Of a stretch of DNA of 64,000 nt, positions 1-64,000 are shown piece by piece. Each line of letters opens with the position of its first letter. Within the stretch, counting starts at the first letter, position 1. The notes under the pieces are model-generated. The model searched no databases. It was not told the DNA's origin and saw nothing but the letters and a program-made list of their open reading frames with translations. Origin of the DNA: a bacterium (lineage in GTDB: Bacteria > Cyanobacteriota > Vampirovibrionia > Gastranaerophilales > UBA9971). Position numbers and translations under genes: made by a program. Where the stretch lies: assembly GCA_037147175.1 (NCBI GenBank), contig JBAWVS010000007.1, forward strand, positions 7,642-71,641. Reading direction: 5' to 3'.

Positions 1-1
1 G

Positions 2-673
2 GAAACGATAGGAATGAATACAATTTTCGGAGACGGTTCAAGTCAAGAAGAAGGATTAATGGGAAAACTTCTTGGTGCAGGCAAAAGACTTCTTACGGGC
101 GCAACTCTTTTTATGACAGTTTTTACCAATAACGGACAAGGAAAACAGCACGTTTCTTTTTCTGCTCCGTATCCCGGTAAAATTATTCCAATGGACTTAA
201 ATTTGCTTGACGGAAAAATCGTCTGTCAGAAAGATTCGTTTCTTTGCGCCGCTAAGGGTGTTTCTATAGGGATGGAGTTCACTAAAAGATTGGGTGCAGG
301 TTTCTTTGGGGGAGAAGGTTTTGTTCTTCAAAAACTTGAAGGAGACGGCTTGGTTTTCGTTCATGCCGGAGGAGCGATTATAGAAAAAACATTACAGCCC
401 GGTCAAGTCTTAAGAGTAGATACAGGCTGTATTGTTGCTATGACAAAAGACGTTGACTATGATATCCAAATGGTCAGCGGTATAAAATCAATGCTCTTTG
501 GCGGTGAAGGATTATTCTTTGCTTCATTAAAAGGACCCGGAAAAGTATGGATTCAATCATTACCTTTAAGCAGACTTGCTAACAGACTTTATTCAGCTGC
601 TACAGTAGCAGGAGGAAAAAGCACAGAGCAGGGAAGTGTTCTCGGCAGTTTAGGAAATCTTTTACAGGATTAA
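2..673 (+). CDS. AIM24/TIGR00266-family protein, 5' end cut by the window edge
   Basis: The reading frame is open through the first bases of the window (codons from position 2 read ETIG before the first ATG at 14), so the true start lies outside. AIM24 relatives normally carry about 40-50 more N-terminal residues. What is visible is the family core: a glycine-rich segment 'GKLLGAGKRLLTGATLFM', then a beta-rich repeat with 'GFFGGEGFVLQKLEGDG' and a later 'LFGGEGLFFASLKGPGKVW', typical of the tryptophan RNA-binding attenuator-like (TRAP-like) fold. Bacterial members have no established biochemical role. The C-terminal tail (residues 195-219) is low-complexity Gly/Ser. A cupin gene follows after 22 bp on the same strand and may be co-transcribed. 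The family call is secure; the function is unknown. Confidence 0.85.
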   Translation, partial: ETIGMNTIFGDGSSQEEGLMGKLLGAGKRLLTGATLFMTVFTNNGQGKQHVSFSAPYPGKIIPMDLNLLDGKIVCQKDSFLCAAKGVSIGMEFTKRLGAGFFGGEGFVLQKLEGDGLVFVHAGGAIIEKTLQPGQVLRVDTGCIVAMTKDVDYDIQMVSGIKSMLFGGEGLFFASLKGPGKVWIQSLPLSRLANRLYSAATVAGGKSTEQGSVLGSLGNLLQD

Positions 674-695
674 AATTTATAAACGGAGAAAAATA

Positions 696-968
696 ATGGC
701 AAAAATTCTTGTTAAAAAACTCACTGAAGAAGAATTAAAATCTTTAAATCTTGATAATTGGGGCTCATGGACTTGCGAAGTTTCAAGATTTAACTGGGAA
801 TACTCGGATAAAGAATCCTGTTATCTCTTTGAAGGGGAAGTTGTTGTTGAAACAGATGAAGAAACCGTGGAATTCGCAGCCGGTGATTTTGTTGTCTTTC
901 CGAAAGGTTTAAAATGTATTTGGGATATCAAGAAACCTGTCAGAAAAGTATATAAATTCGGGGATTAA
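696..968 (+). CDS. Small single-domain cupin (DUF861/EutQ-like)
   Basis: A 90-residue protein that is almost entirely one cupin barrel. The signature is 'GSWTCEVSRFNWEYSDKESC' followed by 'FEGEVVVETDEETVEFAAGDFVVFPKG', matching the two cupin motifs of the DUF861 (cupin_3) family. The usual metal-binding histidines are mostly absent, as is common in this subfamily, so catalysis cannot be inferred. GGAG lies about 8 bp before the ATG. It follows the AIM24-family gene by 22 bp, suggesting one operon, and its stop lies 8 bp from the end of the convergent metallophosphoesterase gene, where the accessory island begins. The fold is confident; the substrate is unknown. Confidence 0.8.
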   Translation: MAKILVKKLTEEELKSLNLDNWGSWTCEVSRFNWEYSDKESCYLFEGEVVVETDEETVEFAAGDFVVFPKGLKCIWDIKKPVRKVYKFGD

Positions 969-976
969 CTATTTTA

Positions 977-1768
977 TTACAAGCTATCAGTATCAATTAT
1001 TACTCCATAACTTGAAATATCTTTATTATTTTCGTTGTAATATCCCCAAGGGCAACAAACTACCCTTGTTCCGTACTTTGTAAAATCTACATCGCTATGC
1101 ACATGTCCATGGCACCATAAAACCAGATTGTCATTTTCTTTCATTATCCAATCTAAATTACTTGCAAAAGCGGCACTTAGTCTATCTTCTTTGTATTCTT
1201 CGCTTATGCAGTCTATACTTGGAGCATGATGAGAAACTACTACAATTTTCTTATCAGGATAGCTCTTACAGGTTTTGTTTATAAAATTAACACTCTTTTT
1301 ATGCCATTTTACTGTATCAGTTACGTACAATGTTCTTACTCTATCTTTGTCTTTGACATTCACATATCTAAAATCATTCATTGATTTCCAAGCCATCCTA
1401 GAGCAGTAAATAGGATTACCGAACAAAGAAAAGTCTGTATATAAAGTGCAGCCTATAAAAACAACATCTTCAACAATGTGTATATTGTTTTCTAAAAAAC
1501 GAACATTGCCTTTTTTGAATTTATTTTTTAGATATTTTATTGAATGCTCTTTTGTATCACCTGAATCAAAAGTAACTTGGTTGTATCCCAAATGATTACC
1601 TTCAACAAATATGCCGTTTTTAATATTAGATTTTATCCATTCTTCTGTTGCAAATCGGTCTCCTGATATATCTCCGCAAGCAACGACAAAATCATCACCA
1701 AAGTCAAATTGGTAATTTTTCTTTTTGTTTATATCAGTATGAATATCGGATATTAGTCTAAGCTTCAT
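977..1768 (-). CDS. Calcineurin-like metallophosphoesterase
   Basis: A 263-residue protein with the metallophosphoesterase motifs in order: D8-x-H10 ('LISDIHTD'), GD at 32-33 ('ACGDISGD'), GNH at 57-59 ('VEGNHL'), the His pair in 'VVVSHHAPS' (about 180) and the terminal 'CHGHVH' (220-224). These residues normally bind two metal ions and hydrolyse phosphomonoesters or diesters; the substrate cannot be told. The frame is open 20 codons further upstream, but that extension is the translation of a direct repeat also found at 3200-3301, and the conserved domain starts exactly at the ATG at 1768, so I use that start. It sits at the left end of the accessory island, convergent with the cupin gene. 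Confidence 0.85.
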   Translation of the reverse strand: MKLRLISDIHTDINKKKNYQFDFGDDFVVACGDISGDRFATEEWIKSNIKNGIFVEGNHLGYNQVTFDSGDTKEHSIKYLKNKFKKGNVRFLENNIHIVEDVVFIGCTLYTDFSLFGNPIYCSRMAWKSMNDFRYVNVKDKDRVRTLYVTDTVKWHKKSVNFINKTCKSYPDKKIVVVSHHAPSIDCISEEYKEDRLSAAFASNLDWIMKENDNLVLWCHGHVHSDVDFTKYGTRVVCCPWGYYNENNKDISSYGVIIDTDSL

Positions 1769-1786
1769 GTTTATTTTTCCAAAGTA

Positions 1787-1874
1787 GTCAAAACCGTTTA
1801 TAGCGCAAAGACAAACTGAAAACCACAATTAAAAATAATTCTATAAATATTTTTCAATAATATCTTGTTACTAA
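1787..1874. repeat. Direct repeat A, copy 1 (88 bp)
   Basis: It starts GTCAAAACCGTTTATAGCGC, is identical to copy 2 for 36 bp, lacks about 14 bp in the middle, then is identical again through the end 'CAATAATATCTTGTTACTAA'. Copy 2 is at 3200-3301. The two copies bracket the GIY-YIG-like gene and the orphan AbiEi gene, so they look like the boundaries of a 1.4-kb cassette. Confidence 0.8.
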
Positions 1875-1920
1875 AGATATCTTTTTAGCTGGGTATTCGG
1901 CTATGGAACTTTCAAATTAA

Positions 1921-2247
1921 TTATCTTTCCCCGCAAAGCTTTCCATCTTCAAATTTATCCCTTAAATCTTGCTCAACTTCTTTACGAATGCGAATATCAC
2001 AACCTTTTAGGTACTTAATAGCATAACAAATAGCACCGTTTGCTTTTTTATGCCAATCTTGTTTTCTATCATGGCTAGTAATTCTTGCTTTAATATCTCC
2101 CGATTCACCAATATCAATTGGTTTATAATTACCGTTATGTTTATCATAAACAACATAAACGCCTTGATATGATTCAAGCTCTGATGGGGTCTCAAAATAT
2201 CCCTGAAGTTTGTAATTCGTACCTGATTTACCTTTAATTTCAACCAT
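1921..2247 (-). CDS. GIY-YIG-like small nuclease-fold protein
   Basis: A 108-residue protein whose middle reads 'GVYVVYDKHNGNYKPIDIGE' followed by 'SGDIKARITSHDR', matching the GIY and (Y/D)IG strands and the following Arg-containing helix of GIY-YIG domains. A later Glu in 'RKEVEQDLRDKF' fits the catalytic or structural Glu of the fold. The second strand has DIG rather than YIG, so activity is uncertain. The frame is open 19 codons further upstream, but AGAGG sits 6 bp before the ATG at 2247, and the extension lacks both domain sequence and a ribosome site. It is divergent from the AbiEi-like gene and lies inside the pair of direct repeats A. A part of its 3' end plus its upstream region recurs at 7389-7458. 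Confidence 0.6.
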   Translation of the reverse strand: MVEIKGKSGTNYKLQGYFETPSELESYQGVYVVYDKHNGNYKPIDIGESGDIKARITSHDRKQDWHKKANGAICYAIKYLKGCDIRIRKEVEQDLRDKFEDGKLCGER

Positions 2248-2331
2248 AATGAACCTCTTCCCCTTTCTTGATTTGTTTTTATCAGTGTTAGCTATAAAAA
2301 TCAATATAAAGTCAGTTTAACATACGTTTTC

Positions 2332-2374
2332 ACATCCATGTGGCTAAAGTTTATAGCCAAACGGTCAAAGTTTT
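2332..2374. repeat. Direct repeat C, copy 1 (43 bp)
   Basis: It contains 'CATGTGGCTAAAGTTTATAG' and matches 7416-7458 with four mismatches. It includes a small stem-loop GGCTA-N7-TAGCC. It lies in the divergent promoter region between the GIY-YIG-like and AbiEi-like genes, so it could also be an operator. Confidence 0.65.
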
Positions 2375-2397
2375 TTGGTCTAAAACAAGATTAAAAC

Positions 2398-2425
2398 TTG
2401 AATGGTTTAAAAAAGATGATATAAT
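2398..2425 (+). promoter_or_regulatory. Sigma70-type promoter giving a probably leaderless transcript
   Basis: TTGAAT (2398-2403), a 16-bp spacer and TATAAT (2420-2425). The ATG of the AbiEi-like gene starts at 2432, only 6 bp past the -10 box, so transcription would begin at or next to the start codon. No Shine-Dalgarno sequence is present. Seen by eye only. Confidence 0.5.
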
Positions 2426-2431
2426 TAAACC

Positions 2432-3187
2432 ATGAGTATAGATGTTTCAGCAAAAATAAACCAACTGTTAAAAAAAGCACCTCATAATGTTGTTTTAACG
2501 ACTGCATGGCTCGCAGAACAAGGAATCAGTTCTCAATTAATGGCAAAATATGTAAAATATGACTGGTTTACTTGTATTGCTAAAAGTGCATATATTCGTT
2601 CTGAAGAAAAAGTGACTCTTGAGGGCGGGCTTTTTGCTCTGCAATCACAATTAGGACTTTCTATACATATCGGAGCCACAACGGCTTTGTCTTATCAAAA
2701 TATAAGTCATTTTCTCAAAACTAATAACGAGAAAATTTTGTTTGGAACCAGAAAAGAAACTCTTCCTGTCTGGTTTGAGAAATACTTTTCAAATTTTAAA
2801 ATTATTAAAACTGAGTTTTTGCAAAAAGATGTGGGAATTATTGATTACAATGCAGGTGATAATACTATAAAAATATCTTCAGTTGAAAGAGCAGTATTAG
2901 AAGTTTTATACCTTTGTCCTGATAAAGCCAGTTTAAAAGAATCGTATCAACTTATGGAAATGTTGGTAAATGTTCGACCCGGTCTGATGCAGGAGCTTCT
3001 GGAAAAATGTAATTCTGTTAAGGTTAAACGACTATTTCTTTATATGGCAGAAAAAATAAACCACGACTGGCTTAAATATATAGAAACAGATAAAATAGAT
3101 ATAGGAAAAGGGAAAAGAGTTGTTTCGAAAAATGGAAAGCTTGATAAAAAATATAATATAGTTATAGAAAATCTGGAAGAAATTTAA
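2432..3187 (+). CDS. Orphan AbiEi-type antitoxin/transcriptional regulator (AbiEi_3-like)
   Basis: A 251-residue protein. The N-terminal 90 residues are a winged-helix-like region ('NQLLKKAPHNVVLTTAWLAE', then 'YIRSEEKVTLEGGLFALQSQ' and 'GLSIHIGATTALS') that closely resembles the N-terminal module of AbiEi antitoxins. The C-terminal half, containing 'SVERAVLEVLYLCP', fits the AbiEi C-terminal domain. In type IV AbiE systems AbiEi represses its own promoter and counteracts the nucleotidyltransferase AbiEii. Here no AbiEii follows: the gene ends 12 bp before direct repeat A copy 2, and the next operon already has its own DUF6088 antitoxin. It may be a solitary regulator, an anti-toxin decoy, or half of a broken system. 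Confidence 0.7.
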   Translation: MSIDVSAKINQLLKKAPHNVVLTTAWLAEQGISSQLMAKYVKYDWFTCIAKSAYIRSEEKVTLEGGLFALQSQLGLSIHIGATTALSYQNISHFLKTNNEKILFGTRKETLPVWFEKYFSNFKIIKTEFLQKDVGIIDYNAGDNTIKISSVERAVLEVLYLCPDKASLKESYQLMEMLVNVRPGLMQELLEKCNSVKVKRLFLYMAEKINHDWLKYIETDKIDIGKGKRVVSKNGKLDKKYNIVIENLEEI

Positions 3188-3199
3188 TGTTTGGAAGTC

Positions 3200-3301
3200 G
3201 TCAAAACCGTTTATAGCGCAAAGACAAACTGAAAATCACTACCCGCGTTCAATAATTAAAAATAATTCTATAAATATTTTTCAATAATATCTTGTTACTA
3301 A
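3200..3301. repeat. Direct repeat A, copy 2 (102 bp)
   Basis: The fuller copy of the repeat at 1787-1874. It has an extra internal segment around 'CTACCCGCGTTCAAT'. It starts 12 bp after the stop codon of the AbiEi-like gene. Confidence 0.8.
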
Positions 3302-3340
3302 TCAGTTTAAGTTACAAAGTTCAAGTGCTCAAAAGTATAT

Positions 3341-3364
3341 TTTTCCACTTAGTTTGACATATTT
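3341..3364. repeat. Direct repeat B, copy 1 (24 bp)
   Basis: TTTTCCACTTAGTTTGACAT followed by ATTT. It matches 5155-5178 at 21 of 24 positions. The two copies enclose the complete AbiE-type operon. Confidence 0.6.
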
Positions 3365-3375
3365 TTACACATTGA

Positions 3376-3409
3376 TTTTCCAGAAAAAATATGTTATTTT
3401 TATGGAAAA
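3376..3409. promoter_or_regulatory. Imperfect palindrome in the AbiE operon promoter
   Basis: The left arm TTTTCCAGAAAAAATA and right arm TATTTTTATGGAAAA form a near-perfect inverted repeat ending 16 bp before the ATG at 3425. AbiEi-type antitoxins are known to autorepress by binding inverted repeats in their promoter, so this is a good operator candidate. The ribosome site GGAG lies downstream of it. Confidence 0.5.
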
Positions 3410-3424
3410 ATAGATGGAGTAAAT

Positions 3425-4042
3425 ATGAAAAAAACCGCAAAGAATCTAATAATTTCACGAATTTATGGAAGGGGCAGGGGTTGGGCATTTACCCCAAATG
3501 ATTTTATTAAGGATTTTAAGCGTTGGGAAGTGGATGACTCTCTTGAAGATTTAACAAATGAGAATAAAATTCGCAGAATTATGCGCGGACTTTATGACTA
3601 CCCATTATATAGTGAGATTTTAAATAAGACTGTAGCACCTGATATGGAACAAGTTGCAAATGCTTTGGCGCGCAAGTTCGGTTGGAGAATTCAGCCAACA
3701 GGAGAAACTTCTCTAAATTATTTAAATTTATCAACACAAATAATGGGAAATTACATTTACTTATCGGATGGTCCAAGCAAAAAATATGATATACTCGGGC
3801 AAACTTTAGAATTTAAACATACAACGTTAAAAGAAGCTACTTTGCAGAATAAAATTGCAGCTACAGTTGTTCAAGCAATTAAGGCAACAGGAGAAAGCAA
3901 TATTACTCATGAATTTCTAAATAAACTAAAAGAAAAATTCAGCAATGATGAATGGCAGAAAATCAAAAAGGATAGCGTTAAAGCTCCTATATGGGTTTAT
4001 AATTATATTTCTGAAGTTGCTGCAAAAAAGGAGAATGAATAA
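3425..4042 (+). CDS. DUF6088-family AbiEi-like antitoxin of a type IV toxin-antitoxin pair
   Basis: A 205-residue protein that starts with the hallmark 'RIYGRGRGWAFTPNDFI', continues with 'RIMRGLYDYPLYSEILN' and 'GWRIQPTGETSLNYLNLSTQ', and has 'YIYLSDGPSKKYDILGQTLE'. This is the DUF6088 family, an AbiEi variant with an N-terminal winged helix that is paired with AbiEii nucleotidyltransferases. Its stop codon overlaps the start of the toxin gene by one base (TAATG), so translation is probably coupled. GGAG precedes the ATG, and a palindrome covers the promoter. The operon is framed by direct repeats B, which suggests it moved as a cassette. Confidence 0.82.
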   Translation: MKKTAKNLIISRIYGRGRGWAFTPNDFIKDFKRWEVDDSLEDLTNENKIRRIMRGLYDYPLYSEILNKTVAPDMEQVANALARKFGWRIQPTGETSLNYLNLSTQIMGNYIYLSDGPSKKYDILGQTLEFKHTTLKEATLQNKIAATVVQAIKATGESNITHEFLNKLKEKFSNDEWQKIKKDSVKAPIWVYNYISEVAAKKENE

Positions 4043-5019
4043 TGTTAGAAAAAATTGCGGCGGCGGCATCAGCAGAAAGAAAAGCAATTTTTCTTGAAGC
4101 AGCCTCTATAAAAAATATTAGTGCAGCTATGATTGAAAAAGATTTTTGGGTTTGTTGGACGTTAAATAGACTCTTTTCTGATTCTGAATTACAAAGAACT
4201 CTTTGCTTTAAAGGAGGCACATCTCTTTCAAAAGTCTTTGGAGTAATCGAACGCTTCTCTGAAGATATAGATTTAATTTTGGACTGGAACACTATTACAA
4301 AGGGGAAAGAGGTCATACAGCCATCCAAAAATAAACAAAATAAGAAAAATGAAGAAATTAACGAAGCTGCTCAAAATTATATTTCCACAACTTTAAAAGA
4401 TAAAGTCTCGAAATTAGTTGGCGACATTTGCGCTATAACTGTAGATGAATTTGACAAAAACACTTTACAAATAGAATATCCTAAAGGTATTTCAGATTTA
4501 TACTTGCTGCCGCATATAAAACTTGAAATAGGTCCTCTTGCTGCTTGGACTCCAAATGAAAAACATCCTATAAAACCTTATATTGATAACATAAATAAAA
4601 ATATAAAAATTGCTGATATTATAGTGCCTACGATAATTCTGGAACGCACCTTTTGGGAAAAGGTTACTATTCTGCACAAGGAACATTTTAGAACAGTAGA
4701 AAAGGCTAATCCTGAAAGATATTCGCGTCATTACTATGATTTATACAAAATCGGAAATTCTAAACTTTTTGAAGCTGCATTATCAAGAATAGATTTATTG
4801 GAACAGGTAGTTGAATTCAAAAAAAGATTTTATCCTTGTGCTTGGGCAAGATATGATTTAGCTTTGCAAGGAAGTTTAGAATTATTACCGACAGAAGAAA
4901 ATATTAAATATTTAAAAGATGATTACGAAAAAATGAAAGGAATGATTTTCGGTGAATATCCAAGCTGGGAAGATATTTTAGGGTACTTGAAAGAATTGGA
5001 ACGCAAACTCAACTTATAA
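4042..5019 (+). CDS. AbiEii/AbiGii-family nucleotidyltransferase toxin
   Basis: A 325-residue protein with the AbiEii signature: 'MIEKDFWVCWTLNRLF' (residues 30-45), then the nucleotidyltransferase core 'FKGGTSLSKVFGVIERFSED' continuing into 'IDLIL', where GG-T/S and D75-x-D77 are the nucleotide- and metal-binding residues. 'ERTFWEKVTILHKE' and 'RYSRHYYDLYKI' are the later conserved blocks. Family members transfer nucleotides to RNA substrates (tRNA 3' ends in MenT relatives) and cause reversible growth arrest or phage abortive infection. All catalytic motifs appear intact, so the module is likely functional. It is translationally coupled to the upstream antitoxin. Confidence 0.88.
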   Translation: MLEKIAAAASAERKAIFLEAASIKNISAAMIEKDFWVCWTLNRLFSDSELQRTLCFKGGTSLSKVFGVIERFSEDIDLILDWNTITKGKEVIQPSKNKQNKKNEEINEAAQNYISTTLKDKVSKLVGDICAITVDEFDKNTLQIEYPKGISDLYLLPHIKLEIGPLAAWTPNEKHPIKPYIDNINKNIKIADIIVPTIILERTFWEKVTILHKEHFRTVEKANPERYSRHYYDLYKIGNSKLFEAALSRIDLLEQVVEFKKRFYPCAWARYDLALQGSLELLPTEENIKYLKDDYEKMKGMIFGEYPSWEDILGYLKELERKLNL

Positions 5020-5154
5020 CATTTAAAGAAACTTCTAAAGAGATTAATTGAAAATTGTAAATAATAGTAAAACTTCAAGTAAAATCTTTACACAGCTTTA
5101 TTTGTTTTTATAACAATATAACAACCCTTAACGCTCTTTTGCCGACCTTGCTAT

Positions 5155-5178
5155 TTTTCCACTGAGTCTGACGTATTT
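5155..5178. repeat. Direct repeat B, copy 2 (24 bp)
   Basis: TTTTCCACTGAGTCTGACGT followed by ATTT. It is the partner of 3341-3364, with three mismatches, and lies about 135 bp downstream of the AbiEii stop codon. Confidence 0.6.
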
Positions 5179-5263
5179 ATATATAAACAACAACAAAAAT
5201 TATTTTCAAGATATATGTAAATCAGAGCAAACTATATATAAACAAAACAGGGGTTTCTATACG

Positions 5264-5308
5264 CTCATAACCCAAAGGTCGTTGGTTCAAATCCAGCCCC
5301 CGCAACCA
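5264..5308 (+). other. 3' half of an initiator tRNA(Met): probable attachment-site scar
   Basis: Anticodon loop CTCATAA (anticodon CAT at 5266-5268), anticodon-stem 3' strand beginning CCC (the three G:C pairs of initiator tRNAs), variable AAGGTC, a complete T arm (5281-5297), acceptor strand CCCCGCA, discriminator A and encoded CCA (5306-5308). The sequence 5' of the anticodon loop cannot fold as a D arm or 5' acceptor strand, so only the 3' half is present. Such halves are left when a tyrosine-recombinase element integrates into a tRNA gene. The reverse strand translates to 'RGLDLNQRPLGYE', a well-known false-protein signature from tRNA(Met). Confidence 0.85.
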
Positions 5309-5311
5309 ATC

Positions 5312-5350
5312 ATAACAAGGGTTTCGCCGATTAAGCGAAACCCTTGTTAT
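5312..5350 (+). terminator. Strong intrinsic terminator after the tRNA fragment
   Basis: A perfect 16-bp stem (ATAACAAGGGTTTCGC with its complement) around a 7-base loop CGATTAA, followed by TTGTTTTTG. It begins 4 bp past the encoded CCA, so it is probably the original terminator of the tRNA gene. Confidence 0.85.
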
Positions 5351-5357
5351 TTGTTTT

Positions 5358-5375
5358 TGTCCACATGTTGTCCAC
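5358..5375. repeat. TGTCCAC pair, 11-bp spacing
   Basis: TGTCCAC at 5358-5364 and 5369-5375, exactly 11 bp apart, right after the tRNA-fragment terminator. It is one of five short-motif families with 10-11 bp phasing in this island; possible integrase arm-type sites. Confidence 0.6.
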
Positions 5376-5513
5376 TTGATAACTTTGTAGCCTATAAAAA
5401 TACTAATAAATTTTATATGTTTATTCGGTAAATGAAAAGGCGGAAGCGAAAGCAAAAATCAAGTATAGTGTGCCTTTTGGGCATGTTTTAAGGTCTGAGA
5501 TGACTTTCCATTA

Positions 5514-5649
5514 TTTACCAATACTTACCAGCCTTTACCGTTTTGTTACCGCTTTTTTTGAAAAATTACCATGCTGGGTTTTAAATATTACTCAAAAGGT
5601 TTATTAAATAAGGGTTTAAGGCATGGCGTATAACGGTAAACATTTACCG
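5514..5649. repeat. TTACC(A/G) motif array with a 16-bp palindrome
   Basis: TTTACCA 5514, CTTACCA 5524, TTTACCG 5534, GTTACCG 5545, ATTACCA 5575, TTTACCG 5643, and an inverted copy CGGTAAA 5634. The first four are 10, 10 and 11 bp apart. The last pair forms the perfect palindrome CGGTAAACATTTACCG (5634-5649). No plausible gene covers this stretch. Confidence 0.6.
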
Positions 5650-5668
5650 CTTTTCATTATAGAGGAAT

Positions 5669-5878
5669 GTCCCATTCGTAACTTGCAAAAAATCGCCGCT
5701 TAAATGAAACGGTGCGGCTCTTGCCCTAGTTTGTCGGTCTGCTTAAAATGTCCGAAATGGGATATTTATGGGACTAGAATGGGAGTAAAATGGGACTTGA
5801 TAATTTTTTTATCTTTCGCCTTTATCCCTAACACATCTATCATACAGGCATATTTTTTGCAGTATAGTAATATCCCAT
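5669..5878. repeat. ATGGGA array, four copies at exactly 11 bp, with inverted copies on both sides
   Basis: ATGGGA occurs at 5757, 5768, 5779 and 5790, each 11 bp from the last. Inverted copies lie at 5669-5675 (GTCCCAT) and 5872-5878 (ATCCCAT). A 71-codon open frame over this region consists largely of the repeat and is not believed. Either phased protein-binding sites (integrase arms) or replication iterons. Confidence 0.65.
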
Positions 5879-6029
5879 TTTTTTGCGGAGGGGGAAGTTT
5901 AGGGAAGTTTGGGTTATGAGCGGGTTTTAGCACCTTAACTTGTTTTAATAAATATTAGCAGTATTTAGTCATACCAAGGTTTTGCAAGGTTCGTTAAATC
6001 CGATTAATATTTATTAAAATACAAAAATA

Positions 6030-6113
6030 TACACCATATCTGCACCAAATATGCACCAGATTTTTAGGTCTAAAAAATGATTATTATTATAAAGTTATAA
6101 AAAACCTGCACCA
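6030..6113. repeat. T(G/A)CACCA array in 11-bp phase
   Basis: TACACCA 6030, TGCACCA 6041, TGCACCA 6052 and TGCACCA 6107. The spacings are 11, 11 and 55 bp, all multiples of 11. The array ends 19 bp before a small gene start at 6133. Confidence 0.65.
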
Positions 6114-6132
6114 AATTTTAAGGAAAAAGAAT

Positions 6133-6294
6133 ATGCCAAGAAAAAAACAAGAACCAAAATTTATTAAAAAATTTTCAGAAGAAGAATGTTTACCTCCCAA
6201 AGAATTTTGGGAAGGATACAATGCTTTGATAAAAGTGCTAGTTCACCATTATAAGGAATATCAAGATATTGGCAATGAAAATACTTACAATTAG
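6133..6294 (+). CDS. Small hypothetical protein, 53 residues
   Basis: ATG at 6133 preceded by AAGGA at 8-bp spacing; it ends TAG at 6292-6294. The protein begins 'MPRKKQEPKFIKKFSEEECL' and continues with 'PPKEFWEGYNALIKVL'. It is basic at the N-terminus, with a helix-forming acidic/aromatic middle. It is not recognised. It lies just downstream of the TGCACCA array, where excisionase or other small regulatory genes of integrative elements are often found, but the sequence itself gives no such evidence. Confidence 0.45.
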   Translation: MPRKKQEPKFIKKFSEEECLPPKEFWEGYNALIKVLVHHYKEYQDIGNENTYN

Positions 6295-6324
6295 GTGTAA
6301 TTAGATATAATTAAAAATTATAAA

Positions 6325-6726
6325 TTAATTTTGACAAATTTTGATATAATTTTCTATCGTATTAATAAAACCTTGAGCATCTTCAAAACATTTATTTACT
6401 ATATCTTTATCAGGCTTGTAAGTAAACTCATAATCGCTTTTCATCCTGTTTTCATAAGCGGTTTTATAGGTTATGAATATTCCGTTATCAAATATATTAT
6501 TTTCATGAATAAATTTTTTATTGAACCAGCCAAGCAATTGGCTATGTTTTGAGGTTATAAAATCATTTAAATACCCAAGAGCCATAACAGAATAAAAAAT
6601 AGCATAATAAATTCTGTTTTGTGCAGTATTTAATCTTGCTCCTTCTAAAGCATACTTGGCATCATCAAGAGCTTCTTTTGACTTTAATAGAGAATTTGCT
6701 ATAAGAATATCCTTATGCTGCTTCAT
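6325..6726 (-). CDS. HEPN-domain protein of a HEPN/MNT module, catalytic His replaced
   Basis: A 133-residue all-helical HEPN protein with the central motif 'AQNRIYYAIFYSVMALGYL' and a C-terminal helix 'CFEDAQGFINTIENYI'. HEPN ribonucleases of this type usually read R-x(4-6)-H ('RAYYAMFHAA'). Here R38 is present but the His position holds Tyr45, so RNase activity may be lost or this may be a non-catalytic subfamily. Start at 6726: AAAGGG lies 8 bp upstream and the ATG overlaps the end of the MNT gene by 14 bp. An ATG at 6744 is in frame but less well placed. HEPN/MNT pairs function as toxin plus AMPylating antitoxin (type VII) in characterised members. Confidence 0.75.
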   Translation of the reverse strand: MKQHKDILIANSLLKSKEALDDAKYALEGARLNTAQNRIYYAIFYSVMALGYLNDFITSKHSQLLGWFNKKFIHENNIFDNGIFITYKTAYENRMKSDYEFTYKPDKDIVNKCFEDAQGFINTIENYIKICQN

Positions 6727-7036
6727 AATAAATACCCTTTTCAACGACTTCTCTTAAAAAGATAGGGTTTTTCTCTAAATCATTCATGGTATAAGGGTGA
6801 TAATCAATAAATAAATCACTTTCATATTCTAATAATCCGATAATTCCTGCTAATTTGCGTTCTTCTTCATAACTTAATTTTTCTGAGAAAATTATGATTA
6901 TATCAACATCACTATTTTCAGTATAAGTACCTTTAGCCATTGACCCATAAAGATAAGTGCCGATGAAATTATTAAATACAACGGCAAGTTTTTCATTAAG
7001 TTTATTTATAACTATATTGATTTTTTTATCTGGCAT
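6713..7036 (-). CDS. Minimal nucleotidyltransferase (MNT), partner of the HEPN protein
   Basis: A 107-residue minimal nucleotidyltransferase with 'YLYGSMAKGTYTENSDVDII', giving GS at 31-32 and the metal-binding pair D43-x-D45, and a third acidic residue in 'LFIDYHPY' (D78). Characterised MntA antitoxins add AMP groups to a Tyr next to the HEPN active site and so silence the toxin. The gene is upstream of, and overlaps, the HEPN gene. The catalytic residues look intact, in contrast to the altered HEPN partner. Confidence 0.82.
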   Translation of the reverse strand: MPDKKINIVINKLNEKLAVVFNNFIGTYLYGSMAKGTYTENSDVDIIIIFSEKLSYEEERKLAGIIGLLEYESDLFIDYHPYTMNDLEKNPIFLREVVEKGIYYEAA

Positions 7037-7146
7037 AAAAATAACCTCAAGAATTATAAATATTATTATAACCTATAAAGTTAAAAACTAAAGTTCTGAC
7101 ACCTTAATTAATACAAAAAACTTTAGCCGTCTATCATAACTCAGTT

Positions 7147-7296
7147 TCAACGATAATCTTTGTACTTTTCGAAAATATACTCTGATATTAAGTTAATAAA
7201 GGTTTTAGTATCTTTTGGTCCTAATGGTACTTGTTTAAGCGTGCAAATATAGTCATTTCGGATAAATAAAGGAATTAAAAGCCTATAAAAAGTCAT
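7147..7296 (-). CDS. Possible small protein, 49 residues
   Basis: The frame runs ATG 7296 to TGA 7147-7149 and reads 'MTFYRLLIPLFIRNDYICTL' then 'KQVPLGPKDTKTFINLISEY'. The peptide looks protein-like (balanced hydrophobic pattern, no low complexity), but no ribosome site is visible and no family is recognised. It may be the remnant of a larger mobile-element gene. This is the only coding candidate in the 7037-7602 gap. Confidence 0.25.
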   Translation of the reverse strand: MTFYRLLIPLFIRNDYICTLKQVPLGPKDTKTFINLISEYIFEKYKDYR

Positions 7297-7339
7297 AATT
7301 CGAGATTATTGATAATACTTATAAATTGTATAATTTCTT

Positions 7340-7358
7340 TGTTCCCACTTTGTTCCCA
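7340..7358. repeat. TGTTCCCA pair, 11-bp spacing
   Basis: TGTTCCCA at 7340-7347 and 7351-7358. It has the same architecture as the TGTCCAC pair next to the tRNA fragment, about 2 kb away. Possible arm-type site of another integrase. Confidence 0.55.
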
Positions 7359-7388
7359 AAATCCTGATAAAAATATCAAACCATTTCT

Positions 7389-7458
7389 CCGCAAAGCCTT
7401 CCAACATATGATGTTACATCCATGTGGCCAAAGTTTATAGCCAAATGGCTAAAGTTTT
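7389..7458. repeat. Direct repeat C copy 2, remnant of the GIY-YIG unit with an internal deletion
   Basis: 7389-7403 matches the 3' end of the GIY-YIG-like gene (CCGCAAAGCTTTCCA at 1930 versus CCGCAAAGCCTTCCA here). 12 bp further on, 7416-7458 matches 2332-2374, upstream of that gene. It looks like the same unit with about 390 bp deleted from the middle. Confidence 0.5.
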
Positions 7459-7602
7459 ATGGTTTTATGACCTTTGGATAACTTATTCTTAAACTTATTT
7501 AGAATATTTATCTAATTTTGAAATAGGCTTGTAATTTTCAAAGAATAGATTATAATAAAATTAGATTGATAAACACTTGTAATTTTCTAAAAGGGTTTTA
7601 TA

Positions 7603-7896
7603 GTGAAATTTAAAGTAGATAAATTAAAAGAAGTTCAAAAGGAATATAACAGCCTTTCTAAAGCCCCACAACTCCTTTTGCAGGACGATTACAATATTAT
7701 TAGTATAAAAGGTATCGAATTTGTTAAAACCAGATATTTAGCACCTAAGCTATTTGAGATTAAGACTAAAGATTTACGCTCATTATTCAAGTATGAATCC
7801 GACCAAATCATAATAATAGGATTAATTTACGAGAAGGATTCTCAAAAAGCACCTAATTATTACATCAAACTAGCTCAAAAAAGATTAAAACCATAG
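7603..7896 (+). CDS. RelE/HigB-like (Gp49-like) toxin candidate
   Basis: A 97-residue basic protein with 'LAPKLFEIKTKDLRSLFKYE' followed by 'IIIIGLIYEKDSQKAPNYYI' and a C-terminal 'KLAQKRL'. This matches the Gp49-like/HigB toxin pattern: an E-(I/L)-R/K strand, a hydrophobic strand and a 'K-x-x-Q-K-x-P' ending. Members cleave mRNA at the ribosome. It starts with GTG at 7603, with AAAGGG 7 bp upstream. The antitoxin candidate begins 11 bp after its stop, giving the toxin-first order of HigBA modules. Confidence 0.65.
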   Translation: MKFKVDKLKEVQKEYNSLSKAPQLLLQDDYNIISIKGIEFVKTRYLAPKLFEIKTKDLRSLFKYESDQIIIIGLIYEKDSQKAPNYYIKLAQKRLKP

Positions 7897-7907
7897 GAGA
7901 TAAAGTT

Positions 7908-8231
7908 ATGAATAAATATGTTTATGTTAAAGATTCAGAAGGATTTGTAACTAAAAAACTTGCCGACAAAGTTGAAACTGATGAAACAATTATTAGTAAA
8001 GAAAACTTTGAGCAAATTTCAGGGATTGAATATTATAAAAAAACTTTTGGCAGGGGTGGAGCAAGAGAAGGTGCAGGTAGAAAAAAACAATATACTTCTA
8101 AAAAGAGAGAAACCTTTGACCTCGAAGAATCTGATATTATCAGTTTAAAAGAATATGCAAAGAAACATAAAATCAGCAAAAACAAAGCTCTACATGAAGC
8201 TATTAATCGTTTAACAAAGCTAGAAGCTTAA
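7908..8231 (+). CDS. Antitoxin candidate with an AT-hook-like patch and ribbon-helix-helix-like C-terminus
   Basis: A 107-residue protein. Its middle carries 'GRGGAREGAGRKKQYTSKKR', a Gly/Arg/Lys stretch like DNA-binding tails, followed by 'ETFDLEESDIISLKEYAKKH' and 'KISKNKALHEAINRL', which read like a ribbon-helix-helix fold (beta strand, helix, turn, helix). AGGAG lies 8 bp before the ATG. It is placed immediately after the HigB-like toxin, so it is most likely the antitoxin and autorepressor. The fold is an inference from pattern. Confidence 0.6.
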   Translation: MNKYVYVKDSEGFVTKKLADKVETDETIISKENFEQISGIEYYKKTFGRGGAREGAGRKKQYTSKKRETFDLEESDIISLKEYAKKHKISKNKALHEAINRLTKLEA

Positions 8232-8235
8232 ACAG

Positions 8236-8257
8236 TTCCTAGCAAGGTGACTAGGAA
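8236..8257. terminator. Terminator-like hairpin between convergent genes
   Basis: TTCCTAG, 8-base loop, CTAGGAA, followed by TTGTAATCATT. It lies 5 bp past the antitoxin stop and before the convergent DUF3892 gene. The T-run is short, so its strength is uncertain. Confidence 0.45.
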
Positions 8258-8284
8258 TTGTAATCATTATTCGAATTTTTTTAT

Positions 8285-8596
8285 TTAATATTCTAGTAAA
8301 TTGCCTAAATTATCCTTTTTAGTTTTATTTGCATCAGTTCTTAGATAATAAGTTCCATCAATCAATACTTTTTCAACTTTTGCACCTTTATTCCAATTCC
8401 CATCACTATTTTTTGTGATAGTACAAAAAGTTTTTCCACTATCAATTTTGGTTATTACGTCAGTTCTTTTCCAGTCGCTACCTGTACCAACGGAATCATC
8501 ATTATCTGGATGAACAAATACGCTATCAATGTGTTTAGTAGTAGCTGTTTCTACGTATCTGACTTTTGAAATAAGATAATCAGCCCATTTTGCCAT
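8285..8596 (-). CDS. DUF3892-family protein
   Basis: A 103-residue protein opening 'MAKWADYLISKVRY' and containing 'HIDSVFVHPDND', 'WKRTDVITKIDSGKTFCTIT' and 'YLRTDANKTKKDNLGNLLEY', the full length of a DUF3892 domain. The family is widespread in small accessory gene clusters and has no known activity. AGGAG precedes the ATG. It is downstream of, and co-directional with, the Cys-rich small protein at 8649-8858, 52 bp away, so the two probably form an operon. Confidence 0.75.
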   Translation of the reverse strand: MAKWADYLISKVRYVETATTKHIDSVFVHPDNDDSVGTGSDWKRTDVITKIDSGKTFCTITKNSDGNWNKGAKVEKVLIDGTYYLRTDANKTKKDNLGNLLEY

Positions 8597-8648
8597 TTTA
8601 CATACTCCTTTTTCTCTAAATTCCTAATTTGCTGAGAATATTCGTTTT

Positions 8649-8858
8649 TTATCTGGTATGACAAGGCTTACAACAATAATAGCAGCCATCAACATTGCTA
8701 TAATATTCTTTTGCTTTTTTAACCGCATCTCTACAGTTATCGAAAGCTCCTAGATATTGTCTATTGAGAACATCTGGCAAATAAGAACATTCCTCACAGT
8801 GAACTTCATGTTCTCCAGTTGACTGTGCATTTTGGTTTACATAATAACTTTTAAACAT
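8649..8858 (-). CDS. Small Cys/His-rich protein
   Basis: A 69-residue protein with the conserved-looking frame 'YYVNQNAQSTGEHEVHCEEC' then 'SYLPDVLNRQYLGAFDNCRD' and 'GCYYCCKPCHTR'. Cys and His pairs at both ends (HEVHCEEC near 18-24, CYYCCKPCH at 59-67) suggest a metal site or a small zinc-binding fold. I recall similar small proteins in bacterial accessory regions but know no function. AGGAG precedes the ATG. It is first in an apparent operon with the DUF3892 gene. Confidence 0.6.
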   Translation of the reverse strand: MFKSYYVNQNAQSTGEHEVHCEECSYLPDVLNRQYLGAFDNCRDAVKKAKEYYSNVDGCYYCCKPCHTR

Positions 8859-9052
8859 AATTAAACTCCTTTTTTATATCAAACTATTTCCCTTTTTTAC
8901 GTTATTTCCCCAATACAAGGGCTCTAAATTACTCAAAATGCTTGCGTAACTCCTGTTACTTAAGTAATAATAAATTAATAATGGTTTTTAATTTTTGATT
9001 ATTATAAAATATGAGTTAAAGCTAAAGAAGTGGGATGTTTGAAATAAAATAG
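8859..9052. other. Right boundary of the accessory island, no gene seen
   Basis: An AT-rich spacer between the divergent Cys-rich small protein gene and murC. It contains no open frame of note and no tRNA sequence. The junction between island and housekeeping genes probably lies here, but no matching attachment repeat was found by eye. Confidence 0.4.
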
Positions 9053-10534
9053 ATGCGGCAGGATGAAATGGAAAACACAAAAATTAAGTTTTCAAAAAAT
9101 AATCTTTTTAGAAAAAATTTATTAAAAGAAGATGGATATATTCATTTTATAGCAATAGGCGGGATCGGAATGAGCGGTCTTGCAAAGATTTTAATCGAAT
9201 CAGGCTATAAAGTTTCCGGTTCTGACATAAAAAATAATGCAAACATAGAATCAATAGAAAATGCCGGAGGCATAGTTAAAATTGGTCATAGTTTCGAAAA
9301 TATAAAGGACTGCTCTCTTGTAGTTGTAAGTTCTGCTATAAAATCAGATAATTCTGAATTAATAGAGGCAAAAAAACAAAATATTCCGATTATTCATAGA
9401 TCACAGTTGCTAGAAGCTTTAATGTCAGGATTCGGCGAGAGGAAAAAACAATTTTCAATAGGCGTTACAGGAACACACGGAAAAACGACGACTTCAGGAA
9501 TGACTGCTTTTTTGTTCGAAAAAGCCGGTTGCGATCCTTCTTTTGCTATAGGAGGCCAACTGCCTTATTTTGATATAAATTCAAAAGCAGGAAATGGAGA
9601 CTATTTTGTTTCTGAACTTGATGAAAGCGATGGATCAATCGAGCTTTATACTCCTGATATAAGCATTATAACGAATCTTGAGTTTGACCATGCCGATCAT
9701 TATGAAAAAGGCTTTGAGCAAATCCTTGAAACTTTTGAAAGATATGTAAATGATCTTGATGAAAACTCAAAAATAATAATAAATACCGATGATTCAGGAA
9801 ATTTGAGTTTGTTGGAAAGGATTAATCATAAAGAAACTGTTACATACAGCACTAATGCTGAACATCCCTTGCATAAAATTGCAATTTATAGAGCCGAATC
9901 AATTGCAATTGTTCCTAATGCGAAGATGAAAATTTTTAAAAACAGTGAATTGCTTGGAGAAATTACTCTTGGAGTTCCGGGAGTTCATAATATTTCAAAT
10001 GCGTTGGCTTCTATAGCTGCTGCTATTGAATGCGGATTAAGTTTTGAAAAAATCGCCGGTTCTCTTGAAGAATTTACAGGAATGAAAAGAAGATTTCAAA
10101 CGGTTGGGTCTTTTAACGGTGCAAGAATAATTGATGACTATGCTCATCATCCGACTGAAGTTCAGGCAACTTTAAAAACCGCTAAAGAAGTTACATTCAA
10201 CTCAAATAATGGCAGAGTGATAGCAATTTTTCAGCCTCACAGATTTACAAGACTCGCTAACTTATGGCAGGACTTTGCTAATTCGTTTAAAGGTGCAGAT
10301 ATTGTTTACTTATGTGACGTTTATCCTGCTGGAGAAGCACCTATTAAAGATGTAAACTCAAAAAATTTATGCAAAGAAATAACTTATACAGAGTCTTTCT
10401 ATATTTCCGGAGAACTTGAAGATATTGCAAAAATTGTAAAAGAAGAAATCAGGGAAAACGATATAATTCTTACAATGGGTGCCGGAAATATTACCCAATT
10501 AGGAAAAATAATTGCAGACAAAAGTCAACTTTAA
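9053..10534 (+). CDS. murC: UDP-N-acetylmuramate--L-alanine ligase
   Basis: A 493-residue Mur ligase that adds L-alanine to UDP-MurNAc, the first step of the peptidoglycan stem peptide, in the cytoplasm. The N-terminal Rossmann-like domain has 'IAIGGIGMSGLAKILIESGY', the central ATPase domain has the P-loop 'GVTGTHGKTTTSGMTAFLF', and the C-terminal domain has 'IIDDYAHHPTEVQATL'. Also visible are 'ITNLEFDHADHYE' and 'FQPHRFTR', both typical of MurC. Two ATGs are possible, 9053 and 9068. The second has AGGA just upstream but at only 4-bp spacing, and the domain begins about 30 residues later, so the choice is open. It is the first housekeeping gene right of the island and stands alone. Confidence 0.95.
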   Translation: MRQDEMENTKIKFSKNNLFRKNLLKEDGYIHFIAIGGIGMSGLAKILIESGYKVSGSDIKNNANIESIENAGGIVKIGHSFENIKDCSLVVVSSAIKSDNSELIEAKKQNIPIIHRSQLLEALMSGFGERKKQFSIGVTGTHGKTTTSGMTAFLFEKAGCDPSFAIGGQLPYFDINSKAGNGDYFVSELDESDGSIELYTPDISIITNLEFDHADHYEKGFEQILETFERYVNDLDENSKIIINTDDSGNLSLLERINHKETVTYSTNAEHPLHKIAIYRAESIAIVPNAKMKIFKNSELLGEITLGVPGVHNISNALASIAAAIECGLSFEKIAGSLEEFTGMKRRFQTVGSFNGARIIDDYAHHPTEVQATLKTAKEVTFNSNNGRVIAIFQPHRFTRLANLWQDFANSFKGADIVYLCDVYPAGEAPIKDVNSKNLCKEITYTESFYISGELEDIAKIVKEEIRENDIILTMGAGNITQLGKIIADKSQL

Positions 10535-10668
10535 TAAAACTTTTGCTTTGAGAATATTTCTATATTTGTAATTTTTAAAAATTATTTATTTCATAACCAA
10601 AAGCTAATTCATTCCTAATAATTTTTATCTAACATTTTGTTAGATGAGTTTGGGTAAGGATATATAAA
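10535..10668. other. Intergenic spacer after murC, nothing recognised
   Basis: AT-rich sequence with a weak inverted repeat around 'TAACATTTTGTTA' (10628-10644). No coding signal. It leads into the short open frame at 10669. Confidence 0.3.
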
Positions 10669-10767
10669 ATGATTCCTGTGGTTCATGAAAGAATAACAGC
10701 AAATGCTTTAAAAAGATTTTTTTCGACAAAAGCTCTAAAAGTTATAAATAATGCAAATTTGGATTGA
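10669..10767 (+). CDS. Very short open frame (32 residues), possible gene remnant
   Basis: ATG 10669 is preceded by AAGGA at good spacing; the product begins 'MIPVVHERITANALKRFF' and stops at 10765-10767. The 'H-x-x-I-T-x-x-A-L' pattern resembles the extreme N-terminus of zinc-dependent phospholipase C-like proteins, so this may be the start of a decayed gene. A long hairpin (ACTGC-T-ATTTTTT with AAAAAAT-GCAGT, 10767-10796) directly at the stop could be its terminator. Speculative. Confidence 0.25.
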   Translation: MIPVVHERITANALKRFFSTKALKVINNANLD

Positions 10768-10886
10768 CTGCTATTTTTTAAAAAGAAAAAATGCAGTTAG
10801 CTGTACTAAAACAATAAAATTCTTCTAAAAAATCTGTATAATAACATTAATTAATAACCCATAACTAAACCAAAAGGAATAACTAA

Positions 10887-12662
10887 TTGAAAAAACGATT
10901 GTTCGGGCAATTTTTCCCATCATATTTAATAATTATAATTATCATGCTTTTAATGAGTGTTTTCTTAACCTCAAAAATTTTAAAAGAATTTTATTTTGAT
11001 CAGATTAAAACCGATTTAAAAACAAGAGCCTTTTTAATAGAAGAGCAGGTAAACAAACGCCTTTCTCCTGCAAATGCCGAATATTTAAATAATTTATGCA
11101 AGAACCTTGACCAAAAAACTTCAATGAGAGTTACGATAATACTTCCTTCAGGCAAGGTTATTGCTGATTCGGAAGAAAATCCTTCCATGATGGATAATCA
11201 CAAAGACCGTCCTGAAATCATTAAAGCACTTGCCGGTCAAACTGGGGATTCTGTGCGATACAGTCATACTTTAAGAAAAAACATGATGTATGTTGCTATA
11301 CCTGTTAAAGAAAATCAAAAAATAACAGGATTTTTAAGAGTTGCGCTGCCTTTATTATTCATAGATAAAGTGCTTAAGGTTATTTATCTCAAGATTCTTG
11401 CTGAGGGACTAATTGCAGCTTTTATAGCTGTTTTTATAAGCTTTTTTATAGCCGGACGAATAAGCAAGCCGCTCGAAGACTTAGGGCTGGGAGCAATGCA
11501 ATTTGCAAAAGGGGATTTGAAATACAGACTTTCCATCCCTAAAACTAAAGAAATAGGCGAACTTGCTATAGCGATGAATGAAATGGCAAATCAATTAGAC
11601 AGTAAAATAACTCTTATTACGCAGCAAAGCAACGAGCTTGAGGTTATTCTGGCGAGTCTGGAAGAAGGTGTTATCGCAATAGATATAAACGAAAGAATTA
11701 TAAAATTAAATCAGGCAGCTGCAAAGTTAATAGGCGGCAATTTGTCGGATATTCAAAATCATAAAATACAAGAAGTAATAAAAAATTCCGACTTGAACGA
11801 ATTTATTGCAAAGTCTCTTTCTACAAAATATCATGTGCAGGAAGAAATTATTTTCTACACTCAGGATAAAGAATGTATTATTCAGGCTTACAGTACGGCT
11901 CTTCAAAACACTGAAGGCTCAAACATTGGTGCTTTAATAGTATTAAATGACATAACCAAACTTAAAAAACTGGAAAATATAAGGCGTGACTTTATTGCCA
12001 ATGTTTCTCATGAACTCAGAACCCCTATTACCTCAATTAAAGGTTATACAGAAACATTAATTGACGGAGCATTGGAAAATAGAGAAAAAGCAGAACAATT
12101 TATTAATACTATTTTAAATCAGGCAAATCGTCTTAATAGCATTATTGAAGACCTTTTAAGCCTTTCAAGGCTGGAGCAGGAATCAAAAGAAAGTGAGCTG
12201 GTTACTGAAGAAAGTAAAATAATTGATATTATAAAATCCGCAATTCAGTTGTGTTCAATAAAAGCTGAATCAGCAAAAGTAGAAACAGAATTTTCATGTC
12301 CTGAAGATATCAGGATGTCGGTTAATTCTTCACTGATAGAGCAGGTCATAGTAAATCTGGTTGATAATGCAATTAAATACAGTCCTGAAGGAAATAAAGT
12401 ATTAATCGAAGCATTATCAAAAAACAACGAACTTATTATTAAAGTTACAGATAATGGATGCGGTATCCCCAAAGAGCATTTGCCACGGATATTTGAAAGA
12501 TTTTACAGAGTTGATAAAGCAAGAAGCAGAAAATTGGGAGGCACTGGCTTAGGTTTGGCTATCGTTAAACATATTTGTCAGGCCCATGGAGGCTATGCAA
12601 AAGTAGACAGTACCCTTGGCATAGGCAGCTCTTTTTCAATACATCTGCCGCTTATTCCTTAA
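10887..12662 (+). CDS. Membrane-bound sensor histidine kinase (PhoR/WalK-like)
   Basis: A 591-residue kinase. Order: membrane segment about 12-28, periplasmic sensor about 30-170 with a dCache/PAS-like 'DSVRYSHTLRKNMMYVAIPV', membrane segment about 172-192, HAMP about 190-243, PAS about 250-355, HisKA with H375 in 'FIANVSHELRTPITSIKGY', and an ATPase domain with 'NLVDNAIKYSPEG', 'DNGCGIPKEHLPRIFERFYR' and 'GGTGLGLAIVKH'. The start is TTG at 10887, with AAGGA about 8 bp upstream. Its likely partner is the OmpR-type regulator encoded tail-to-tail, whose 3' end overlaps this gene by 11 bp. The domain order matches PhoR (phosphate) and WalK (cell wall) kinases; the signal cannot be told. Confidence 0.92.
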   Translation: MKKRLFGQFFPSYLIIIIIMLLMSVFLTSKILKEFYFDQIKTDLKTRAFLIEEQVNKRLSPANAEYLNNLCKNLDQKTSMRVTIILPSGKVIADSEENPSMMDNHKDRPEIIKALAGQTGDSVRYSHTLRKNMMYVAIPVKENQKITGFLRVALPLLFIDKVLKVIYLKILAEGLIAAFIAVFISFFIAGRISKPLEDLGLGAMQFAKGDLKYRLSIPKTKEIGELAIAMNEMANQLDSKITLITQQSNELEVILASLEEGVIAIDINERIIKLNQAAAKLIGGNLSDIQNHKIQEVIKNSDLNEFIAKSLSTKYHVQEEIIFYTQDKECIIQAYSTALQNTEGSNIGALIVLNDITKLKKLENIRRDFIANVSHELRTPITSIKGYTETLIDGALENREKAEQFINTILNQANRLNSIIEDLLSLSRLEQESKESELVTEESKIIDIIKSAIQLCSIKAESAKVETEFSCPEDIRMSVNSSLIEQVIVNLVDNAIKYSPEGNKVLIEALSKNNELIIKVTDNGCGIPKEHLPRIFERFYRVDKARSRKLGGTGLGLAIVKHICQAHGGYAKVDSTLGIGSSFSIHLPLIP

Positions 12663-13338
12663 ATCTATATCCGACGCCTCTTACAGTTTCGATATAATGT
12701 TCGCATTTATCAAGTTTTTTGCGCAAACCTACCATTAAAACATCTACAGACCTGTCTGTAACTTCATAATCATCGCCTTTTATTTGATCTATAATTTGAT
12801 AACGAGTTAGAACACGACCGGATTGAGATGCAAGCAAATGAAGAGCCTTAAATTCTCCATTAGTAAGTTTCAGATGTGTATTGTTCAGCAAAACCTCATA
12901 TTTAGCAGGATTAATTGATAATTCGTGTATCATTATAATTGAATTATTATCATATTTTTCATCAATTTTTCTTCTTAATACCGCTTTTATTCTGGAAATA
13001 AGAATCTTAGGACTGAAAGGTTTTGTTACATAGTCATCAACACCATATTCAAAACCTTTTATTATTGTTTCTTCTTCGCCTCTAGCCGTAAGCATTATTA
13101 TCGGAACTTTATTTGTTTTTTCGGAATTTTTTAGCCTTTTACAAACTTCCATACCGTCAATACCCGGGAGCATAAGATCAAGAAGAATTAAGTCAGGCGA
13201 GGTTTTAAAAATATTTTCTAAAGCCTCTTCTCCTGAAGAATAAACAGTTGTATTATATCCATTTTTTATAAGATTGTATTCGATTAATTCTTGAATATCT
13301 TCTTCATCTTCAATAATTATAATATTTTGTTTTGACAT
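12652..13338 (-). CDS. OmpR/PhoB-family response regulator
   Basis: A 228-residue protein. The receiver domain has the acidic pair E10-D11, phospho-acceptor D54 in 'LILLDLMLPGIDGMEVC', Thr in 'IIMLTARGEEE' and Lys in 'VDDYVTKPFSP'. The C-terminal winged helix has 'LTRYQIIDQIKGDDYEVTDR', 'VDVLMVGLRKKL' and 'IETVRGVGYRFKE'. It binds DNA as a phosphorylation-controlled transcription factor. It lies convergent with, and overlapping, the kinase gene rather than in the usual co-directional operon, so the pair must be expressed from separate promoters. Confidence 0.93.
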   Translation of the reverse strand: MSKQNIIIIEDEEDIQELIEYNLIKNGYNTTVYSSGEEALENIFKTSPDLILLDLMLPGIDGMEVCKRLKNSEKTNKVPIIMLTARGEEETIIKGFEYGVDDYVTKPFSPKILISRIKAVLRRKIDEKYDNNSIIMIHELSINPAKYEVLLNNTHLKLTNGEFKALHLLASQSGRVLTRYQIIDQIKGDDYEVTDRSVDVLMVGLRKKLDKCEHYIETVRGVGYRFKE

Positions 13339-13378
13339 TTAATTTTCCTTTTTAATTAAGATTATTATAAAGGCATAT

Positions 13379-13858
13379 TTAATCTTTATACATATTTTTT
13401 CTCACATAAGTAGTTAAAGGCGTAACAATAAGAGGAGTAATAATTCTTTTTGCAAGAAGAACGCTTCCAAAGAGTGTTGTAAGGATTCTAAAATTATTTT
13501 TAACTACTTTGCTTGGATTAAGAGGCATATTTGTGATTTTTCTTGATACTTTTAACAGATATTCCTGCGTATTATTATTTAGTAGGATTGATCCCGAGCT
13601 AATCTGCACAAGTGCCTCTACTACGCCATTTGTCAATTTATAGGCCTGAAGATATTTTTTGTTTTGTTTATCTATCTTTTCATTTTTCCCGAATTGGACA
13701 TAATCGACTACTTTTGAATAAAAATCCACTGCAACAGATGCACCTAATAGTATTTTTGCATCATACATTCCATTAGCAACTCTTTTGGAAATATGTTTTC
13801 GAGTAGCTATAGAAACTGGCTTCAGTATGTTATTAATGTTGTTAATTTTATTAGGCAT
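13379..13858 (-). CDS. Lineage-specific hypothetical protein with membrane-leaning helices
   Basis: A 159-residue basic protein not recognised as any named family. It has 'AKILLGASVAVDFYSKVVDY' and 'FRILTTLFGSVLLAKRIITP' followed by 'LIVTPLTTYVRKN', which could be one or two membrane-associated helices. It overlaps the upstream gene by 8 bp, so the two are translationally coupled. It is downstream of the 223-residue protein and upstream of the response regulator, 41 bp away, and could be co-transcribed with it. Function unknown. Confidence 0.55.
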   Translation of the reverse strand: MPNKINNINNILKPVSIATRKHISKRVANGMYDAKILLGASVAVDFYSKVVDYVQFGKNEKIDKQNKKYLQAYKLTNGVVEALVQISSGSILLNNNTQEYLLKVSRKITNMPLNPSKVVKNNFRILTTLFGSVLLAKRIITPLIVTPLTTYVRKNMYKD

Positions 13859-14522
13859 AAAGTTTATCTTTTGATTTAAGTTTTAATTTGGGCAAATCTT
13901 TATCTTTTTTAATTATTTTTGGAAGAATTTCATTCAACAGAATTCCCGCTAAAGGTATTGTTAGTACAGTAAGAAATAATGCAAAAATACCTTTGAGTTT
14001 ACTTAAGTTTTTACTTCCGTTTTTCTTAGCAGGATTAAAGAAGTTTCCGAGTTCCTTGTCTACAAAGTTACCAAGAGTACCTTTTTTTGCCTGATGATCC
14101 AGCACTTTTCCTGCTGCAAAACTTGTCGTTATAGCAGTTACAAAAGAGAAAAATGCCTGCACAGGATGTAAAATTGCGGAATTTCTTATAGCATCTTTTT
14201 TTTCATCTGTAAAAGGAGCAATAGCAAATACCATTAACGGTGAAATTATTGCTTTTCCTGAATAGTTGATTAAATTAGATGAATTATGTCCTATTTCTTT
14301 TTCTAAAACACTGTCATACGTTTTAAGAAAATTCAGCCAGGTTTTTCTTAAAAATCCTGGCTGAACATCTAATTTATTTAATTTTGCAGCTCCAAAGCTG
14401 TTTTTTTGCAAATTACATATAGCTTCAATCGTAGCGGAAGTTCGTTTCCTCTTTGTATCTTTATGAATGTGAGCACTTATATAACTATTACAAGAAGGTA
14501 TCAACATAATTTTATTAAACAC
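13851..14522 (-). CDS. Lineage-specific membrane protein with an N-terminal SFG motif
   Basis: A 223-residue protein. The N-terminal part contains 'KRTSATIEAICNLQKNSFGA' (SFG at about 42-44), followed by a soluble helical region and two hydrophobic stretches: 'PVQAFFSFVTAITTSFAAG' and 'LKGIFALFLTVLTIPLAGIL'. The C-terminus is very Lys-rich. I do not recognise the family. The coupled downstream gene (8-bp overlap) also has membrane-type helices, suggesting a two-subunit membrane complex. The upstream region has nested inverted repeats (14544-14619). I have the impression that proteins of this kind are common in Gastranaerophilales-type genomes, but that is recollection. Confidence 0.5.
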   Translation of the reverse strand: MFNKIMLIPSCNSYISAHIHKDTKRKRTSATIEAICNLQKNSFGAAKLNKLDVQPGFLRKTWLNFLKTYDSVLEKEIGHNSSNLINYSGKAIISPLMVFAIAPFTDEKKDAIRNSAILHPVQAFFSFVTAITTSFAAGKVLDHQAKKGTLGNFVDKELGNFFNPAKKNGSKNLSKLKGIFALFLTVLTIPLAGILLNEILPKIIKKDKDLPKLKLKSKDKLYA

Positions 14523-14543
14523 CCTTTATTTATCTCAAACAAA

Positions 14544-14619
14544 AACAAATATTAACTTTATTACTAATAAGTTAAATAAACTTTGTTAGTAATTTATTAG
14601 AATTATGTTAATATTTGTT
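14544..14619. repeat. Nested inverted repeats upstream of the membrane-protein pair
   Basis: The outer arms AACAAATATTAAC (14544-14556) and GTTAATATTTGTT (14607-14619) are perfectly complementary; the inner arms TTACTAA (14561-14567) and TTAGTAA (14586-14592) as well. It could be an operator, a hairpin at the mRNA 5' end, or one end of the decayed IS200/IS605 element next door, which uses terminal hairpins. Confidence 0.45.
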
Positions 14620-14784
14620 TTGATTTTCAGGAAAGAAAACAAAAATAAAAATTGTACTAAAGCATAAGTGCTAAATGATTTATTAGGTAGCCAAAATTTA
14701 GGCCTATACAATATATTACCAAGCCTAAAAAGAAAAGGTTGCAAATTATATTAAAACAAAATTGCTTTTTTTAATTAAATATCA

Positions 14785-14895
14785 TTATTGTCCAACTGTA
14801 TTTGCATAAAATCCGCTTGTCCATAAATTTCCACCACATAAAAATTGTTTAATTTCTTTATGTCTTGAAAACAATTCCTTCGCTGTTAATTTTTG
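14785..14895 (-). pseudogene. tnpA: Remnant of an IS200/IS605-family TnpA (Y1) transposase
   Basis: The reverse strand reads 'QKLTAKELFSRHKEIKQFL' then 'CGGNLWTSGFYANTVGQ' before a stop at 14785-14787. This is the conserved C-terminal block of Y1 HUH transposases ('lf..p.lkk.lWGg.lWs.gYfv.TVG'). Just upstream an in-frame stop is met, while a neighbouring frame reads 'VIIVSPK', another piece of the family's conserved core, so the gene has suffered frameshift and deletion. No start, His-x-His pair or catalytic Tyr helix remains intact. A 6-bp inverted repeat TTAGGC/GCCTAA (14698-14728) nearby could be an element end. No tnpB was found. Confidence 0.7.
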
Positions 14896-15036
14896 GACTC
14901 ACAATAATAACCAATTCAAATTTTTTTATAGAAAAATTTATCATTAATCATATACAAAAAGGTAATGATTAAAATTCAAATTATGTTCAAAATAATAAAA
15001 AAAGTATAATTAATTTTTTATTATTTTAAGGTAATC

Positions 15037-15852
15037 ATGAAAGTTAACAAGACAACGGTTGCGGATGCAACTAAAAAGCTTGAAAAATCAAAATTGGTTG
15101 ATAAACCTCAAATCCCTGCCGATAAAAATCCTCATTGGGCAAAAATCATTGAGCCATGGGTATATTGGCTGATTGAGCATAACTTTTCTTCAGTGAGGAT
15201 AAAAAATAAAGAAAACTATAATCGCGGAAATCCAAATTATGCAAACCTTTTATACAGCAATCACAGTTGTTTTCATGACGGTCAGGTTGCTTATTATATA
15301 TGCAGAAAAGCTTTTGATGCTAATTTTTATTTAATGATTCAAGAATTGTACAAATTGCCTATACTTTCAAAAATAGGAGGCTTTTCTGTTGAAAAAAATT
15401 CACCTCTGGAAGCTTTAAAATCAATAAATTATGCTTCAAATTTGCTTTCTGACAAACAAACAATGCTATGGATTTTTCCGCAAGGGAGAGTCATGCCGCC
15501 TGACTTTAGACCTATAAAGTTCGAAAGCGGATTAACTTATATAACCAGCAAGGTTAAAGGTGTCAACTTAATTCCTGTATCCATCAGGTACACTTTTTTA
15601 AGAGATGTAAAACCCGAAATATTTGCTGAAATTGGAGAACCTATAGAAATAAATAACGGTATTAATAATAAAAAAGAATTTACTCGTTTTCTTGAAGAAG
15701 ATTTAACTAATATTGCTGATGCGCAAATAAATAAAATTACTCAAGGTGATTTAAATGGGTATGAATATATTTACCAGAGTAAATTGCCAATATTTAAAAG
15801 ATTAGAACCTTTTTTGAAATATATTTTTTTTGATAAAAGATATTTAAATTGA
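15037..15852 (+). CDS. PlsC-like glycerolipid acyltransferase
   Basis: A 271-residue protein with the acyltransferase block I 'LLYSNHSCFHDGQVAYYI' (H76-x4-D81), block II around 'LPILSKIGGFSVEK', and block III 'WIFPQGRVMPPDFRPIKFES', where the usual EGTR is QGR. The family transfers acyl groups to lysophosphatidate or other lysolipids at the membrane. 'PWVYWLIEHNFSSVRIKN' near the N-terminus is a likely membrane-docking segment. The gene follows the decayed transposase and stands alone on the plus strand; the ribosome site is weak (AAGG). The acyl acceptor cannot be told from sequence. Confidence 0.75.
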   Translation: MKVNKTTVADATKKLEKSKLVDKPQIPADKNPHWAKIIEPWVYWLIEHNFSSVRIKNKENYNRGNPNYANLLYSNHSCFHDGQVAYYICRKAFDANFYLMIQELYKLPILSKIGGFSVEKNSPLEALKSINYASNLLSDKQTMLWIFPQGRVMPPDFRPIKFESGLTYITSKVKGVNLIPVSIRYTFLRDVKPEIFAEIGEPIEINNGINNKKEFTRFLEEDLTNIADAQINKITQGDLNGYEYIYQSKLPIFKRLEPFLKYIFFDKRYLN

Positions 15853-15866
15853 AATAATAAATTTAA

Positions 15867-17150
15867 CTAAGATTTTATCTTTTCAGCAATGTATTTTCCT
15901 GCATACTCACCCATTGACCAGCAGTTTGGTTGAATCCTGATAGAAGCCTGCGCTTTAAAAGTTGCAGAAATACACCTTCCAACGACTAAAAGGTTCTCTA
16001 TTTTTTCAGGAATAAGGGATTCTAATGGGATTTCGTAATATTGATCAGGCGCAAGGTGTTTTAGTTCATTTTTACCTTTTTCTTTAGCGTGAATATCAAC
16101 AGGATAATTTGATTGAGCAACCGGTTTATTGCATTTTTTAGCACTTAAAATATCATCTTCTGTCAATTTATATAAACCGTTTATTCTTCTTGAATCCCTG
16201 ATTCCAAGCTGTGGGGCTATTTGGCTAATATAAGCTTCCTCAAATCCTGTCAGGTATTTTTTACAAAACTCAGCGATTCTTCTAATTTGCTTTCTGCCTT
16301 GTTTATACGCATAAGATAGATCTTCAGGGTCTAGCGGATCCAGTTCATGTTTTGCAGAAATTCTCGGACAGTTTAAAGCAATACTGTTTTTTTGCCCGGG
16401 TATAGAAAAAACTTGAAAATAAGCTGCATCTTCGTCTTTAAGCAGACCTTCTCTAACGGCAGATCCAAAAAATGGTCTTAATTTCCATCCAAGATTGTCC
16501 CACGTGTGCGCTGTCGTTAATAAAATAGTATCATAATCGTGATAATCGATTGCTGTAACACTGCTGTCAGGGTCTAATTCCGTAAGCCATTGAGAAAAAG
16601 CGTCTAAGTTCACATTTGTCATAATAAATCTTAAACTCATTGTCTGATGTTCTTTACTCTCGAAAGAAACACCTGCAAAAGCTGCTAAATCCGCATCACC
16701 TGTTGCATCTACATAATATTTAGCCTCAAATTCTGATTTTCCGCCTTTATTAAAGCATTTGACTGATTTAATATTATTATTCTCAATTTCAGTGCCTATA
16801 ACTACAGTATCAAAAAGAGTCACCACTTTATTTTCATCGCAAAAATCATCCAGTACACACTTTAACATTTCGGGATTAAACCATCCGGGATTTCCGTCAT
16901 TAAATTTAGCGCTATTACCTGTTTTAGCAAGCCTGTCTAATACTTCTAAAACAATTCCCTGCGTAAGATTTTTGCCTGCGTCAGTTATATTTTTCATCAT
17001 AGGAGTAACAAGCGCTGCTGTCGCTGTACCTCCCAGAAAACTGTTTTTTTCGATTATTAAAACTTTGCAACCTGCTCTTGCGGCTGAAATTGCTGCTGCG
17101 ACTCCTGATGTACCACCACCTGCTACAATTAAATCGTATTTTTTATTCAT
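15867..17150 (-). CDS. FAD-dependent oxidoreductase (FAD_oxidored family)
   Basis: A 427-residue flavoprotein. The N-terminal dinucleotide fold has GGGTSG (11-16) in 'YDLIVAGGGTSGVAAAISAA', followed by 'VLIIEKNSFLGGTATAALV'. 'AKYYVDATGDADLAAFAGV' is the second FAD contact, and the C-terminal 'ENLLVVGRCISATFKAQASI' is typical of the FAD_oxidored (PF12831-like) family. The substrate is unknown. Its stop lies 15 bp from the end of the acyltransferase gene (convergent), and it starts 13 bp after the stop of the SpoIID-like gene on the same strand, so these two are probably an operon with possible envelope-related function. Confidence 0.85.
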   Translation of the reverse strand: MNKKYDLIVAGGGTSGVAAAISAARAGCKVLIIEKNSFLGGTATAALVTPMMKNITDAGKNLTQGIVLEVLDRLAKTGNSAKFNDGNPGWFNPEMLKCVLDDFCDENKVVTLFDTVVIGTEIENNNIKSVKCFNKGGKSEFEAKYYVDATGDADLAAFAGVSFESKEHQTMSLRFIMTNVNLDAFSQWLTELDPDSSVTAIDYHDYDTILLTTAHTWDNLGWKLRPFFGSAVREGLLKDEDAAYFQVFSIPGQKNSIALNCPRISAKHELDPLDPEDLSYAYKQGRKQIRRIAEFCKKYLTGFEEAYISQIAPQLGIRDSRRINGLYKLTEDDILSAKKCNKPVAQSNYPVDIHAKEKGKNELKHLAPDQYYEIPLESLIPEKIENLLVVGRCISATFKAQASIRIQPNCWSMGEYAGKYIAEKIKS

Positions 17151-17162
17151 AATTGACCTCTA

Positions 17163-18047
17163 TTAGTACTGAAGTGAGTACAGTCTTACGTTCTGGTAAA
17201 AATATCCTAGTATCTGGTATGCGCTATAACCTGCATTAGCCAATATATTTGCTCCATTCTGGGACATGCCTATTCCGTGTCCATTTTTAGGGATACCCTC
17301 ATCATAGGCTTCTACAGCTCTTATAAACGGTAAGTCTTTACCCCATACTGCACCGGAAGGCAATGTATGACCTCCTGAACTAGCATGATAATAGGCGGGT
17401 ATCACTTTATTTCCATAAACAAGTACCTGTCCTCTTGTCGCTTTTACAATTTCATTAGTTTTAATTGTTTCGGCAGAAGCGCCTTTATAAACCTGATCCT
17501 GAGTTGTATCATTTACATCAAAGCCATAACGCGCTCTTTTTCCCATATTTGCAACAGCAAAGCTTCTTGCCGCTATAGCCTGTGCTTTCAAAGCTTCTGT
17601 ATTCCAACGTGCAGGCATTTCTGAAGGGACAACTCCCTGAATATAACTTTCAAGATCTACTTCATTAACCAATATCAGACCATTTCCCGTATTATATACA
17701 AGAAAACTCCCTCTGTACCAGCGTTTTTTTGCATAAACAAGACCATCAGTCCCGTTTGGTTTTATTGTTACTGCATTAGAATTTAGCTGGAAATTTTTTC
17801 CACCTGTGGAAATTATCATGCCATTTCCGTTTTTAGAAAGGCTATAAGGTTTCATTTGGTCAATAGCCATAAGATTTTGGCCTGATTGTGCATCAGAAAG
17901 CATACCACCTTTGGACCCACCAAAGACGACCTCATTTACACCGTTATATAATCCGACTTTAAAGGCTTTTGCAGGTCTAACATTGTTTGTAAATGCTAAA
18001 ACCAGCAAAAACATAATGATTATTATTTTGTATATTTGTTTGTTCAT
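17163..18047 (-). CDS. SpoIID/LytB-domain protein, probable peptidoglycan lytic transglycosylase
   Basis: A 294-residue protein with a signal peptide or N-terminal anchor (about 8-28). The SpoIID domain is clear: 'VDLESYIQGVVPSEMPARWN' (E143 is the position of the catalytic Glu), 'EALKAQAIAARSFAVAN', 'DVNDTTQDQVYKG', 'AYYHASSGGHT' and 'GHGIGMSQNGA'. SpoIID enzymes cut stem-peptide-free glycan strands. In non-sporulating bacteria, including cyanobacterial relatives, SpoIID proteins are thought to act in wall remodelling. It is probably co-transcribed with the flavoprotein gene downstream. ATG start chosen at the signal peptide. Confidence 0.85.
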   Translation of the reverse strand: MNKQIYKIIIIMFLLVLAFTNNVRPAKAFKVGLYNGVNEVVFGGSKGGMLSDAQSGQNLMAIDQMKPYSLSKNGNGMIISTGGKNFQLNSNAVTIKPNGTDGLVYAKKRWYRGSFLVYNTGNGLILVNEVDLESYIQGVVPSEMPARWNTEALKAQAIAARSFAVANMGKRARYGFDVNDTTQDQVYKGASAETIKTNEIVKATRGQVLVYGNKVIPAYYHASSGGHTLPSGAVWGKDLPFIRAVEAYDEGIPKNGHGIGMSQNGANILANAGYSAYQILGYFYQNVRLYSLQY

Positions 18048-18288
18048 ATTATTCAGCCATATATTAAAGTCTATTAATTATAGTCCTGAGAGATTTAATA
18101 TTCATCAATTATTAATATGAATATACCCGCAAATTTTAAATATTAATCTGTTCATGTGAAATATTGAAAAAAAAATTTATAAACAAAAAATTAATTCTTC
18201 AGGGCAATAAACTTAATGTTAATTTAACTTAAATTATTATACTAATTCTCAATTAAGACAAATTCTTATGTGAAATAGGGAGATTTTT

Positions 18289-18882
18289 ATGATTAAAATA
18301 TTATCAATATTATTTTGTTTGCTGATTTTTGCTTCACTTCCTGTATTTTCACAAAATATTGAATTAAATAACAAGCAAAATGCAAATACTTCATCCAACG
18401 TCAAAAATATTGACTGCACAGATTATCCTGTTGTAAGCGGCTTAGAACGAAAAGCTTTCGGAAGTACATTTCTGAATGAAAATATATATAATAGGGTAAA
18501 CAGGCTTGAAAACGAAATACTGGGAACAACATTTCCACAGGAAGCTCTATGTGACAGGATTGATAGGATAGCTAAAGCAGCAGCCAGCTCTGAGACTTAC
18601 GCAAATAGTGATACATCTCCACAACAGTCAGTATATCAAACAACATTGAACTCTGCTATGCAAAGCATGTCAAATAGTTTCAGTAGCAATAGTTCGTGCA
18701 ACAACCAATTTAACTCAACTCAAAATACATCAGCACTCCAAAAGGTACTTAATTTTGCCATGCCGTTTATTAACGGATCAAATACTAATTGGAATAATTC
18801 ATTTTACAATCCAAACTTTTCAGATAATTATAGCGGTATTCAAAATTCAAGTTTTGGAGCCGGAGTCAAAATACTTCACTAG
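18289..18882 (+). CDS. Exported protein with two LERKxFG-type repeats
   Basis: A 197-residue protein. Signal peptide about 1-21 ('ILFCLLIFASLPVFS'). Then two similar repeats: 'GLERKAFGSTFLNENIYNRV' + 'NRLE' and 'EILGTTFPQEALCDRIDRI'. This (L/V)E-x-x-x-(F/L)G ... R-(V/L/I)-x-R-(L/I) repeat is one I associate with exported proteins of Cyanobacteria and Melainabacteria. The rest (about 105-190) is Ser/Asn/Gln-rich and probably disordered. The start has GGGAG 8 bp before the ATG. A 9-bp stem-loop follows the stop at 18891-18914. Function unknown. Confidence 0.65.
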   Translation: MIKILSILFCLLIFASLPVFSQNIELNNKQNANTSSNVKNIDCTDYPVVSGLERKAFGSTFLNENIYNRVNRLENEILGTTFPQEALCDRIDRIAKAAASSETYANSDTSPQQSVYQTTLNSAMQSMSNSFSSNSSCNNQFNSTQNTSALQKVLNFAMPFINGSNTNWNNSFYNPNFSDNYSGIQNSSFGAGVKILH

Positions 18883-18890
18883 ATAAATAA

Positions 18891-18914
18891 TTGCATCAAC
18901 AATGATTGATGCAA
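18891..18914 (+). terminator. Hairpin after the exported repeat protein
   Basis: TTGCATCAA, 6-base loop, TTGATGCAA: a perfect 9-bp stem, 9 bp past the stop codon. There is no clear T-run, so either a weak terminator or an mRNA 3' stabiliser. Confidence 0.4.
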
Positions 18915-19022
18915 CAAATACATATTCTGTAAAGATTTTATTGCCAATGCAATTATTGCCTAAGCAACTATCAATAAACTTTTATCTGGTATTATTATTT
19001 ATAAAATAATCTAAGATTTGGG

Positions 19023-20120
19023 GTGAGTATTTTGGAATTTGTTCCCGTACATAGCGAAAGTCAAAATAAAAACGATATAACAAAAGCAACTGAGCAGCTT
19101 GAACTCATTCCTATTACTACAGAAGACGGAACTGTCAGTCTGTATAATTTTACTATAAATGACGTGTATCACAGCAAAATTGGAGCTTACACCGAAGCTT
19201 TATATAAATATACTGTGCCTTCCGGTATTTTGGAATTTGTAAAACATAACAATGAAGTCAAAATTCTAGATATTTGTTTTGGATTAGGTTACAACAGTAA
19301 AGTTGCGGTTTCAGAAATTTTTAAAATTAATCCCGAATGTAAAATTACAATTAACGCTCTTGAAATCGATCCAAAAGTTCTGGCGCTATCATGTATTTTA
19401 TTTAACCAAACAGACAATAATTTTATAGAGAAAGCATTTTTTGATGCAATTAGTAAACAAATAAATGTAGTCGCTGTACTTGAGGAATACACAAATAATG
19501 TCCTCAAATACAGCCCTAATTTGACCGAAATATTACCGTCCTGCTATAAAAGTATTGACGCGGTCGAAATAAAACAGAAATTACATAATATATATTATCG
19601 GACTATATCGTCTAGAAATAGTAGAGGGCTTAAAACTAATCCTTTAAAAGATTTATTGACTATTAATATTTTTACGGAAGATGCAAGAAAGGCAATAAAG
19701 CTTATCAACACCGAACATGACTATATTTTTCACGATCCTTTTACCCCTTCAAAAGCTCCTGTTCTGTGGACAGTGGATTTTTTCAATGAATTATTCAGAA
19801 TTTTATCTCCGAACGGAAACTTGACAACTTACAGTTCATCAGCTCCTGTCAGGGCTGGACTAATTGAAGCAGGATTTTTTGTAGGCAGAACTGAACCTGT
19901 AGGAAAAAAAACTTCCGGAACTATTGCATACAAAAACATTGAGCTTCTTAAAAACTTCTTAACTTCTAAAGAAAAGGGGCTCTTGGAAACAAATGCGGGA
20001 ATTCCTTATTATGACGAAAATCTTATCAACTCTTCTGAATCAATCTTAAAAAATAGAGAGTTAATACAAAAAAACTCTGATCGGGTTTCATCAAGTAAAT
20101 TTTTGAAGTCATTCTTATAA
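19023..20120 (+). CDS. MnmC-like SAM-dependent methyltransferase
   Basis: A 365-residue protein. It carries 'VSLYNFTINDVYHSKIGAYT' near the N-terminus, the SAM-binding 'ILDICFGLGYNSKVAV' (motif I, GxGxN type), 'ITINALEIDPKVLALS' (motif II) and 'DYIFHDPFTPSKAPVLWTVD' (catalytic loop). 'LTTYSSSAPVRAGLIEAGFF' closes the domain. This is the Methyltransf_30 domain of MnmC, which methylates tRNA wobble uridine intermediates; the FAD oxidase half of MnmC is absent, as in cyanobacterial single-domain versions. Start: GTG at 19023, or TTG at 19032 if GGGGTGAG serves as the ribosome site. An insertion at about 150-210 is unusual. ispG follows 48 bp downstream. Confidence 0.75.
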   Translation: MSILEFVPVHSESQNKNDITKATEQLELIPITTEDGTVSLYNFTINDVYHSKIGAYTEALYKYTVPSGILEFVKHNNEVKILDICFGLGYNSKVAVSEIFKINPECKITINALEIDPKVLALSCILFNQTDNNFIEKAFFDAISKQINVVAVLEEYTNNVLKYSPNLTEILPSCYKSIDAVEIKQKLHNIYYRTISSRNSRGLKTNPLKDLLTINIFTEDARKAIKLINTEHDYIFHDPFTPSKAPVLWTVDFFNELFRILSPNGNLTTYSSSAPVRAGLIEAGFFVGRTEPVGKKTSGTIAYKNIELLKNFLTSKEKGLLETNAGIPYYDENLINSSESILKNRELIQKNSDRVSSSKFLKSFL

Positions 20121-20168
20121 CTTTTGTTATGATAAACTTATGTTAAGAAAGCTTGTAGTGATATAAAA

Positions 20169-21227
20169 ATGAAGAAAAGAAGAGTTTCAAAAAAAATCAG
20201 AATAGGTAATGTTGAAATAGGAGGAGATTCCTCTATTTCTATACAATCTATGTGTACAACCGACACTAGAGACACGCATGCCACTATTGAACAAATCCAC
20301 AAGCTTACTGATGCAGGTTGTGAACTTGTCAGAGTAGCGGTATTAAATAAAGAAGCGGCAGAGTCCATTGGTGAAATAAAAAAACATATTAAAATCCCAC
20401 TTATTGCAGACATTCATTTTGACTACAGGCTTGCACTGGAGGCTATAAATCAAGATATAGATGCCTTAAGGCTAAATCCGGGAAATATCGGAAACAAAGA
20501 AAACATTGAAAAAGTGGTTAAAGCCGCAAAAGAAAGAGAGATTCCTATAAGAATCGGGATAAATGCAGGCTCACTTGAAAAAAATTTAAGTGATAATCAC
20601 GATAAAATCCATAAAAATCTGGTTAAAAGTGCGTTAAAACACGTAAACATACTTGAAAACCTTGATTTTGATCTTATCAAAATCTCCCTAAAAGCAAGTG
20701 ATGTGCCTACAATGATTAAAGCTTACAAAAAAATATCTAAAAAAGTTGATTATCCGCTTCATCTTGGAGTAACCGAGGCAGGAACTATAAAAACAGGTTT
20801 AATAAAATCATCAATCGGCATTGGAGTGCTCTTAAATCAAGGCATAGGGGATACTATCAGGGTTTCGCTTACAGAAGACCCTGTAGAAGAAGTTTATGCG
20901 GCATGGGAAATTCTAAAAGCACTTAATATACGAAAAAAAGGGCTGAATTTAATTAGTTGTCCAACCTGCGGAAGATGTGAAGTTAATCTTATCGAACTTG
21001 CAAAACAGGTGGAAGAAAAATTCAGAAATATAGACAAACCTTTAACAATAGCGGTTATGGGCTGTCATGTTAACGGGCCGGGTGAAGCAAAATCAGCAGA
21101 TATTGGCATCGCATGCGCAAAAAAAGAATCTTATATTTTCAAAAAAGGCGAAATTATAAAAAAAATCCCTTTTGAAGACGCATTACAGACTTTAGAAGAA
21201 GAAGTAAAATCTTTATTAAGTCCCTAA
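20169..21227 (+). CDS. ispG: 4-hydroxy-3-methylbut-2-enyl diphosphate synthase
   Basis: A 352-residue iron-sulfur enzyme of the MEP isoprenoid pathway, converting MEcPP to HMBPP. The N-terminal TIM barrel has 'ISIQSMCTTDTRDTHATIEQ' and 'ADIHFDYRLALEAI' followed by 'LRLNPGNIG'. The C-terminal domain holds the [4Fe-4S] ligands: C264 and C267 in 'ISCPTCGRC', C299 and E306 in 'VMGCHVNGPGEAK'. It is the short bacterial form without the plant/apicomplexan insert. It is 48 bp after the methyltransferase gene on the same strand, with no good ribosome site, suggesting co-transcription. Confidence 0.96.
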   Translation: MKKRRVSKKIRIGNVEIGGDSSISIQSMCTTDTRDTHATIEQIHKLTDAGCELVRVAVLNKEAAESIGEIKKHIKIPLIADIHFDYRLALEAINQDIDALRLNPGNIGNKENIEKVVKAAKEREIPIRIGINAGSLEKNLSDNHDKIHKNLVKSALKHVNILENLDFDLIKISLKASDVPTMIKAYKKISKKVDYPLHLGVTEAGTIKTGLIKSSIGIGVLLNQGIGDTIRVSLTEDPVEEVYAAWEILKALNIRKKGLNLISCPTCGRCEVNLIELAKQVEEKFRNIDKPLTIAVMGCHVNGPGEAKSADIGIACAKKESYIFKKGEIIKKIPFEDALQTLEEEVKSLLSP

Positions 21228-21392
21228 ATTATAATATTAAGATATGTTAAATTTAATTTGGTATACCGTAAATCATTGATGCTATTGATTTTAAGTCTAA
21301 TTGTGTAAAATTAATTTTAAATTCAACTATCAACTTTTTTTTTGAGCAGTTTTAAATTTAATAGTCGAGTATTATTTGAGGGATCAAGGTAG

Positions 21393-23942
21393 ATGAAAAT
21401 AAACAATTTAAACAAAATTCAATTTGTAGCGCCAATTAATTCTGATGACAAAACAACTAAATCTGTTTTAAATAATAATATTATTTGTAATAACCAGACT
21501 TTTGACAGAAAAATGCCAAGCTTGCATAACTTGAAAGCTAACTATCTTGTGAGTTTTGGAGTAGAACGATCATTTAATCGACCTGAAGTAGGTTCGAGAA
21601 AAAATGAAGAAAAATATTTAAACATACCATTTTATGAAAAAAATGCAAATGATCTGGCAATATTGCTTGGTCCTGACAAGGATGCAATTTTGACTTATGA
21701 CGATAAAACTGCTTTACCGGAGTTGTCATTTCATAGATTTGCAAGCAATGTAAAAAACGGCAATTATAGAAAACAAGGCTTTCAACCTGATACAAATATA
21801 GTAATTTTTAGTCCAACAGACTGGATACGTATAAATAAAGATCCTGAAGTTGCTTTAAGAACTGCAATAAACAAACTTCCAGATCCCGAAGCAAAAACTG
21901 TTGTCCTTATAAAGGATATGAGAACATATTTAGAATATACAGTTGGAAATAAAGATGCACATTCTCTTTATTCAGGTAAATTTTTAGGTGATAATGTCCA
22001 AATTGTTGGATTGATGGATAATTCTTCCTATCAAGAAATAAAAGAATCAAGTTCAATTAAAAAGGATATTAATTTCCTTAAATTGTTCGGAACAGTGAAT
22101 TTAAGTGTTCCCGGAGAAACTGAAACAAAAGAAATACTAAAAAAACAGGGCAAAATATTAAATACTATTATAAAAAGATACGAACCTACAAAAGTTACTA
22201 TATCCGATAATGCTATTGATAAAGCTGTTGATTTGTCAGCTCAAAAAATTGGCGGAGAGTTCCCCGGAAAAGCTTTGAATGTAATAGATTTAGTAATTTC
22301 AGCAAAAGTTAATGAAGTGAAACAAAAAAATCCTAATAACCCAATAAGCGTCAATAGTTCAGACGTTACAAGATTTTTCGAAAAACATTATGGTATTTTA
22401 GAATCACTTGTTGACAAAAATTCTCAATTTAAAAAAGTAGAAATTCCTAAAACAAGATTTTCAGATGTAGGCGGTGCTTCAGACGTAAAAGAAATTCTTA
22501 AAGACGGAATTTTAGCTTATATAAAAAATCCTAAAGAATATTTAAAACACAATACAAAAGCGCCTAAAGGCACATTATTTTACGGTGGTCCGGGCACAGG
22601 AAAGACATTATTAGCAAGAGCACTTGCAGGAGAAGCAGGAGTGCCTTTCTTTAACGCCACAGGCAGTGATTTCGTAGAAGTATACGTTGGAAAAGGAGCT
22701 GCAAGGGTTAGAGAATTGTTCAGAGAAGCCAAAAAAGCTGCTGAAAGTTCTGATAAGAAAACTGCAATTATCTTTATAGACGAGATTGACGCTGTTGCAA
22801 AAAAACGTGGTAATGGTGAAGGTGGAGGAGCTCAAGAGCATGATAATACATTAAATGCGCTTCTTGCTGAAATGGACGGATATAATAAAGACTCCAAAAC
22901 ACATGTTATCGTTATTGGTGCTACAAACCGTAAAGATATTCTTGATCCGGCTATTCTGCGTCCGGGAAGATTTGATGATTCTCTTGAAGTCCCAAATCCG
23001 ACAAGGAACACAAATAGCAGGCTTGAAATATTAAAAATACATACTAAAAATGCACCGTTTAAAGATGCAGCTGATAAAGAGAAAATAATAAACGAAGCTG
23101 CAATAATATCAGCAGGATTGAGCGGAGCAGAATTAGCTGATATGGTAAGCAAGGCAGCAAAGGTAGCAACTAAAAGAGAAAATGATAAATTTATTACTCA
23201 TAATGACTTAATAGAAGGATATCTTCAAGTAAAAGCAGGTCCTATTAAGCATTCGGACGAATCTGACTTAATTAAAACTGTAACTGTTGCACATGAATGC
23301 GGACATGCAAGCACCGGTATAATTCTTAATCATATACTTAAACAGGATATATCATTTATTACTCAGCAGGAAAGAGGCAATTTTCTGGGAGCTGTTTTCT
23401 ATAAACCGGGTAAAGATATGGGTCAGCCAAACTTTGATTCAGTTATTGCTTCTGCTGCAATGAGTTATGCAGGCGGCATAGCAGAAAGCAGATTTCAAAG
23501 CGGCGGACATGATGCAGGTGTTTCTGGTGACCTCAGTAATGCTACAGAATTAATAGAAAAGGCTGTTGAAAATTGGGGATTAGGACCTAATGTAGGTTTT
23601 ACAAAGGTAACTGACAAGAATCGAGATTTATATAAAACTGAAATTAAAGATGATGTTAGGCTATTTACAAAAACCGCAGAAAAAATATCTAGATTAATTA
23701 CTGACTATAACCGAGATTTTATAAGCAAGTATGTAGTCGACTATAAAGCTAATATTGGTAAAGCAGGGAAAACACTGTCAGGTGAAGAATTTAAGAAACT
23801 TCACGATGAATGGCTAAAAAAATCAGGTAAAGATAAAGAAGAGCCGCTATTGCAACAAAAAATCAGTATCTTAATAGATTCTGCAAGAAACGGCAAAATA
23901 CTAACTGATGAAGAATTAGATAACAAAATTAAAAATAAATAA
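21393..23942 (+). CDS. FtsH-like AAA/M41 zinc protease with a degenerate ClpA/B-D1-like N-terminal region in place of the membrane domain
   Basis: 849 residues. 1-60: polar leader with '[12 protein letters not shown]'. About 130-300: resembles the second half of a Clp/Hsp104 D1 AAA domain: Walker-B-like 'TVVLIKDM' (169-176), sensor-1-like '[15 protein letters not shown]' (202-216), then the lid '[20 protein letters not shown]' and '[12 protein letters not shown]' (262-301); no Walker A, and the DE pair is not intact. 350-610: FtsH AAA with 'GGPGTGKT' (398-405), pore loop '[13 protein letters not shown]', 'IIFIDEID' (459-466), 'GATNR' and 'RPGRFD'. 615-850: M41 peptidase with HECGH (634-638) and D713 in '[12 protein letters not shown]' as third zinc ligand. 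No membrane helices, unlike FtsH. Followed by a strong bidirectional terminator. The fused degenerate module is an interpretation by pattern. Confidence 0.85.
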
Positions 23943-23946
23943 TAAA

Positions 23947-23983
23947 AAAAGCGGGTAATTGATTTCAGTCATTACCCGCTTTT
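23947..23983. terminator. Bidirectional intrinsic terminator
   Basis: AAAAGCGGGTAAT, loop, ATTACCCGCTTTT, flanked by A- and T-tracts. It lies between the protease gene and the convergent membrane-protein gene, so it serves both. Confidence 0.9.
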
Positions 23984-23987
23984 AGTT

Positions 23988-24905
23988 TTAATCAAATTTT
24001 AATTTAAAAACATCAATTTGCTTATCGTTCATTAAATAAATCCCTCTTGAATAAAGCTTTATATTATTATTTTCCGATAAGGTAAGCCTGTTTTGCAAAA
24101 GTTCGCTTACAAGAATGTCTCTCGGATTGCAAAGATTCAGGATTTTAGAAGTTATTTCAATATCCACAGAAGTGCTTGCATCACTGAAACTGCAATGACA
24201 GGCGATTTTGTAGTCAAATTTTATATTTAAATCTTGCATACCTTTATTAACTTCTTCAACACGTTCTTTGAAAAAAAGTAAAAATGCTATGAATTTATTT
24301 ATATCTGTAAATATATAACTGTTAAGATTATTTATTCCGCCGACATTTCCATAAGTTTTGCCTGAATACTTTTTATAAGCATTTAGCAGTGAATTTTCAT
24401 AAGCTTCAACGAGACCGCTAGAGAAAAAATCAGAATCTTCTTTTTTTATAAGATATGAGTCTGTTGGTTGGTTTCTAACTAATTTTAATATTACATAAAC
24501 AGTATTGTTTTTTTGTATTTCATTTATAAAATTTTGTTTTTCTTCCTGTTTTTTTCTTAGCTTCTCTTTTTCTTTTAATTTTAATTTCATTTTATCTACA
24601 ATTCGATCAACAAAGTTTAAAATATGTCCGATTAAAGTAAACATAAACGCTATGACTAAAACAACTCCTGCGAAAAATAATATAGTGTAATTAATAGTAA
24701 AATTATTATCATACGTGACACTATATTGAATATAACTTCTAAATGGAGCTACAAGAGGATCTATATATTCACTTAAAATAGCTACAAAAGGCTTAACAAT
24801 ATCGAGATTAACAAGTGTTAATGTCCAATATAAAATAACAACAGGAATTAAAATAAATAAAATTCCTTCAATTAACTTAAATAAACCTTTAATAAATTTA
24901 ATCAA
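23988..24905 (-). CDS. Membrane-anchored protein with a possible degenerate nucleotide-cyclase-like domain
   Basis: A 305-residue protein. Two membrane helices (about 12-33 and 73-95), a charged coiled-coil-like linker ('KMKLKLKEKEKLRKKQEEK', about 105-123), then a soluble domain of about 170 residues. Its segments 'KIACHCSFSDASTSVDIEIT' and 'LNLCNPRDILVSELLQNRL' faintly resemble the class III cyclase fold ('g.a.G....sG......vn.aaRl...a..g.iliS'), without the metal-binding aspartates, so any such domain would be non-catalytic. That reading is weak; hypothetical membrane protein is the safe call. It shares its terminator with the protease gene. Confidence 0.45.
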   Translation of the reverse strand: MIKFIKGLFKLIEGILFILIPVVILYWTLTLVNLDIVKPFVAILSEYIDPLVAPFRSYIQYSVTYDNNFTINYTILFFAGVVLVIAFMFTLIGHILNFVDRIVDKMKLKLKEKEKLRKKQEEKQNFINEIQKNNTVYVILKLVRNQPTDSYLIKKEDSDFFSSGLVEAYENSLLNAYKKYSGKTYGNVGGINNLNSYIFTDINKFIAFLLFFKERVEEVNKGMQDLNIKFDYKIACHCSFSDASTSVDIEITSKILNLCNPRDILVSELLQNRLTLSENNNIKLYSRGIYLMNDKQIDVFKLKFD

Positions 24906-24969
24906 TATCTAACCCCAGCTATAGATGACATAATATTCAGTTTAACAATTTTTTTAATAAATGTATAGA

Positions 24970-25857
24970 TTAAATTAATAAATTATCAATTAATCTTACT
25001 GTTCCTACTTTTGCGGCTATAGCAACAAGGGTATTTGTTTTCAATAAATCAATCGATTTTAGGTTATTTGCATCTAAAATTTCAAAATATTCAAGTTCTG
25101 CCTCAGAACTAAGAAATTGTAAAGCATTATTAATAACCTCTTTTCTTGAAGTTATTCCTGCCTTGTAATCATCTTGAACTTTTCTTAAAACTTTCGACAA
25201 AGTAAGAGCTGTTATTCTCTCACTATCAGACAAATAAGCATTTCTTGAGCTGCATGCTAGACCATCAGTGTCTCTAATTATAGGACAACCAATAATTTCA
25301 ATCGGAATATTTAAATCTCTGACAATTTTTTTGATAATTATGAGCTGTTGAGCGTCTTTTTGTCCGAAATAAGCTTTGTCAGACTGAACAATGTTAAAAA
25401 GTTTTAGAACTATAGTTGTTACACCGTCAAAATGCCCTATTCTTGATTTTCCGCATAATTTGTCCTGATAAGAAGAAGGCGAAACAACTTTTGTTAAATC
25501 TTTCATTTCAAAATCGGCTTCAGGATAAATTTCTTGGGGTGTCGGTGCAAAAATAAAATCCACATTATTTTTTGAACATAATTTTTTGTCAGCTTCAATT
25601 TGTCTTGGGTATTTGTCGTAATCTTCGTTAGGACCAAACTGAATAGGATTAACAAAAATACTGACAACAACCCTGTCGCATTGCTCGCGCGCTTTTTTTA
25701 TAAGGCTTTCATGCCCGATATGAAGAGCACCCATCGTTGGAACAAAGCCTATTACAAGATTTTGGCTTTTCCACTCTTTTATAATTTCTCTTAAACTATT
25801 AATTTCTGTTAGTATTTCAGTTGATGTTTTCAAGTTTATCTCTTTCTTTTTTATCAA
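24970..25857 (-). CDS. panC: Pantothenate synthetase
   Basis: A 295-residue enzyme joining pantoate and beta-alanine with ATP to give pantothenate. The HIGH motif is in 'VPTMGALHIGHESLI' (H46-x-G-H49). 'VVSIFVNPIQFGPNEDYDKY' and 'HFDGVTTIVLKLFNIVQSDK' are the substrate-binding blocks. 'YFGQKDAQQLIIIKKIV' and 'GLACSSRNAYLS' (the KMSKS-equivalent) complete the set. The longest frame uses a TTG at 25857 and overlaps panB by 41 bp; a second TTG at 25833 has AAAGAG upstream and may be the true start. It is third in the yvcK-panB-panC run. Confidence 0.95.
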   Translation of the reverse strand: MIKKKEINLKTSTEILTEINSLREIIKEWKSQNLVIGFVPTMGALHIGHESLIKKAREQCDRVVVSIFVNPIQFGPNEDYDKYPRQIEADKKLCSKNNVDFIFAPTPQEIYPEADFEMKDLTKVVSPSSYQDKLCGKSRIGHFDGVTTIVLKLFNIVQSDKAYFGQKDAQQLIIIKKIVRDLNIPIEIIGCPIIRDTDGLACSSRNAYLSDSERITALTLSKVLRKVQDDYKAGITSRKEVINNALQFLSSEAELEYFEILDANNLKSIDLLKTNTLVAIAAKVGTVRLIDNLLI

Positions 25858-26668
25858 GGCTGAAAACTTCCTGTTCTGAGGGGAATTTTTCAGAAATTAC
25901 ATCTTCTATATATGAAGAAACAGCTTTTTTTGTTATTTCGCAAATATTAGCATATTTTCTGGCAAATTTTGGAGTAAAGTCTTGATATTTGCCCAAAATA
26001 TCGTCTATTACAAGAATTTGACCCGAACAATATTTGCCTGCTCCAATCCCGATTGTTGGGATAGAAAGTTTTTCTGTTATATACTTTGCAGATTCTTCAG
26101 GAACCATTTCCAGCACTAATCCGAAAGCTCCTGCTTTTTCTATTTCTTTTGCCTGCTCGAGTATCTTTTTTGTTGCTTCAAAATTTTTTCCCTGAACCTT
26201 AAACCCGCCCAGTGTCTGCAAAAATTGCGGTGTAAAGCCCAGATGTGCCAGTACCGGAATGCCGGCTTCGACAGATTTTTTTATACAATTAATTATATGC
26301 TCGGATCCGCCTTCATATTTTACTGCATTAGCCCCTGCTTCTTTAATAAAACGTCCTGCATTAAATAAAGCTGTCTTTTCATCAACTTGATAACTCATAA
26401 AAGGCATATCAGCAACAACCATTGAAGTTTTTACTGCTCTTGTAACAGCTTTTGTGTGGTGCAGCATCTCTTCCATCGTTATCGATAGAGTATTCGGATG
26501 CCCTAATGCAACCATCGCAAGAGAATCCCCAACAAGTACAATATCTATTCCGATTTCATCCAGTGCTTTTGCTGTAGAGTAGTCATAAGCAGTTAATGCA
26601 GTGATTTTTCTGCCTGATTTCTTGTATTTCAATAATTTATTTACTGTAACAGGTTTTATATCAGTCAT
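25817..26668 (-). CDS. panB: 3-methyl-2-oxobutanoate hydroxymethyltransferase
   Basis: A 283-residue TIM-barrel enzyme making ketopantoate from alpha-ketoisovalerate, using methylene-tetrahydrofolate. Recognised by 'ITALTAYDYSTAKALDEIGI', 'VLVGDSLAMVALGHPNTLS', 'FMSYQVDEKTALFNAGRF', 'VLAHLGFTPQ' and 'TIGIGAGKYCSGQILVIDDI'. The metal-binding Asp and Glu and the catalytic Glu ('LEMVPEE') are in place. It starts 11 bp after the end of the yvcK-like gene and overlaps panC, so the three form an operon. Confidence 0.96.
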   Translation of the reverse strand: MTDIKPVTVNKLLKYKKSGRKITALTAYDYSTAKALDEIGIDIVLVGDSLAMVALGHPNTLSITMEEMLHHTKAVTRAVKTSMVVADMPFMSYQVDEKTALFNAGRFIKEAGANAVKYEGGSEHIINCIKKSVEAGIPVLAHLGFTPQFLQTLGGFKVQGKNFEATKKILEQAKEIEKAGAFGLVLEMVPEESAKYITEKLSIPTIGIGAGKYCSGQILVIDDILGKYQDFTPKFARKYANICEITKKAVSSYIEDVISEKFPSEQEVFSLDKKERDKLENIN

Positions 26669-26679
26669 ATTGCCAAACT

Positions 26680-28020
26680 CTAGTCATTTTGCTCTTCATA
26701 GTATTCACAAGTTTCATCGGCAGAATTTTTATCAGACCCTTTATACCAACTGTAAATTATTTTTGTAATTCTTTGCGCACTGTGGCGAACATAACCTTCT
26801 TTATTTTCTTCTGTTAATCGTCTGATTAATACTTTTAGTCCGAGATCTTTAACTTTATCTAAATCATATTGAACAGGAAATGAGTTTGCTACTTTGTACT
26901 TATTTGCCAGATTTTCAGGCAAAGTGTCATTTATGAGCACAGTATCAATAATATTTTCGTGTTTTGAGTGATCAAGAATTGCTTTTACATGATCATACAC
27001 GCTATATCCGTCTGTTTCACCGGGTTGGGTCATTATATTACATATATATATTTTCTTGGCAGTCGATCTTGAGACGGCTTCGGTTATTTCAGAGATTAAA
27101 AGATTAGGGATTACACTTGTATAAAGGCTGCCCGGCCCCATTATAATAATGTCAGCTTCTTCTATAGCATAAATTACATCATCTAGAGCTTTTAAGTTTT
27201 CCGGCGTAGCTCCTAACCTTTTTATTTTTCCTCCTGCATCAGGAATATTTGATTCCCCGTAGACTATGCGTCCATCTTCCAATTCCGCATAAAGCTTCAT
27301 ATCATCCAGAGTAGAAGGCAGTACTCGTCCTCTTATCGCAAGAACTTTTGAAGATTCTTTGACGGCAGAAACCATATCGCCGGTAATTGCACACAAAGCA
27401 GTCAGAAAAAGATTTCCGAAGCTATGTCCTTCTAAGCCATGACCGTTTACAAATCTATATTGAAACAACTCTGTAACGAGATTTTCTTCATTAGCAAGAG
27501 CCGCAATGCAGTTTCTTATATCACCGGGAGGCAAAACGCCCATTTCTTCTCGTAATCTGCCAGAACTTCCACCGTCATCACCGACAGTAACAACGGCTGT
27601 TAAGTTTCCTGTTATATGTTTTAAGCCTTTTAGTATAGTATTTAGCCCTGTACCGCCGCCTATTGTGACAATTTTTGGTCCTCTATTAAGTTTTCTTTTG
27701 AGATAAAGATTTTGAAGAAGATGCGCACTGGGGTCTATAGCGTTTATTATCGTGTTGTTTACTCTTTTCCATCCCAAAATATAGATCATAAGACCGATTA
27801 AAATAGCAAAACCACCGGTATAGTTTGTTGGAAGTTGTATTGCTATTGTTTTAATAAATTCCATAAACTGATGAATAGGGTGCAGGTCAAGCAAAATTGC
27901 TATCCCTATAATAAGAAAAACTGTTCCGCTAAACATTAAAAACAGCCATCTCTTTATCTCAAGTCCCGGTAAAAACCAGGCTAAAAAATCGGGTTTGTCG
28001 TTTCTCATTTTATAACTCAA
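26680..28020 (-). CDS. yvcK: YvcK/CofD-family protein with a two-helix membrane anchor
   Basis: A 446-residue protein. Two membrane helices at the N-terminus (about 24-44 and 68-85, 'GGFAILIGLMIYILGW'). The CofD-like domain follows: 'KIVTIGGGTGLNTILKGLKH', 'AVVTVGDDGGSSGRLREEMG' with 'VLPPGDIRNCIAALA', 'GHSFGNLFLTAL' and 'IIMGPGSLYTSVIPNLL'. YvcK (GlmR) binds UDP-sugars and steers carbon to cell-wall precursors in Bacillus and Mycobacterium; the N-terminal anchor is seen in some lineages, including cyanobacteria. It is first in an operon with panB and panC. Residues after 420 are an acidic tail. Confidence 0.85.
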   Translation of the reverse strand: MSYKMRNDKPDFLAWFLPGLEIKRWLFLMFSGTVFLIIGIAILLDLHPIHQFMEFIKTIAIQLPTNYTGGFAILIGLMIYILGWKRVNNTIINAIDPSAHLLQNLYLKRKLNRGPKIVTIGGGTGLNTILKGLKHITGNLTAVVTVGDDGGSSGRLREEMGVLPPGDIRNCIAALANEENLVTELFQYRFVNGHGLEGHSFGNLFLTALCAITGDMVSAVKESSKVLAIRGRVLPSTLDDMKLYAELEDGRIVYGESNIPDAGGKIKRLGATPENLKALDDVIYAIEEADIIIMGPGSLYTSVIPNLLISEITEAVSRSTAKKIYICNIMTQPGETDGYSVYDHVKAILDHSKHENIIDTVLINDTLPENLANKYKVANSFPVQYDLDKVKDLGLKVLIRRLTEENKEGYVRHSAQRITKIIYSWYKGSDKNSADETCEYYEEQND

Positions 28021-28251
28021 TTCTGAATATCATATATTTTATCTTTAAAATAATGATTACCTACGAATTATCTTACATTTTTCTGATTAAATCAGCACAT
28101 ATATACATAATAGTTACATATTGAAATAAAAAAACTAGCTTAATATATCTTAATAAATTCCTTTTTAAAAAGCAATTATTTTAGATATATTGTTTTTATA
28201 TATATATAAGATAATAAAATAATATTTGTTATATAAAATTAAGGAGAACAA

Positions 28252-29733
28252 ATGAGCATTCAGAACCTTTACAATTCAAACTACCTTAACAATTCCGGCT
28301 CTTATCAAAGTTATGCTTATGCGCAGGCAGGAATGTTTGGTTTTCAACAACAATCCACTGTTTTTGGAAATTGTCTACCTCAGCAAGCACAACAAGGCAG
28401 ACATCCACATCATCAACGTCATCAGCATCCTCATCACCCTCAACAGCAAGCTAATAATGCAAACCAAAATATGTCTTCACCTCTTAATTCACTATTACCA
28501 ATGTTACTTAGCTTATTAGGAAATAATCAAAACTGCCAAAGACCAGGTTATCCTCAAGGTTATCCTCAACAATATGCCAACCAAGGTGGCAACCAAAATT
28601 CATTATTAAGCGGATTAGCTTCATTATTTAGCGGACTTGGCTCAACTCAACAAGGTTATTCCCCATATCAAGCCAACTATGGCAATGCAAATAACGGATT
28701 TGGCGGATTTGGCGGATTCAACCCAACACAATCATATTCGCCTCTCCAAGGTAATTTCGGTTTTGCAAATAATGGATGCGGTAATACAAATAACGGATTT
28801 GGCTCTGCATTCAACGGATTTGGCGGAACACAAGGCTTTCAAGGTGATTTCAGTAATTCAAGTTTTGGATTAGCTTTATTATACGGAGAATTTAATTCAT
28901 CACAACAAAATTATCCAACATTTCAAGGTAATTACGGAAATATAAGTAATCATCATAATGCTTGCTCAAACAGCTATACAGAAAATGCATGGCCTCCAAT
29001 TACACAACAAAACGATTACGCAGAATCTAACCAAGAAGCAACCATACCTCCTATGTGTTCACATCATGATGCCGTAGGATGCAGACCTACAGATATTGAA
29101 ACAAATATCAGCGATACATCTGTCTGGGGCGATCCTCACTATCAAGCAAAAGGTTCCGACGGTACTACTGACATTAACTTTACTCATAACGGTACTACAG
29201 GCGATACATATAACGTATTTCAAGGCGACGGATATGAAGTAGACGGAAAATACGGATTAGCCGGCAATGACGTAAACAAAATATTAGACGCAAATATTAA
29301 AGACGGCAATGATTTGATTAATTACAATGTAAATGGAGAAACATCAATCAACGGAAAAAAATTAAATGATGGAGAAACAATAACACTGGCAGACGGAACA
29401 AAAATTAGCCAAAAAGGTACAAATATGACAATGGATACCAAAGATGGTAATTCTTCAATAGGTTTCAGAAATAATGATGGTATCTGCCTTGATCCTACAG
29501 GAAAATTCACCAACATCGGCGGTATACTCGGAACAGCAATAGCTCAAAATAAAAATCTAACAGAAGAAGAAGCAAATAAATTCGATATTACAAACACCAA
29601 AACAGCTGCTTCAGACGCAAAAACAACTGCTGCCGATACAAAAGCAACCGCTGCTGATACAAAAGCTGCCAAGAAAAAAGAAACTACAAAAAAAGAAACT
29701 ACAAAAAAGGACACAGCTACCACAAAAGCTTAA
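28252..29733 (+). CDS. Low-complexity His/Gln/Asn/Gly-rich protein with a WGDPH (DUF1521-like) domain
   Basis: 493 residues, no signal peptide. 1-120: Gln/Asn-rich with a His cluster ('GRHPHHQRHQHPHHPQQQ', about 49-66). 120-235: short repeats such as 'NNGFGGFGGF' and 'SPLQGNFGFANNG'. 291-440: a folded part starting 'VWGDPHYQAKGSDG', with 'DTYNVFQGDGYEVDGKYGL' and 'SINGKKLNDGETITLADGTK', matching DUF1521-like domains often found in secreted or surface proteins. 455-493: Ala/Thr/Lys-rich tail of short repeats ('DTKATAADTKAAKK', then KKETT twice). AAGGAG precedes the ATG. Without a Sec signal, export would need another route. The His patch could bind metal. Confidence 0.7.
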   Translation: MSIQNLYNSNYLNNSGSYQSYAYAQAGMFGFQQQSTVFGNCLPQQAQQGRHPHHQRHQHPHHPQQQANNANQNMSSPLNSLLPMLLSLLGNNQNCQRPGYPQGYPQQYANQGGNQNSLLSGLASLFSGLGSTQQGYSPYQANYGNANNGFGGFGGFNPTQSYSPLQGNFGFANNGCGNTNNGFGSAFNGFGGTQGFQGDFSNSSFGLALLYGEFNSSQQNYPTFQGNYGNISNHHNACSNSYTENAWPPITQQNDYAESNQEATIPPMCSHHDAVGCRPTDIETNISDTSVWGDPHYQAKGSDGTTDINFTHNGTTGDTYNVFQGDGYEVDGKYGLAGNDVNKILDANIKDGNDLINYNVNGETSINGKKLNDGETITLADGTKISQKGTNMTMDTKDGNSSIGFRNNDGICLDPTGKFTNIGGILGTAIAQNKNLTEEEANKFDITNTKTAASDAKTTAADTKATAADTKAAKKKETTKKETTKKDTATTKA

Positions 29734-29744
29734 CAAATAAGATT

Positions 29745-30359
29745 TTATAAATAATTTTCTAAAATCTTAATCACATCAATATAGACATTTTCAATTTCCT
29801 GATTTGCGTCAATTACCTTGATTCTGTCAGGAAATTGTTTTGCTAATTCAAGAAATCCGAACCTTACTTTCTGATGAAACTCTTTTGCTTCTGACTCAAG
29901 TCTGTCTTTTGTTGTACCGACACGAGTTTGAGCAACATCTGTACTTACATCAAAAACAAATGTTAAATCAGGCAAATATGACTTAGTGACTATATTATTC
30001 AACATTATTATTTCTTCTATATCCAAACCCCTTGCATAACCTTGATATGCAACAGAAGAATCTATGTATCTGTCACATAAAACGACTTTGCCTTCATTAA
30101 GTGCAGGGATGATTTTTTGATCCACATGCTGCGCTCTGTCAGCTAAATATAGAAATAATTCGCATTTATCAGCAATTTTACCTTCGTGATGAAGTAAAAT
30201 CTCTCTTATCTTTACACCAAGAGGTGTGCCGCCAGGATCTCTCGTTGAAACAACTTCATAACCTTTTTTTTGAAGAAAATCGGCAGTCATTTTAAGTTGA
30301 GTTGACTTTCCTGAGCCGTCCGCCCCTTCGAAAGTTATAAATAATCCTTTTTTAATCAC
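29745..30359 (-). CDS. tmk: Thymidylate kinase
   Basis: A 204-residue kinase phosphorylating dTMP to dTDP. P-loop 'EGADGSGKST' (11-20), 'STRDPGGTPLGVKIREILL' (the DR-containing dTMP contact), 'ADRAQHVDQKIIPAL', and 'VVLCDRYIDSSVAYQGYARG' with DRYxxSS. 'LPDLTFVFDVSTDVAQTRV' opens the lid region. It is convergent with the low-complexity surface protein gene, 11 bp apart, with no obvious terminator between them. ATG start with AAGGA upstream. Confidence 0.95.
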   Translation of the reverse strand: MIKKGLFITFEGADGSGKSTQLKMTADFLQKKGYEVVSTRDPGGTPLGVKIREILLHHEGKIADKCELFLYLADRAQHVDQKIIPALNEGKVVLCDRYIDSSVAYQGYARGLDIEEIIMLNNIVTKSYLPDLTFVFDVSTDVAQTRVGTTKDRLESEAKEFHQKVRFGFLELAKQFPDRIKVIDANQEIENVYIDVIKILENYL

Positions 30360-30559
30360 TCATTTATTCCTTTTCATATCATATATTTAATCATAATTGA
30401 TAAAGGTTTATTGTCTACACTTAAAAAGATTGCTTTAGCAATAATTGTCTAACTAACAAAGTAATATACAAATTAGACAATTCCATTTTTTGAGATAAAA
30501 TTAATGATATATCTGGACATTGCTGTTTGAAGCAGGCTGGTTCAGGAGGACAAAGAAAA

Positions 30560-30583
30560 ATGGAGAAACGGGAAATTGGCTAA
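30560..30583 (+). promoter_or_regulatory. Short leader open frame (MEKREIG) overlapping the pgsA-like start
   Basis: ATG 30560 has a strong AGGAGG (30544-30549) and reads seven codons before TAA at 30581-30583. It overlaps the TTG start of the next gene (30576) by 8 bp in another frame. This arrangement suggests translational coupling, with ribosomes ending the leader and restarting on the gene. Confidence 0.4.
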
Positions 30584-31163
30584 TTTTATTTCAATATTAA
30601 GAACAATTCTGGCATTTGTGGTTATAGCAATGCTTTTTATTAAAGGTGATAAAGTTTATTGGTCTGCTTTCGGATTAACTATTATTGTAATCTGGATGGA
30701 CGGACTTGACGGATATATTGCCAGAAAATTCAATGAATGTTCAAAATTTGGAGCGCTTCTGGACATATTAAGCGACAGAATTGTTGAAAATGTTTTCTGG
30801 ATATCCTTTGCTGTATTAGGATGGATTGGCTTATGGATTCCTCTAGTGGTCATGACAAGAGGAATTATCACAGACAGCTTGAGAAGTCTTGCCCTTGAAC
30901 AGGGATATACGGCTTTTGGCTCAACCACAATGATGACAAACAAAATCGGAAAGTTTATTGTAGCTTCAAATTTTTGCAGATTTACGTATGCTGTTTGCAA
31001 AGCCGTTGCATTTGCTCTTTTGATTGCTGCTCACGTGCCTGCTGATTACCCTTATAAGTCAGTTGTAAGTCTTATTGCTTATGCAAGTGTTTATATTTCG
31101 GTGTTCTTTTGCGTTGCTAGAGGAATCCCCGTAATTATTGAAAGTAAAAGATTTTTAAAATAA
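30576..31163 (+). CDS. CDP-alcohol phosphatidyltransferase (PgsA-like)
   Basis: A 195-residue integral membrane enzyme. The CDP-alcohol motif DG-x2-AR-x8-G-x3-D-x3-D is present as 'MDGLDGYIARKFNECSKFGA' running into 'LLDILSDRI'. Several membrane helices ('ILRTILAFVVIAMLFI', 'LGWIGLWIPLVVMTRGII', 'LIAYASVYISVFFCVARGI') surround it. The family transfers a phosphatidyl group from CDP-diacylglycerol to an alcohol, with glycerol-3-phosphate the commonest acceptor (phosphatidylglycerophosphate synthase). The start is a TTG with only a weak ribosome site of its own; the strong site belongs to the short leader frame. trmL starts 2 bp after its stop. Confidence 0.82.
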   Translation: MANFISILRTILAFVVIAMLFIKGDKVYWSAFGLTIIVIWMDGLDGYIARKFNECSKFGALLDILSDRIVENVFWISFAVLGWIGLWIPLVVMTRGIITDSLRSLALEQGYTAFGSTTMMTNKIGKFIVASNFCRFTYAVCKAVAFALLIAAHVPADYPYKSVVSLIAYASVYISVFFCVARGIPVIIESKRFLK

Positions 31164-31165
31164 CA

Positions 31166-31627
31166 ATGAATAAAAACGCTTTTAATATTGTTTTATATGA
31201 ACCTCAAATTCCGCAAAACACTGGAAATATTGCAAGACTGTGTGCATGTACGGGAAGTTCTCTTTTTTTAGTCGGCAAATTGGGTTTTCATATAACTGAC
31301 AGGCATGTTAAAAGAGCAGGTCTTGATTATTGGGACTCTGTAGACATCAATACAGTTTCAACACTTGCTGAATTGCAGGAAAATTTCCCAGATAATAATT
31401 TTTATTTTTTAAGTACGAAAGCCTCCAAAAAATATACCGAAATATCCTATAAAAAAGGAGATTTTTTAGTTTTTGGCAGTGAAACTAAAGGATTGCCCGA
31501 AGAAATTGTTTTCAACAACATAGATAACAGTCTGACAATACCTATGATAGATAACCAGAGAAGTCTTAATCTCTCAAATTCTGTTTCTATAGTAGTTTAT
31601 GAAGCTTTAAGACAAATTAATTTCTAA
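31166..31627 (+). CDS. trmL: tRNA (cytidine/uridine-34 2'-O)-methyltransferase
   Basis: A 153-residue SPOUT enzyme methylating the ribose of the wobble base in tRNA(Leu) species. 'IVLYEPQIPQNTGNIARLCA', 'LFLVGKLGFHITDRHVKRAG' and 'LDYWDSV' are the N-terminal TrmL motifs. 'FLVFGSETKGLPEEIV' and 'NQRSLNLSNSVSIVVYEALR' form the knotted SAM-binding end. The length is normal for the family. It starts 2 bp after the phosphatidyltransferase stop, in one transcript, and is followed 17 bp later by a membrane protein gene. Confidence 0.92.
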   Translation: MNKNAFNIVLYEPQIPQNTGNIARLCACTGSSLFLVGKLGFHITDRHVKRAGLDYWDSVDINTVSTLAELQENFPDNNFYFLSTKASKKYTEISYKKGDFLVFGSETKGLPEEIVFNNIDNSLTIPMIDNQRSLNLSNSVSIVVYEALRQINF

Positions 31628-31644
31628 ATCAGGAAAAAATTAAC

Positions 31645-32328
31645 ATGCTAAAAACAAAAAAACCTTTTAAACTCTTAATAAATATTTTTAAAGATAATTT
31701 TCGGCTTATAGTATTTGCTGTATGTATTTTGGCGGTGGTTGCCTTAATTTCATACCAGATGACCAGGTTTACTTTTCATGATTATGCCCCGAACCTTCTG
31801 GCAGAGATCACAGGTATGTTTTTGAGCAATATTTTCACTTTGCTTATTATTGATCAATATTACAGAATACAAAAAGAAAAAGAATATTCAAAAACACTAA
31901 AAGAGCTTAAACATAAATTAAAATATTTGTTTCATGTTTATAAAAAGCATTTCGGATCAGTATTTGAAATTGAAAAGGCTCTCAGTAACACAGATTTTTC
32001 AAAAAAACTTTTAAATAAAATTCATTTAATTCAACAAGAAAAAGTAGATTTAAGTTCGAGCCTGGAGAAATTTGAATTTATTAATTCGTTAGAAGAAATG
32101 GGAAACATTTTACAATCAATAATTCATGTTATTAATATTTTACCGAGTGATTTTGAAATCAAAGATTTTCTTGTTTCTTTTGAAAAATTACAAACGACAT
32201 TTTTGTTGTTAAAAAGGCATCTTACCAATTTAGAAGACTTAAATCATCCGATTTTTATAAATGATATTAAGTACATAGCAGAACAATTTTTAGTAATCAG
32301 CATTAATGAAAATTTTAAAGATATATAA
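31645..32328 (+). CDS. Hypothetical membrane protein with a helical cytoplasmic domain
   Basis: A 227-residue protein. Two membrane helices near the N-terminus ('LIVFAVCILAVVALISYQM', about 18-36; 'LLAEITGMFLSNIFTLLIID', about 49-68), then about 155 residues that look fully helical, with heptad-like Leu/Ile spacing. This two-helix-plus-helical-tail layout is seen in many small sensor or scaffold proteins of unknown role. No family recognised. It is in tandem after trmL (17 bp) and 48 bp before rmlA, so it could belong to the same operon. ATG start with AGGAAAA upstream. Confidence 0.6.
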   Translation: MLKTKKPFKLLINIFKDNFRLIVFAVCILAVVALISYQMTRFTFHDYAPNLLAEITGMFLSNIFTLLIIDQYYRIQKEKEYSKTLKELKHKLKYLFHVYKKHFGSVFEIEKALSNTDFSKKLLNKIHLIQQEKVDLSSSLEKFEFINSLEEMGNILQSIIHVINILPSDFEIKDFLVSFEKLQTTFLLLKRHLTNLEDLNHPIFINDIKYIAEQFLVISINENFKDI

Positions 32329-32376
32329 TATGATAATATATAAAATAAATTATATTTAACTGAAAGAGGAAGAAAT

Positions 32377-33258
32377 ATGAAAGGAATAATTCTGGCAGGA
32401 GGAAAAGGAACACGGCTTTTTCCGGTAACTCAAACAGTATGCAAGCAGCTTCTTCCGGTTTACGATAAACCAATGATTTATTATCCACTTTCTGTCCTTA
32501 TGCTTGCAGGAATAAAAGAAGTTTTAATCATCTCTACTCCGGAAGCAACTCCTATGTTTGAAAGTCTTCTTAAAGACGGCTCACAAATAGGAATTTCTAT
32601 TTCATACAAAATTCAGCCTTCTCCTGACGGACTTGCGCAGGCCTTTATTCTTGGAGAAGACTTTATAGGCAATGATAATGTCGCACTTGTTCTTGGAGAT
32701 AATATATTTTACGGTCAGGGCTTTTCCGGCATGCTTAAAAATGCAGCTCAAAGAACTGAAGGAGCTACGGTTTTTGGCTATAAAGTAAAAGATCCACATA
32801 GATTCGGCGTTGTAGAATTTGATAAAACAGGAAAAGTCTTTTCTCTTGAAGAAAAACCTGAAAATCCCAAATCTGATTTTGCAGTAACAGGTCTATATTT
32901 TTACGATAATAAAGTTGTTGAATATGCAAAATCGTTAAAACCTTCGCCGAGAGGGGAAATAGAAATTACTGATTTAAATAACGTTTACCTTAATAACGGG
33001 GATTTGAACGTGGAACTGCTTGGTAGAGGATTTGCCTGGCTTGATACTGGAACTCATGAATCCCTGCTTCAGGCATCGCATTACATAGAGACAATCGAAA
33101 AAAATCAGGGAGTAAAAGTTGCCTGTCTTGAAGAAATAGCATATTTAAAGGGATTTATCAACAGAGAGCAGCTTTTAAAACAGGTTGAATATTACAAAGC
33201 CAGTGATTACGGGGTTTATTTGAAAAATATTATTTCACCAGATTACGTTAATGCCTAG
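32377..33258 (+). CDS. rmlA: Glucose-1-phosphate thymidylyltransferase
   Basis: A 293-residue enzyme forming dTDP-glucose, the entry step to dTDP-L-rhamnose and other surface sugars. '[20 protein letters not shown]' is the nucleotide-binding signature (GGKGTRL 8-14), followed by '[20 protein letters not shown]'. '[17 protein letters not shown]', '[20 protein letters not shown]' and '[19 protein letters not shown]' are also diagnostic. AGAGGAAG precedes the ATG. No rmlB, rmlC or rmlD is nearby. Its 3' end overlaps that of the convergent 200-residue protein by 4 bp. Confidence 0.95.
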
Positions 33259-33857
33259 TAATACTTACTTTTTGGCAAATTAATCCTGAAATTTGTGGCA
33301 AAAGTAACGGTTTTCCCGGGGCTTGCAAGAAAATCAATCCCGATGGGACCTTTTGAAAAGCCTAATACAGGTACAATCAAAGGGGTTATTCCCCCGATAT
33401 TGAATTCATAACGCTGATATCCGCGCATTGCCAATAATTTATAGTTTAAATCCATATTTACGCCGGCTGGCAGTTCTTTTTCAAATATTTTTCTTGTAAT
33501 TCCAGCATAATATGTCTGGGAATGGTAACTGTTATTGTAAGTTCCCAATGTATATCCGTTTAAATCAACACCCACAAGCTTATTTGATTCATTCATCTCT
33601 GCTCTGTCTTTTCGGGTATGGTAACTGAACATTAATAGATCTAAAGAATTTTGAGAGGGTACTCCTTTTACAAAGTCCCAGCTGTTTTTTAAAAATTGTT
33701 TATCTTTTAGTTTTTTATTCGTTTCAATATTTAGCTTGATAATATCAAATTTGCCGCTGCTGATACTTGTGCTATTATCTTCCGGCAGTAAATCCTTTGC
33801 GAATACAGATAATGGGTAAAATATAATTATTAATAATAAAAAAAATATTTTTTTCAT
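33255..33857 (-). CDS. Exported, probably outer-membrane beta-barrel protein of unknown function
   Basis: A 200-residue protein with a clear signal peptide (about 1-20, '[16 protein letters not shown]'). The mature part has alternating-residue beta segments ('[20 protein letters not shown]', '[20 protein letters not shown]') and ends in '[18 protein letters not shown]', with an aromatic final residue as in many outer-membrane barrels. '[20 protein letters not shown]' with 'DFLASPG' is reminiscent of small lipid-modifying barrels, but I cannot assign a family. It is convergent with rmlA (4-bp overlap). The 330-bp region upstream has no other gene. Confidence 0.5.
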
Positions 33858-34190
33858 TTCATCTTTACTCTTCGTTAATCAAAATCAAATTTATTATAAG
33901 ACAAAAAATTAATAAAATTTAAAAATATTTTTATTAATAAATTTAAACTTTTTATTTGATAATTTGGCATTTTCACTATATTAATAGTAATATATAAGAA
34001 TAAAATCGAGTAATAATTTTAAGTAATAGATAAAAAAATCTTTATGTCTTTTTATCAATCTGAGGTAAAGTAGAATAATACCAATATTATTGAATCATGA
34101 GATGTTTAGTTTTACTTAACATAACAGTTAAATCCCCAGTTATTAAATTAAAAAATAAAGTTTACCCCAAGATTCAAGGCTTGAAATAAA
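33858..34190. other. 333-bp spacer between divergent genes, nothing recognised
   Basis: Very AT-rich. One inverted repeat ATTAATAAAA (33908-33917) / TTTTATTAAT (33929-33938) near the start of the minus-strand gene. It should hold promoters for both divergent genes, but none could be picked with confidence. No coding signal. Confidence 0.4.
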
Positions 34191-34991
34191 ATGACTAAAA
34201 CCATAAAAGAAATAATTGATGGTACCACAGGGATTCCTTCTATGCCACAGGTTGTGTCGGAATCACTTAACTTAATTGAAAACCCGAATTCAAGCATAAA
34301 ACAGCTGGGGAACATCATTTCTAAAGACATAGCTATTACTACACAGCTATTAAAGCTTGTAAATTCAGCATATTATGGTTTTCCTACCCAAATAACAACT
34401 ATTGATAAAGCTATGGCTCTTTTGGGTTTTACTACTATCAGAAGTATAGTGCTTAGCGTGGGATTAAAACCCATGTTGATGACAAACAGCGGGAAATTGT
34501 TATGGGAACATTCCATAAGGACTGCTGTAGCCTGCCAAATGTTAAGCAAAAGTCTTGGTGGTGTTGATCCTGATGAAGCTTTCGTCATGGGATTACTTCA
34601 TGATGTCGGAAAAGCCGTTATGGAAGGTGCTAACAAAGATGCAATAAAAGAAATAACAAGGCTTACCAGTCTTGGTGCAGATATATTACAGGCTGAAAAA
34701 ATGTTTTTTGGTTTCACTCATACAGAATTAGGCAGAGAACTTGTTGTAAGATGGAAATTACCACAAATTATAGGTACAGCCATCAGGTACCACCATAATC
34801 CTCTGGCATCAGAAAACAAAGCCCATTCATGTCTTGTATATGTTGCTGACAGAATTTGCAGAGAACCGCTTAAATATCCTATATTAGACCCTGATATAAT
34901 TGACTCATTCGATTTCGAAATACAAGATCCAATGGAATTAAGAGAAAAAGTTTTTGAAGCTGCTAATCACATTATAACAGCTCTTTCATAA
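34191..34991 (+). CDS. HDOD-domain signalling protein
   Basis: A 266-residue protein consisting of one HDOD domain. 'IKQLGNIISKDIAITTQLLK', 'LVNSAYYGFPTQITTIDKAM' and 'ALLGFTTIRSIVLSVG' form the N-terminal helices. 'AFVMGLLHDVGKAVMEG' carries the HD pair (many HDOD proteins lose this; here H and D remain), and 'IIGTAIRYHHNPLA' completes the fold. HDOD proteins act in regulation linked to chemotaxis and c-di-GMP; no enzymatic activity is established. It stands alone; the ribosome site is poor. Confidence 0.85.
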   Translation: MTKTIKEIIDGTTGIPSMPQVVSESLNLIENPNSSIKQLGNIISKDIAITTQLLKLVNSAYYGFPTQITTIDKAMALLGFTTIRSIVLSVGLKPMLMTNSGKLLWEHSIRTAVACQMLSKSLGGVDPDEAFVMGLLHDVGKAVMEGANKDAIKEITRLTSLGADILQAEKMFFGFTHTELGRELVVRWKLPQIIGTAIRYHHNPLASENKAHSCLVYVADRICREPLKYPILDPDIIDSFDFEIQDPMELREKVFEAANHIITALS

Positions 34992-35033
34992 GTCCAGTTC
35001 TTTAGAAAAACACTATAATTTTTCGGAATAATT

Positions 35034-38000
35034 TTATAAATCAGGTGTGAGAATATCTTTTATGTCATCAAAAGTGATTGTTTTACCGACATTTCTGTCT
35101 GTAGAAATGACGCTGTCCAGCAAATCTTTCTTTCTTTCCTTGAGTTTCATAATTTTTTCTTCAACAGAGCCTTTGGTTATAAGCCTATAAACAAAAACAT
35201 TCTTGGTTTGACCGATTCTATGGGCTCTGTCGGTAGCTTGATCTTCAACAGCCGGATTCCACCATGGATCATAATGAATTACATAATCTGCTCCGGTAAG
35301 GTTTAATCCTGTACCGCCTGCTTTTAAGCTGATTAAAAATACAGGAATTGCGGGATTATTATTGAAATTATTAACTACGGTCTGTCTATCTTTTGTTGAT
35401 CCTGTAAGATATTCGTATTTAATACCTGTTTTATCAAACCAGTCTTTAACAATATCTAACATCTGCACAAATTGGCTGAATAAAAGGACTCTGTGACCTT
35501 CGCTGATGATTTCTTCAAGCATTTCTTTGAGATGTTCGAACTTTCCTGACTCGATAGCACCCATTTTTCCTTCTTTATCGTAAAGCCTCGGGTGACAACA
35601 CACCTGACGTAAGCGTAAAAGGGCTGAAAATACTGACATTTTACTCTTTTCAAAACCGTCCGCATTAACCTTATCAAATATTTCCTGTCTTGTACTATCA
35701 AGCACATCAAGATAAAAATCTTTTTGCTCAGGTGTCATTTTACAGTAAGCGATGTTTTCAATTTTATCAGGAAGATCTTTTGCAATATCTCTTTTCATAC
35801 GCCTTAATATAAAAGGATAAACTTGCTTTTTAAGGCGATGTTCAACGGTTCTGTCACCTTTTTCTTGAATTGGTACGGCATACCTGTAATTAAATTCGTT
35901 TATGTCATACATAAAGCCCGGCATGAGAAAATCAAATGCAGACCACAATTCTGAAAGTCTATTTTCTATAGGTGTACCTGACAAAGCCAATTTATGAGAA
36001 GCTTTTAGCAATTTTGCAGACTGGGCAGTAAGTGATTCGTAATTTTTAATGTTTTGGGATTCATCAAGGATAATTGACCTGAATTCAATATGTTTAAGTT
36101 GGTCTATATCCCTTCTTAAAAGAGCATAACTGGTAATTACTATGTCATAATCGTTTATATGCTTGAATAATCCTTTTCTTGTTGCTCCCGTCAAGTTCAA
36201 ACACTTTAATCCGGGAGTAAATTTATCGATTTCTGCTTCCCAGTTAAACACGACAGATGTTGGACAAATTACTAAGCTTGCAGCACTTCCGTCTGTTTCT
36301 TTCGCTTTTTGAATGAGTGTCAAAGCCTGTAATGTTTTTCCAAGCCCCATATCATCTGCTAGTATGCCGTTTAAGCCATAAGTATATAAAAACCACAACC
36401 AGTTAAATCCTTTTTTCTGGTAATCTCTAAATTCGGCTTTAATTCCTTCAGGCAGCGGGATTTCTTCCATTGAATTAAAAGAGCTGATTTTATCCCAGAA
36501 TGTCGCAAATTTTTTGCTCATTTTAATAACAGTTTCCTGCTCGGTTAATTCGGCTATAATCCCTGCACGGAAGGTCTTAACTTCATATTTGCCTTCAATT
36601 GTTTTAACCGCATCAACCGTAGAAAGACTTTTATTGATTGTCTGGATTTTGCTTGTCGGTATTTCTATATTGCCTTTTGATTCAAGATAAAAATATTTTC
36701 TTCCTTGCTGAAAATACTGGTATATTTCATCAAATTCAATACGTTTTTTCCCAACAGTGCAGTATAATTCAATTTCAAATGAATCAGCACTTTTGCAAAA
36801 ATCAATCTTTGCATTAAATATAAGTGAACTTTCAGATATTTTATATTCAGAAAGATCTTCTTTTTCAATTACCTTCCAGTTTTCACCTGCATTTGGGAGT
36901 AAATAGCTGAAAAAATCAATGGCATTATCTCCGTCTATAGCAAGGTTATTAGTTTGCATTGGAGCAAATCTGCTCTGCAAAAGCTGTTTATAAGCCTGTT
37001 CTTCCAGTTCAAGATTTCTTTTTACCCAGTAAATAATATTTTCTTCAGGTTTTTTTACAGTTACGTAAGGAGTTTTTTCAGCAAGTTTTCCGTAAGGAAC
37101 TATAGTTCCGTCATATTCAAACTCAAGAGTGGCTTTAATATTATTCTCATCTGACTTTTCCAGAGTAATAACATTTATCGGCACTGTATGAAGAAGATCA
37201 AGGTTATCCAGAGTATCATAAACTTCCACAGTCATAAGTTTTTTAAGGTTTGGAAGTTCTTCATAAACGAATTGTCCTCCGTCAGCATCTCTTATATCTG
37301 TAAAAGTCGACTTTGTAAGATGGTGAGGAAGTCGGGAAAGAGCTGTATCTAGCGGAAATATTACGCTTTTGTATTTGCCCCATTTTATTGATTTAGAAAA
37401 ATAAAAAATTTCTTCAAGCGGTAATTCATCATCAGGCTTAGACCTTTGCCAGTGAAGTGCCAGCAAAACATTGCCCACTATTGAAACATTGACTTTTAAC
37501 ACAAGTTTTAGCGGAACAGATGAAAAAACAAGCCTTTTTTGCGTTTCGCTGTCTGATATTTCTTCTACCTGCGCAAGAAATTGCATTAAATTATCAATTT
37601 TACTCATTGGAATATTAAACCATACGACATTTTTGTTAATATTTGCATTTTGATAAAGATATTGCATCAAAGCCAGTTCGCGTTTCTGCACATCAGTGAG
37701 TTCAAATGCTGTCCCTGCTGCTTTTTGCATAGCAACTATTGCTCTTAATACAGGTTCTATATTTGTTACTGTTTTGTTCTCATTGCTCCTGTCAAGAACT
37801 TGAACTCCAATAAATTTAGGGTTCGGTCTTGTGTTAAGCACAAATTTATAACTCCCTTGCGGATTTAAAATTTCAGGAGGAGTCTCATCTTCAAAAATAA
37901 ATTCCTGCCCTGTTTGTTCAGTAACGAAAGTCTCAAAAAAATGTTTTTTTATGCTATAAAGTCCTACGCATACAGCATGTTTGCACCATTCTTCTTCGAG

Positions 38001-38219
38001 AGGGCACGAGCATTCAGCCGTTACTTTTTCTTGAGAAAAATGCAGTTTAATCTCGTAACTATCCTGAAAAGACCCTTTTACTTTTGCGGTTAAAATCTCA
38101 TTTTCAAGTTTTGAACCTAAAACCATTTTTTTCTTGTAATAATCATATCCTCTTCGCCAGCTGCCCGGTGCTGCGAGGTCTTTTATATATTTAAAGTTGA
38201 AATTAATCAATACAGACAA
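35034..38219 (-). CDS. SWI2/SNF2-family helicase with an N-terminal SWIM zinc finger
   Basis: 1061 residues. The SWIM finger is C70-x-C72-x6-C79-x-H81 ('AECSCPLEEEWCKHAVC'). A long middle region (about 130-590) is the SNF2-associated bacterial domain. The helicase core has 'LADDMGLGKTLQALTLIQKA' (Walker A), 'SIILDESQNIKN' (DESQ in place of DEAH), 'ALSGTPIENRLSELWSAFDF', 'VLLFSQFVQMLDIV', 'SLKAGGTGLNLTGADYVIHY' and 'WWNPAVEDQATDRAHRIGQ'. Such proteins are ATP-driven DNA translocases, thought to remodel protein-DNA or RNA polymerase complexes. All core motifs are intact. ATG start; the MITE-like element lies upstream. Confidence 0.93.
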   Translation of the reverse strand: MSVLINFNFKYIKDLAAPGSWRRGYDYYKKKMVLGSKLENEILTAKVKGSFQDSYEIKLHFSQEKVTAECSCPLEEEWCKHAVCVGLYSIKKHFFETFVTEQTGQEFIFEDETPPEILNPQGSYKFVLNTRPNPKFIGVQVLDRSNENKTVTNIEPVLRAIVAMQKAAGTAFELTDVQKRELALMQYLYQNANINKNVVWFNIPMSKIDNLMQFLAQVEEISDSETQKRLVFSSVPLKLVLKVNVSIVGNVLLALHWQRSKPDDELPLEEIFYFSKSIKWGKYKSVIFPLDTALSRLPHHLTKSTFTDIRDADGGQFVYEELPNLKKLMTVEVYDTLDNLDLLHTVPINVITLEKSDENNIKATLEFEYDGTIVPYGKLAEKTPYVTVKKPEENIIYWVKRNLELEEQAYKQLLQSRFAPMQTNNLAIDGDNAIDFFSYLLPNAGENWKVIEKEDLSEYKISESSLIFNAKIDFCKSADSFEIELYCTVGKKRIEFDEIYQYFQQGRKYFYLESKGNIEIPTSKIQTINKSLSTVDAVKTIEGKYEVKTFRAGIIAELTEQETVIKMSKKFATFWDKISSFNSMEEIPLPEGIKAEFRDYQKKGFNWLWFLYTYGLNGILADDMGLGKTLQALTLIQKAKETDGSAASLVICPTSVVFNWEAEIDKFTPGLKCLNLTGATRKGLFKHINDYDIVITSYALLRRDIDQLKHIEFRSIILDESQNIKNYESLTAQSAKLLKASHKLALSGTPIENRLSELWSAFDFLMPGFMYDINEFNYRYAVPIQEKGDRTVEHRLKKQVYPFILRRMKRDIAKDLPDKIENIAYCKMTPEQKDFYLDVLDSTRQEIFDKVNADGFEKSKMSVFSALLRLRQVCCHPRLYDKEGKMGAIESGKFEHLKEMLEEIISEGHRVLLFSQFVQMLDIVKDWFDKTGIKYEYLTGSTKDRQTVVNNFNNNPAIPVFLISLKAGGTGLNLTGADYVIHYDPWWNPAVEDQATDRAHRIGQTKNVFVYRLITKGSVEEKIMKLKERKKDLLDSVISTDRNVGKTITFDDIKDILTPDL

Positions 38220-38270
38220 ACTCCAGTGATAATCTATACTCCGAAAATTAGAGATAATTGTATTTCTTAC

Positions 38271-38414
38271 TAATTAACTCGAATTGCTAATTAAATTTAT
38301 GCGTGATTGAGAGGAGAGGATTTAGACTCTACGAGGCAATCCATTTTATTTTTAATGATTGCTTCGATTTGCTCGCAGTGACGATTTTAGCGATTTTGCA
38401 ATTCGAGTTAATTA
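38271..38414. mobile_element. MITE-like element, 144 bp, 17-bp perfect terminal inverted repeats
   Basis: The termini TAATTAACTCGAATTGC (38271-38287) and GCAATTCGAGTTAATTA (38398-38414) are exact complements, beginning and ending in TA, which fits the TA target duplication of IS630/Tc1-type elements. The interior has a second hairpin CGAGGCAATC ... GATTGCTTCG (9 of 10 pairs) and 'GCTCGCAGTGACG', resembling widespread REP-like GC-richer repeats. No coding capacity. It sits between the SNF2 gene and a short lineage-specific gene. Confidence 0.75.
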
Positions 38415-38520
38415 TACATCAAATTCGCAATTTTGGCATAATCAAGAGGATCATGAATATTAAGATTTGTTTTTAAAATATTCTTCAACTGTCAATTTTT
38501 TTTCAGGAGTTTTTATCTAA

Positions 38521-38703
38521 GTGTTGGTTTATAAAATCCTTAATAAGATGAGTAAAATGCAAATAAATTCTTTTAACAAAAATCAAATTTCATTTACAGG
38601 TGTTACAAATACAACTGAAAAACCTATTAGAGATAGAATCAATATCTGGCAGAAAGCTGTATATCTATGGGGAAATTTTTTGCAGAAGCTGATAAATCTC
38701 TAA
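38521..38703 (+). CDS. Short protein with an N-terminal ISFTG motif
   Basis: 60 residues from a GTG at 38521 (AGGAG at 38505-38509) or 51 from the ATG at 38548. It reads 'MQINSFNKNQISFTGVTN', then 'TTEKPIRDRINIWQKAVYLW' to a stop at 38701-38703. The first part matches the SFG/SFTG motif seen at the N-terminus of several proteins in this window; the second is a single amphipathic helix. It could be a complete small protein or a truncated member of that group. Function unknown. Confidence 0.45.
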   Translation: MLVYKILNKMSKMQINSFNKNQISFTGVTNTTEKPIRDRINIWQKAVYLWGNFLQKLINL

Positions 38704-38722
38704 AATAAAAAAATATTCTCAA

Positions 38723-39643
38723 TCAAAGTTTAACATCTCTGGTAAAAAGTCCTATGCTTTTTACCAGTTTGCTTTTTTTATCTACAATCAATACGAAATT
38801 TGTATAATCATACAATTCGTAAAACGAATCTATATTTTCTTTTTTATATTGTTTTTTAATAATTTTTAAACACTCCGCAAGCGGTAAATTTTTAGGAATC
38901 AAGTTGACCCAGGTTAATAATCCGCTTTCGAACTTTAAAATAGCTTTGTCATAGTAATAACCAGCATTTCCTAATTCGTTCGACAAAACATAAATAGAAT
39001 TTGTTTCAGAATTATCATCTTGATACGGTATTATATTGGGGTATTCACTTGTAAAATCTCTTTCAAGAGTTGTTCCAGGTTCAATATTCTTAAATTTTTC
39101 AAAAAATTTCTGCCTCATTGAAGGAATAATAATCTTTTTTGAATTTTCATCTGTTGAAGAAAATGGAGACTTATTAAAATAAGTTATACTTTTAGCATTT
39201 TTACTTATTTTGTCTGAAGAAATATTGAAAAAATCATAATTATAATAATCCAAATCTTGATTATCAGTAACATTTATATCTGTAGAATTTCCGTATATTG
39301 ACACAAATCTTGAGATTTTTATATTATGAGCAAGATTAAACTCTATCCAATCCAGTTTGTTATTTTTAAAGCCAACTCTAATTGAGCTATAAACATCACC
39401 CGAACAAGGTTTTAACTTCATTATAGTAATGCCGCCTGTGTATACCTCCAAATCAGAGTCGTTAATTTTTGAAAATATTTTTTTAAATTCTTTGAGTGTT
39501 GTATGTCCGTATTCAATTTTTTCAGGAGAATATTTTTTTAAATTTTGCAACTCAGGCAGTTTATCAGGAAAAACGCAAGCCGAGCTGAAAATTATAATAA
39601 GTATTAAAAAAATTATAAGAAGTAGTTTATTTATTCTATTCAT
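38723..39643 (-). CDS. Hypothetical lipoprotein
   Basis: A 306-residue protein. The N-terminus is a lipoprotein signal ('LLLIIFLILIIIFSSACVFP', lipobox SSAC with Cys at about 23). The mature part appears to consist of two similar halves, each with 'EYGHTTLKEFKKIF' / 'EPGTTLERDFTSEYP' near its start and 'GLLTWVNLIPKN' / 'NKLDWIEFNLAHN' later, hinting at an internal duplication. No family recognised. Predicted to be membrane-anchored in the periplasm. It stands alone on the minus strand. Confidence 0.6.
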   Translation of the reverse strand: MNRINKLLLIIFLILIIIFSSACVFPDKLPELQNLKKYSPEKIEYGHTTLKEFKKIFSKINDSDLEVYTGGITIMKLKPCSGDVYSSIRVGFKNNKLDWIEFNLAHNIKISRFVSIYGNSTDINVTDNQDLDYYNYDFFNISSDKISKNAKSITYFNKSPFSSTDENSKKIIIPSMRQKFFEKFKNIEPGTTLERDFTSEYPNIIPYQDDNSETNSIYVLSNELGNAGYYYDKAILKFESGLLTWVNLIPKNLPLAECLKIIKKQYKKENIDSFYELYDYTNFVLIVDKKSKLVKSIGLFTRDVKL

Positions 39644-39944
39644 TTTTTTACACCGATTAGCGATACAAATTTCCTTATTTTATTTTATAAAAAATATTTG
39701 AATTTTTTTACCGCCATAAAGATGAACTCTAACGATATTTGCAATATCTAATACTTTTGACCTAGTTATGTTAAGAAATATATAATTCAATATTTTCTTT
39801 TTATTTCTGTTTGTTACTTATGTTTAAAAAAAAATTTTTAAATGTAATGTAAATTTTTACTCTTGAGATTACTTAAATGAAACAAGATGATTAAAAAATA
39901 AATTATATGTAAATAGATTGTATTATAGAACAGGTGGTTGAATT
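39644..39944. other. Spacer of 301 bp between divergent genes
   Basis: AT-rich, no gene seen. A possible -10 box TATTAT (39920-39925) lies about 20 bp before the ATG at 39945, and AGGTGG is the ribosome site of that gene. No repeats found. Confidence 0.35.
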
Positions 39945-40322
39945 ATGAATGTAAGTAGCATAAAAAATAGCAATTTAGCCTTTGGCTCCTTTGGCGTTGT
40001 TGTACAAAATTTACAGGACGAAAATAAAACATTCGGGATACTTAAACAAAGTATTAATGAATCAAATCCGGAAACAAGAATAACTCTACATAAAACTAAA
40101 TTATTTCCGGGATTTAACAGTGAACCCAGATATTCAATATATGAAGTAACCGGACGGAATATGGAGATGGAACAGCGTTTGCTTGATACTTTTAAAACTT
40201 CAGGACTAAGAGTTATACCTACAGAGGTTTCTCCCGAAACAAGGGCGGCAGAAGGCTTAAAAAATCTTACAAATGCCGCTAAAGTTCAAGAAGAAATTGT
40301 AAAATTAGATATAAATGCTTAA
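39945..40322 (+). CDS. Small lineage-specific protein with an N-terminal SFG motif
   Basis: A 125-residue soluble protein beginning 'MNVSSIKNSNLAFGSFGVVV', then 'TRITLHKTKLFPGFNSEPRY' and a helical C-terminus 'AAEGLKNLTNAAKVQEEIVK'. The start shares the N-terminal polar leader plus FG/SFG seen in other proteins here. No domain recognised. AGGTGG precedes the ATG. The PEBP-like gene follows 36 bp later on the same strand. Confidence 0.55.
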   Translation: MNVSSIKNSNLAFGSFGVVVQNLQDENKTFGILKQSINESNPETRITLHKTKLFPGFNSEPRYSIYEVTGRNMEMEQRLLDTFKTSGLRVIPTEVSPETRAAEGLKNLTNAAKVQEEIVKLDINA

Positions 40323-40358
40323 ACTCTATATCTAAATTTAAAATGGGGGTATAAAAAT

Positions 40359-40820
40359 ATGAAATTATCAAGTGATGTTTTTGAAAATAACAAAACTATT
40401 CCTTCTAAATACACTTGTGACGGTGAAGATATTTCTCCGCCATTAAAAATAGAAGACGTTCCTGAAACAGCGAAAAGTCTCGCTCTGATTTGTGATGATC
40501 CTGACGCAACGATAGGAACTTTTGTCCATTGGGTAATCTATAATATCCCTGCAGGCACAAAAAAAATTAAAGAAAACATTCCGAAAACAAAAAAACTCGC
40601 AGACGGAAGCCAACAAGGTATAACTGATTTTGGAAGTGTAAGTTTCGGTTATGGAGGACCTTGCCCGCCATCAGGAACCCACAGGTATTTTTTCAAACTT
40701 TATGCACTCGATAAATCACTAATTTTTGAGTCTGCTGCAACTAAGTCTCAATTAGAAACAGCTATGCAAGGGCATATTATTGAAGAATCAAATTTAATAG
40801 GACTTTATAAACGCAAATAA
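40359..40820 (+). CDS. YbhB/YbcL-type phosphatidylethanolamine-binding-like protein
   Basis: A 153-residue protein covering the whole bacterial PEBP fold. 'YTCDGEDISPPLKIEDVPET' with 'LALICDDPDA' (DPDA signature), 'FVHWVIYNIPA', and 'GYGGPCPPSGTHRYFFKLYA' (the GxxPPxGxHRY ligand-pocket motif) are all present. The biochemical role of the bacterial family is unsettled; an anionic-ligand site is conserved. GGGGG precedes the ATG. It is convergent with the 115-residue gene, with 1 bp between stops. Confidence 0.9.
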   Translation: MKLSSDVFENNKTIPSKYTCDGEDISPPLKIEDVPETAKSLALICDDPDATIGTFVHWVIYNIPAGTKKIKENIPKTKKLADGSQQGITDFGSVSFGYGGPCPPSGTHRYFFKLYALDKSLIFESAATKSQLETAMQGHIIEESNLIGLYKRK

Positions 40821-40821
40821 A

Positions 40822-41169
40822 TTATGCCCAGTCTTCCGCATAAAATTTATCTATTTCAATTATTTTGCCTTCTTTATCACCTTTTATATAAAGTTCTATA
40901 AATTCTAGTATTTTTTCACCCGGAATTTTATAATTATATATAAAAGGATGCATTCCCTGACTTATCAGGACTTTTACTATGTAATAGCATTCATTTGCAC
41001 TTTTAATAAGATTTTCTTCATCAAAATGCTTGCCATTTAAATCCGATTTCATACAAACAAAAAAATATCCGTCTTTGCATCTGTTAATATTTTCATCGTT
41101 ACAAACAGGTGTACTTTTTTTATTTTTAGCAAAAATATCTATAACTTTTTTATTAATTTTGTCTGTCAT
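40822..41169 (-). CDS. Hypothetical 115-residue protein
   Basis: A soluble, Lys-rich protein. 'TPVCNDENINRCKDGYFFVC' has three Cys in a short stretch that could bind a metal; the rest alternates strands and helices ('ECYYIVKVLISQGMHPFIYN', 'EKILEFIELYIKGDKEGKII'). No family recognised. It ends immediately at the PEBP-like gene stop (convergent). The ribosome site on the minus strand is poor. Confidence 0.5.
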   Translation of the reverse strand: MTDKINKKVIDIFAKNKKSTPVCNDENINRCKDGYFFVCMKSDLNGKHFDEENLIKSANECYYIVKVLISQGMHPFIYNYKIPGEKILEFIELYIKGDKEGKIIEIDKFYAEDWA

Positions 41170-41488
41170 CTTAGTTGCACCGATTGTTATTAATTAATAT
41201 ATTTTTCATTCTATATCATTATTTTACAAATGTATAATTTGTAAATTTTTTTTTACTTATCCGAAAATTAATTAAATCGCCATCCTTAAAAAATAAACAT
41301 TTGCGGATTCTTCACTAATATTTAGTAGCTAATCTAAAGATTTATATCTTTTTGGTAATAATAAATTTATATATTAGTAAAAAAAATTAGTAATCATGGT
41401 AATGAATCTAATCAATTTAAATTTAATAATTCCTAAAGTAATAGTGTAATAGAAATTATTTTAAAGAAAATAACCATGAGGAAGGGGA
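41170..41488. other. Spacer of 319 bp with one clean inverted repeat
   Basis: TTTACAAA (41223-41230) and TTTGTAAA (41238-41245) form a perfect palindrome with a 7-bp centre, about 54 bp upstream of the minus-strand start at 41169 and 245 bp from the plus-strand start at 41489. It is a candidate operator for a dimeric regulator. Nothing else was recognised. Confidence 0.4.
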
Positions 41489-41992
41489 ATGATAAATAAC
41501 GCAAAAACTATCGTATCTGGGACATTCAAATCAGAAAAAGATTTATCATTGGCAATAAATTGGCTAGATGAGAACGGAATTGCAAAAGAAGATATAAATG
41601 TCTTAATTTCTGATAATTGTCCGGATAAAAATTTTAAAATAAAAACCTTAAATAAAGTTCCTGAAATAACAGTTAGGGGTTTAACTACAGGAACTATAAC
41701 AGGTGCAATTTTAGGAAGTTTGTCTTTTGTGGGGATTATAATTGTTCCTGCAATAGGTATAGCGATAGCAGGGCCTGTAATAGGATTATCAACAGGAATT
41801 GCTATAGGAGCAGTTTCAGGCAGCGTTATAGGAGCTTTTGTCGGAATGACAATTCCAAAGTATGAAGCTGTATTCTTTGATGAAAAAACTGACAAAAGTA
41901 TTCTTTTAGTTACAAAAGCGGATAAATCTTTGAAAAACATAATAAAAAGGAAATTTAGCGACCTTGGCGCAACAAATACAGCTACACAGTAG
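41489..41992 (+). CDS. Glycine-zipper membrane protein (general-stress/DUF1269-like)
   Basis: A 167-residue protein. An N-terminal soluble part 'IVSGTFKSEKDLSLAINWLD' with 'ENGIAKEDINVLISD' is typical of GsiB/YflT-like or DUF1269-like stress proteins. The central hydrophobic, Gly-rich segment ('GTITGAILGSLSFVGIIIVP', then 'GIAIAGPVIGLSTGIAIGAV') is a glycine zipper that probably inserts in the membrane. The C-terminus is soluble and basic. AGGAAGGGG precedes the ATG. The reverse strand is also open over most of this length, but lacks a ribosome site and resembles no family. Confidence 0.7.
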   Translation: MINNAKTIVSGTFKSEKDLSLAINWLDENGIAKEDINVLISDNCPDKNFKIKTLNKVPEITVRGLTTGTITGAILGSLSFVGIIIVPAIGIAIAGPVIGLSTGIAIGAVSGSVIGAFVGMTIPKYEAVFFDEKTDKSILLVTKADKSLKNIIKRKFSDLGATNTATQ

Positions 41993-42059
41993 TTATCAAG
42001 GGGAATCAGATATCTATAAGTATAAGCTTTTAGATTTTATATTAAGGAGATAAAAAATT

Positions 42060-42086
42060 ATGCATTTTAAGCAAAGTAATCAATAA
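42060..42086 (+). promoter_or_regulatory. Eight-residue leader open frame upstream of the SLH gene
   Basis: AAGGAG sits about 12 bp before an ATG that encodes MHFKQSNQ and stops. A second strong AAGGAGG without start codon follows at about 42105, and a hairpin CCCGA-N5-TCGGG at 42179-42193, before the real start at 42240. Together this looks like a structured mRNA leader, possibly regulatory. Confidence 0.3.
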
Positions 42087-42239
42087 GTATTAGCAAATAT
42101 AAACAAGGAGGTATCTATAGATATAGAATTTATTTTACGTAAAAGAATTTAAATACATGTTTATCAGAACTTATTAATCCCGAAAATATCGGGAAAGGTA
42201 AAATCATTATCTTTATTAAATTTGTTAAGGAGGAAAGAA

Positions 42240-44438
42240 ATGAATTTTAAAAAACTATCACTTGCTGCAGCACTTTCAATAGGAATTTTAACTGTAAACA
42301 GCATAGCAAATGCGGCATGTCCTGTTGCACAACAGTTGATTCCTATACAGCCTGCTGTACCGATTGTACAGACAGCCGTACCTATGCAGTTATGCCCAAG
42401 ATGCCATGTAAATCCATGTACCTGTCAAGCTGTTGTACCACAATATAATGCATGTGACGCTCAAATAAGCGCCGCTTTACCAAACACTCACCCACATGCT
42501 AAAACTTTTGAAAGACAAGCTTTTGCGTTCCCCAGTTTAGGAAATTCATCAGTTGTTATGCCTAAAGGAAGTGAACTTGTTCAAATTGGCGGACACCAAG
42601 AAGCAATTGCCCTAAGTGATACCTGTCCTTCAGGTTTAGTAGCAGCTCCTGAGTACGGCGGAGCGCTCACGCTTTTTCCAAAAAATATGACAGGTGCAGC
42701 AGCACCATTTGGAGCTGTATGTCCTAATCAGATTATGCAGGGAACGGATATTTCAAGATGTAATATTCCAAATTCTACGAGTATTTTGCAATCAAATTAT
42801 TTAAATTCACTACAAACCGGTGCAGCCGTTCCTATAGAACCTTTTAGCGGAGCATCTGCAATACTTCAGCCTTCTGTTAGCGGCTTTGCGGCTCCTATAG
42901 TACAACAACAATTGCCATCTGGTTTTGCAGCACCATTGTCTCCTTTTAACAGTTTTAGCGGTGCAGCAGCTCAATTAAGAGGTTGTCCTATCCCTATTGA
43001 AACATCCAGCGGTTTGCAATTTCAAAAAACAGAGTTAATTCCTGTTGCACCTATCTCAACCGGCGCTGCTTGCCCTGTAGGCGATCAGTATCCTGACGTT
43101 AGTTCAAATACACCTTCAGGATGTGATATCAATACAGAAACCTGTCAGGGTGTTCTTGCAGGTTATCCTGATAAATATTACAAGCCAAATGATTCTCTTA
43201 AAAGATCTGAACTTGCTGCTGCTATAGTTGCGGGTTTTGACCTCAGAAATGTACCGGCATATTCAAAACAGATATTCTCTGACGTTTCACTTTGCCATTG
43301 GGCAAAAGCAGCTATAGATAAGGCTTACAACAGAGGTATAATTACCGGAAATACATGCAATAAATTCAGACCTGAAGAATCTGCTACAAATGCGGAAACA
43401 TTAAGCGCATTAGCAAAATTGATTCCTGCAAGTGTTGCACCATGCGATATACAAAGCGTATTAGCAGCATATCCTGATTCAAATGAACTCCCTGATTGGG
43501 CAAAAGCTTCTGTAGCTAAAGCACTAAATGCAGGCGTTACAAAATGTTTACCTGATTCTGCACATATCAAACCTAATTTACCAACACAAAGAACAGACAT
43601 TGCAACAATGATTAAATCATTGAGAGAAAAACTTTGTCTTGAAACTGCAAAAGTAGCACCATGCGGAGCAGCAGCTGTTTGTCCTACATATCAGCCTCAA
43701 GTTGTTAGCGGAACAATTCCTACACTTAAAGTTCAAATGGAAGACATTGTAACTGCAAGAACAAGTTTAATCGGCGATGTTTTTGTAGCAAAAACAATCG
43801 AACCGGTAACAATCAACGGTCAATCATTCCCTTGCGGTTCACAGGTTAGAGGCAGAGTTGTTGAAGTTATCAGACCCGGAATGGGCGATAACGGCGGCAT
43901 CAGGCTAGGTTTTAACAGCATTAAAAGCGGAAGCTGCGTAGCAGATTTACCTAAAGATGTACTTTCAGCGACTGTTATTAAAGAGAAAAATCCTAATATT
44001 GTTGGAAGAACGCTAGCATGGCCATTCACATGGACAGGTAAAGTTGTAGGTATAGCAGGCAGAACAGTTGGAACAACAGCAACAGTTGCAGCTAATGCTT
44101 CTGAAGGCGTACTTAACAACTTTGGTAACGGCACTAACGAAGTATTCAACGGTAAATTCCTGGCAGCAGGAAGAAGCTATTTTTCTTCACTCAGAGAAGG
44201 CGTAATGGGACCTGTTGACATTGTAAAAACTGCGTTTAGCGGAACAGCAGGTATTCTTAAAGAATCAGGAGATGAAATTGCTTATGTAGTTTCTCCGGAT
44301 GGCGCAAGAATAGCTCAAGTTAACCCAAGAGAAAAACTTTCTATTGCCTTTGGCGGTTGCGGTTCAACAGGTGCAGCTGCACCCATAATAAGCCCTTGCG
44401 CACCGGCTTGCGCTCCGGCATGTGATCCTTGCAAATAA
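42240..44438 (+). CDS. S-layer-homology (SLH) outer-envelope protein
   Basis: 732 residues from the ATG at 42240, which has AAGGAGG at ideal spacing (a longer frame from a TTG at 42222 runs through the ribosome site itself). Signal peptide about 1-26 ('LSLAAALSIGILTVNSIANA'). 27-290 is Pro/Ala/Cys-rich with repeats of the type 'SGAAAPF', 'SGFAAPI' and 'SGFAAPLSPF'. About 300-465: SLH units with 'GVLAGYPDKYYKPNDSLKRS', 'FSDVSLCHWAKAAIDKAYNR' and 'GIITGNTCNKFRP', then a more diverged third. About 490-620: a beta-rich domain 'VQMEDIVTARTSLIGDVFVA'. SLH domains bind cell-wall polymers and in cyanobacterial-type envelopes tether the outer membrane to peptidoglycan. Many Cys residues are unusual for an exported protein. 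Confidence 0.85.
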   Translation: MNFKKLSLAAALSIGILTVNSIANAACPVAQQLIPIQPAVPIVQTAVPMQLCPRCHVNPCTCQAVVPQYNACDAQISAALPNTHPHAKTFERQAFAFPSLGNSSVVMPKGSELVQIGGHQEAIALSDTCPSGLVAAPEYGGALTLFPKNMTGAAAPFGAVCPNQIMQGTDISRCNIPNSTSILQSNYLNSLQTGAAVPIEPFSGASAILQPSVSGFAAPIVQQQLPSGFAAPLSPFNSFSGAAAQLRGCPIPIETSSGLQFQKTELIPVAPISTGAACPVGDQYPDVSSNTPSGCDINTETCQGVLAGYPDKYYKPNDSLKRSELAAAIVAGFDLRNVPAYSKQIFSDVSLCHWAKAAIDKAYNRGIITGNTCNKFRPEESATNAETLSALAKLIPASVAPCDIQSVLAAYPDSNELPDWAKASVAKALNAGVTKCLPDSAHIKPNLPTQRTDIATMIKSLREKLCLETAKVAPCGAAAVCPTYQPQVVSGTIPTLKVQMEDIVTARTSLIGDVFVAKTIEPVTINGQSFPCGSQVRGRVVEVIRPGMGDNGGIRLGFNSIKSGSCVADLPKDVLSATVIKEKNPNIVGRTLAWPFTWTGKVVGIAGRTVGTTATVAANASEGVLNNFGNGTNEVFNGKFLAAGRSYFSSLREGVMGPVDIVKTAFSGTAGILKESGDEIAYVVSPDGARIAQVNPREKLSIAFGGCGSTGAAAPIISPCAPACAPACDPCK

Positions 44439-44475
44439 TACAAAGTAATATTTTTAATATTTGCAGTTAATAGTG

Positions 44476-44513
44476 GCAAAGAGGCTGGTTTTACAATCAG
44501 CCTCTTTGCTTTG
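44476..44513. terminator. Intrinsic terminator between the SLH gene and waaA
   Basis: GCAAAGAGGCTG, 10-base loop, CAGCCTCTTTGC, then TTTG. The 12-bp stem is perfect. It lies between convergent genes and can serve the SLH gene. Confidence 0.9.
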
Positions 44514-45785
44514 TTATAAATAACTTCTAAACTTTTCAACAGCAAAATCAAGTGCGCCTTTGTTTTGCTCAAAAATACTTAAACAAGCTTCGCTTGCTGC
44601 TGAGTATTTTTCTTTATTTTTAAACAATTCTCTTATATTTACCGAAAGTTCATCTTCATTATTTACAATGGTGGCTGATTTGTTATCAGCCATAAATTTA
44701 AAAATATCCTTGAAATTAAAAACATCCGCACCTGAAACAACAGGAATACCGTAAATAGCAGCTTCTAAAGGATTATGTCCGCCTGTGCCTGAAAAACTTC
44801 CGCCTATAAATGCAATTTTTGCCACAGAATAAAGTTTGCTCAACTCTCCCATTGTATCCAGCAAAATTATATCTGTATTTTTAAAATGACTTTGCTTGCT
44901 CCTTAAACCAATTTTGAAGCCTGTTGCACAAATCAATTTTAATACCTGATCGTTTCTTTCTGGATGTCTGGGTGCAATTAATAATTTAAGATCTTTAATT
45001 TCGATTTTAAGCCTTTTATAAACGTTAATAATTGTTTCATCTTCGCCTTTATGTGTACTGCCTGCAATTAAAATATTGTAATCGCTTGATTTTATTGAGT
45101 ATTTAAGTTCCTTGATTTCATCTTTAGTTAGTATATTTGCAATATCAAATTTTAAATTCCCCATAACTTCGACATTATTTGAAGAAGCACCTATATCTAT
45201 AATTCTGTTTTTATCGTCATCGCTTTGCATGAGTATAAGAGAAAAATTTTTCAAAACTTTTTTAAAGAAAAATCTGATTTTTTTGTAACCTTTGTAGGAA
45301 TTAGGAGAAATTCTACCGTTTACAAGAAGAAGAGGGATGTTTTTTTTGTTAACTTCATGACAAAAAGCAGGCCAAATTTCAGTTTCGGCAATAACTACGA
45401 TTTTAGGATTTAAGGCATTAATTGCTGCATTTACTGAAAATTTATTGTCATAAGGAAAATATGAAATTATGTCAGCAACATTTTTTAATTTATTTTGAGC
45501 TACCTGCTGTCCGGTTTTTGTTACGGTAGTAACTGCTATATTGTATTCAGGAAATTCGATTTTTGCTTTTTTTACCAGTGCTTCTACTGCGTTAACTTCG
45601 CCAACTGACACAGCGTGGAACCATATAGACTGCTTTGTGATTTTATTTTCTTTTATATTGGCATAAAACCCTAATTTATTCCAAAAACCAGCTCTGAATT
45701 TGGGTTTTATTAAAAAAGCAGCCAGAATTAGCGGGCTAAAAAGGATTGAGAGAAATATTACTGCTATGTTATATAATATGTACAA
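44514..45785 (-). CDS. waaA: 3-deoxy-D-manno-octulosonic acid (Kdo) transferase
   Basis: A 423-residue GT30 enzyme adding Kdo to lipid A precursor on the inner face of the cytoplasmic membrane. N-terminal membrane anchor (about 5-25), then 'SIWFHAVSVGEVNAVEALVK' with the catalytic-base position E63, 'YNIAVTTVTKTGQQVAQ', 'FAETEIWPAF'-type block ('VIAETEIWPAFCHEVNKKNI'), 'LIAGSTHKGEDE' and 'FIGGSFSGTGGHNPLEAAIY'. It implies that the organism makes lipopolysaccharide. ATG start; single gene. Confidence 0.93.
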   Translation of the reverse strand: MYILYNIAVIFLSILFSPLILAAFLIKPKFRAGFWNKLGFYANIKENKITKQSIWFHAVSVGEVNAVEALVKKAKIEFPEYNIAVTTVTKTGQQVAQNKLKNVADIISYFPYDNKFSVNAAINALNPKIVVIAETEIWPAFCHEVNKKNIPLLLVNGRISPNSYKGYKKIRFFFKKVLKNFSLILMQSDDDKNRIIDIGASSNNVEVMGNLKFDIANILTKDEIKELKYSIKSSDYNILIAGSTHKGEDETIINVYKRLKIEIKDLKLLIAPRHPERNDQVLKLICATGFKIGLRSKQSHFKNTDIILLDTMGELSKLYSVAKIAFIGGSFSGTGGHNPLEAAIYGIPVVSGADVFNFKDIFKFMADNKSATIVNNEDELSVNIRELFKNKEKYSAASEACLSIFEQNKGALDFAVEKFRSYL

Positions 45786-45944
45786 TTTTTAAGTTACTTA
45801 TCCGTATTTATTACCTACAGTGCTATTTTAGCATAAGAGGCTTTTTTGATTACAAAAACTTATCTTAATATAACTTTAAACTAACACTTTTTTGCGCAAT
45901 TTTTTTATTCACAGTAGTTAATTTACATGTAAATAACAATAATT

Positions 45945-46769
45945 ATGGAAATATGGGACAAAAATATGATATTAGGGCAAATTAGATTTATTTCACCATA
46001 TATTTCGCAAAAGCAAAATAATCCAATCAACACAACTAAAACAATTTCTTTTGGAACCCAGCTTGTTAATGTTGACAACCTAAAATTCACAAACCATGCA
46101 AAAGAACGTATGAAAGAAAGAAATATCAGTTTAGAAGATATAAAAAAAGGAATTAAAGATGGTAAAGCTTATTACGAAAAAACAAATACTCGTGTTGTAG
46201 TCCTTGCAAAAGGAAATGAAGGCAAATCATTGTTTGTAGTTATGGATCCGACAAGAACAACCGTTATAACCGTTTATCATTCGAACTACGATAAGTATAA
46301 CAGTAAATTTGTAATTACAAATAATGGAACACTACTAAAATCAGGTTATAAATTTTTTCCTTTGTCTGAAACTCACACACCGAATAGAATAGAAACCAGA
46401 AACGGCGGTTATAAAGATGTATTAATTGATGGTACTGTTGTTAAAGAACATATAATAACGGAAAATGGCGGTTATAAAGATGTATTATCCGATGGTACCG
46501 TTATAAAAGAACGAACAATAACAGAGAATGGCAGTTATAAAGATGTATTAAACGGTAAAGTAGTAAAAGAATATATAGTAACTGAAAACGGCTACAAAGA
46601 AATAGGAACTGACGGAAAACCGATGAAAGTTGTTGTTAAAGATAAGAATAATCAATATTATTTCTATTTACCGGCAGAAGGAATAATAAAGCACAGAGAA
46701 ACCAGATACACTAAAGATAAACCTGAATTTAATCAACTTAAAAAAAAGTTTTTTTCTGAATATAAATAA
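45945..46769 (+). CDS. SFG-motif protein with a DUF4258-like domain and tandem YKDVL repeats
   Basis: 274 residues. N-terminal leader with 'NTTKTISFGTQLVNVDNLKF' (SFG motif). About 43-120: DUF4258-like fold, 'FTNHAKERMKERNISLEDIK' + 'KGIKDGKAYYE' and 'VVVLAKGNEGKSLFVVMDPT' + 'RTTVITVYHS', related to BrnT/RelE-like small RNases and to toxin tips of polymorphic toxins. About 150-225: three and a half repeats of about 21 residues ('NGGYKDVLIDGTVVKEHIIT', 'NGGYKDVLSDGTVIKERTIT', 'NGSYKDVLNGKVVKEYIVT'). The start could be the ATG at 45966, which has GGGA upstream; 45945 has no ribosome site. Function unknown; it may be an effector or repeat-presenting protein. Confidence 0.6.
   Translation: MEIWDKNMILGQIRFISPYISQKQNNPINTTKTISFGTQLVNVDNLKFTNHAKERMKERNISLEDIKKGIKDGKAYYEKTNTRVVVLAKGNEGKSLFVVMDPTRTTVITVYHSNYDKYNSKFVITNNGTLLKSGYKFFPLSETHTPNRIETRNGGYKDVLIDGTVVKEHIITENGGYKDVLSDGTVIKERTITENGSYKDVLNGKVVKEYIVTENGYKEIGTDGKPMKVVVKDKNNQYYFYLPAEGIIKHRETRYTKDKPEFNQLKKKFFSEYK
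46401..46640. repeat. 63-bp in-frame tandem repeat inside the DUF4258-like gene
   Basis: Units 46401-46463 (63 bp), 46464-46526 (63 bp), 46527-46586 (60 bp) and a diverged partial unit from 46587. Each opens AA(C/T)GGCGGTTATAAAGATGT or a close variant. The repeats keep frame, so copy number can change without breaking the protein. Confidence 0.8.
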
Positions 46770-46787
46770 AACAAAATATATTTTTAA

Positions 46788-49379
46788 TTACTCTACAAAC
46801 AGCGATAACTGAGGTGTATCCACATCAGGTTCATCAAAACTTTTTTTCTTGGACGAAATTTTTGCAGAATAATCTTTTTGCATCCTGTTCATAAGGTTTT
46901 GAGCCCTATTAACTACAGAATCAGGTAGCCCCGCCATCTTTGCTACATGAATACCATAGCTTTTGCTTGCTCCACCCTCTACAACACGCCTGATAAACTC
47001 AAGTTCGCCTTCTTTTTCGGAGATTGTCATTCTATAATTTTTTATTTCAGGGAATTTTTCACACATTACATTAAGTTCATGATAATGAGTAGCAAATATT
47101 GTCCTTGCTTTAATCTTTTGAGAAATGTACTCAGCAACGCTCCAAGCAATAGCTACACCGTCATAAGTCCCTGTACCCCTTCCAATTTCATCAAGAAGTA
47201 TAAAACTTCTTTCTGTTGCGGAATTTAGAATATATGAAGTTTCGTTCATCTCCACCATAAATGTTGATTGCCCCGTTGAAAGATCATCAACACCTCCAAC
47301 TCTGGTAAATATTTTGTCAACAATACCAATCTGCGCATGAGAAGCAGGAACATAACTTCCTATTTGAGCAAGGATTAAGATAAGTGCATTTTGGCGCATA
47401 AATGTTGATTTACCTGCCATATTCGGACCTGTTAAAATCATAAGAACGGGTAAATTATCATCAACAGAAGAAATCAAATCATTATTGCCTCTTATACACA
47501 AATCATTCGGCACATAGCTGCCTAAAGGCAAAAGCTGCTCAATAACAGGATGGCGTCCGTCCTTGATTAAAATGCTTGTTGACTCATTAATTTCCGGCTT
47601 AATATAGTTTAATTCTGAAGCAACTTCTGCAAAAGACAGTAATACGTCAAGTACAGCCGTTGATTTTGCCAAATCCCTGATAGGGTTAACAATTTCTTTT
47701 GAATATTCCCTAAAATTGCAATATATTTGGTACTCTAAGCCTATTGATTTTGTTTCCGCGCTTAAAATTTCTTCTTCATGCTTCTTAAGCTCAGGAGTGA
47801 TGTATCTTTCGGCATTAGAAAGAGTTTGTTTTCTGATGTAATTTTCAGGAACAAGACTTGTATTTGAATGTGTAACTTCGATAAAAAACCCGAAAGTTTT
47901 GCTAAATCCTACTTTAAGAGATTTTATTCCTGTTCTTTCTCTTTCGTTATTTTCAAAATCAGCCAACCATTCTTTACCGTTTCCCAGAAGAGATTTTAAA
48001 TAGTCTAAATCTTTATTCACGCATGATTTAATAAGATTTCCTTCTTTAATACCGACAGGTGCAGCTTCGTCTATGGTTTTTTCAATAATACATGCAAAAT
48101 CTGTAATTTCCTGATTAATTTGCGAAAATTGATTTAGAAGAGGAGATTTCATATTAAACAAAATTTTTCCAAATTCGGGAAATAACTTCAACGAATCTCT
48201 TAAAGCAATAAAATCACGCCCATTCGCTGAATTATTACTTATTTTTGTTGCCAGCCTTTCAATATCATATACTTTGTCTAGCAGAGAGCTTAATTCAAAT
48301 CTTGTTTTTGAATTTTCAATAAGTTCTTCATTAGCTTCCTGTCGTTTTTTTATTTCTAAAATATTTTGTAAAGGCTGCTGTATCCATTTTCTGAGAAGTC
48401 TTGCACCCATATTGGTTTTTGTTCTGTTTATTGCCCAAAACAGGCTTCCTTTGTAATTATTATCTCTAACTGTCTGGACAAGTTCAAGATTTCTCGCCGC
48501 ATTAGCATCTATCGAAACAAATTCGTCCATATTGTACGGAATAATCACATCAAATTTAGGCAGGTCGGTTTTTTGAGTTTCTTGAAGATAATCAATAATT
48601 GCACCTGCTGCAACCAATCCCTGCGTATATTCAGGAAAACCGAATCCTTCAAGCGAATTAACATCAAATATTTGTTTAATTTTTTCAAGTGCATTTTCTG
48701 TAGAAAAAGCCAGTGTAGGTCTTATTGTACAGTTATAATTATGAGTAATTTCTTCGGGCAAATCTAAAGTTTCTTCAGGGACAATCTGAAATGGTTTTAA
48801 CTGTTTTTTACCGACCACACCTATTATTTCTGAAGGAGAAATCCTGTTTAATTCGGCTAAAAGACTATTATAAGTGAGCTTCGAGATTCTAAATTCGCCT
48901 GTTGAAATATCAATATAGGCTAAACCGTAAAAATTATCATTTTTAGCTTTGAACACAGAAGCCAGATAATTATTTTTTGAAGCATCCAAAAGATTCGTTT
49001 CTGTAATAGTGCCTGCCGTTATGGTTCTTACTACTTGTCGTTCTACAAGCCCTTTAGCCAGAGAAGCATCTTCCATTTGTTCGCAAATTGCAACTTTATG
49101 ACCTTTTTCAAGAAGCTTTGCAATGTAATTATCAGCTGCTTTTTGGGGAACTCCTGCCATAGGAATCCTTCCCAGTTTTCCGCCTTCTCTTCCGGTTAAA
49201 GTAAGCTCAAGATCTTTTGCAGCTATAACTGCATCTTCGAAGAACATTTCATAAAAATCCCCCATCCGATAAAACAATATCACGCCCTGATTGTCTTTTT
49301 TTATATCAAGGTATTGTTTTACCATTGGAGTGGCGTCTTCAGGGTTAACATCCCTTGTGTTTAAATAGTCTTCGCTCAT
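46788..49379 (-). CDS. mutS: DNA mismatch repair protein MutS
   Basis: An 863-residue MutS that recognises base mismatches and small loops. The N-terminal mismatch-binding motif is 'LFYRMGDFYEMFFEDA' (F42-Y-E44). 'TMVEMNETSYILNSATERSF' precedes the ATPase signatures: Walker A 'LTGPNMAGKSTFMRQNALIL', and 'ILLDEIGRGTGTYDGVAIAW' and 'ATHYHELN'. 'GVDDLSTGQSTF' and 'SYGIHVAKMAGLP' are also typical. Full length for MutS-I. The start has a poor ribosome site. A terminator-like hairpin sits 58 bp upstream. No mutL nearby. Confidence 0.97.
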   Translation of the reverse strand: MSEDYLNTRDVNPEDATPMVKQYLDIKKDNQGVILFYRMGDFYEMFFEDAVIAAKDLELTLTGREGGKLGRIPMAGVPQKAADNYIAKLLEKGHKVAICEQMEDASLAKGLVERQVVRTITAGTITETNLLDASKNNYLASVFKAKNDNFYGLAYIDISTGEFRISKLTYNSLLAELNRISPSEIIGVVGKKQLKPFQIVPEETLDLPEEITHNYNCTIRPTLAFSTENALEKIKQIFDVNSLEGFGFPEYTQGLVAAGAIIDYLQETQKTDLPKFDVIIPYNMDEFVSIDANAARNLELVQTVRDNNYKGSLFWAINRTKTNMGARLLRKWIQQPLQNILEIKKRQEANEELIENSKTRFELSSLLDKVYDIERLATKISNNSANGRDFIALRDSLKLFPEFGKILFNMKSPLLNQFSQINQEITDFACIIEKTIDEAAPVGIKEGNLIKSCVNKDLDYLKSLLGNGKEWLADFENNERERTGIKSLKVGFSKTFGFFIEVTHSNTSLVPENYIRKQTLSNAERYITPELKKHEEEILSAETKSIGLEYQIYCNFREYSKEIVNPIRDLAKSTAVLDVLLSFAEVASELNYIKPEINESTSILIKDGRHPVIEQLLPLGSYVPNDLCIRGNNDLISSVDDNLPVLMILTGPNMAGKSTFMRQNALILILAQIGSYVPASHAQIGIVDKIFTRVGGVDDLSTGQSTFMVEMNETSYILNSATERSFILLDEIGRGTGTYDGVAIAWSVAEYISQKIKARTIFATHYHELNVMCEKFPEIKNYRMTISEKEGELEFIRRVVEGGASKSYGIHVAKMAGLPDSVVNRAQNLMNRMQKDYSAKISSKKKSFDEPDVDTPQLSLFVE

Positions 49380-49436
49380 AAATATTTAACTCAAATATAA
49401 ATAATTCTTTATTATAAAACTAAACCACACACAAGA

Positions 49437-49460
49437 AAAAGCGTCAATTAAGACGCTTTT
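49437..49460. terminator. Terminator-like hairpin between divergent genes
   Basis: AAAAGCGTC, 6-base loop AATTAA, GACGCTTTT, flanked by A- and T-tracts. It lies upstream of both mutS (minus) and the 71-residue gene (plus), where no gene end calls for a terminator. It could act in the mutS leader or end a short unannotated transcript. Confidence 0.55.
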
Positions 49461-49601
49461 AGAGTTGATTTTAAGTATATAATTTATGAAAGAATCATTA
49501 AGTATTGTAACGTTTTTCTTATATATTGAATATGACGGCAATATTTTTTTTTTATATATATATAGAGAACAGCGTAACCCCCGAAAACAAAGGACAAGAA
49601 G

Positions 49602-49817
49602 ATGGCGATAGGAGCAAAAGACATAGTTGATAAAGCTTTAGTTCTACAATATGCAACTATCCAAACAAATAAATTCGATGAAGTAAAAATAAGCCCTGAA
49701 GATATGTGGAAAAATATTAATATGATGGCAATGTCTTATAAAGTCCACTCTGATTTAAAAAGAACAATGAATATCCCGAAACCACAGGTTGCTCTTAAGG
49801 CTTTCTGGGATAAATAA
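49602..49817 (+). CDS. Small hypothetical protein, 71 residues
   Basis: Starts 'MAIGAKDIVDKALVLQYATI' and continues 'SPEDMWKNINMMAMSYKVHS', mainly helical, with a C-terminal 'PKPQVALKAFWDK'. No family recognised. AAGGAC lies 7-12 bp before the ATG. It is followed by a strong intrinsic terminator (49866-49893), so it is a short, independent transcription unit, which speaks for a real gene. It is divergent from mutS and convergent with typA. Confidence 0.6.
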   Translation: MAIGAKDIVDKALVLQYATIQTNKFDEVKISPEDMWKNINMMAMSYKVHSDLKRTMNIPKPQVALKAFWDK

Positions 49818-49865
49818 AAAAGTTTAGTTAATATTAATTGTAGGTATATGTGTTGTGTGTGTTTT

Positions 49866-49893
49866 ATCCTCCTAATCAGGAGGATTTTTTTTT
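49866..49893 (+). terminator. Intrinsic terminator after the 71-residue gene
   Basis: ATCCTCCT, 4-base loop AATC, AGGAGGAT, then eight or more T. Textbook form, 48 bp after the stop. Confidence 0.92.
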
Positions 49894-49918
49894 GCAATAA
49901 AACTACACTAATAAAGAT

Positions 49919-51718
49919 TTATCTTAACTTAACCCAGTCTGCTTTACGTATGCGGATGTTCTCAGGTGTGATTTCCAGTAATTCGTCTTCGCCTATGTAT
50001 TCAAGACAGTCTTCGAGCGATAATTGTCTTGGAGTTGAAAGAGTTACCATTACATCAGCCGTAGCACTACGCATGTTTGTAAGTTTTTTTGTTTTACAAA
50101 CATTAACCAGAATATCCTGTGGTCTGTTATGTTCTCCCACAACCATTCCGCGATAAACTTTTGTTTTAGGGGTTACAAAGAAAACTCCTCTGTCTTCAAA
50201 CTGCTGCAAAGCGTAGGGAATTGCTTCACCTGTCTCAAATGCAATTAGTGAACCGTTTCTTTGCTTTTGAATATCTCCGACAAGCGGTTTGTATGAATCA
50301 AAGTTATGATACATAATGCCTTCGCCTCGGGTCATTCTGATAAATTCGTTTCTAAAACCTATTAAACCTCTTGCAGGAATAACAAAATTCATATTTGTAC
50401 GTATTCCGTTAGAAACCATGTCAAGCATTTCTGCCTTGCGCCATGCCAGTTTTTCAATACAACTTCCTGTAAATTCGTCAGGTACGTCGATTAATAAACT
50501 TTCAAAAGGCTCATGTTCTTGACCGTTAATGTTTTTAAAAATTACTTCAGGTTTACTTACTTGAAACTCATAGCCTTCACGTCTCATGGTTTCAATAAGT
50601 ATTCCGAGGTGAAGCTCACCTCTTCCGCTAACTTTAAAAATTTCAGTACTGTCAGTGTCTTCAACTCTTAAACTTACATTCTTTTCTAATTCTTGATAAA
50701 GTCTTTTTCTTACCTGACGTGAAGTAACAAATTTCCCTTCCTGTCCTGCGAATGGTGAATCATTAACGGAAAAATTCATTTTTAAAGTTGGTTCATCTAC
50801 ATTAATGAGCGGTAGAGCTTCAGGACTTTCTATAGAAGAAACTGTTTCACCGATTTGAATATCGGGGAACCCTGCTATACCGATAATATCTCCCGCATAA
50901 GCAGCATCAAGATACGTTCTTTCAAGCCCTTCAAATCCTATAATTTTTGATACCCTGTTTCTTACAATATTGCCGTCTCTGGTAATAAGGCTTGCCTGCT
51001 GGTTATTTTCAATTTTGCCGTTTACTATTCTGCCGATGGCTATTCTACCTAAATATTCACTGTAATCCAGAGTTGTTACATGAAATTGCAAATTGCTGTT
51101 AATTTTGCCTTTGGGCGGCTTTATATTGTCAATAACTGCATCAAATAAAGGTTTAAAGCTGTCACTTTCTTCATCGATTTCATTTTTTGCAACACCTGTA
51201 AGCGCATTGGTATAAACCACAGGGAAATCGTGATGCTCTTCTTTGTCGGTTAATTCAAGGAAAAGTTCAAATACTTTATCGAGAGCGGCATGCGGATCTG
51301 CTCCCTGTCTGTCTATTTTATTTATTACCACAATCATTTTCAGTCCTAATTCAAGAGCTTTTGATAGAACAAAACGTGTTTGAGGCATCGGGCCTTCTGC
51401 TGCATCAACAATAAGCAAAGCTCCGTCTACCATACTGAGTACACGTTCTACTTCTCCGCCAAAATCAGCGTGTCCCGGAGTATCTACAACGTTTATTATG
51501 TAGTCGCCATAGTTAATACATAAATTTTTTGAAAGAATTGTTATGCCTCTTTCTCTTTCGAGGTCATTTGAATCCATAACTCTTTCCTGCACAACTTCAT
51601 TGTCGCGAAAAACTCCGCTTTGCTTCAGCATACAATCAACTAGAGTTGTTTTGCCATGATCTACGTGTGCTATTATTGCTATATTTCTTAATTTAGAAAT
51701 ATGGTTTTTATCTGTCAT
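49919..51718 (-). CDS. typA: Translational GTPase TypA/BipA
   Basis: A 599-residue ribosome-associated GTPase. G1 '[20 protein letters not shown]', G2 '[14 protein letters not shown]', G3 '[20 protein letters not shown]', G4 '[11 protein letters not shown]'. The EF-G-like domain V and TypA-specific C-terminal part ('[20 protein letters not shown]' and '[18 protein letters not shown]', '[20 protein letters not shown]') are intact. It helps 50S assembly and adaptation to cold and other stress. Single gene on the minus strand, with GGAAG upstream of the ATG. Confidence 0.97.
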
Positions 51719-51943
51719 TTGAAAATCTTCCTTACTTTAATATTTCTGCACTCTTCTCATAATCTCATTTATTTCGATTATAGTTTTAAATATTGATCTC
51801 TGCCTTTTAATATTGTTTAAAAACAAAAAACTTGGTGAATATAAATAATTTACCAAAAACTTGACTATAAGTATAATAATAATTCCAATAAGACTAAAAA
51901 TCAAAGAATATCGTAGGATTTAATTTTTCAGAAAAGAATAATA

Positions 51944-52753
51944 CTACGGAATCTGTATATTTAGTTCGTCAAATTTTCTTTTCAGCCTGAGATTAAATTC
52001 TCTTGCCACCGCCCATTGTTTGATAGGTTTGGTTTTTATCCTTGATTTGATTATTATTGCCGAATCATTAAATTTTTCCAGACCGAAAATTTCTATTGGC
52101 TCTAAAATATCATGTTTATGTTGAGAATTATTTTGTAAATCTTCTCCTATAGTTTTTATAATTTCAATAACATTATCGACATTTTCTTTCGAACTTACAC
52201 CTATATCAAAAACAGAATAAGAATAATCTTTTGTCATGTTCGTAATTATATCTATTTTGCCGTTTCTAATAAAATGAACATTGCCTTCTATATCTCTTAA
52301 AACAACCATTTTTAAGTCAACTTTTTCGACAAGACCGCTTTTGTCTCCTATTTTTATAACATCACCAACTCGAATCTGATCGCCAACAAGTATTATAAAT
52401 CCGCTTATAATATCCTCAACAAGACGTTGCGAACCAAAACCGACAGCTAATCCTACAACTCCCGCTGCTGCGAGCATCGGACCTATGTTAATACCCAGTT
52501 TTTCAAGAATTATCATCGTTCCTACAGATAAAATCAAAACATCCAGAATTGATTTAGTCATTGTACGCAATGTATGGATTCTTTTTTCCAACTCTGAGCC
52601 GCAATTAGAACTCACAAAGTTTTTTATAAGTTTTTCTGTAAAGTTGTCTACAAGTTTTAAGGCAATAATCATTAAAACAGCTATAAATATAATTTTAAGT
52701 CCGCTCGTTAAAGCCCATTTGACAAGAATATCCAGATAAAATTGTAAATGCAT
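51944..52753 (-). CDS. mscS: Small-conductance mechanosensitive channel (MscS family)
   Basis: A 269-residue protein. N-terminal membrane helices (about 12-30 and 70-92) lead to the pore helix 'GPMLAAAGVVGLAVGFGSQR' (TM3, Ala/Gly packing) and the beta domain 'LVEDIISGFIILVGDQIRVG' + 'DVIKIGDKSGLVEKVDL', then the alpha-beta C-terminal domain. MscS opens on membrane tension during osmotic downshock. The length is close to E. coli MscS (286). Upstream (right), the terminator of the radical SAM gene separates the two. AGGAGG-like site before the ATG. Confidence 0.9.
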   Translation of the reverse strand: MHLQFYLDILVKWALTSGLKIIFIAVLMIIALKLVDNFTEKLIKNFVSSNCGSELEKRIHTLRTMTKSILDVLILSVGTMIILEKLGINIGPMLAAAGVVGLAVGFGSQRLVEDIISGFIILVGDQIRVGDVIKIGDKSGLVEKVDLKMVVLRDIEGNVHFIRNGKIDIITNMTKDYSYSVFDIGVSSKENVDNVIEIIKTIGEDLQNNSQHKHDILEPIEIFGLEKFNDSAIIIKSRIKTKPIKQWAVAREFNLRLKRKFDELNIQIP

Positions 52754-52858
52754 AACTATTTCCTCCAGCTTTATAAAAAATATTAAAATTTTAAATAATT
52801 AAAATCATAACTTAAAAATATAATTTATTATACTGAAACGAGTTTGTTTTCAGTAAAA

Positions 52859-52876
52859 CCGGCAAAGCCGGATTTT
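52859..52876 (-). terminator. Intrinsic terminator of the radical SAM gene
   Basis: On the minus strand CCGGC-TTT-GCCGG followed by TTTTAC, 60 bp after the gene's stop. A second, larger inverted repeat (AGCTATAGTGCT 52899-52910, AGCACTATAGCT 52949-52960) starts inside the coding end. Confidence 0.75.
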
Positions 52877-52936
52877 CCTGAAAAGCATCACTCCTAAAAG
52901 CTATAGTGCTTTCGCAAAAAATATTTCATTTCTTAA

Positions 52937-53893
52937 TTACTTTTTCAGAGCACTATAGCTACTAAACTTTGATGACTGAAAAGTTCCGCGTCTTTCTAAT
53001 TCCCTGTCGATAAGGTTTAAAACTTTGAACTTTTCCGGCAGCCATTTCGGTGCAACAAGAATTTTTTTTAATCCATTTCCTGCAAGTCTGTGTATTACAG
53101 TTTTTTGAGGTAATATTTCCAAATAATCGCAAACAATATCAATATATTCCTCGGCAGAAATCGGATTAAATTCTCCCCTAATATACATTTGTTCAAGCTC
53201 TGTATCTTTTAAGGCACATAAAAGATGTATTTTTATTCCATCTATACCCAAAGATGCAAGCACTTTTGCTGTTTCAAGCATTTCTTCTCTTGTCTCAGAA
53301 GGAAGTCCAATTATTACGTGAGTGCAAATTTTTATATTTTCTCCGTATTTTCGTGTAAGTTCTACTGCTTTTATAAAATCTTCAGCAGAATGCCCCCTGT
53401 TTATGAGTTTTAAAGTCTTATTGTGTATTGACTGCAAGCCATATTCCACCCAAACATGATGAGTTTTTGTATATGAATTTATTAATCTTATTTTTTCTTC
53501 ATCTACACAATCAGGACGTGTTCCAATAGAAAGTCCCACAACTTCAGGATGTGAAACAGCTTCGTCATAGAGTGATTTTAATTTTTCTACAGGTGCATAA
53601 GTGTTACTGTAGGCTTGAAAATAAGAAATAAATTTTTTTGCGCCAAATCTTTCAGATAATTTTTTTATACTTGTATTAAGTTGTTCGTTTATTGAAAGCT
53701 TGCCGCAGTGAGCTTGAGAAAACGACCCTCCGTCTTCACAAAAAATACATCCGCCCGATGATGTTGTTCCGTCTCGATTTGGGCAGCTAAACCCTGCATC
53801 TAAAGTTACTTTATACACTTTGCAGTTAAATAATTCTTTTAGATGTCGGCTATATTGATAATATCTTTTATCAGAGTCTTTAAAAAATTCCAA
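52937..53893 (-). CDS. TIGR01212-family (YhcC-like) radical SAM protein
   Basis: A 318-residue protein. The cluster Cys pattern is C37-x11-C49-x2-C52 in 'FSCPNRDGTTSSGGCIFCED', as in YhcC/ELP3-like radical SAM enzymes. 'KFISYFQAYSNTYAPVEKLK', 'VVGLSIGTRPDCVDEEKI' and 'HVWVEYGLQSIHNKTLKLIN' + 'RGH' are the TIGR01212 signatures. 'THVIIGLPSETREEMLETAK' is also present. The reaction is not established. Its C-terminal codons form one arm of a 12-bp perfect inverted repeat with sequence after the stop. Confidence 0.88.
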   Translation of the reverse strand: MEFFKDSDKRYYQYSRHLKELFNCKVYKVTLDAGFSCPNRDGTTSSGGCIFCEDGGSFSQAHCGKLSINEQLNTSIKKLSERFGAKKFISYFQAYSNTYAPVEKLKSLYDEAVSHPEVVGLSIGTRPDCVDEEKIRLINSYTKTHHVWVEYGLQSIHNKTLKLINRGHSAEDFIKAVELTRKYGENIKICTHVIIGLPSETREEMLETAKVLASLGIDGIKIHLLCALKDTELEQMYIRGEFNPISAEEYIDIVCDYLEILPQKTVIHRLAGNGLKKILVAPKWLPEKFKVLNLIDRELERRGTFQSSKFSSYSALKK

Positions 53894-53954
53894 ATAAAAC
53901 GCTTTTCTTTCTATATTTTATTTAAATATTGAGTAATCAGATAAAACCATAGCC

Positions 53955-53972
53955 CCCTCTTTCTTAAGAGGG
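53955..53972 (-). terminator. Hairpin after the small zinc-ribbon gene
   Basis: CCCTCTT-TCTT-AAGAGGG; on the minus strand it is followed by CTATGGTTTTATC. It lies 35 bp downstream of the small zinc-ribbon gene stop and upstream of the radical SAM gene. Confidence 0.55.
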
Positions 53973-54006
53973 AGCAGGTTTTAAACAAATATTTTTGCTG
54001 TTTGTA

Positions 54007-54174
54007 TTATCCGTTTGTCTGATCTTTTGGTGGCGGATATACATAATGTTCACCGCAGCCGGGACACACAACTTCCTGTTGTTTCCCTTCTTCAAGTACA
54101 ATAACTTCAAACAGGGTTTTGCAGGAGGACTGAACGCATCTTATAGCCCAAACAGGTCTTACAATTCTTGCCAT
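54007..54174 (-). CDS. Small zinc-ribbon-like protein, 55 residues
   Basis: ATG at 54174 with AAAGG 8 bp upstream; stop TAA at 54007-54009. It reads 'MARIVRPVWAIRCVQSSCKT', then 'VILEEG'-like middle ('LFEVIVLEEGKQQEVVCPGC') and 'GEHYVYPPPKDQ'. C13-x4-C18 and C37-x2-C40 are spaced like a zinc ribbon. No assigned role; such proteins may bind nucleic acid or RNA polymerase partners. It lies between the Tic20-like gene and the radical SAM gene on the same strand, with its own hairpin downstream. Confidence 0.65.
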   Translation of the reverse strand: MARIVRPVWAIRCVQSSCKTLFEVIVLEEGKQQEVVCPGCGEHYVYPPPKDQTNG

Positions 54175-54253
54175 AGTAATAACCTTTCCAGTAAAGTATT
54201 TTTCACAAAACTATTTTAACAGATTTATATGGATTTACTCAAGTTTTAATATT

Positions 54254-54688
54254 TTACACCATTTGTTTGACCATATCGGAAATCCATGGAATTCTTCCAT
54301 ATCTGCCGGTAAAGGCGTAAAATGCAAGGTAAAAATAAAAAATAATTAAAGCTAAACCGACTATTGACTGTCCGCCCGGTAAAGGCAGCGGATATTGAAC
54401 CAGATAATAAATAATATTCATAACCAGAGTGCCAAAAAACGGAATAATCTGCACTACTGATGCAATTATATTCAGCAATATACTTGCAACATAAATTATT
54501 ATAGAAAGAAAAATTGATTGAAAAATATGAAATCTTGCAAAAGAAGACAATGATTTGCCTCGCAAATGAGTAATTATTAACCAGACAAATCCTACCATTC
54601 CGCTTGTTAAGTACGATAAACTGCTTAATATTCTCTCAGGCATATCAATATATTGTTTTTTAGGAATACTCCCTTTATATCCGCTCAT
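54254..54688 (-). CDS. Tic20-like multi-pass membrane protein
   Basis: A 144-residue protein with four predicted membrane helices. 'PERILSSLSYLTSGMVGFVW', 'SFARFHIFQSIFLSIIIYVA' and 'GLALIIFYFYLAFYAFTGRY' line up with the cyanobacterial Tic20-family pattern 'DRILxxLxYLLP ... FIRFNAMQAILLDI'. Plastid Tic20 is a protein-import channel; the bacterial role is unknown. DUF4870-like is the alternative. Its start overlaps the TPR gene stop by 4 bp (ATGA), so the two are translationally coupled. Confidence 0.55.
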   Translation of the reverse strand: MSGYKGSIPKKQYIDMPERILSSLSYLTSGMVGFVWLIITHLRGKSLSSFARFHIFQSIFLSIIIYVASILLNIIASVVQIIPFFGTLVMNIIYYLVQYPLPLPGGQSIVGLALIIFYFYLAFYAFTGRYGRIPWISDMVKQMV

Positions 54689-55851
54689 GTGTCTTGCTCC
54701 TCTCCCTGATTATTTGTTTTGAGCGGAATTTCAGAGGGGGTAATCTCATTTTCGTTGCTCTGCTCTTTATCCGCTTCATCTAAATGTTTTATGGCATTTT
54801 TTGTATATTCTTCAATTGCTTCTGCATACAAAAGATTAATTTCTTGATTTTCCGGCTCAAGTTTAAGTGCAATTCGGTAGTGGTTTATTGCATTTTCGAG
54901 ATCATTTGTTAAAGTCAGTGTATTTCCAAGCGCAAGATGTGCTATTGTGCTTGTATTGTCGATTTCTATCGCTTTTTCGTAATTTTTTATTGCTTCTTCG
55001 TAGTGATTTTCTTCAGCTAAAGTGTTTGCAAGAATAATATATGTTTTTATATCATTCGGATTAAGAATTATTGCTTCTTTATAATAATTAATAGCTTCTG
55101 CGGTCTTTCCTGATTCTGATTTAGAAATTCCATAGCACAAGAATATTTTATAATAATTCGGAGCAATATCTATCGCTTTTTCATAATAACTAAAAGCTTC
55201 TTCAAATTTTTTCAACTCAGAATATGAATTCGCAATACAAACAAGGGACTTATAATCATTTTTATTTAGATTTACTGCTGTAAGATAATTATTTATTGCT
55301 TTGTCTAATTCGTAAGTTTCTTCATAAACACTTGCTAAATTTATAAAATATTCAGGATTTTTCGGATTAATTTTTATCGCTTTTTTATAGCTGTCTATAG
55401 CATCCTCATATTTTTGCAGTTCCTGAAAAATAATACCGAGTCCTGAATAGATTTCAGGATTTTTCGGATCAATTTTTATTGCTTTTTTATAATTAATTAT
55501 AGCGTTTGTATAATTGTGTTTTTTAGCGAAAAGCCCTGCCAGATTTAAAAATACCAGCGAATTATCAGGTTCTATGTTTGCGGCTTTGTTTAGAGTTTTT
55601 TCAGATTCGGATAATTCTCCGATTAAAAACAAAAGACTCCCGAGACTGACCAGAGCATCTGTATTTTCAGGTTCTATCTCAAGGAGTTTTTTATATATTT
55701 CTATAGACTCGTTGTATTTTTTTTCGAGAGTCAGTATATTTCCTAATACAAAATAAGATCCAGTGTCTTGAGGATTTTCCTGAATCTTTTTTTCACAATC
55801 TTTAATTGTTATTTCAGGATCAAAACCCTGATTTTCATACGGATTGTTCAT
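54685..55851 (-). CDS. Tetratricopeptide-repeat protein
   Basis: 388 residues, about ten TPR units in tandem from about 15 to 350 (for example 'YKKAIKIDPKNPEIYSGLGI', 'YEKAIDIAPNYYKIFLCYGI', 'YEKAIEIDNTSTIAHLALGN'), followed by an acidic disordered tail. No signal peptide or membrane helix, so it should be a cytoplasmic scaffold. It is coupled to the Tic20-like membrane protein gene by a 4-bp overlap, suggesting that the two products interact at the membrane. Confidence 0.88.
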   Translation of the reverse strand: MNNPYENQGFDPEITIKDCEKKIQENPQDTGSYFVLGNILTLEKKYNESIEIYKKLLEIEPENTDALVSLGSLLFLIGELSESEKTLNKAANIEPDNSLVFLNLAGLFAKKHNYTNAIINYKKAIKIDPKNPEIYSGLGIIFQELQKYEDAIDSYKKAIKINPKNPEYFINLASVYEETYELDKAINNYLTAVNLNKNDYKSLVCIANSYSELKKFEEAFSYYEKAIDIAPNYYKIFLCYGISKSESGKTAEAINYYKEAIILNPNDIKTYIILANTLAEENHYEEAIKNYEKAIEIDNTSTIAHLALGNTLTLTNDLENAINHYRIALKLEPENQEINLLYAEAIEEYTKNAIKHLDEADKEQSNENEITPSEIPLKTNNQGEEQDT

Positions 55852-55986
55852 AACTATTTTTTATATAGTTTTCTATTCTTGGCTAAGATTCCAGTTTTGA
55901 GGTATTTATTATTGTTTATAAAAAATTTGCCTCAGTCATGAAAACAAATTCTAACTGAGTATACTCTTTTTTATAGGTCAATACAA

Positions 55987-56214
55987 CTAACCTTCGAAAA
56001 TATACGCAATTAAAGCTGTTTCTCTTGCTTTTTTAACAGCTTGCGCTAACATTCTCTGGTGATAAGAGCAATTTCCGGTAATTCTTCTAGGAATAATTTT
56101 TCCTCTTTCGGTTAAATATCTTTTTATTCTGATCGTATCTTTGTAATCAAGATCATCGATTTTGTCTGCGCAAAAACTGCAAGGTTTAAATTTTCTTCTG
56201 TCTCTTGGGTTCAT
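55987..56214 (-). CDS. rpsR: 30S ribosomal protein S18
   Basis: A 75-residue protein matching S18: 'KPCSFCADKIDDLDYKDTIR', 'IKRYLTERGKIIPRRITGNC' and 'SYHQRMLAQAVKKARETALI'. The zinc-type Cys pair (CSFC) and the family's 'GKIxPRRxTG' are intact. Last gene of the conserved rpsF-ssb-rpsR order. Confidence 0.97.
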   Translation of the reverse strand: MNPRDRRKFKPCSFCADKIDDLDYKDTIRIKRYLTERGKIIPRRITGNCSYHQRMLAQAVKKARETALIAYIFEG

Positions 56215-56270
56215 TCTTTATATTTCCTTATTTATGTGAATTGTATTAGTACATTTACTTGTTATCAGGT

Positions 56271-56672
56271 TTAAAACGGAATTTCATCTTCTCCGATTAA
56301 CTCATCAGCGCTGACAGAATCATCAAAATCAAAGTCATTTGTATCTGATTTTGCACTTTCTTGCCGAATTGAAGTTCCAATTATTTCTATGCCCTGCGCA
56401 TTAATTTCTACTATTTTTTTCTCGACGCCTGCTTCAGTTTTCAGTGTAGCTGTTTGTAATTTTCCTTCAACTACAACATCCTGATCTTTTTTTACAGTAT
56501 TATCAGCAGTTTCACCTAATTTTCCTACCGCAAAAACTCTTATTAATTTTTCTTCATTTTCAGCGCCAATGTTTAATGTAAATGAAGTTATAGGTAGATT
56601 ATTGCCTGTAAATCTCTTTTCGGGATTTCTGACAACTTTTCCTGTTATAACAATTTTGCTAAGGCTGCTCAT
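56271..56672 (-). CDS. ssb: Single-stranded DNA-binding protein
   Basis: A 133-residue SSB. The N-terminal OB fold reads 'LSKIVITGKVVRNPEKRFTG', 'NNLPITSFTLNIG' and 'RVFAVGKLGETADNTVKKDQ' + 'DVVVEGKL'. The short linker ends in the acidic tip 'ELIGEDEIPF' that recruits repair and replication partners. It is shorter than E. coli SSB (178) because the linker is reduced. The position between rpsF and rpsR is the usual one. Confidence 0.93.
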   Translation of the reverse strand: MSSLSKIVITGKVVRNPEKRFTGNNLPITSFTLNIGAENEEKLIRVFAVGKLGETADNTVKKDQDVVVEGKLQTATLKTEAGVEKKIVEINAQGIEIIGTSIRQESAKSDTNDFDFDDSVSADELIGEDEIPF

Positions 56673-56734
56673 AAAGTTTTCTCCATTTATTTATGTGTAC
56701 CCAATTAAATATAAAATAAAATTGGGGCAAAAGT

Positions 56735-57064
56735 TTAATTTGCTGACAAAGCTGTCTGTGAAACTGCCTTTGTTTTAGCTTCCACTTTTACTGTAGCAAA
56801 ACTTCTTAACACTGATTCGTTTAATTTTAAATATCTTTTTAATTCAACGATTTTTTTAGGTGCAATTTCCAAATCAAAAGCTACATAAAATGCATCTCTA
56901 TTTTTGTTGATGTCATAAGCAAGTTTTTTGCGTCCAATTTTGTTAGTGCTAAAAATTTTGCCTTCAAAGCCATTGATTGCATTTTCAATATTTACAATAA
57001 TTTGGTCAGATGATTCTATATCAAATCCTGTTTTCAGAATGCATAGCAATTCGTATTTACGCAA
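56735..57064 (-). CDS. rpsF: 30S ribosomal protein S6
   Basis: A 109-residue protein: 'MRKYELLCILKTGFDIESSD', 'GKIFSTNKIGRKKLAYDINK' and 'LKRYLKLNESVLRSFATVKV' are the S6 hallmarks, including the partner-facing 'GRKKLAY'. The C-terminus is a short Ala/Thr/Ser tail. It is first in rpsF-ssb-rpsR, with GGAGG before the ATG; the 84-bp gap to dapF should hold the promoter. Confidence 0.95.
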   Translation of the reverse strand: MRKYELLCILKTGFDIESSDQIIVNIENAINGFEGKIFSTNKIGRKKLAYDINKNRDAFYVAFDLEIAPKKIVELKRYLKLNESVLRSFATVKVEAKTKAVSQTALSAN

Positions 57065-57148
57065 AGCCGTTTATACCTCCATTATATTACTCAAGTTTTT
57101 ATATTATCATAAAAAAATTTTTTTTGTGAATACCTAATTTATTGAGGA

Positions 57149-58009
57149 TTATAAAATATACTCACCTTCAAACACAAATTCACTTTTTCCTGTCATAAAA
57201 ACGCTTGCATCTTGCTGGTCTTTATTCCACTCTATAGTCAAACTTCCGCCGGGCAAATCTGCTTTTACCGTGTAATCAGTCAAATCATTAAGAATTGCTG
57301 CCACTGTTGAAGCACATGCACCTGTTCCGCAGGCTAAAGTGATTCCGCAGCCTCTTTCCCAAACGTCAATTTTAATATTATTTCTTGAAAGAATTTTTAC
57401 AAATTCCACATTTGTTTTTTCCGGAAACATCGGATGAGTTTCGATTTTTGAGCCGAATTTTCTTGCAAGCAAAGCAGTATCGTTATCCGTAAATATAACG
57501 CAATGAGGATTTCCCATACTTACTGCCGTGATATTAAATTCATTTTCATCAATTTCAAGAGGATAGTTTATAACGCAATCTAATTCTTCTGTTATTACGG
57601 GAATTTTTGCCGCTTCGAGAATCGGCTTGCCCATATCAACTTTTACTTCGCCATTATCAAGAATTTCCGGAGTAATTGTTCCTGCAAGTGTCCAAACTGT
57701 GAATTTTTTCTTGTCTATGATGCCTTTTTCATAAACGTATTTTGCGAAACATCTGATTCCGTTACCGCACATCTGAGGTTCTGAGCCGTCAGAATTTATA
57801 ATTCTCCAGCTAGTATCGGTATTTGCTATTACATCAAGCGGATTTACAATTATTAATCCGTCTGCACCGACACCAAAGTTCCTGTCACACATTTTTTTTG
57901 CGAGTATATCGTACTGCAACTTCTTTTCAGAAACTTCTTTGCCGTCAACTATGATAAAATCGTTTCCAAGCCCGTTCATTTTTGTAAATTTCAACGTATT
58001 TTTAAGCAT
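57149..58009 (-). CDS. dapF: Diaminopimelate epimerase
   Basis: A 286-residue enzyme converting LL- to meso-diaminopimelate for peptidoglycan and lysine. 'FTKMNGLGNDFIIVDG' opens the first half; C81 in 'GSEPQMCGNGIRCFAKYVYE' and the Cys in 'ERGCGITLACGTGACASTVA' are the two catalytic cysteines. 'AVSMGNPHCVIFTDN' is also characteristic. With murC it indicates a meso-DAP type wall. Single gene; AGGAAAA precedes the ATG. Confidence 0.96.
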   Translation of the reverse strand: MLKNTLKFTKMNGLGNDFIIVDGKEVSEKKLQYDILAKKMCDRNFGVGADGLIIVNPLDVIANTDTSWRIINSDGSEPQMCGNGIRCFAKYVYEKGIIDKKKFTVWTLAGTITPEILDNGEVKVDMGKPILEAAKIPVITEELDCVINYPLEIDENEFNITAVSMGNPHCVIFTDNDTALLARKFGSKIETHPMFPEKTNVEFVKILSRNNIKIDVWERGCGITLACGTGACASTVAAILNDLTDYTVKADLPGGSLTIEWNKDQQDASVFMTGKSEFVFEGEYIL

Positions 58010-58114
58010 ATTTTTTTCCTGTAAGCTAATAAATTTATTTTAATATAAAATAGGTAAATTAAATAAAAATTTCGGTTAAAATAGTTTTGTAATTTAATTT
58101 AAGGAGAATTTAAA

Positions 58115-58489
58115 ATGAAATTTTCTCATACAATGATAAGAGTTAAAAATATCGATAATTCACTGAATTTTTACAAAGAAGTTTTAGGCTTAAAATTACT
58201 TAAAACTATGGAATTGGAAGATGCGACTTTATATTTTATTTCTGATGAGCAAGAATGCTGCACAATAGAACTTACTTATAATCATAAACTGCCTGAAGGC
58301 GGATATAATCATGGAAATTACTTCGGTCATCTGGCTTTTGATACGGATAATATGGACAAATTCACAGAAGTCCTTAACAAAAACGGGCTTGTTTATACTA
58401 TCTCTCCTTTTGAAATTAAAAAAGGACTAAAGATAGCTTTTGTGGAAGATCCTGACGGATTTTCCATTGAAATAATCGAAAGAAAATAA
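58115..58489 (+). CDS. gloA: Lactoylglutathione lyase (glyoxalase I)
   Basis: A 124-residue VOC-fold protein. 'FSHTMIRVKNIDNSLNFYKE' + 'VLGLKLLKTMELEDATLYF' with His5, 'ELTYNHKLPEGGYNHGNYFG' + 'HLAFDTDN' and 'KIAFVEDPDGFSIEIIERK' supply the metal ligands His, Glu, His and Glu of glyoxalase I. It detoxifies the methylglyoxal-thiol adduct. The length is that of the compact bacterial form. AAGGAG precedes the ATG; it stands alone. Confidence 0.9.
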   Translation: MKFSHTMIRVKNIDNSLNFYKEVLGLKLLKTMELEDATLYFISDEQECCTIELTYNHKLPEGGYNHGNYFGHLAFDTDNMDKFTEVLNKNGLVYTISPFEIKKGLKIAFVEDPDGFSIEIIERK

Positions 58490-58625
58490 TTTATAGATAT
58501 TAGGCTTAATAAATTTATTCGACTATCCCTACTAATGGGTAATTGTTGCGTTTAAATACTGGTGCTAATTTTATTATGACGACTGAAAAAAAGGTCGATT
58601 AGTGATGATTTAGGAGGTTATTTAA

Positions 58626-59687
58626 ATGAGAATCGCTCAATTTGCCCCTTTATGGGAAACAGTTCCACCTAAAAAATACGGTGGGACGGAGCTGGTTGTA
58701 TATATTTTATGTGAAGAGCTTTCCAGAAGAGGGCATGAAGTAACGTTATTTGCTTCGGGTGATTCAAAAACTTCTGCAAACTTAGAAGCCATTATTGATA
58801 AACCAATGAGGGAATCAGGTTATTTAAATGTTTCCTGTTATGAAAGTATGGCAATGGCAAAATTAATTGAAATGAAAGACAATTTTGATATTGTTCATAA
58901 CCATCTTGGACCGTCCTTTATTCCTTTTAGCGGACTTCTGGGCATTCCTGTAGTTAATACAATACATGGCGCATTTATTAACAAAGAAGACATCAGTTTT
59001 TGCATGAAATACAAAGATAGTCCTTTTATTTCGATAAGCGACTCCCAAAGAGACGGCGCACCGGAACTTAATTATATTTCTACGGTATACAACGGTATAC
59101 AGATAGAAAAATACACTTATCAAGACAAAACTGACAATAATGATAAATATATTGCATTTTTAGGCAGGCTTTCTGAAGAAAAAGGAGTTCATCTTGCTAT
59201 TCAATTAGCAAAAGAAACAGGACATAAGCTTATTATTGCAGGCAAAATTGATGTGGCTGACAGAAAATATTATGAAAAAGATGTTAAACATTTAATAGAC
59301 AACAAACAAATTGTTTATATCGGTGAACTCGGTCATGATGATAAAGTTAAATTGCTTAAAAATGCTTTTATGACTGTTCATCCTGTAACATGGCCGGAGC
59401 CGTTCGGTCTGGTAATGGCAGAATCCATGGCGTGCGGGACACCTGTTCTTGCACTAAATCAGGGGTCTATTCCTGAGGTTATAAAAAATAAAGTTTCAGG
59501 GTATGTTGAAAATAATATTAAATCGCTTATAAAAAGGGTTAAAGATATAGAAAAAATAGACAGAAAAGCTTGCAGAAAACATGTCGAAGATAATTTTTCT
59601 GCTGAAAGAATGACTGAAGGTTATCTTTCTGTTTTTAGAAAAGTTATAAGCAGCAGAATTAAAGATTTTGAATCCTCGGGGGTATAA
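58626..59687 (+). CDS. Family 4 glycosyltransferase
   Basis: A 353-residue GT-B enzyme. The N-terminal domain has 'IAQFAPLWETVPPKKYGGTE' + 'LVVYILCEELSRRGHEVTLF'; the C-terminal nucleotide-sugar site has 'YIAFLGRLSEEKGVHLAIQL' and 'PEPFGLVMAESMACGTPVLA' (the E-x7-E motif). The 'PPKKYGGTE' start is typical of a GT4 branch making glycans of unknown structure. AGGAGG precedes the ATG. The glutaredoxin gene follows 2 bp after its stop. Confidence 0.9.
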   Translation: MRIAQFAPLWETVPPKKYGGTELVVYILCEELSRRGHEVTLFASGDSKTSANLEAIIDKPMRESGYLNVSCYESMAMAKLIEMKDNFDIVHNHLGPSFIPFSGLLGIPVVNTIHGAFINKEDISFCMKYKDSPFISISDSQRDGAPELNYISTVYNGIQIEKYTYQDKTDNNDKYIAFLGRLSEEKGVHLAIQLAKETGHKLIIAGKIDVADRKYYEKDVKHLIDNKQIVYIGELGHDDKVKLLKNAFMTVHPVTWPEPFGLVMAESMACGTPVLALNQGSIPEVIKNKVSGYVENNIKSLIKRVKDIEKIDRKACRKHVEDNFSAERMTEGYLSVFRKVISSRIKDFESSGV

Positions 59688-59689
59688 AT

Positions 59690-59950
59690 ATGGCAAAAGT
59701 CGTGGCTTATACAGTTGATTACTGTCCTTACTGCAAAAAAGCGAAAGCTCTGCTTAATCAAAAAGGTGTTGATTTTGAAGATATAGATATTACCGATAAT
59801 GAAGATGAGATGAGAGAAAAACTCGAAAAAATTGCAAACGGGAGAAATACGGTTCCCCAAATTTTCATAAATGATGTTTCTATAGGAGGATATACTGATT
59901 TAAAGGCATTAAACGACTCGGGAGAGCTTGATAAACTGCTTGAGAAATAA
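59690..59950 (+). CDS. grxC: Glutaredoxin
   Basis: An 86-residue dithiol glutaredoxin. Active site C12-P-Y-C15 in 'VDYCPYCKKAKALLNQKG', 'RNTVPQIFINDVSIGGYTDL' with the cis-Pro (TVPQ) and the 'GG' glutathione contact. It reduces disulfides using glutathione. Co-transcribed with the upstream glycosyltransferase (2-bp gap), an odd partner. Confidence 0.94.
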   Translation: MAKVVAYTVDYCPYCKKAKALLNQKGVDFEDIDITDNEDEMREKLEKIANGRNTVPQIFINDVSIGGYTDLKALNDSGELDKLLEK

Positions 59951-60143
59951 ACATTTATTGTTGATTTTTCGCTCGTTTATAGAAAAAAGGTAAAAACAAC
60001 CCTTTTGTTTTACGCTGAATTCTAAATAGAATTGTAACAAAGTGTTGCGATTTCAATGTGAATTTAGCAATTTTTTTATTTACGAGATTTATATAAATAT
60101 GAAAGTAATTTAGTTTTTTAAAAAAACGAAAGGGAAAAAAATT

Positions 60144-60413
60144 ATGTTAATGTCAGTAAGATTTCACAACCCTTCTTTTGGGTGTTCTAAGTGTGAACTT
60201 GGTAAAGAGGCTGTAGTTACACTAGTTGATAAAGGTCTTAGCCGTGAAGCTGCAGAAAACCTTCTTGACTATTACGCCCCTACTAATGGGAAAAATCATG
60301 TTCCTTTGGACTTTCCTATTCCACACGATGTGCTTATTAAGAATGTTTCTCGTAAAATTCTTGCTAATCCGGACATTGTTATTAAGCAATTAAACGAAAA
60401 AGGAATATATTAA
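60144..60413 (+). CDS. Small protein with an SFG motif and Cys pair
   Basis: An 89-residue protein, 'MLMSVRFHNPSFGCSKCELG', then 'VDKGLSREAAENLLDYYAPT' and a C-terminal helix 'KILANPDIVIKQLNEKGI'. C14-x2-C17 directly follows SFG. No family recognised. AAAGGG is about 10 bp before the ATG. It is convergent with the universal stress gene, 6 bp between stops. Confidence 0.55.
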   Translation: MLMSVRFHNPSFGCSKCELGKEAVVTLVDKGLSREAAENLLDYYAPTNGKNHVPLDFPIPHDVLIKNVSRKILANPDIVIKQLNEKGIY

Positions 60414-60419
60414 TAAAAA

Positions 60420-61253
60420 TTATAGTTTAATCTTTATAAGCATTATAGGGCAATTACATTCAGATAGAACTCTTTTTAATATAGAAGCTTTAAGATGTGA
60501 CAAAATTCCATGCCAGGCTAGTGCTATTAAATCATTATTATTTTCTTTGGCAAAATTCAAAATTTCATCCGCAGGGTTGCCATGAAAAAGAGATAATTTA
60601 AGATTTATGTGATTATGATTATGCAATATAGGACAAAATCTTCTCATAAATTCTTTTGACCAGGAACTCCATTCATGTTGCGGATAATCTTCGTAATAAG
60701 GCGCTGTAAAAGCACCTTCTTCTTTTATTAATTCGGCTTTATGACTTGATATATGAACTAAATCAATCTCCGCAGTGGTTTTTACAAGTATATTCATTAC
60801 CGGAACAAGCGCCTGTGCGGAATTCGGGGCGCCATTCAGAGGAATCAGTGCTCTTTTGGGAATCCACTTATCTTCTTGTAAAGTCATTTCAATATCAGGT
60901 TTTATTAACAAAACCGGTTTACTAGTATTTTCAACAACTTTTATGGCAACTGAACCTGCCTTTTGTGTTTTATCACAAGTTTTACCATGTGTACCCATGA
61001 CTATATAATCTGCATGCTCGCTTTCAAGAAGAATTACTTCAGCCGGATCACCGGTTTTTTGGCTAAAAATATAGCAACCTAAATCTTCTTTATTTATTCC
61101 AATTTTTTCTAAAAACGAATTTGAATCAATTTTTTCCTCTGATATATGAAGAATACAAAGAGTTGTCTCAAGCAATTCTGCAAGACTTTTTGCCGGTATA
61201 AATGCTTTTAGCGAAGCCTCTGAACCATCCAAAGGCAATAAAATCTTTTTCAT
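60420..61253 (-). CDS. Tandem universal stress protein (two UspA domains)
   Basis: A 277-residue protein built of two UspA folds. Domain 1 (about 1-130) has 'MKKILLPLDGSEASLKAFIP' and the ATP-binding 'YIVMGTHGKTCDKTQKAGSV' + 'AIKVVENTSKPVLLI' (G-x2-G-x9-G-S). Domain 2 (about 140-277) has 'RALIPLNGAPNSAQALVPVM' and 'LIALAWHGILSHLKASILKR' without the full glycine motif, so probably only domain 1 binds ATP. It starts 4 bp after the GH65 gene stop, in one operon with it. Confidence 0.9.
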   Translation of the reverse strand: MKKILLPLDGSEASLKAFIPAKSLAELLETTLCILHISEEKIDSNSFLEKIGINKEDLGCYIFSQKTGDPAEVILLESEHADYIVMGTHGKTCDKTQKAGSVAIKVVENTSKPVLLIKPDIEMTLQEDKWIPKRALIPLNGAPNSAQALVPVMNILVKTTAEIDLVHISSHKAELIKEEGAFTAPYYEDYPQHEWSSWSKEFMRRFCPILHNHNHINLKLSLFHGNPADEILNFAKENNNDLIALAWHGILSHLKASILKRVLSECNCPIMLIKIKL

Positions 61254-61257
61254 GTTC

Positions 61258-63633
61258 TTAATCCTTCCAGTTCCAGTTGTTATAGCTTAACTGAACTCCA
61301 TAATAACTTGTATTTATATTTAATTTTTTCCAGTTGTTTTGTCCTAAACTGACAAAAATAGTTTTGTTAGTAGAGAATGAACTCTCATTATTGCTTTCTG
61401 AAAGAAAGAAAGTTATTTCTTCTTTGTTTAACTTAATATTCAAATCGTGTCCCAGCCATTTAACAGAGAATTCAAGATTTTCCCATGCTTCAGGCAAGTG
61501 AGGATCAAAAATTAAACCCTTGTCAGTCGGGTACATCCCTGCAAAGCCCATAACAACAGACATCCAAATACCACCTTGCGAGGCTATATGTATTCCACCT
61601 GCGGAATTACCAAATTGATCATCAAGGTCAATTCGTGCATTTTTAACAAAATAGTTGTAAGCATCCTCTGTTTTTCCAAGTCTTGCTGCTACTAAACTAT
61701 GAATACTCGGACTTAAAGAACTTCCATGACCTGTTTTTGGCTCGTAAAATTCGTAATTTGCAAGAATTATATCCCTTGAAAAGTTTTCTCCAAAAAGATA
61801 TAAAAACATTAAAACATCTGCCTGCTTTATTACCTGTGTATTTTTTATTTTTTCTGAACCTAAAATTATGTCCATAGGCACAGATCTGGGTTCAAACTGT
61901 TTTAAGTCTATATATTCCAAATCATAGAACCCTTTAAACTGCTCAAATATCCCTGTCTTTTGGTCAAAACCTGTATATATTTTATCTTTATATTTTTTCC
62001 AGTTTTTAATCTCTGAATTTTTAAGTTTAATTTTTTTCTTAAGAAGTAAGAGTTCTTCGTTAAAACTATTTTCCAGAAAATCATAAATTTTAATTGCAAT
62101 TTCGAAGTTATTTTGAATTAAATAATTCGTATAAGCGTTATCATCAACTTTTTCGTGATATTCATCAGGTCCTATAACTGTTGGAATATGATAAAGACCC
62201 TCATCTTCCAACCTTAACAAACTTTCGCTAAACCTTGCTGTTTCAAATACAATTTCAGCACCATGATTTACCAAAAACTCTTTATCCTCTGTCGCTTGCC
62301 AGTATTTCCAGATAGCATAGGCAATATCAGACGAAAGATGATTTTCATATTGACCCGATAAAATAAAAACAGCATCACCATTTGGAAGTATTACATGAGA
62401 CGGAGTCATTTCACGACCTGAATCTGTCGATTCCCAGGCAAAAGATGCCCCTTTAAATCCAGTCTCGGTCGCATGCTCTCTTGCACCATCAAGCGTATTA
62501 TATCTGTACAAAAGTAATTTTTTGGCGATTTCAGGCTTTGTGTAAGTAAAAAACGGCAAGAGAAACATTTCAGTATCCCAGAAAACATGACCTTTATAGG
62601 CTTCGCCTGAAAGATTTCTTGCAGGAATTGAATACTTATCTCCGCTGAATTCACCTGAAATAATCAAGTGATAAAGTGCAAAATCAATAAATTTTTGGTC
62701 ACATTCATTGCCGGAAATTTTTACATTTGATTCAGCAAATCTTGTTCTCCATTTTTCAACATGTTTTTTTGCGCTTGTTTCAAAAAAATCCTGACCTAGC
62801 TCTATAATATTTTTTTCTGCCGATTCTTTTAAATTTTGTGTGTCCATATTACTGTAGGCCGTTGTTATGGCTTTTACACAATAAATTTTTCCTGCTTCAG
62901 CCAACCACTTAAACTCTTCAAAGCTTCCGCTGAAATTATTTATAATCTGATTATTAGTATTTGTATTTTTGTAGACAACATCGTCAATACAGCTCAAATT
63001 ACTTTTTTGAAGCATAATTAATTCTTTATTACTGGTTTTTGACTTCATCAACACTGATGAATAAGAGTCAGTAGATATATTTTGATTAATTAAATAATTA
63101 AAATCTGCTGTATTGCAGTCAATTCCCGATAATACCCTTAAATTTCCGGTGTAATTTTCAGGCCTGATAAGAAGACATTTACCTAATTCATGTTTATTAG
63201 AAACAGATATAAATTTAATTATTTTAATACTGGAAATTCTTCCGATCTTATCAACGCATTGCCATTCCCTGACCGTGCATCCGTTATTTAAATCAATATA
63301 TCTCCTATGAAAAATAGTTTTATTATTAATTAAATCAACCTTTTCATCTTCTACAAAGATTTTTATGCTTGTCCAATCCGGAATTTTAACTAAAATATTA
63401 AAATCATTAAAAATATCTTTTTCATAAAACCCTGCTAGAAAACTCCCCGGTGAACTTTGGGGATAAAGCTCTTCAAGACTGTTTCTTGTGCCTATATAGC
63501 CATTTCCCATAGAAAATATTGTTTCTATATCTCTTTCTTTGGCAGGTAAATAGCTGGTCTCTGAAAGAGAATATTTTGCTTTCAACGAGAATTTACTTAA
63601 ACTTATATCGAAAAAAATAATATCCATAACCAT
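61258..63633 (-). CDS. Glycoside hydrolase family 65 sugar phosphorylase
   Basis: A 791-residue GH65 protein. The N-terminal beta domain includes 'IFSMGNGYIGTRNSLEE'; the catalytic barrel has 'GHVFWDTEMFLLPFFTYTKP' (349-368), 'YRYNTLDGAREHA' and 'VIGPDEYHEKVDDNAYTNYL', where E491 is the general-acid position known in maltose phosphorylase. 'GHGSSLSPSIHSLVAARLG' is the phosphate-binding loop. Members phosphorolyse maltose, trehalose, kojibiose or nigerose; which one cannot be told. The start has no good ribosome site (63633, or ATG 63627). It leads the operon with the stress protein. Confidence 0.9.
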   Translation of the reverse strand: MVMDIIFFDISLSKFSLKAKYSLSETSYLPAKERDIETIFSMGNGYIGTRNSLEELYPQSSPGSFLAGFYEKDIFNDFNILVKIPDWTSIKIFVEDEKVDLINNKTIFHRRYIDLNNGCTVREWQCVDKIGRISSIKIIKFISVSNKHELGKCLLIRPENYTGNLRVLSGIDCNTADFNYLINQNISTDSYSSVLMKSKTSNKELIMLQKSNLSCIDDVVYKNTNTNNQIINNFSGSFEEFKWLAEAGKIYCVKAITTAYSNMDTQNLKESAEKNIIELGQDFFETSAKKHVEKWRTRFAESNVKISGNECDQKFIDFALYHLIISGEFSGDKYSIPARNLSGEAYKGHVFWDTEMFLLPFFTYTKPEIAKKLLLYRYNTLDGAREHATETGFKGASFAWESTDSGREMTPSHVILPNGDAVFILSGQYENHLSSDIAYAIWKYWQATEDKEFLVNHGAEIVFETARFSESLLRLEDEGLYHIPTVIGPDEYHEKVDDNAYTNYLIQNNFEIAIKIYDFLENSFNEELLLLKKKIKLKNSEIKNWKKYKDKIYTGFDQKTGIFEQFKGFYDLEYIDLKQFEPRSVPMDIILGSEKIKNTQVIKQADVLMFLYLFGENFSRDIILANYEFYEPKTGHGSSLSPSIHSLVAARLGKTEDAYNYFVKNARIDLDDQFGNSAGGIHIASQGGIWMSVVMGFAGMYPTDKGLIFDPHLPEAWENLEFSVKWLGHDLNIKLNKEEITFFLSESNNESSFSTNKTIFVSLGQNNWKKLNINTSYYGVQLSYNNWNWKD

Positions 63634-63684
63634 TATTTTTTATGATTTGGATATTATTTATAATTGTTCAGATGTACTAATTCT

Positions 63685-63951
63685 TTATGCATTCATATCA
63701 AGATTAATTGGAGCAGCATTTGCATTAAAAGCTGCAATAATTGGTTTTAGCAATAATTCTCGTTTATCGCTTTTCATCGCACCAAATCGTGCATCTATAT
63801 ATGTCAAATCAGAAGAAGACCATTGCGGATCCGATGTCCTCAAAATTATTCCATCTGGACATTGTGAAACTTGATAATTTTTACTCCTATCATATCTTTT
63901 TGGACTAAATGCATTTAAAAGAGCATCCCTTGTGTTTTGATCTGAAGTATA
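63685..63951 (-). pseudogene. C-terminal gene fragment without a start, at the window edge
   Basis: A protein-like frame of 88 codons ends at 63685-63687 and reads 'YTSDQNTRDALLNAFSPKRY' then 'DRSKNYQVSQCPDGIILRTS' and 'DPQWSSSDLTYIDARFGAMK'. It has no start codon near its beginning and meets an in-frame TGA at 63952-63954, with a second stop a few codons further. It may be a decayed gene tail or a gene carrying a frameshift close to the window edge. The family is not recognised. A plus-strand open frame over the same bases looks like its shadow. Confidence 0.35.
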
Positions 63952-64000
63952 TCATGCCCCGATGTCCAGTCAGAATTTTTTTAAGTTACTATCCTATGCA

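Follow-up and report, generated by a model that had tools for sequence, protein, structure and literature searches.

Organization of the locus

The stretch of DNA that was analysed (64,000 nucleotides, referred to below as the window) carries on its forward strand a long open reading frame at 21393-23942, which is free of internal stops. The gene, its leader, its C-terminal catalytic parts and the hairpin that follows it are arranged as follows.

21393..23942, + strand: whole gene, type A Clp-D1/FtsH fusion protease (849 aa plus stop; from the open reading frame, its translation and a full-length homologue 47-48% identical)
21393..21620, + strand: polar leader, predicted to be disordered, residues 1-76 (pLDDT <50)
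21531..21560, + strand: 10-residue leader block, residues 47-56 (recurs in type A and B-short homologues)
22428..23258, + strand: FtsH-type AAA module, residues 346-622 (Pfam AAA, TIGR01241, PAN/FtsH folds with Z 26-29)
22584..22607, + strand: Walker A, GGPGTGKT (sequence)
22680..22691, + strand: pore loop, VYVG (F-V-G in FtsH, KYVG in homologues; sequence)
22767..22790, + strand: Walker B, IIFIDEID (sequence)
22959..22976, + strand: second region of homology (SRH) with arginine finger, RPGRFD (sequence)
23259..23939, + strand: M41 zinc peptidase and C-terminal helical tail (Pfam M41, alignments)
23292..23306, + strand: zinc-binding and catalytic motif HECGH (H634, E635, H638; H, E and H invariant in alignments)
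23529..23531, + strand: third zinc ligand, D713 (invariant in alignments)
23947..23983, + strand: terminator-like hairpin, AAAAGCGGGTAAT / ATTACCCGCTTTT, directly 3′ of the gene (read from the sequence; its loop exceeds the rule of the hairpin scan)

The back half of the product, residues 346-849, consists of an FtsH AAA module followed by an M41 peptidase. Pfam AAA matches residues 395-534 (E = 1.7e-40) and Peptidase_M41 matches residues 628-769 (E = 1.6e-14, over the cut-off), while Walker A, Walker B and the SRH arginine finger are all present; the initial annotation had described both parts as intact FtsH, and the motif set is indeed complete. The NCBIfam model FtsH_fam (TIGR01241) extends over residues 347-770 with 370 bits, which is below its equivalog cut-off of 600 bits. 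Pfam, NCBIfam and a tree of the AAA-M41 region all assign this second AAA module of the protein to the FtsH type and not to the Clp-type D2.

No membrane segment is present anywhere in the 849 residues: the highest 19-residue Kyte-Doolittle mean is 0.96, versus at least 2.46 (the lowest maximum in the set) in 26 of 26 true FtsHs from Gastranaerophilales. This agrees with the earlier statement that the first 350 residues lack such a segment, and homologues show no hidden N-terminal membrane domain. A Clp N-terminal domain was not seen in the protein either, residues 1-76 being predicted by AlphaFold2 (AF2) at low confidence. We regard it as almost certain that the layout is that of an FtsH AAA/M41 protease in which a degenerate Clp D1-like module takes the place of the membrane helices.

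Upstream lies ispG, separated from the gene by 165 bases, and downstream the hairpin is followed by a convergent gene, an arrangement that looks like a single-gene unit. A conserved neighbour that could serve as adaptor or substrate was considered and rejected, as no neighbouring gene is common to type A homologues and the B forms described below show synteny at the level of the genus only. Within the leader, the block at residues 47-56 follows the consensus N/H-L/I-K/R-A-N-Y/F/M-L/I-x-F-x-G across type A and B-short homologues.

Polar leaders similar to residues 1-76 and ending in SFG, FKG or FSG also occur on some unrelated proteins of these genomes. Leaders ending in SFG, FGS or FKG were found on unrelated proteins in the window (39945-40322, 45945-46769 and 60144-60413) and at other loci (L050:18628-18996; L145:2641-3270 and 7374-8972; L141:906-1553, which looks like a phosphopantetheine adenylyltransferase with a leader extension of this kind). 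In genome G020, leaders of the form M-x-I-x-x-I ... polar ... SF[KS]G precede further unrelated proteins (L160:9848 and 12472; L169:6894; L174:5082 and 7485; L176:1009). Crude motif counts gave no significant N-terminal excess of the SFG leader over internal windows (Fisher p = 0.12 and 0.30), and its interpretation as a genome-wide signal was dropped. Similar leaders are carried by Cdc48/p97-like single-AAA proteins of about 500 aa that are widespread in the order (L051:4638-6125 on contig 9 of the source genome, G000; L054:6900-8480 in G020), and a VSFGGE leader is found on a protein of 1045 aa that has three AAA modules but lacks M41 (L053:2569-5703 in G010). Elsewhere in the window, 28252-29733 encodes a 493-aa protein, possibly structural or of the cell surface, whose repeats are rich in glycine, asparagine and glutamine and which also contains a D-P-H-Y-x-A-K-G-S-D-G block.

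The Clp D1-like front module

Between the leader and the FtsH-type AAA module lies a region with the following predicted features.

21621..22427, + strand: Clp D1-like AAA module, predicted nucleotide-dead, residues 77-345 (hhalign, PDB profile search, AAA_lid_9 and ClpA matches, predicted fold)
21681..21716, + strand: place of the D1 P-loop, residues 97-108, beta-1 and loop lacking GxxxxGK[ST] (sequence, order of strands and helices)
21897..21917, + strand: D1 Walker B strand, TVVLIKD, residues 169-175, catalytic DE changed (alignment with IIMFIDE of ClpB/ClpC; strand 169-173)
22110..22427, + strand: Clp-type D1 lid lacking the M-domain insert (AAA_lid_9, Clp alignments, helices 242-339)

Two library models identify this region directly: AAA_lid_9, the Pfam family for the lid of Clp first AAA domains, matches residues 254-312 above the cut-off (E = 1.6e-6), and the NCBIfam ClpA model TIGR02639 matches residues 185-429 (E = 2.4e-14). 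When a D1 profile built from five homologues was compared with one of 28 genuine Clp D1 sequences, hhalign returned a probability of 96 (E = 4e-9, score 66), and 25 column-shuffled control profiles gave probabilities of at most 1.1% and scores of at most 20.8. The comparison of the front module with AAA families that had been proposed at the outset thus finds Clp D1. Searched against all PDB sequences, the D1 profile matched ClpC best (E = 1.4e-9), then the D1 domains of ClpB, ClpA and Hsp104, and almost nothing else. A wider profile run on the genomes of relatives recovered the family first, and next, at E of about 1e-9, open reading frames whose length of 820-890 aa matches that of the relatives' true Clp ATPases.

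AF2, run with seven sequences, predicted a whole AAA fold over residues 77-345 with pLDDT mostly between 50 and 90. Strands at 97-102, 135-139, 169-173, 202-209 and 232-236, with helices interleaved, and a helical lid at 242-339 reproduce the order of an entire AAA domain. The initial annotation had likened residues of about 160-300 to the second half of a Clp D1; the Clp D1 assignment stands, and the extent has to be widened to an entire AAA domain with five predicted core strands. Because the Walker A region of D1 falls outside the local hhalign alignment, its equivalence to the P-loop rests on the predicted fold. Structure searches are compatible with tandem AAA modules and do not amount to proof (p97-type alignments of about 600 columns, a Rix7 match spanning residues 76-614); the lists they return are filled by the FtsH AAA part, so D1 is barely tested by fold alone.

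DDKTALP stands where the P-loop would be, and IKD replaces IDE at the end of the Walker B strand. Neither a Walker A nor a DE Walker B was found in D1 in any of 36 family entries (best domains only, at least two of the entries being duplicates), so the loss of Walker A and the altered catalytic DE noticed at first sight extend to the family. Taken together, these comparisons of sequence and predicted fold identify residues of about 77-345 as a nucleotide-dead AAA module descended from the first AAA domains of Clp/Hsp100 proteins.

An order-wide family in three forms

Family members were detected in 66 of 192 sampled Candidatus Gastranaerophilales genomes (profile rows at E of 1e-15 or better). 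Among the matches listed for 60 genomes of the class, none outside the order spanned the length of the family, matches there beginning at the FtsH AAA module, and in 244 genomes of the phylum every match at 1e-10 lay inside Gastranaerophilales. The family is therefore kept order-wide in Gastranaerophilales and was found nowhere else among the sampled genomes. A phage origin was rejected after a scan of viral contigs gave no relative.

Three forms can be distinguished. Type A comprises the gene at 21393-23942 and those of G012 and G023, and its full-length entries have an intact FtsH motor and zinc site. A full-length homologue from another family of the order (L036/L055) is 47-48% identical to the product studied here. 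The type A copy in G001 is cut off by the end of its contig, and a type A-like copy in G002 (L038) is short in front and holds undetermined bases. Type B-short is represented by a second, 900-aa paralogue in the source genome (contig 46; L050:2714-5413, - strand) and by counterparts in G001 and G002; it keeps the FtsH Walker A and the zinc-binding HExxH and has lost the Walker-B glutamate and RxGRF. Type B-long, of about 980-1060 aa, is the form of most other species, with an N-terminal helical domain, D1, FtsH AAA and M41 with HExxH in that order. In its FtsH AAA module, Walker A has become GSGRR-like and Walker B IENF-like and the arginine finger is lost, so that both AAA modules of B-long lack all three elements while the zinc site is kept. 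The 30 loci retrieved by D1 alone (three type A, one B-short and 26 B-long) all retain HExxH, and as a sample they were accordingly not chosen for the zinc site.

The N-terminal domain of B-long matched Clp_N in hhalign with a probability of 73% (E = 3e-5; shuffled controls at most 0.3%), is helical in the predicted fold, and gave weak profile matches to Clp N-domains in the PDB. It is probably a Clp N-domain, which would explain the origin of the family as that of a Clp front end.

In the AAA-M41 tree, built by a quick method and with long branches flagged, the family stands apart from true FtsH (SH-aLRT 99), and B-short and B-long each form one group; the comparison of the M41 part with true FtsH that had been suggested initially thus separates the two. 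The canonical membrane FtsH that was to be looked for elsewhere in the genome is present on contig 39, and the source genome also encodes a ClpB-type ATPase (contig 23) and a ClpC-type ATPase (contig 1).

In six B-long pairs, dN/dS estimated by the Nei-Gojobori method, with the deepest pairs near saturation of synonymous sites, was 0.036-0.096 for the dead D1, 0.013-0.041 for the dead D2 and 0 to 0.114 for M41; the leader and N-domain were looser in most pairs than the dead modules. The dead D1 and D2 of B-long are under strong purifying selection, and are therefore retained for a purpose that is not ATP hydrolysis. Among type A genes no two sequences are close enough to form a pair, so selection was measured on B-long only and is carried over to type A by family membership.

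Proposed function and relation to known proteases

Clp enzymes stack D1 on D2, and D1 aids hexamer formation and bears the N-domains that receive substrates; in FtsH the membrane part aids assembly. We consider it reasonably likely that the type A protein is a soluble, cytosolic FtsH-type AAA protease in which a Clp-type N-D1 front is joined to an FtsH AAA-M41 back, the dead D1 ring acting as a platform. The FtsH motor would stand in place of the Clp D2, with the protease covalently attached beneath it, and the protein would assemble into a hexamer in which one ring is stacked on the other. In place of the membrane domain, the dead D1 ring might keep the six subunits together and offer substrates or adaptors, while the FtsH ring would hydrolyse ATP and pull substrate into the M41 chamber. 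The predicted model (AF2 pTM 0.46) gives nothing firm on the placing of D1 relative to the FtsH ring. The sister B forms, in which the peptidase would work but the motor is weakened or dead, could serve as partners or gates.

The B-long branch is the more surprising part of the family. As B-long is widespread without A, its partner, if it has one, must be true FtsH or another protein. On a broader reading, which we put forward tentatively and with some doubt, Gastranaerophilales possess a membrane-free, two-tier M41 family with a Clp front and an FtsH back, in which B-long lost ATP binding in both rings under selection and would be an M41 protease in an AAA-shaped shell, working without ATP hydrolysis of its own.

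Types A and B-short might instead co-assemble as mixed hexamers, by analogy with cyanobacterial and chloroplast FtsH/FtsHi, B supplying peptidase sites and a docking surface and A supplying ATP hydrolysis and arginine fingers. Both forms occur in each of the three genomes of the genus, the leader block LKANYLxFxG is common to the two forms, and B-short has kept Walker A in the absence of the Walker-B glutamate and RxGRF. However, many genomes have B-long without any A, and in G012 and G023, which hold A, no full-length B was found (G023 being only 82% complete). Pairing of A and B is thus not obligatory in the family, and we judge such mixed assembly unlikely.

That D1 is a roleless, decaying remnant of an accidentally fused Clp gene is very improbable. 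Its nucleotide-binding motifs are gone and D1 identity between type A members is 33% or less, and the shortened front of the G002 copy, with its undetermined bases, suggests that D1 may be dispensable there; but almost all full-length members, from several families of the order, have the module, its complete fold is predicted, and the low dN/dS in the six B-long pairs disfavours decay. Still less credible is a front module that arose by duplication of a second FtsH-type AAA rather than from Clp, in the manner of the membrane FtsHs with three AAA modules that sister families have: tandem FtsHs do exist in the class, but the D1 profile reaches an hhalign probability of only 0.2% with the AAA domain of true FtsHs versus 96% with Clp D1, the Pfam lid match and the PDB matches point to Clp, and a probable Clp_N domain precedes D1 in B-long, and an FtsH-type origin was rejected. 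Chimeric assembly or a mis-joined contig, conceivable for a metagenome-derived draft of 109 contigs, can practically be dismissed, as independent homologues in other genomes and assemblies (L036/L055 at 48% identity, and L037) show the same layout in full length.

Searches of open-access papers for FtsH in Gastranaerophilales and for soluble, chimeric or pseudo-ATPase FtsH found no description of the layout, in line with the initial impression that no such protease had been described. The family crosses the line by which AAA proteases are divided, with FtsH as a single ring in the membrane and Clp as a soluble double ring. Its members are natural experiments on the purpose of each ring: type A combines a dead D1 with a working FtsH motor, and B-long has a conserved shell and peptidase without a motor. 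The family is further relevant to the loss of membrane anchoring by hexameric proteases, and it gives mostly uncultured bacteria of animal guts and groundwater a proteolysis system specific to their order.

Tandem AAA modules ahead of M41 are also found in membrane FtsHs of other families of the class (L132-L134), but those have three FtsH-type AAA modules with Walker motifs and hydrophobic N-terminal segments. These triple-motor FtsHs are themselves unusual (L132:1544-4966, - strand; L133:2241-5594, + strand; L134:929-4387, - strand; and L135), with about 1120-1150 aa and an M41 domain with HEAGH. The chloroplast Ycf2-FtsHi and Orf2971-FtsHi motors likewise consist of FtsH relatives that have gained large modules and whose catalytic parts are in part dead; they have lost protease sites, kept ATPases and form a membrane complex (PMC9020784), whereas B-long is the reverse, with the zinc site kept, both AAA modules dead and no membrane anchor.

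With FtsH and the other AAA proteases (TIGR01241, MEROPS M41; FtsH, i-AAA, m-AAA), the protein shares an AAA module with Walker A/B, SRH and pore loop, the M41 HExxH with its distal Asp, and the order AAA then M41. It differs in lacking transmembrane helices or an intermembrane domain, the N-terminal transmembrane domain being a typical feature of FtsH (PMC9020784), in its roughly 345 extra N-terminal residues including the Clp D1-like module, in its score below the family cut-off (370 versus 600 bits) and in its separate tree branch. With no transmembrane domain and a score under the equivalog cut-off it is outside FtsH as defined, yet FtsH is among its ancestors. With the D1 of ClpA, ClpC and ClpB (Hsp100 class I) it shares the order of the AAA fold, the sensor-1 strand and the Clp-type lid with a 10-residue block, and B-long sisters probably share the N-domain as well; it differs in the absence of Walker A, the Walker-B DE and the M-domain, in having an FtsH AAA for D2, and in a peptidase that is fused rather than recruited as ClpP. 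Having neither a working D1 nor a Clp D2 it is outside Clp, yet Clp too is among its ancestors.
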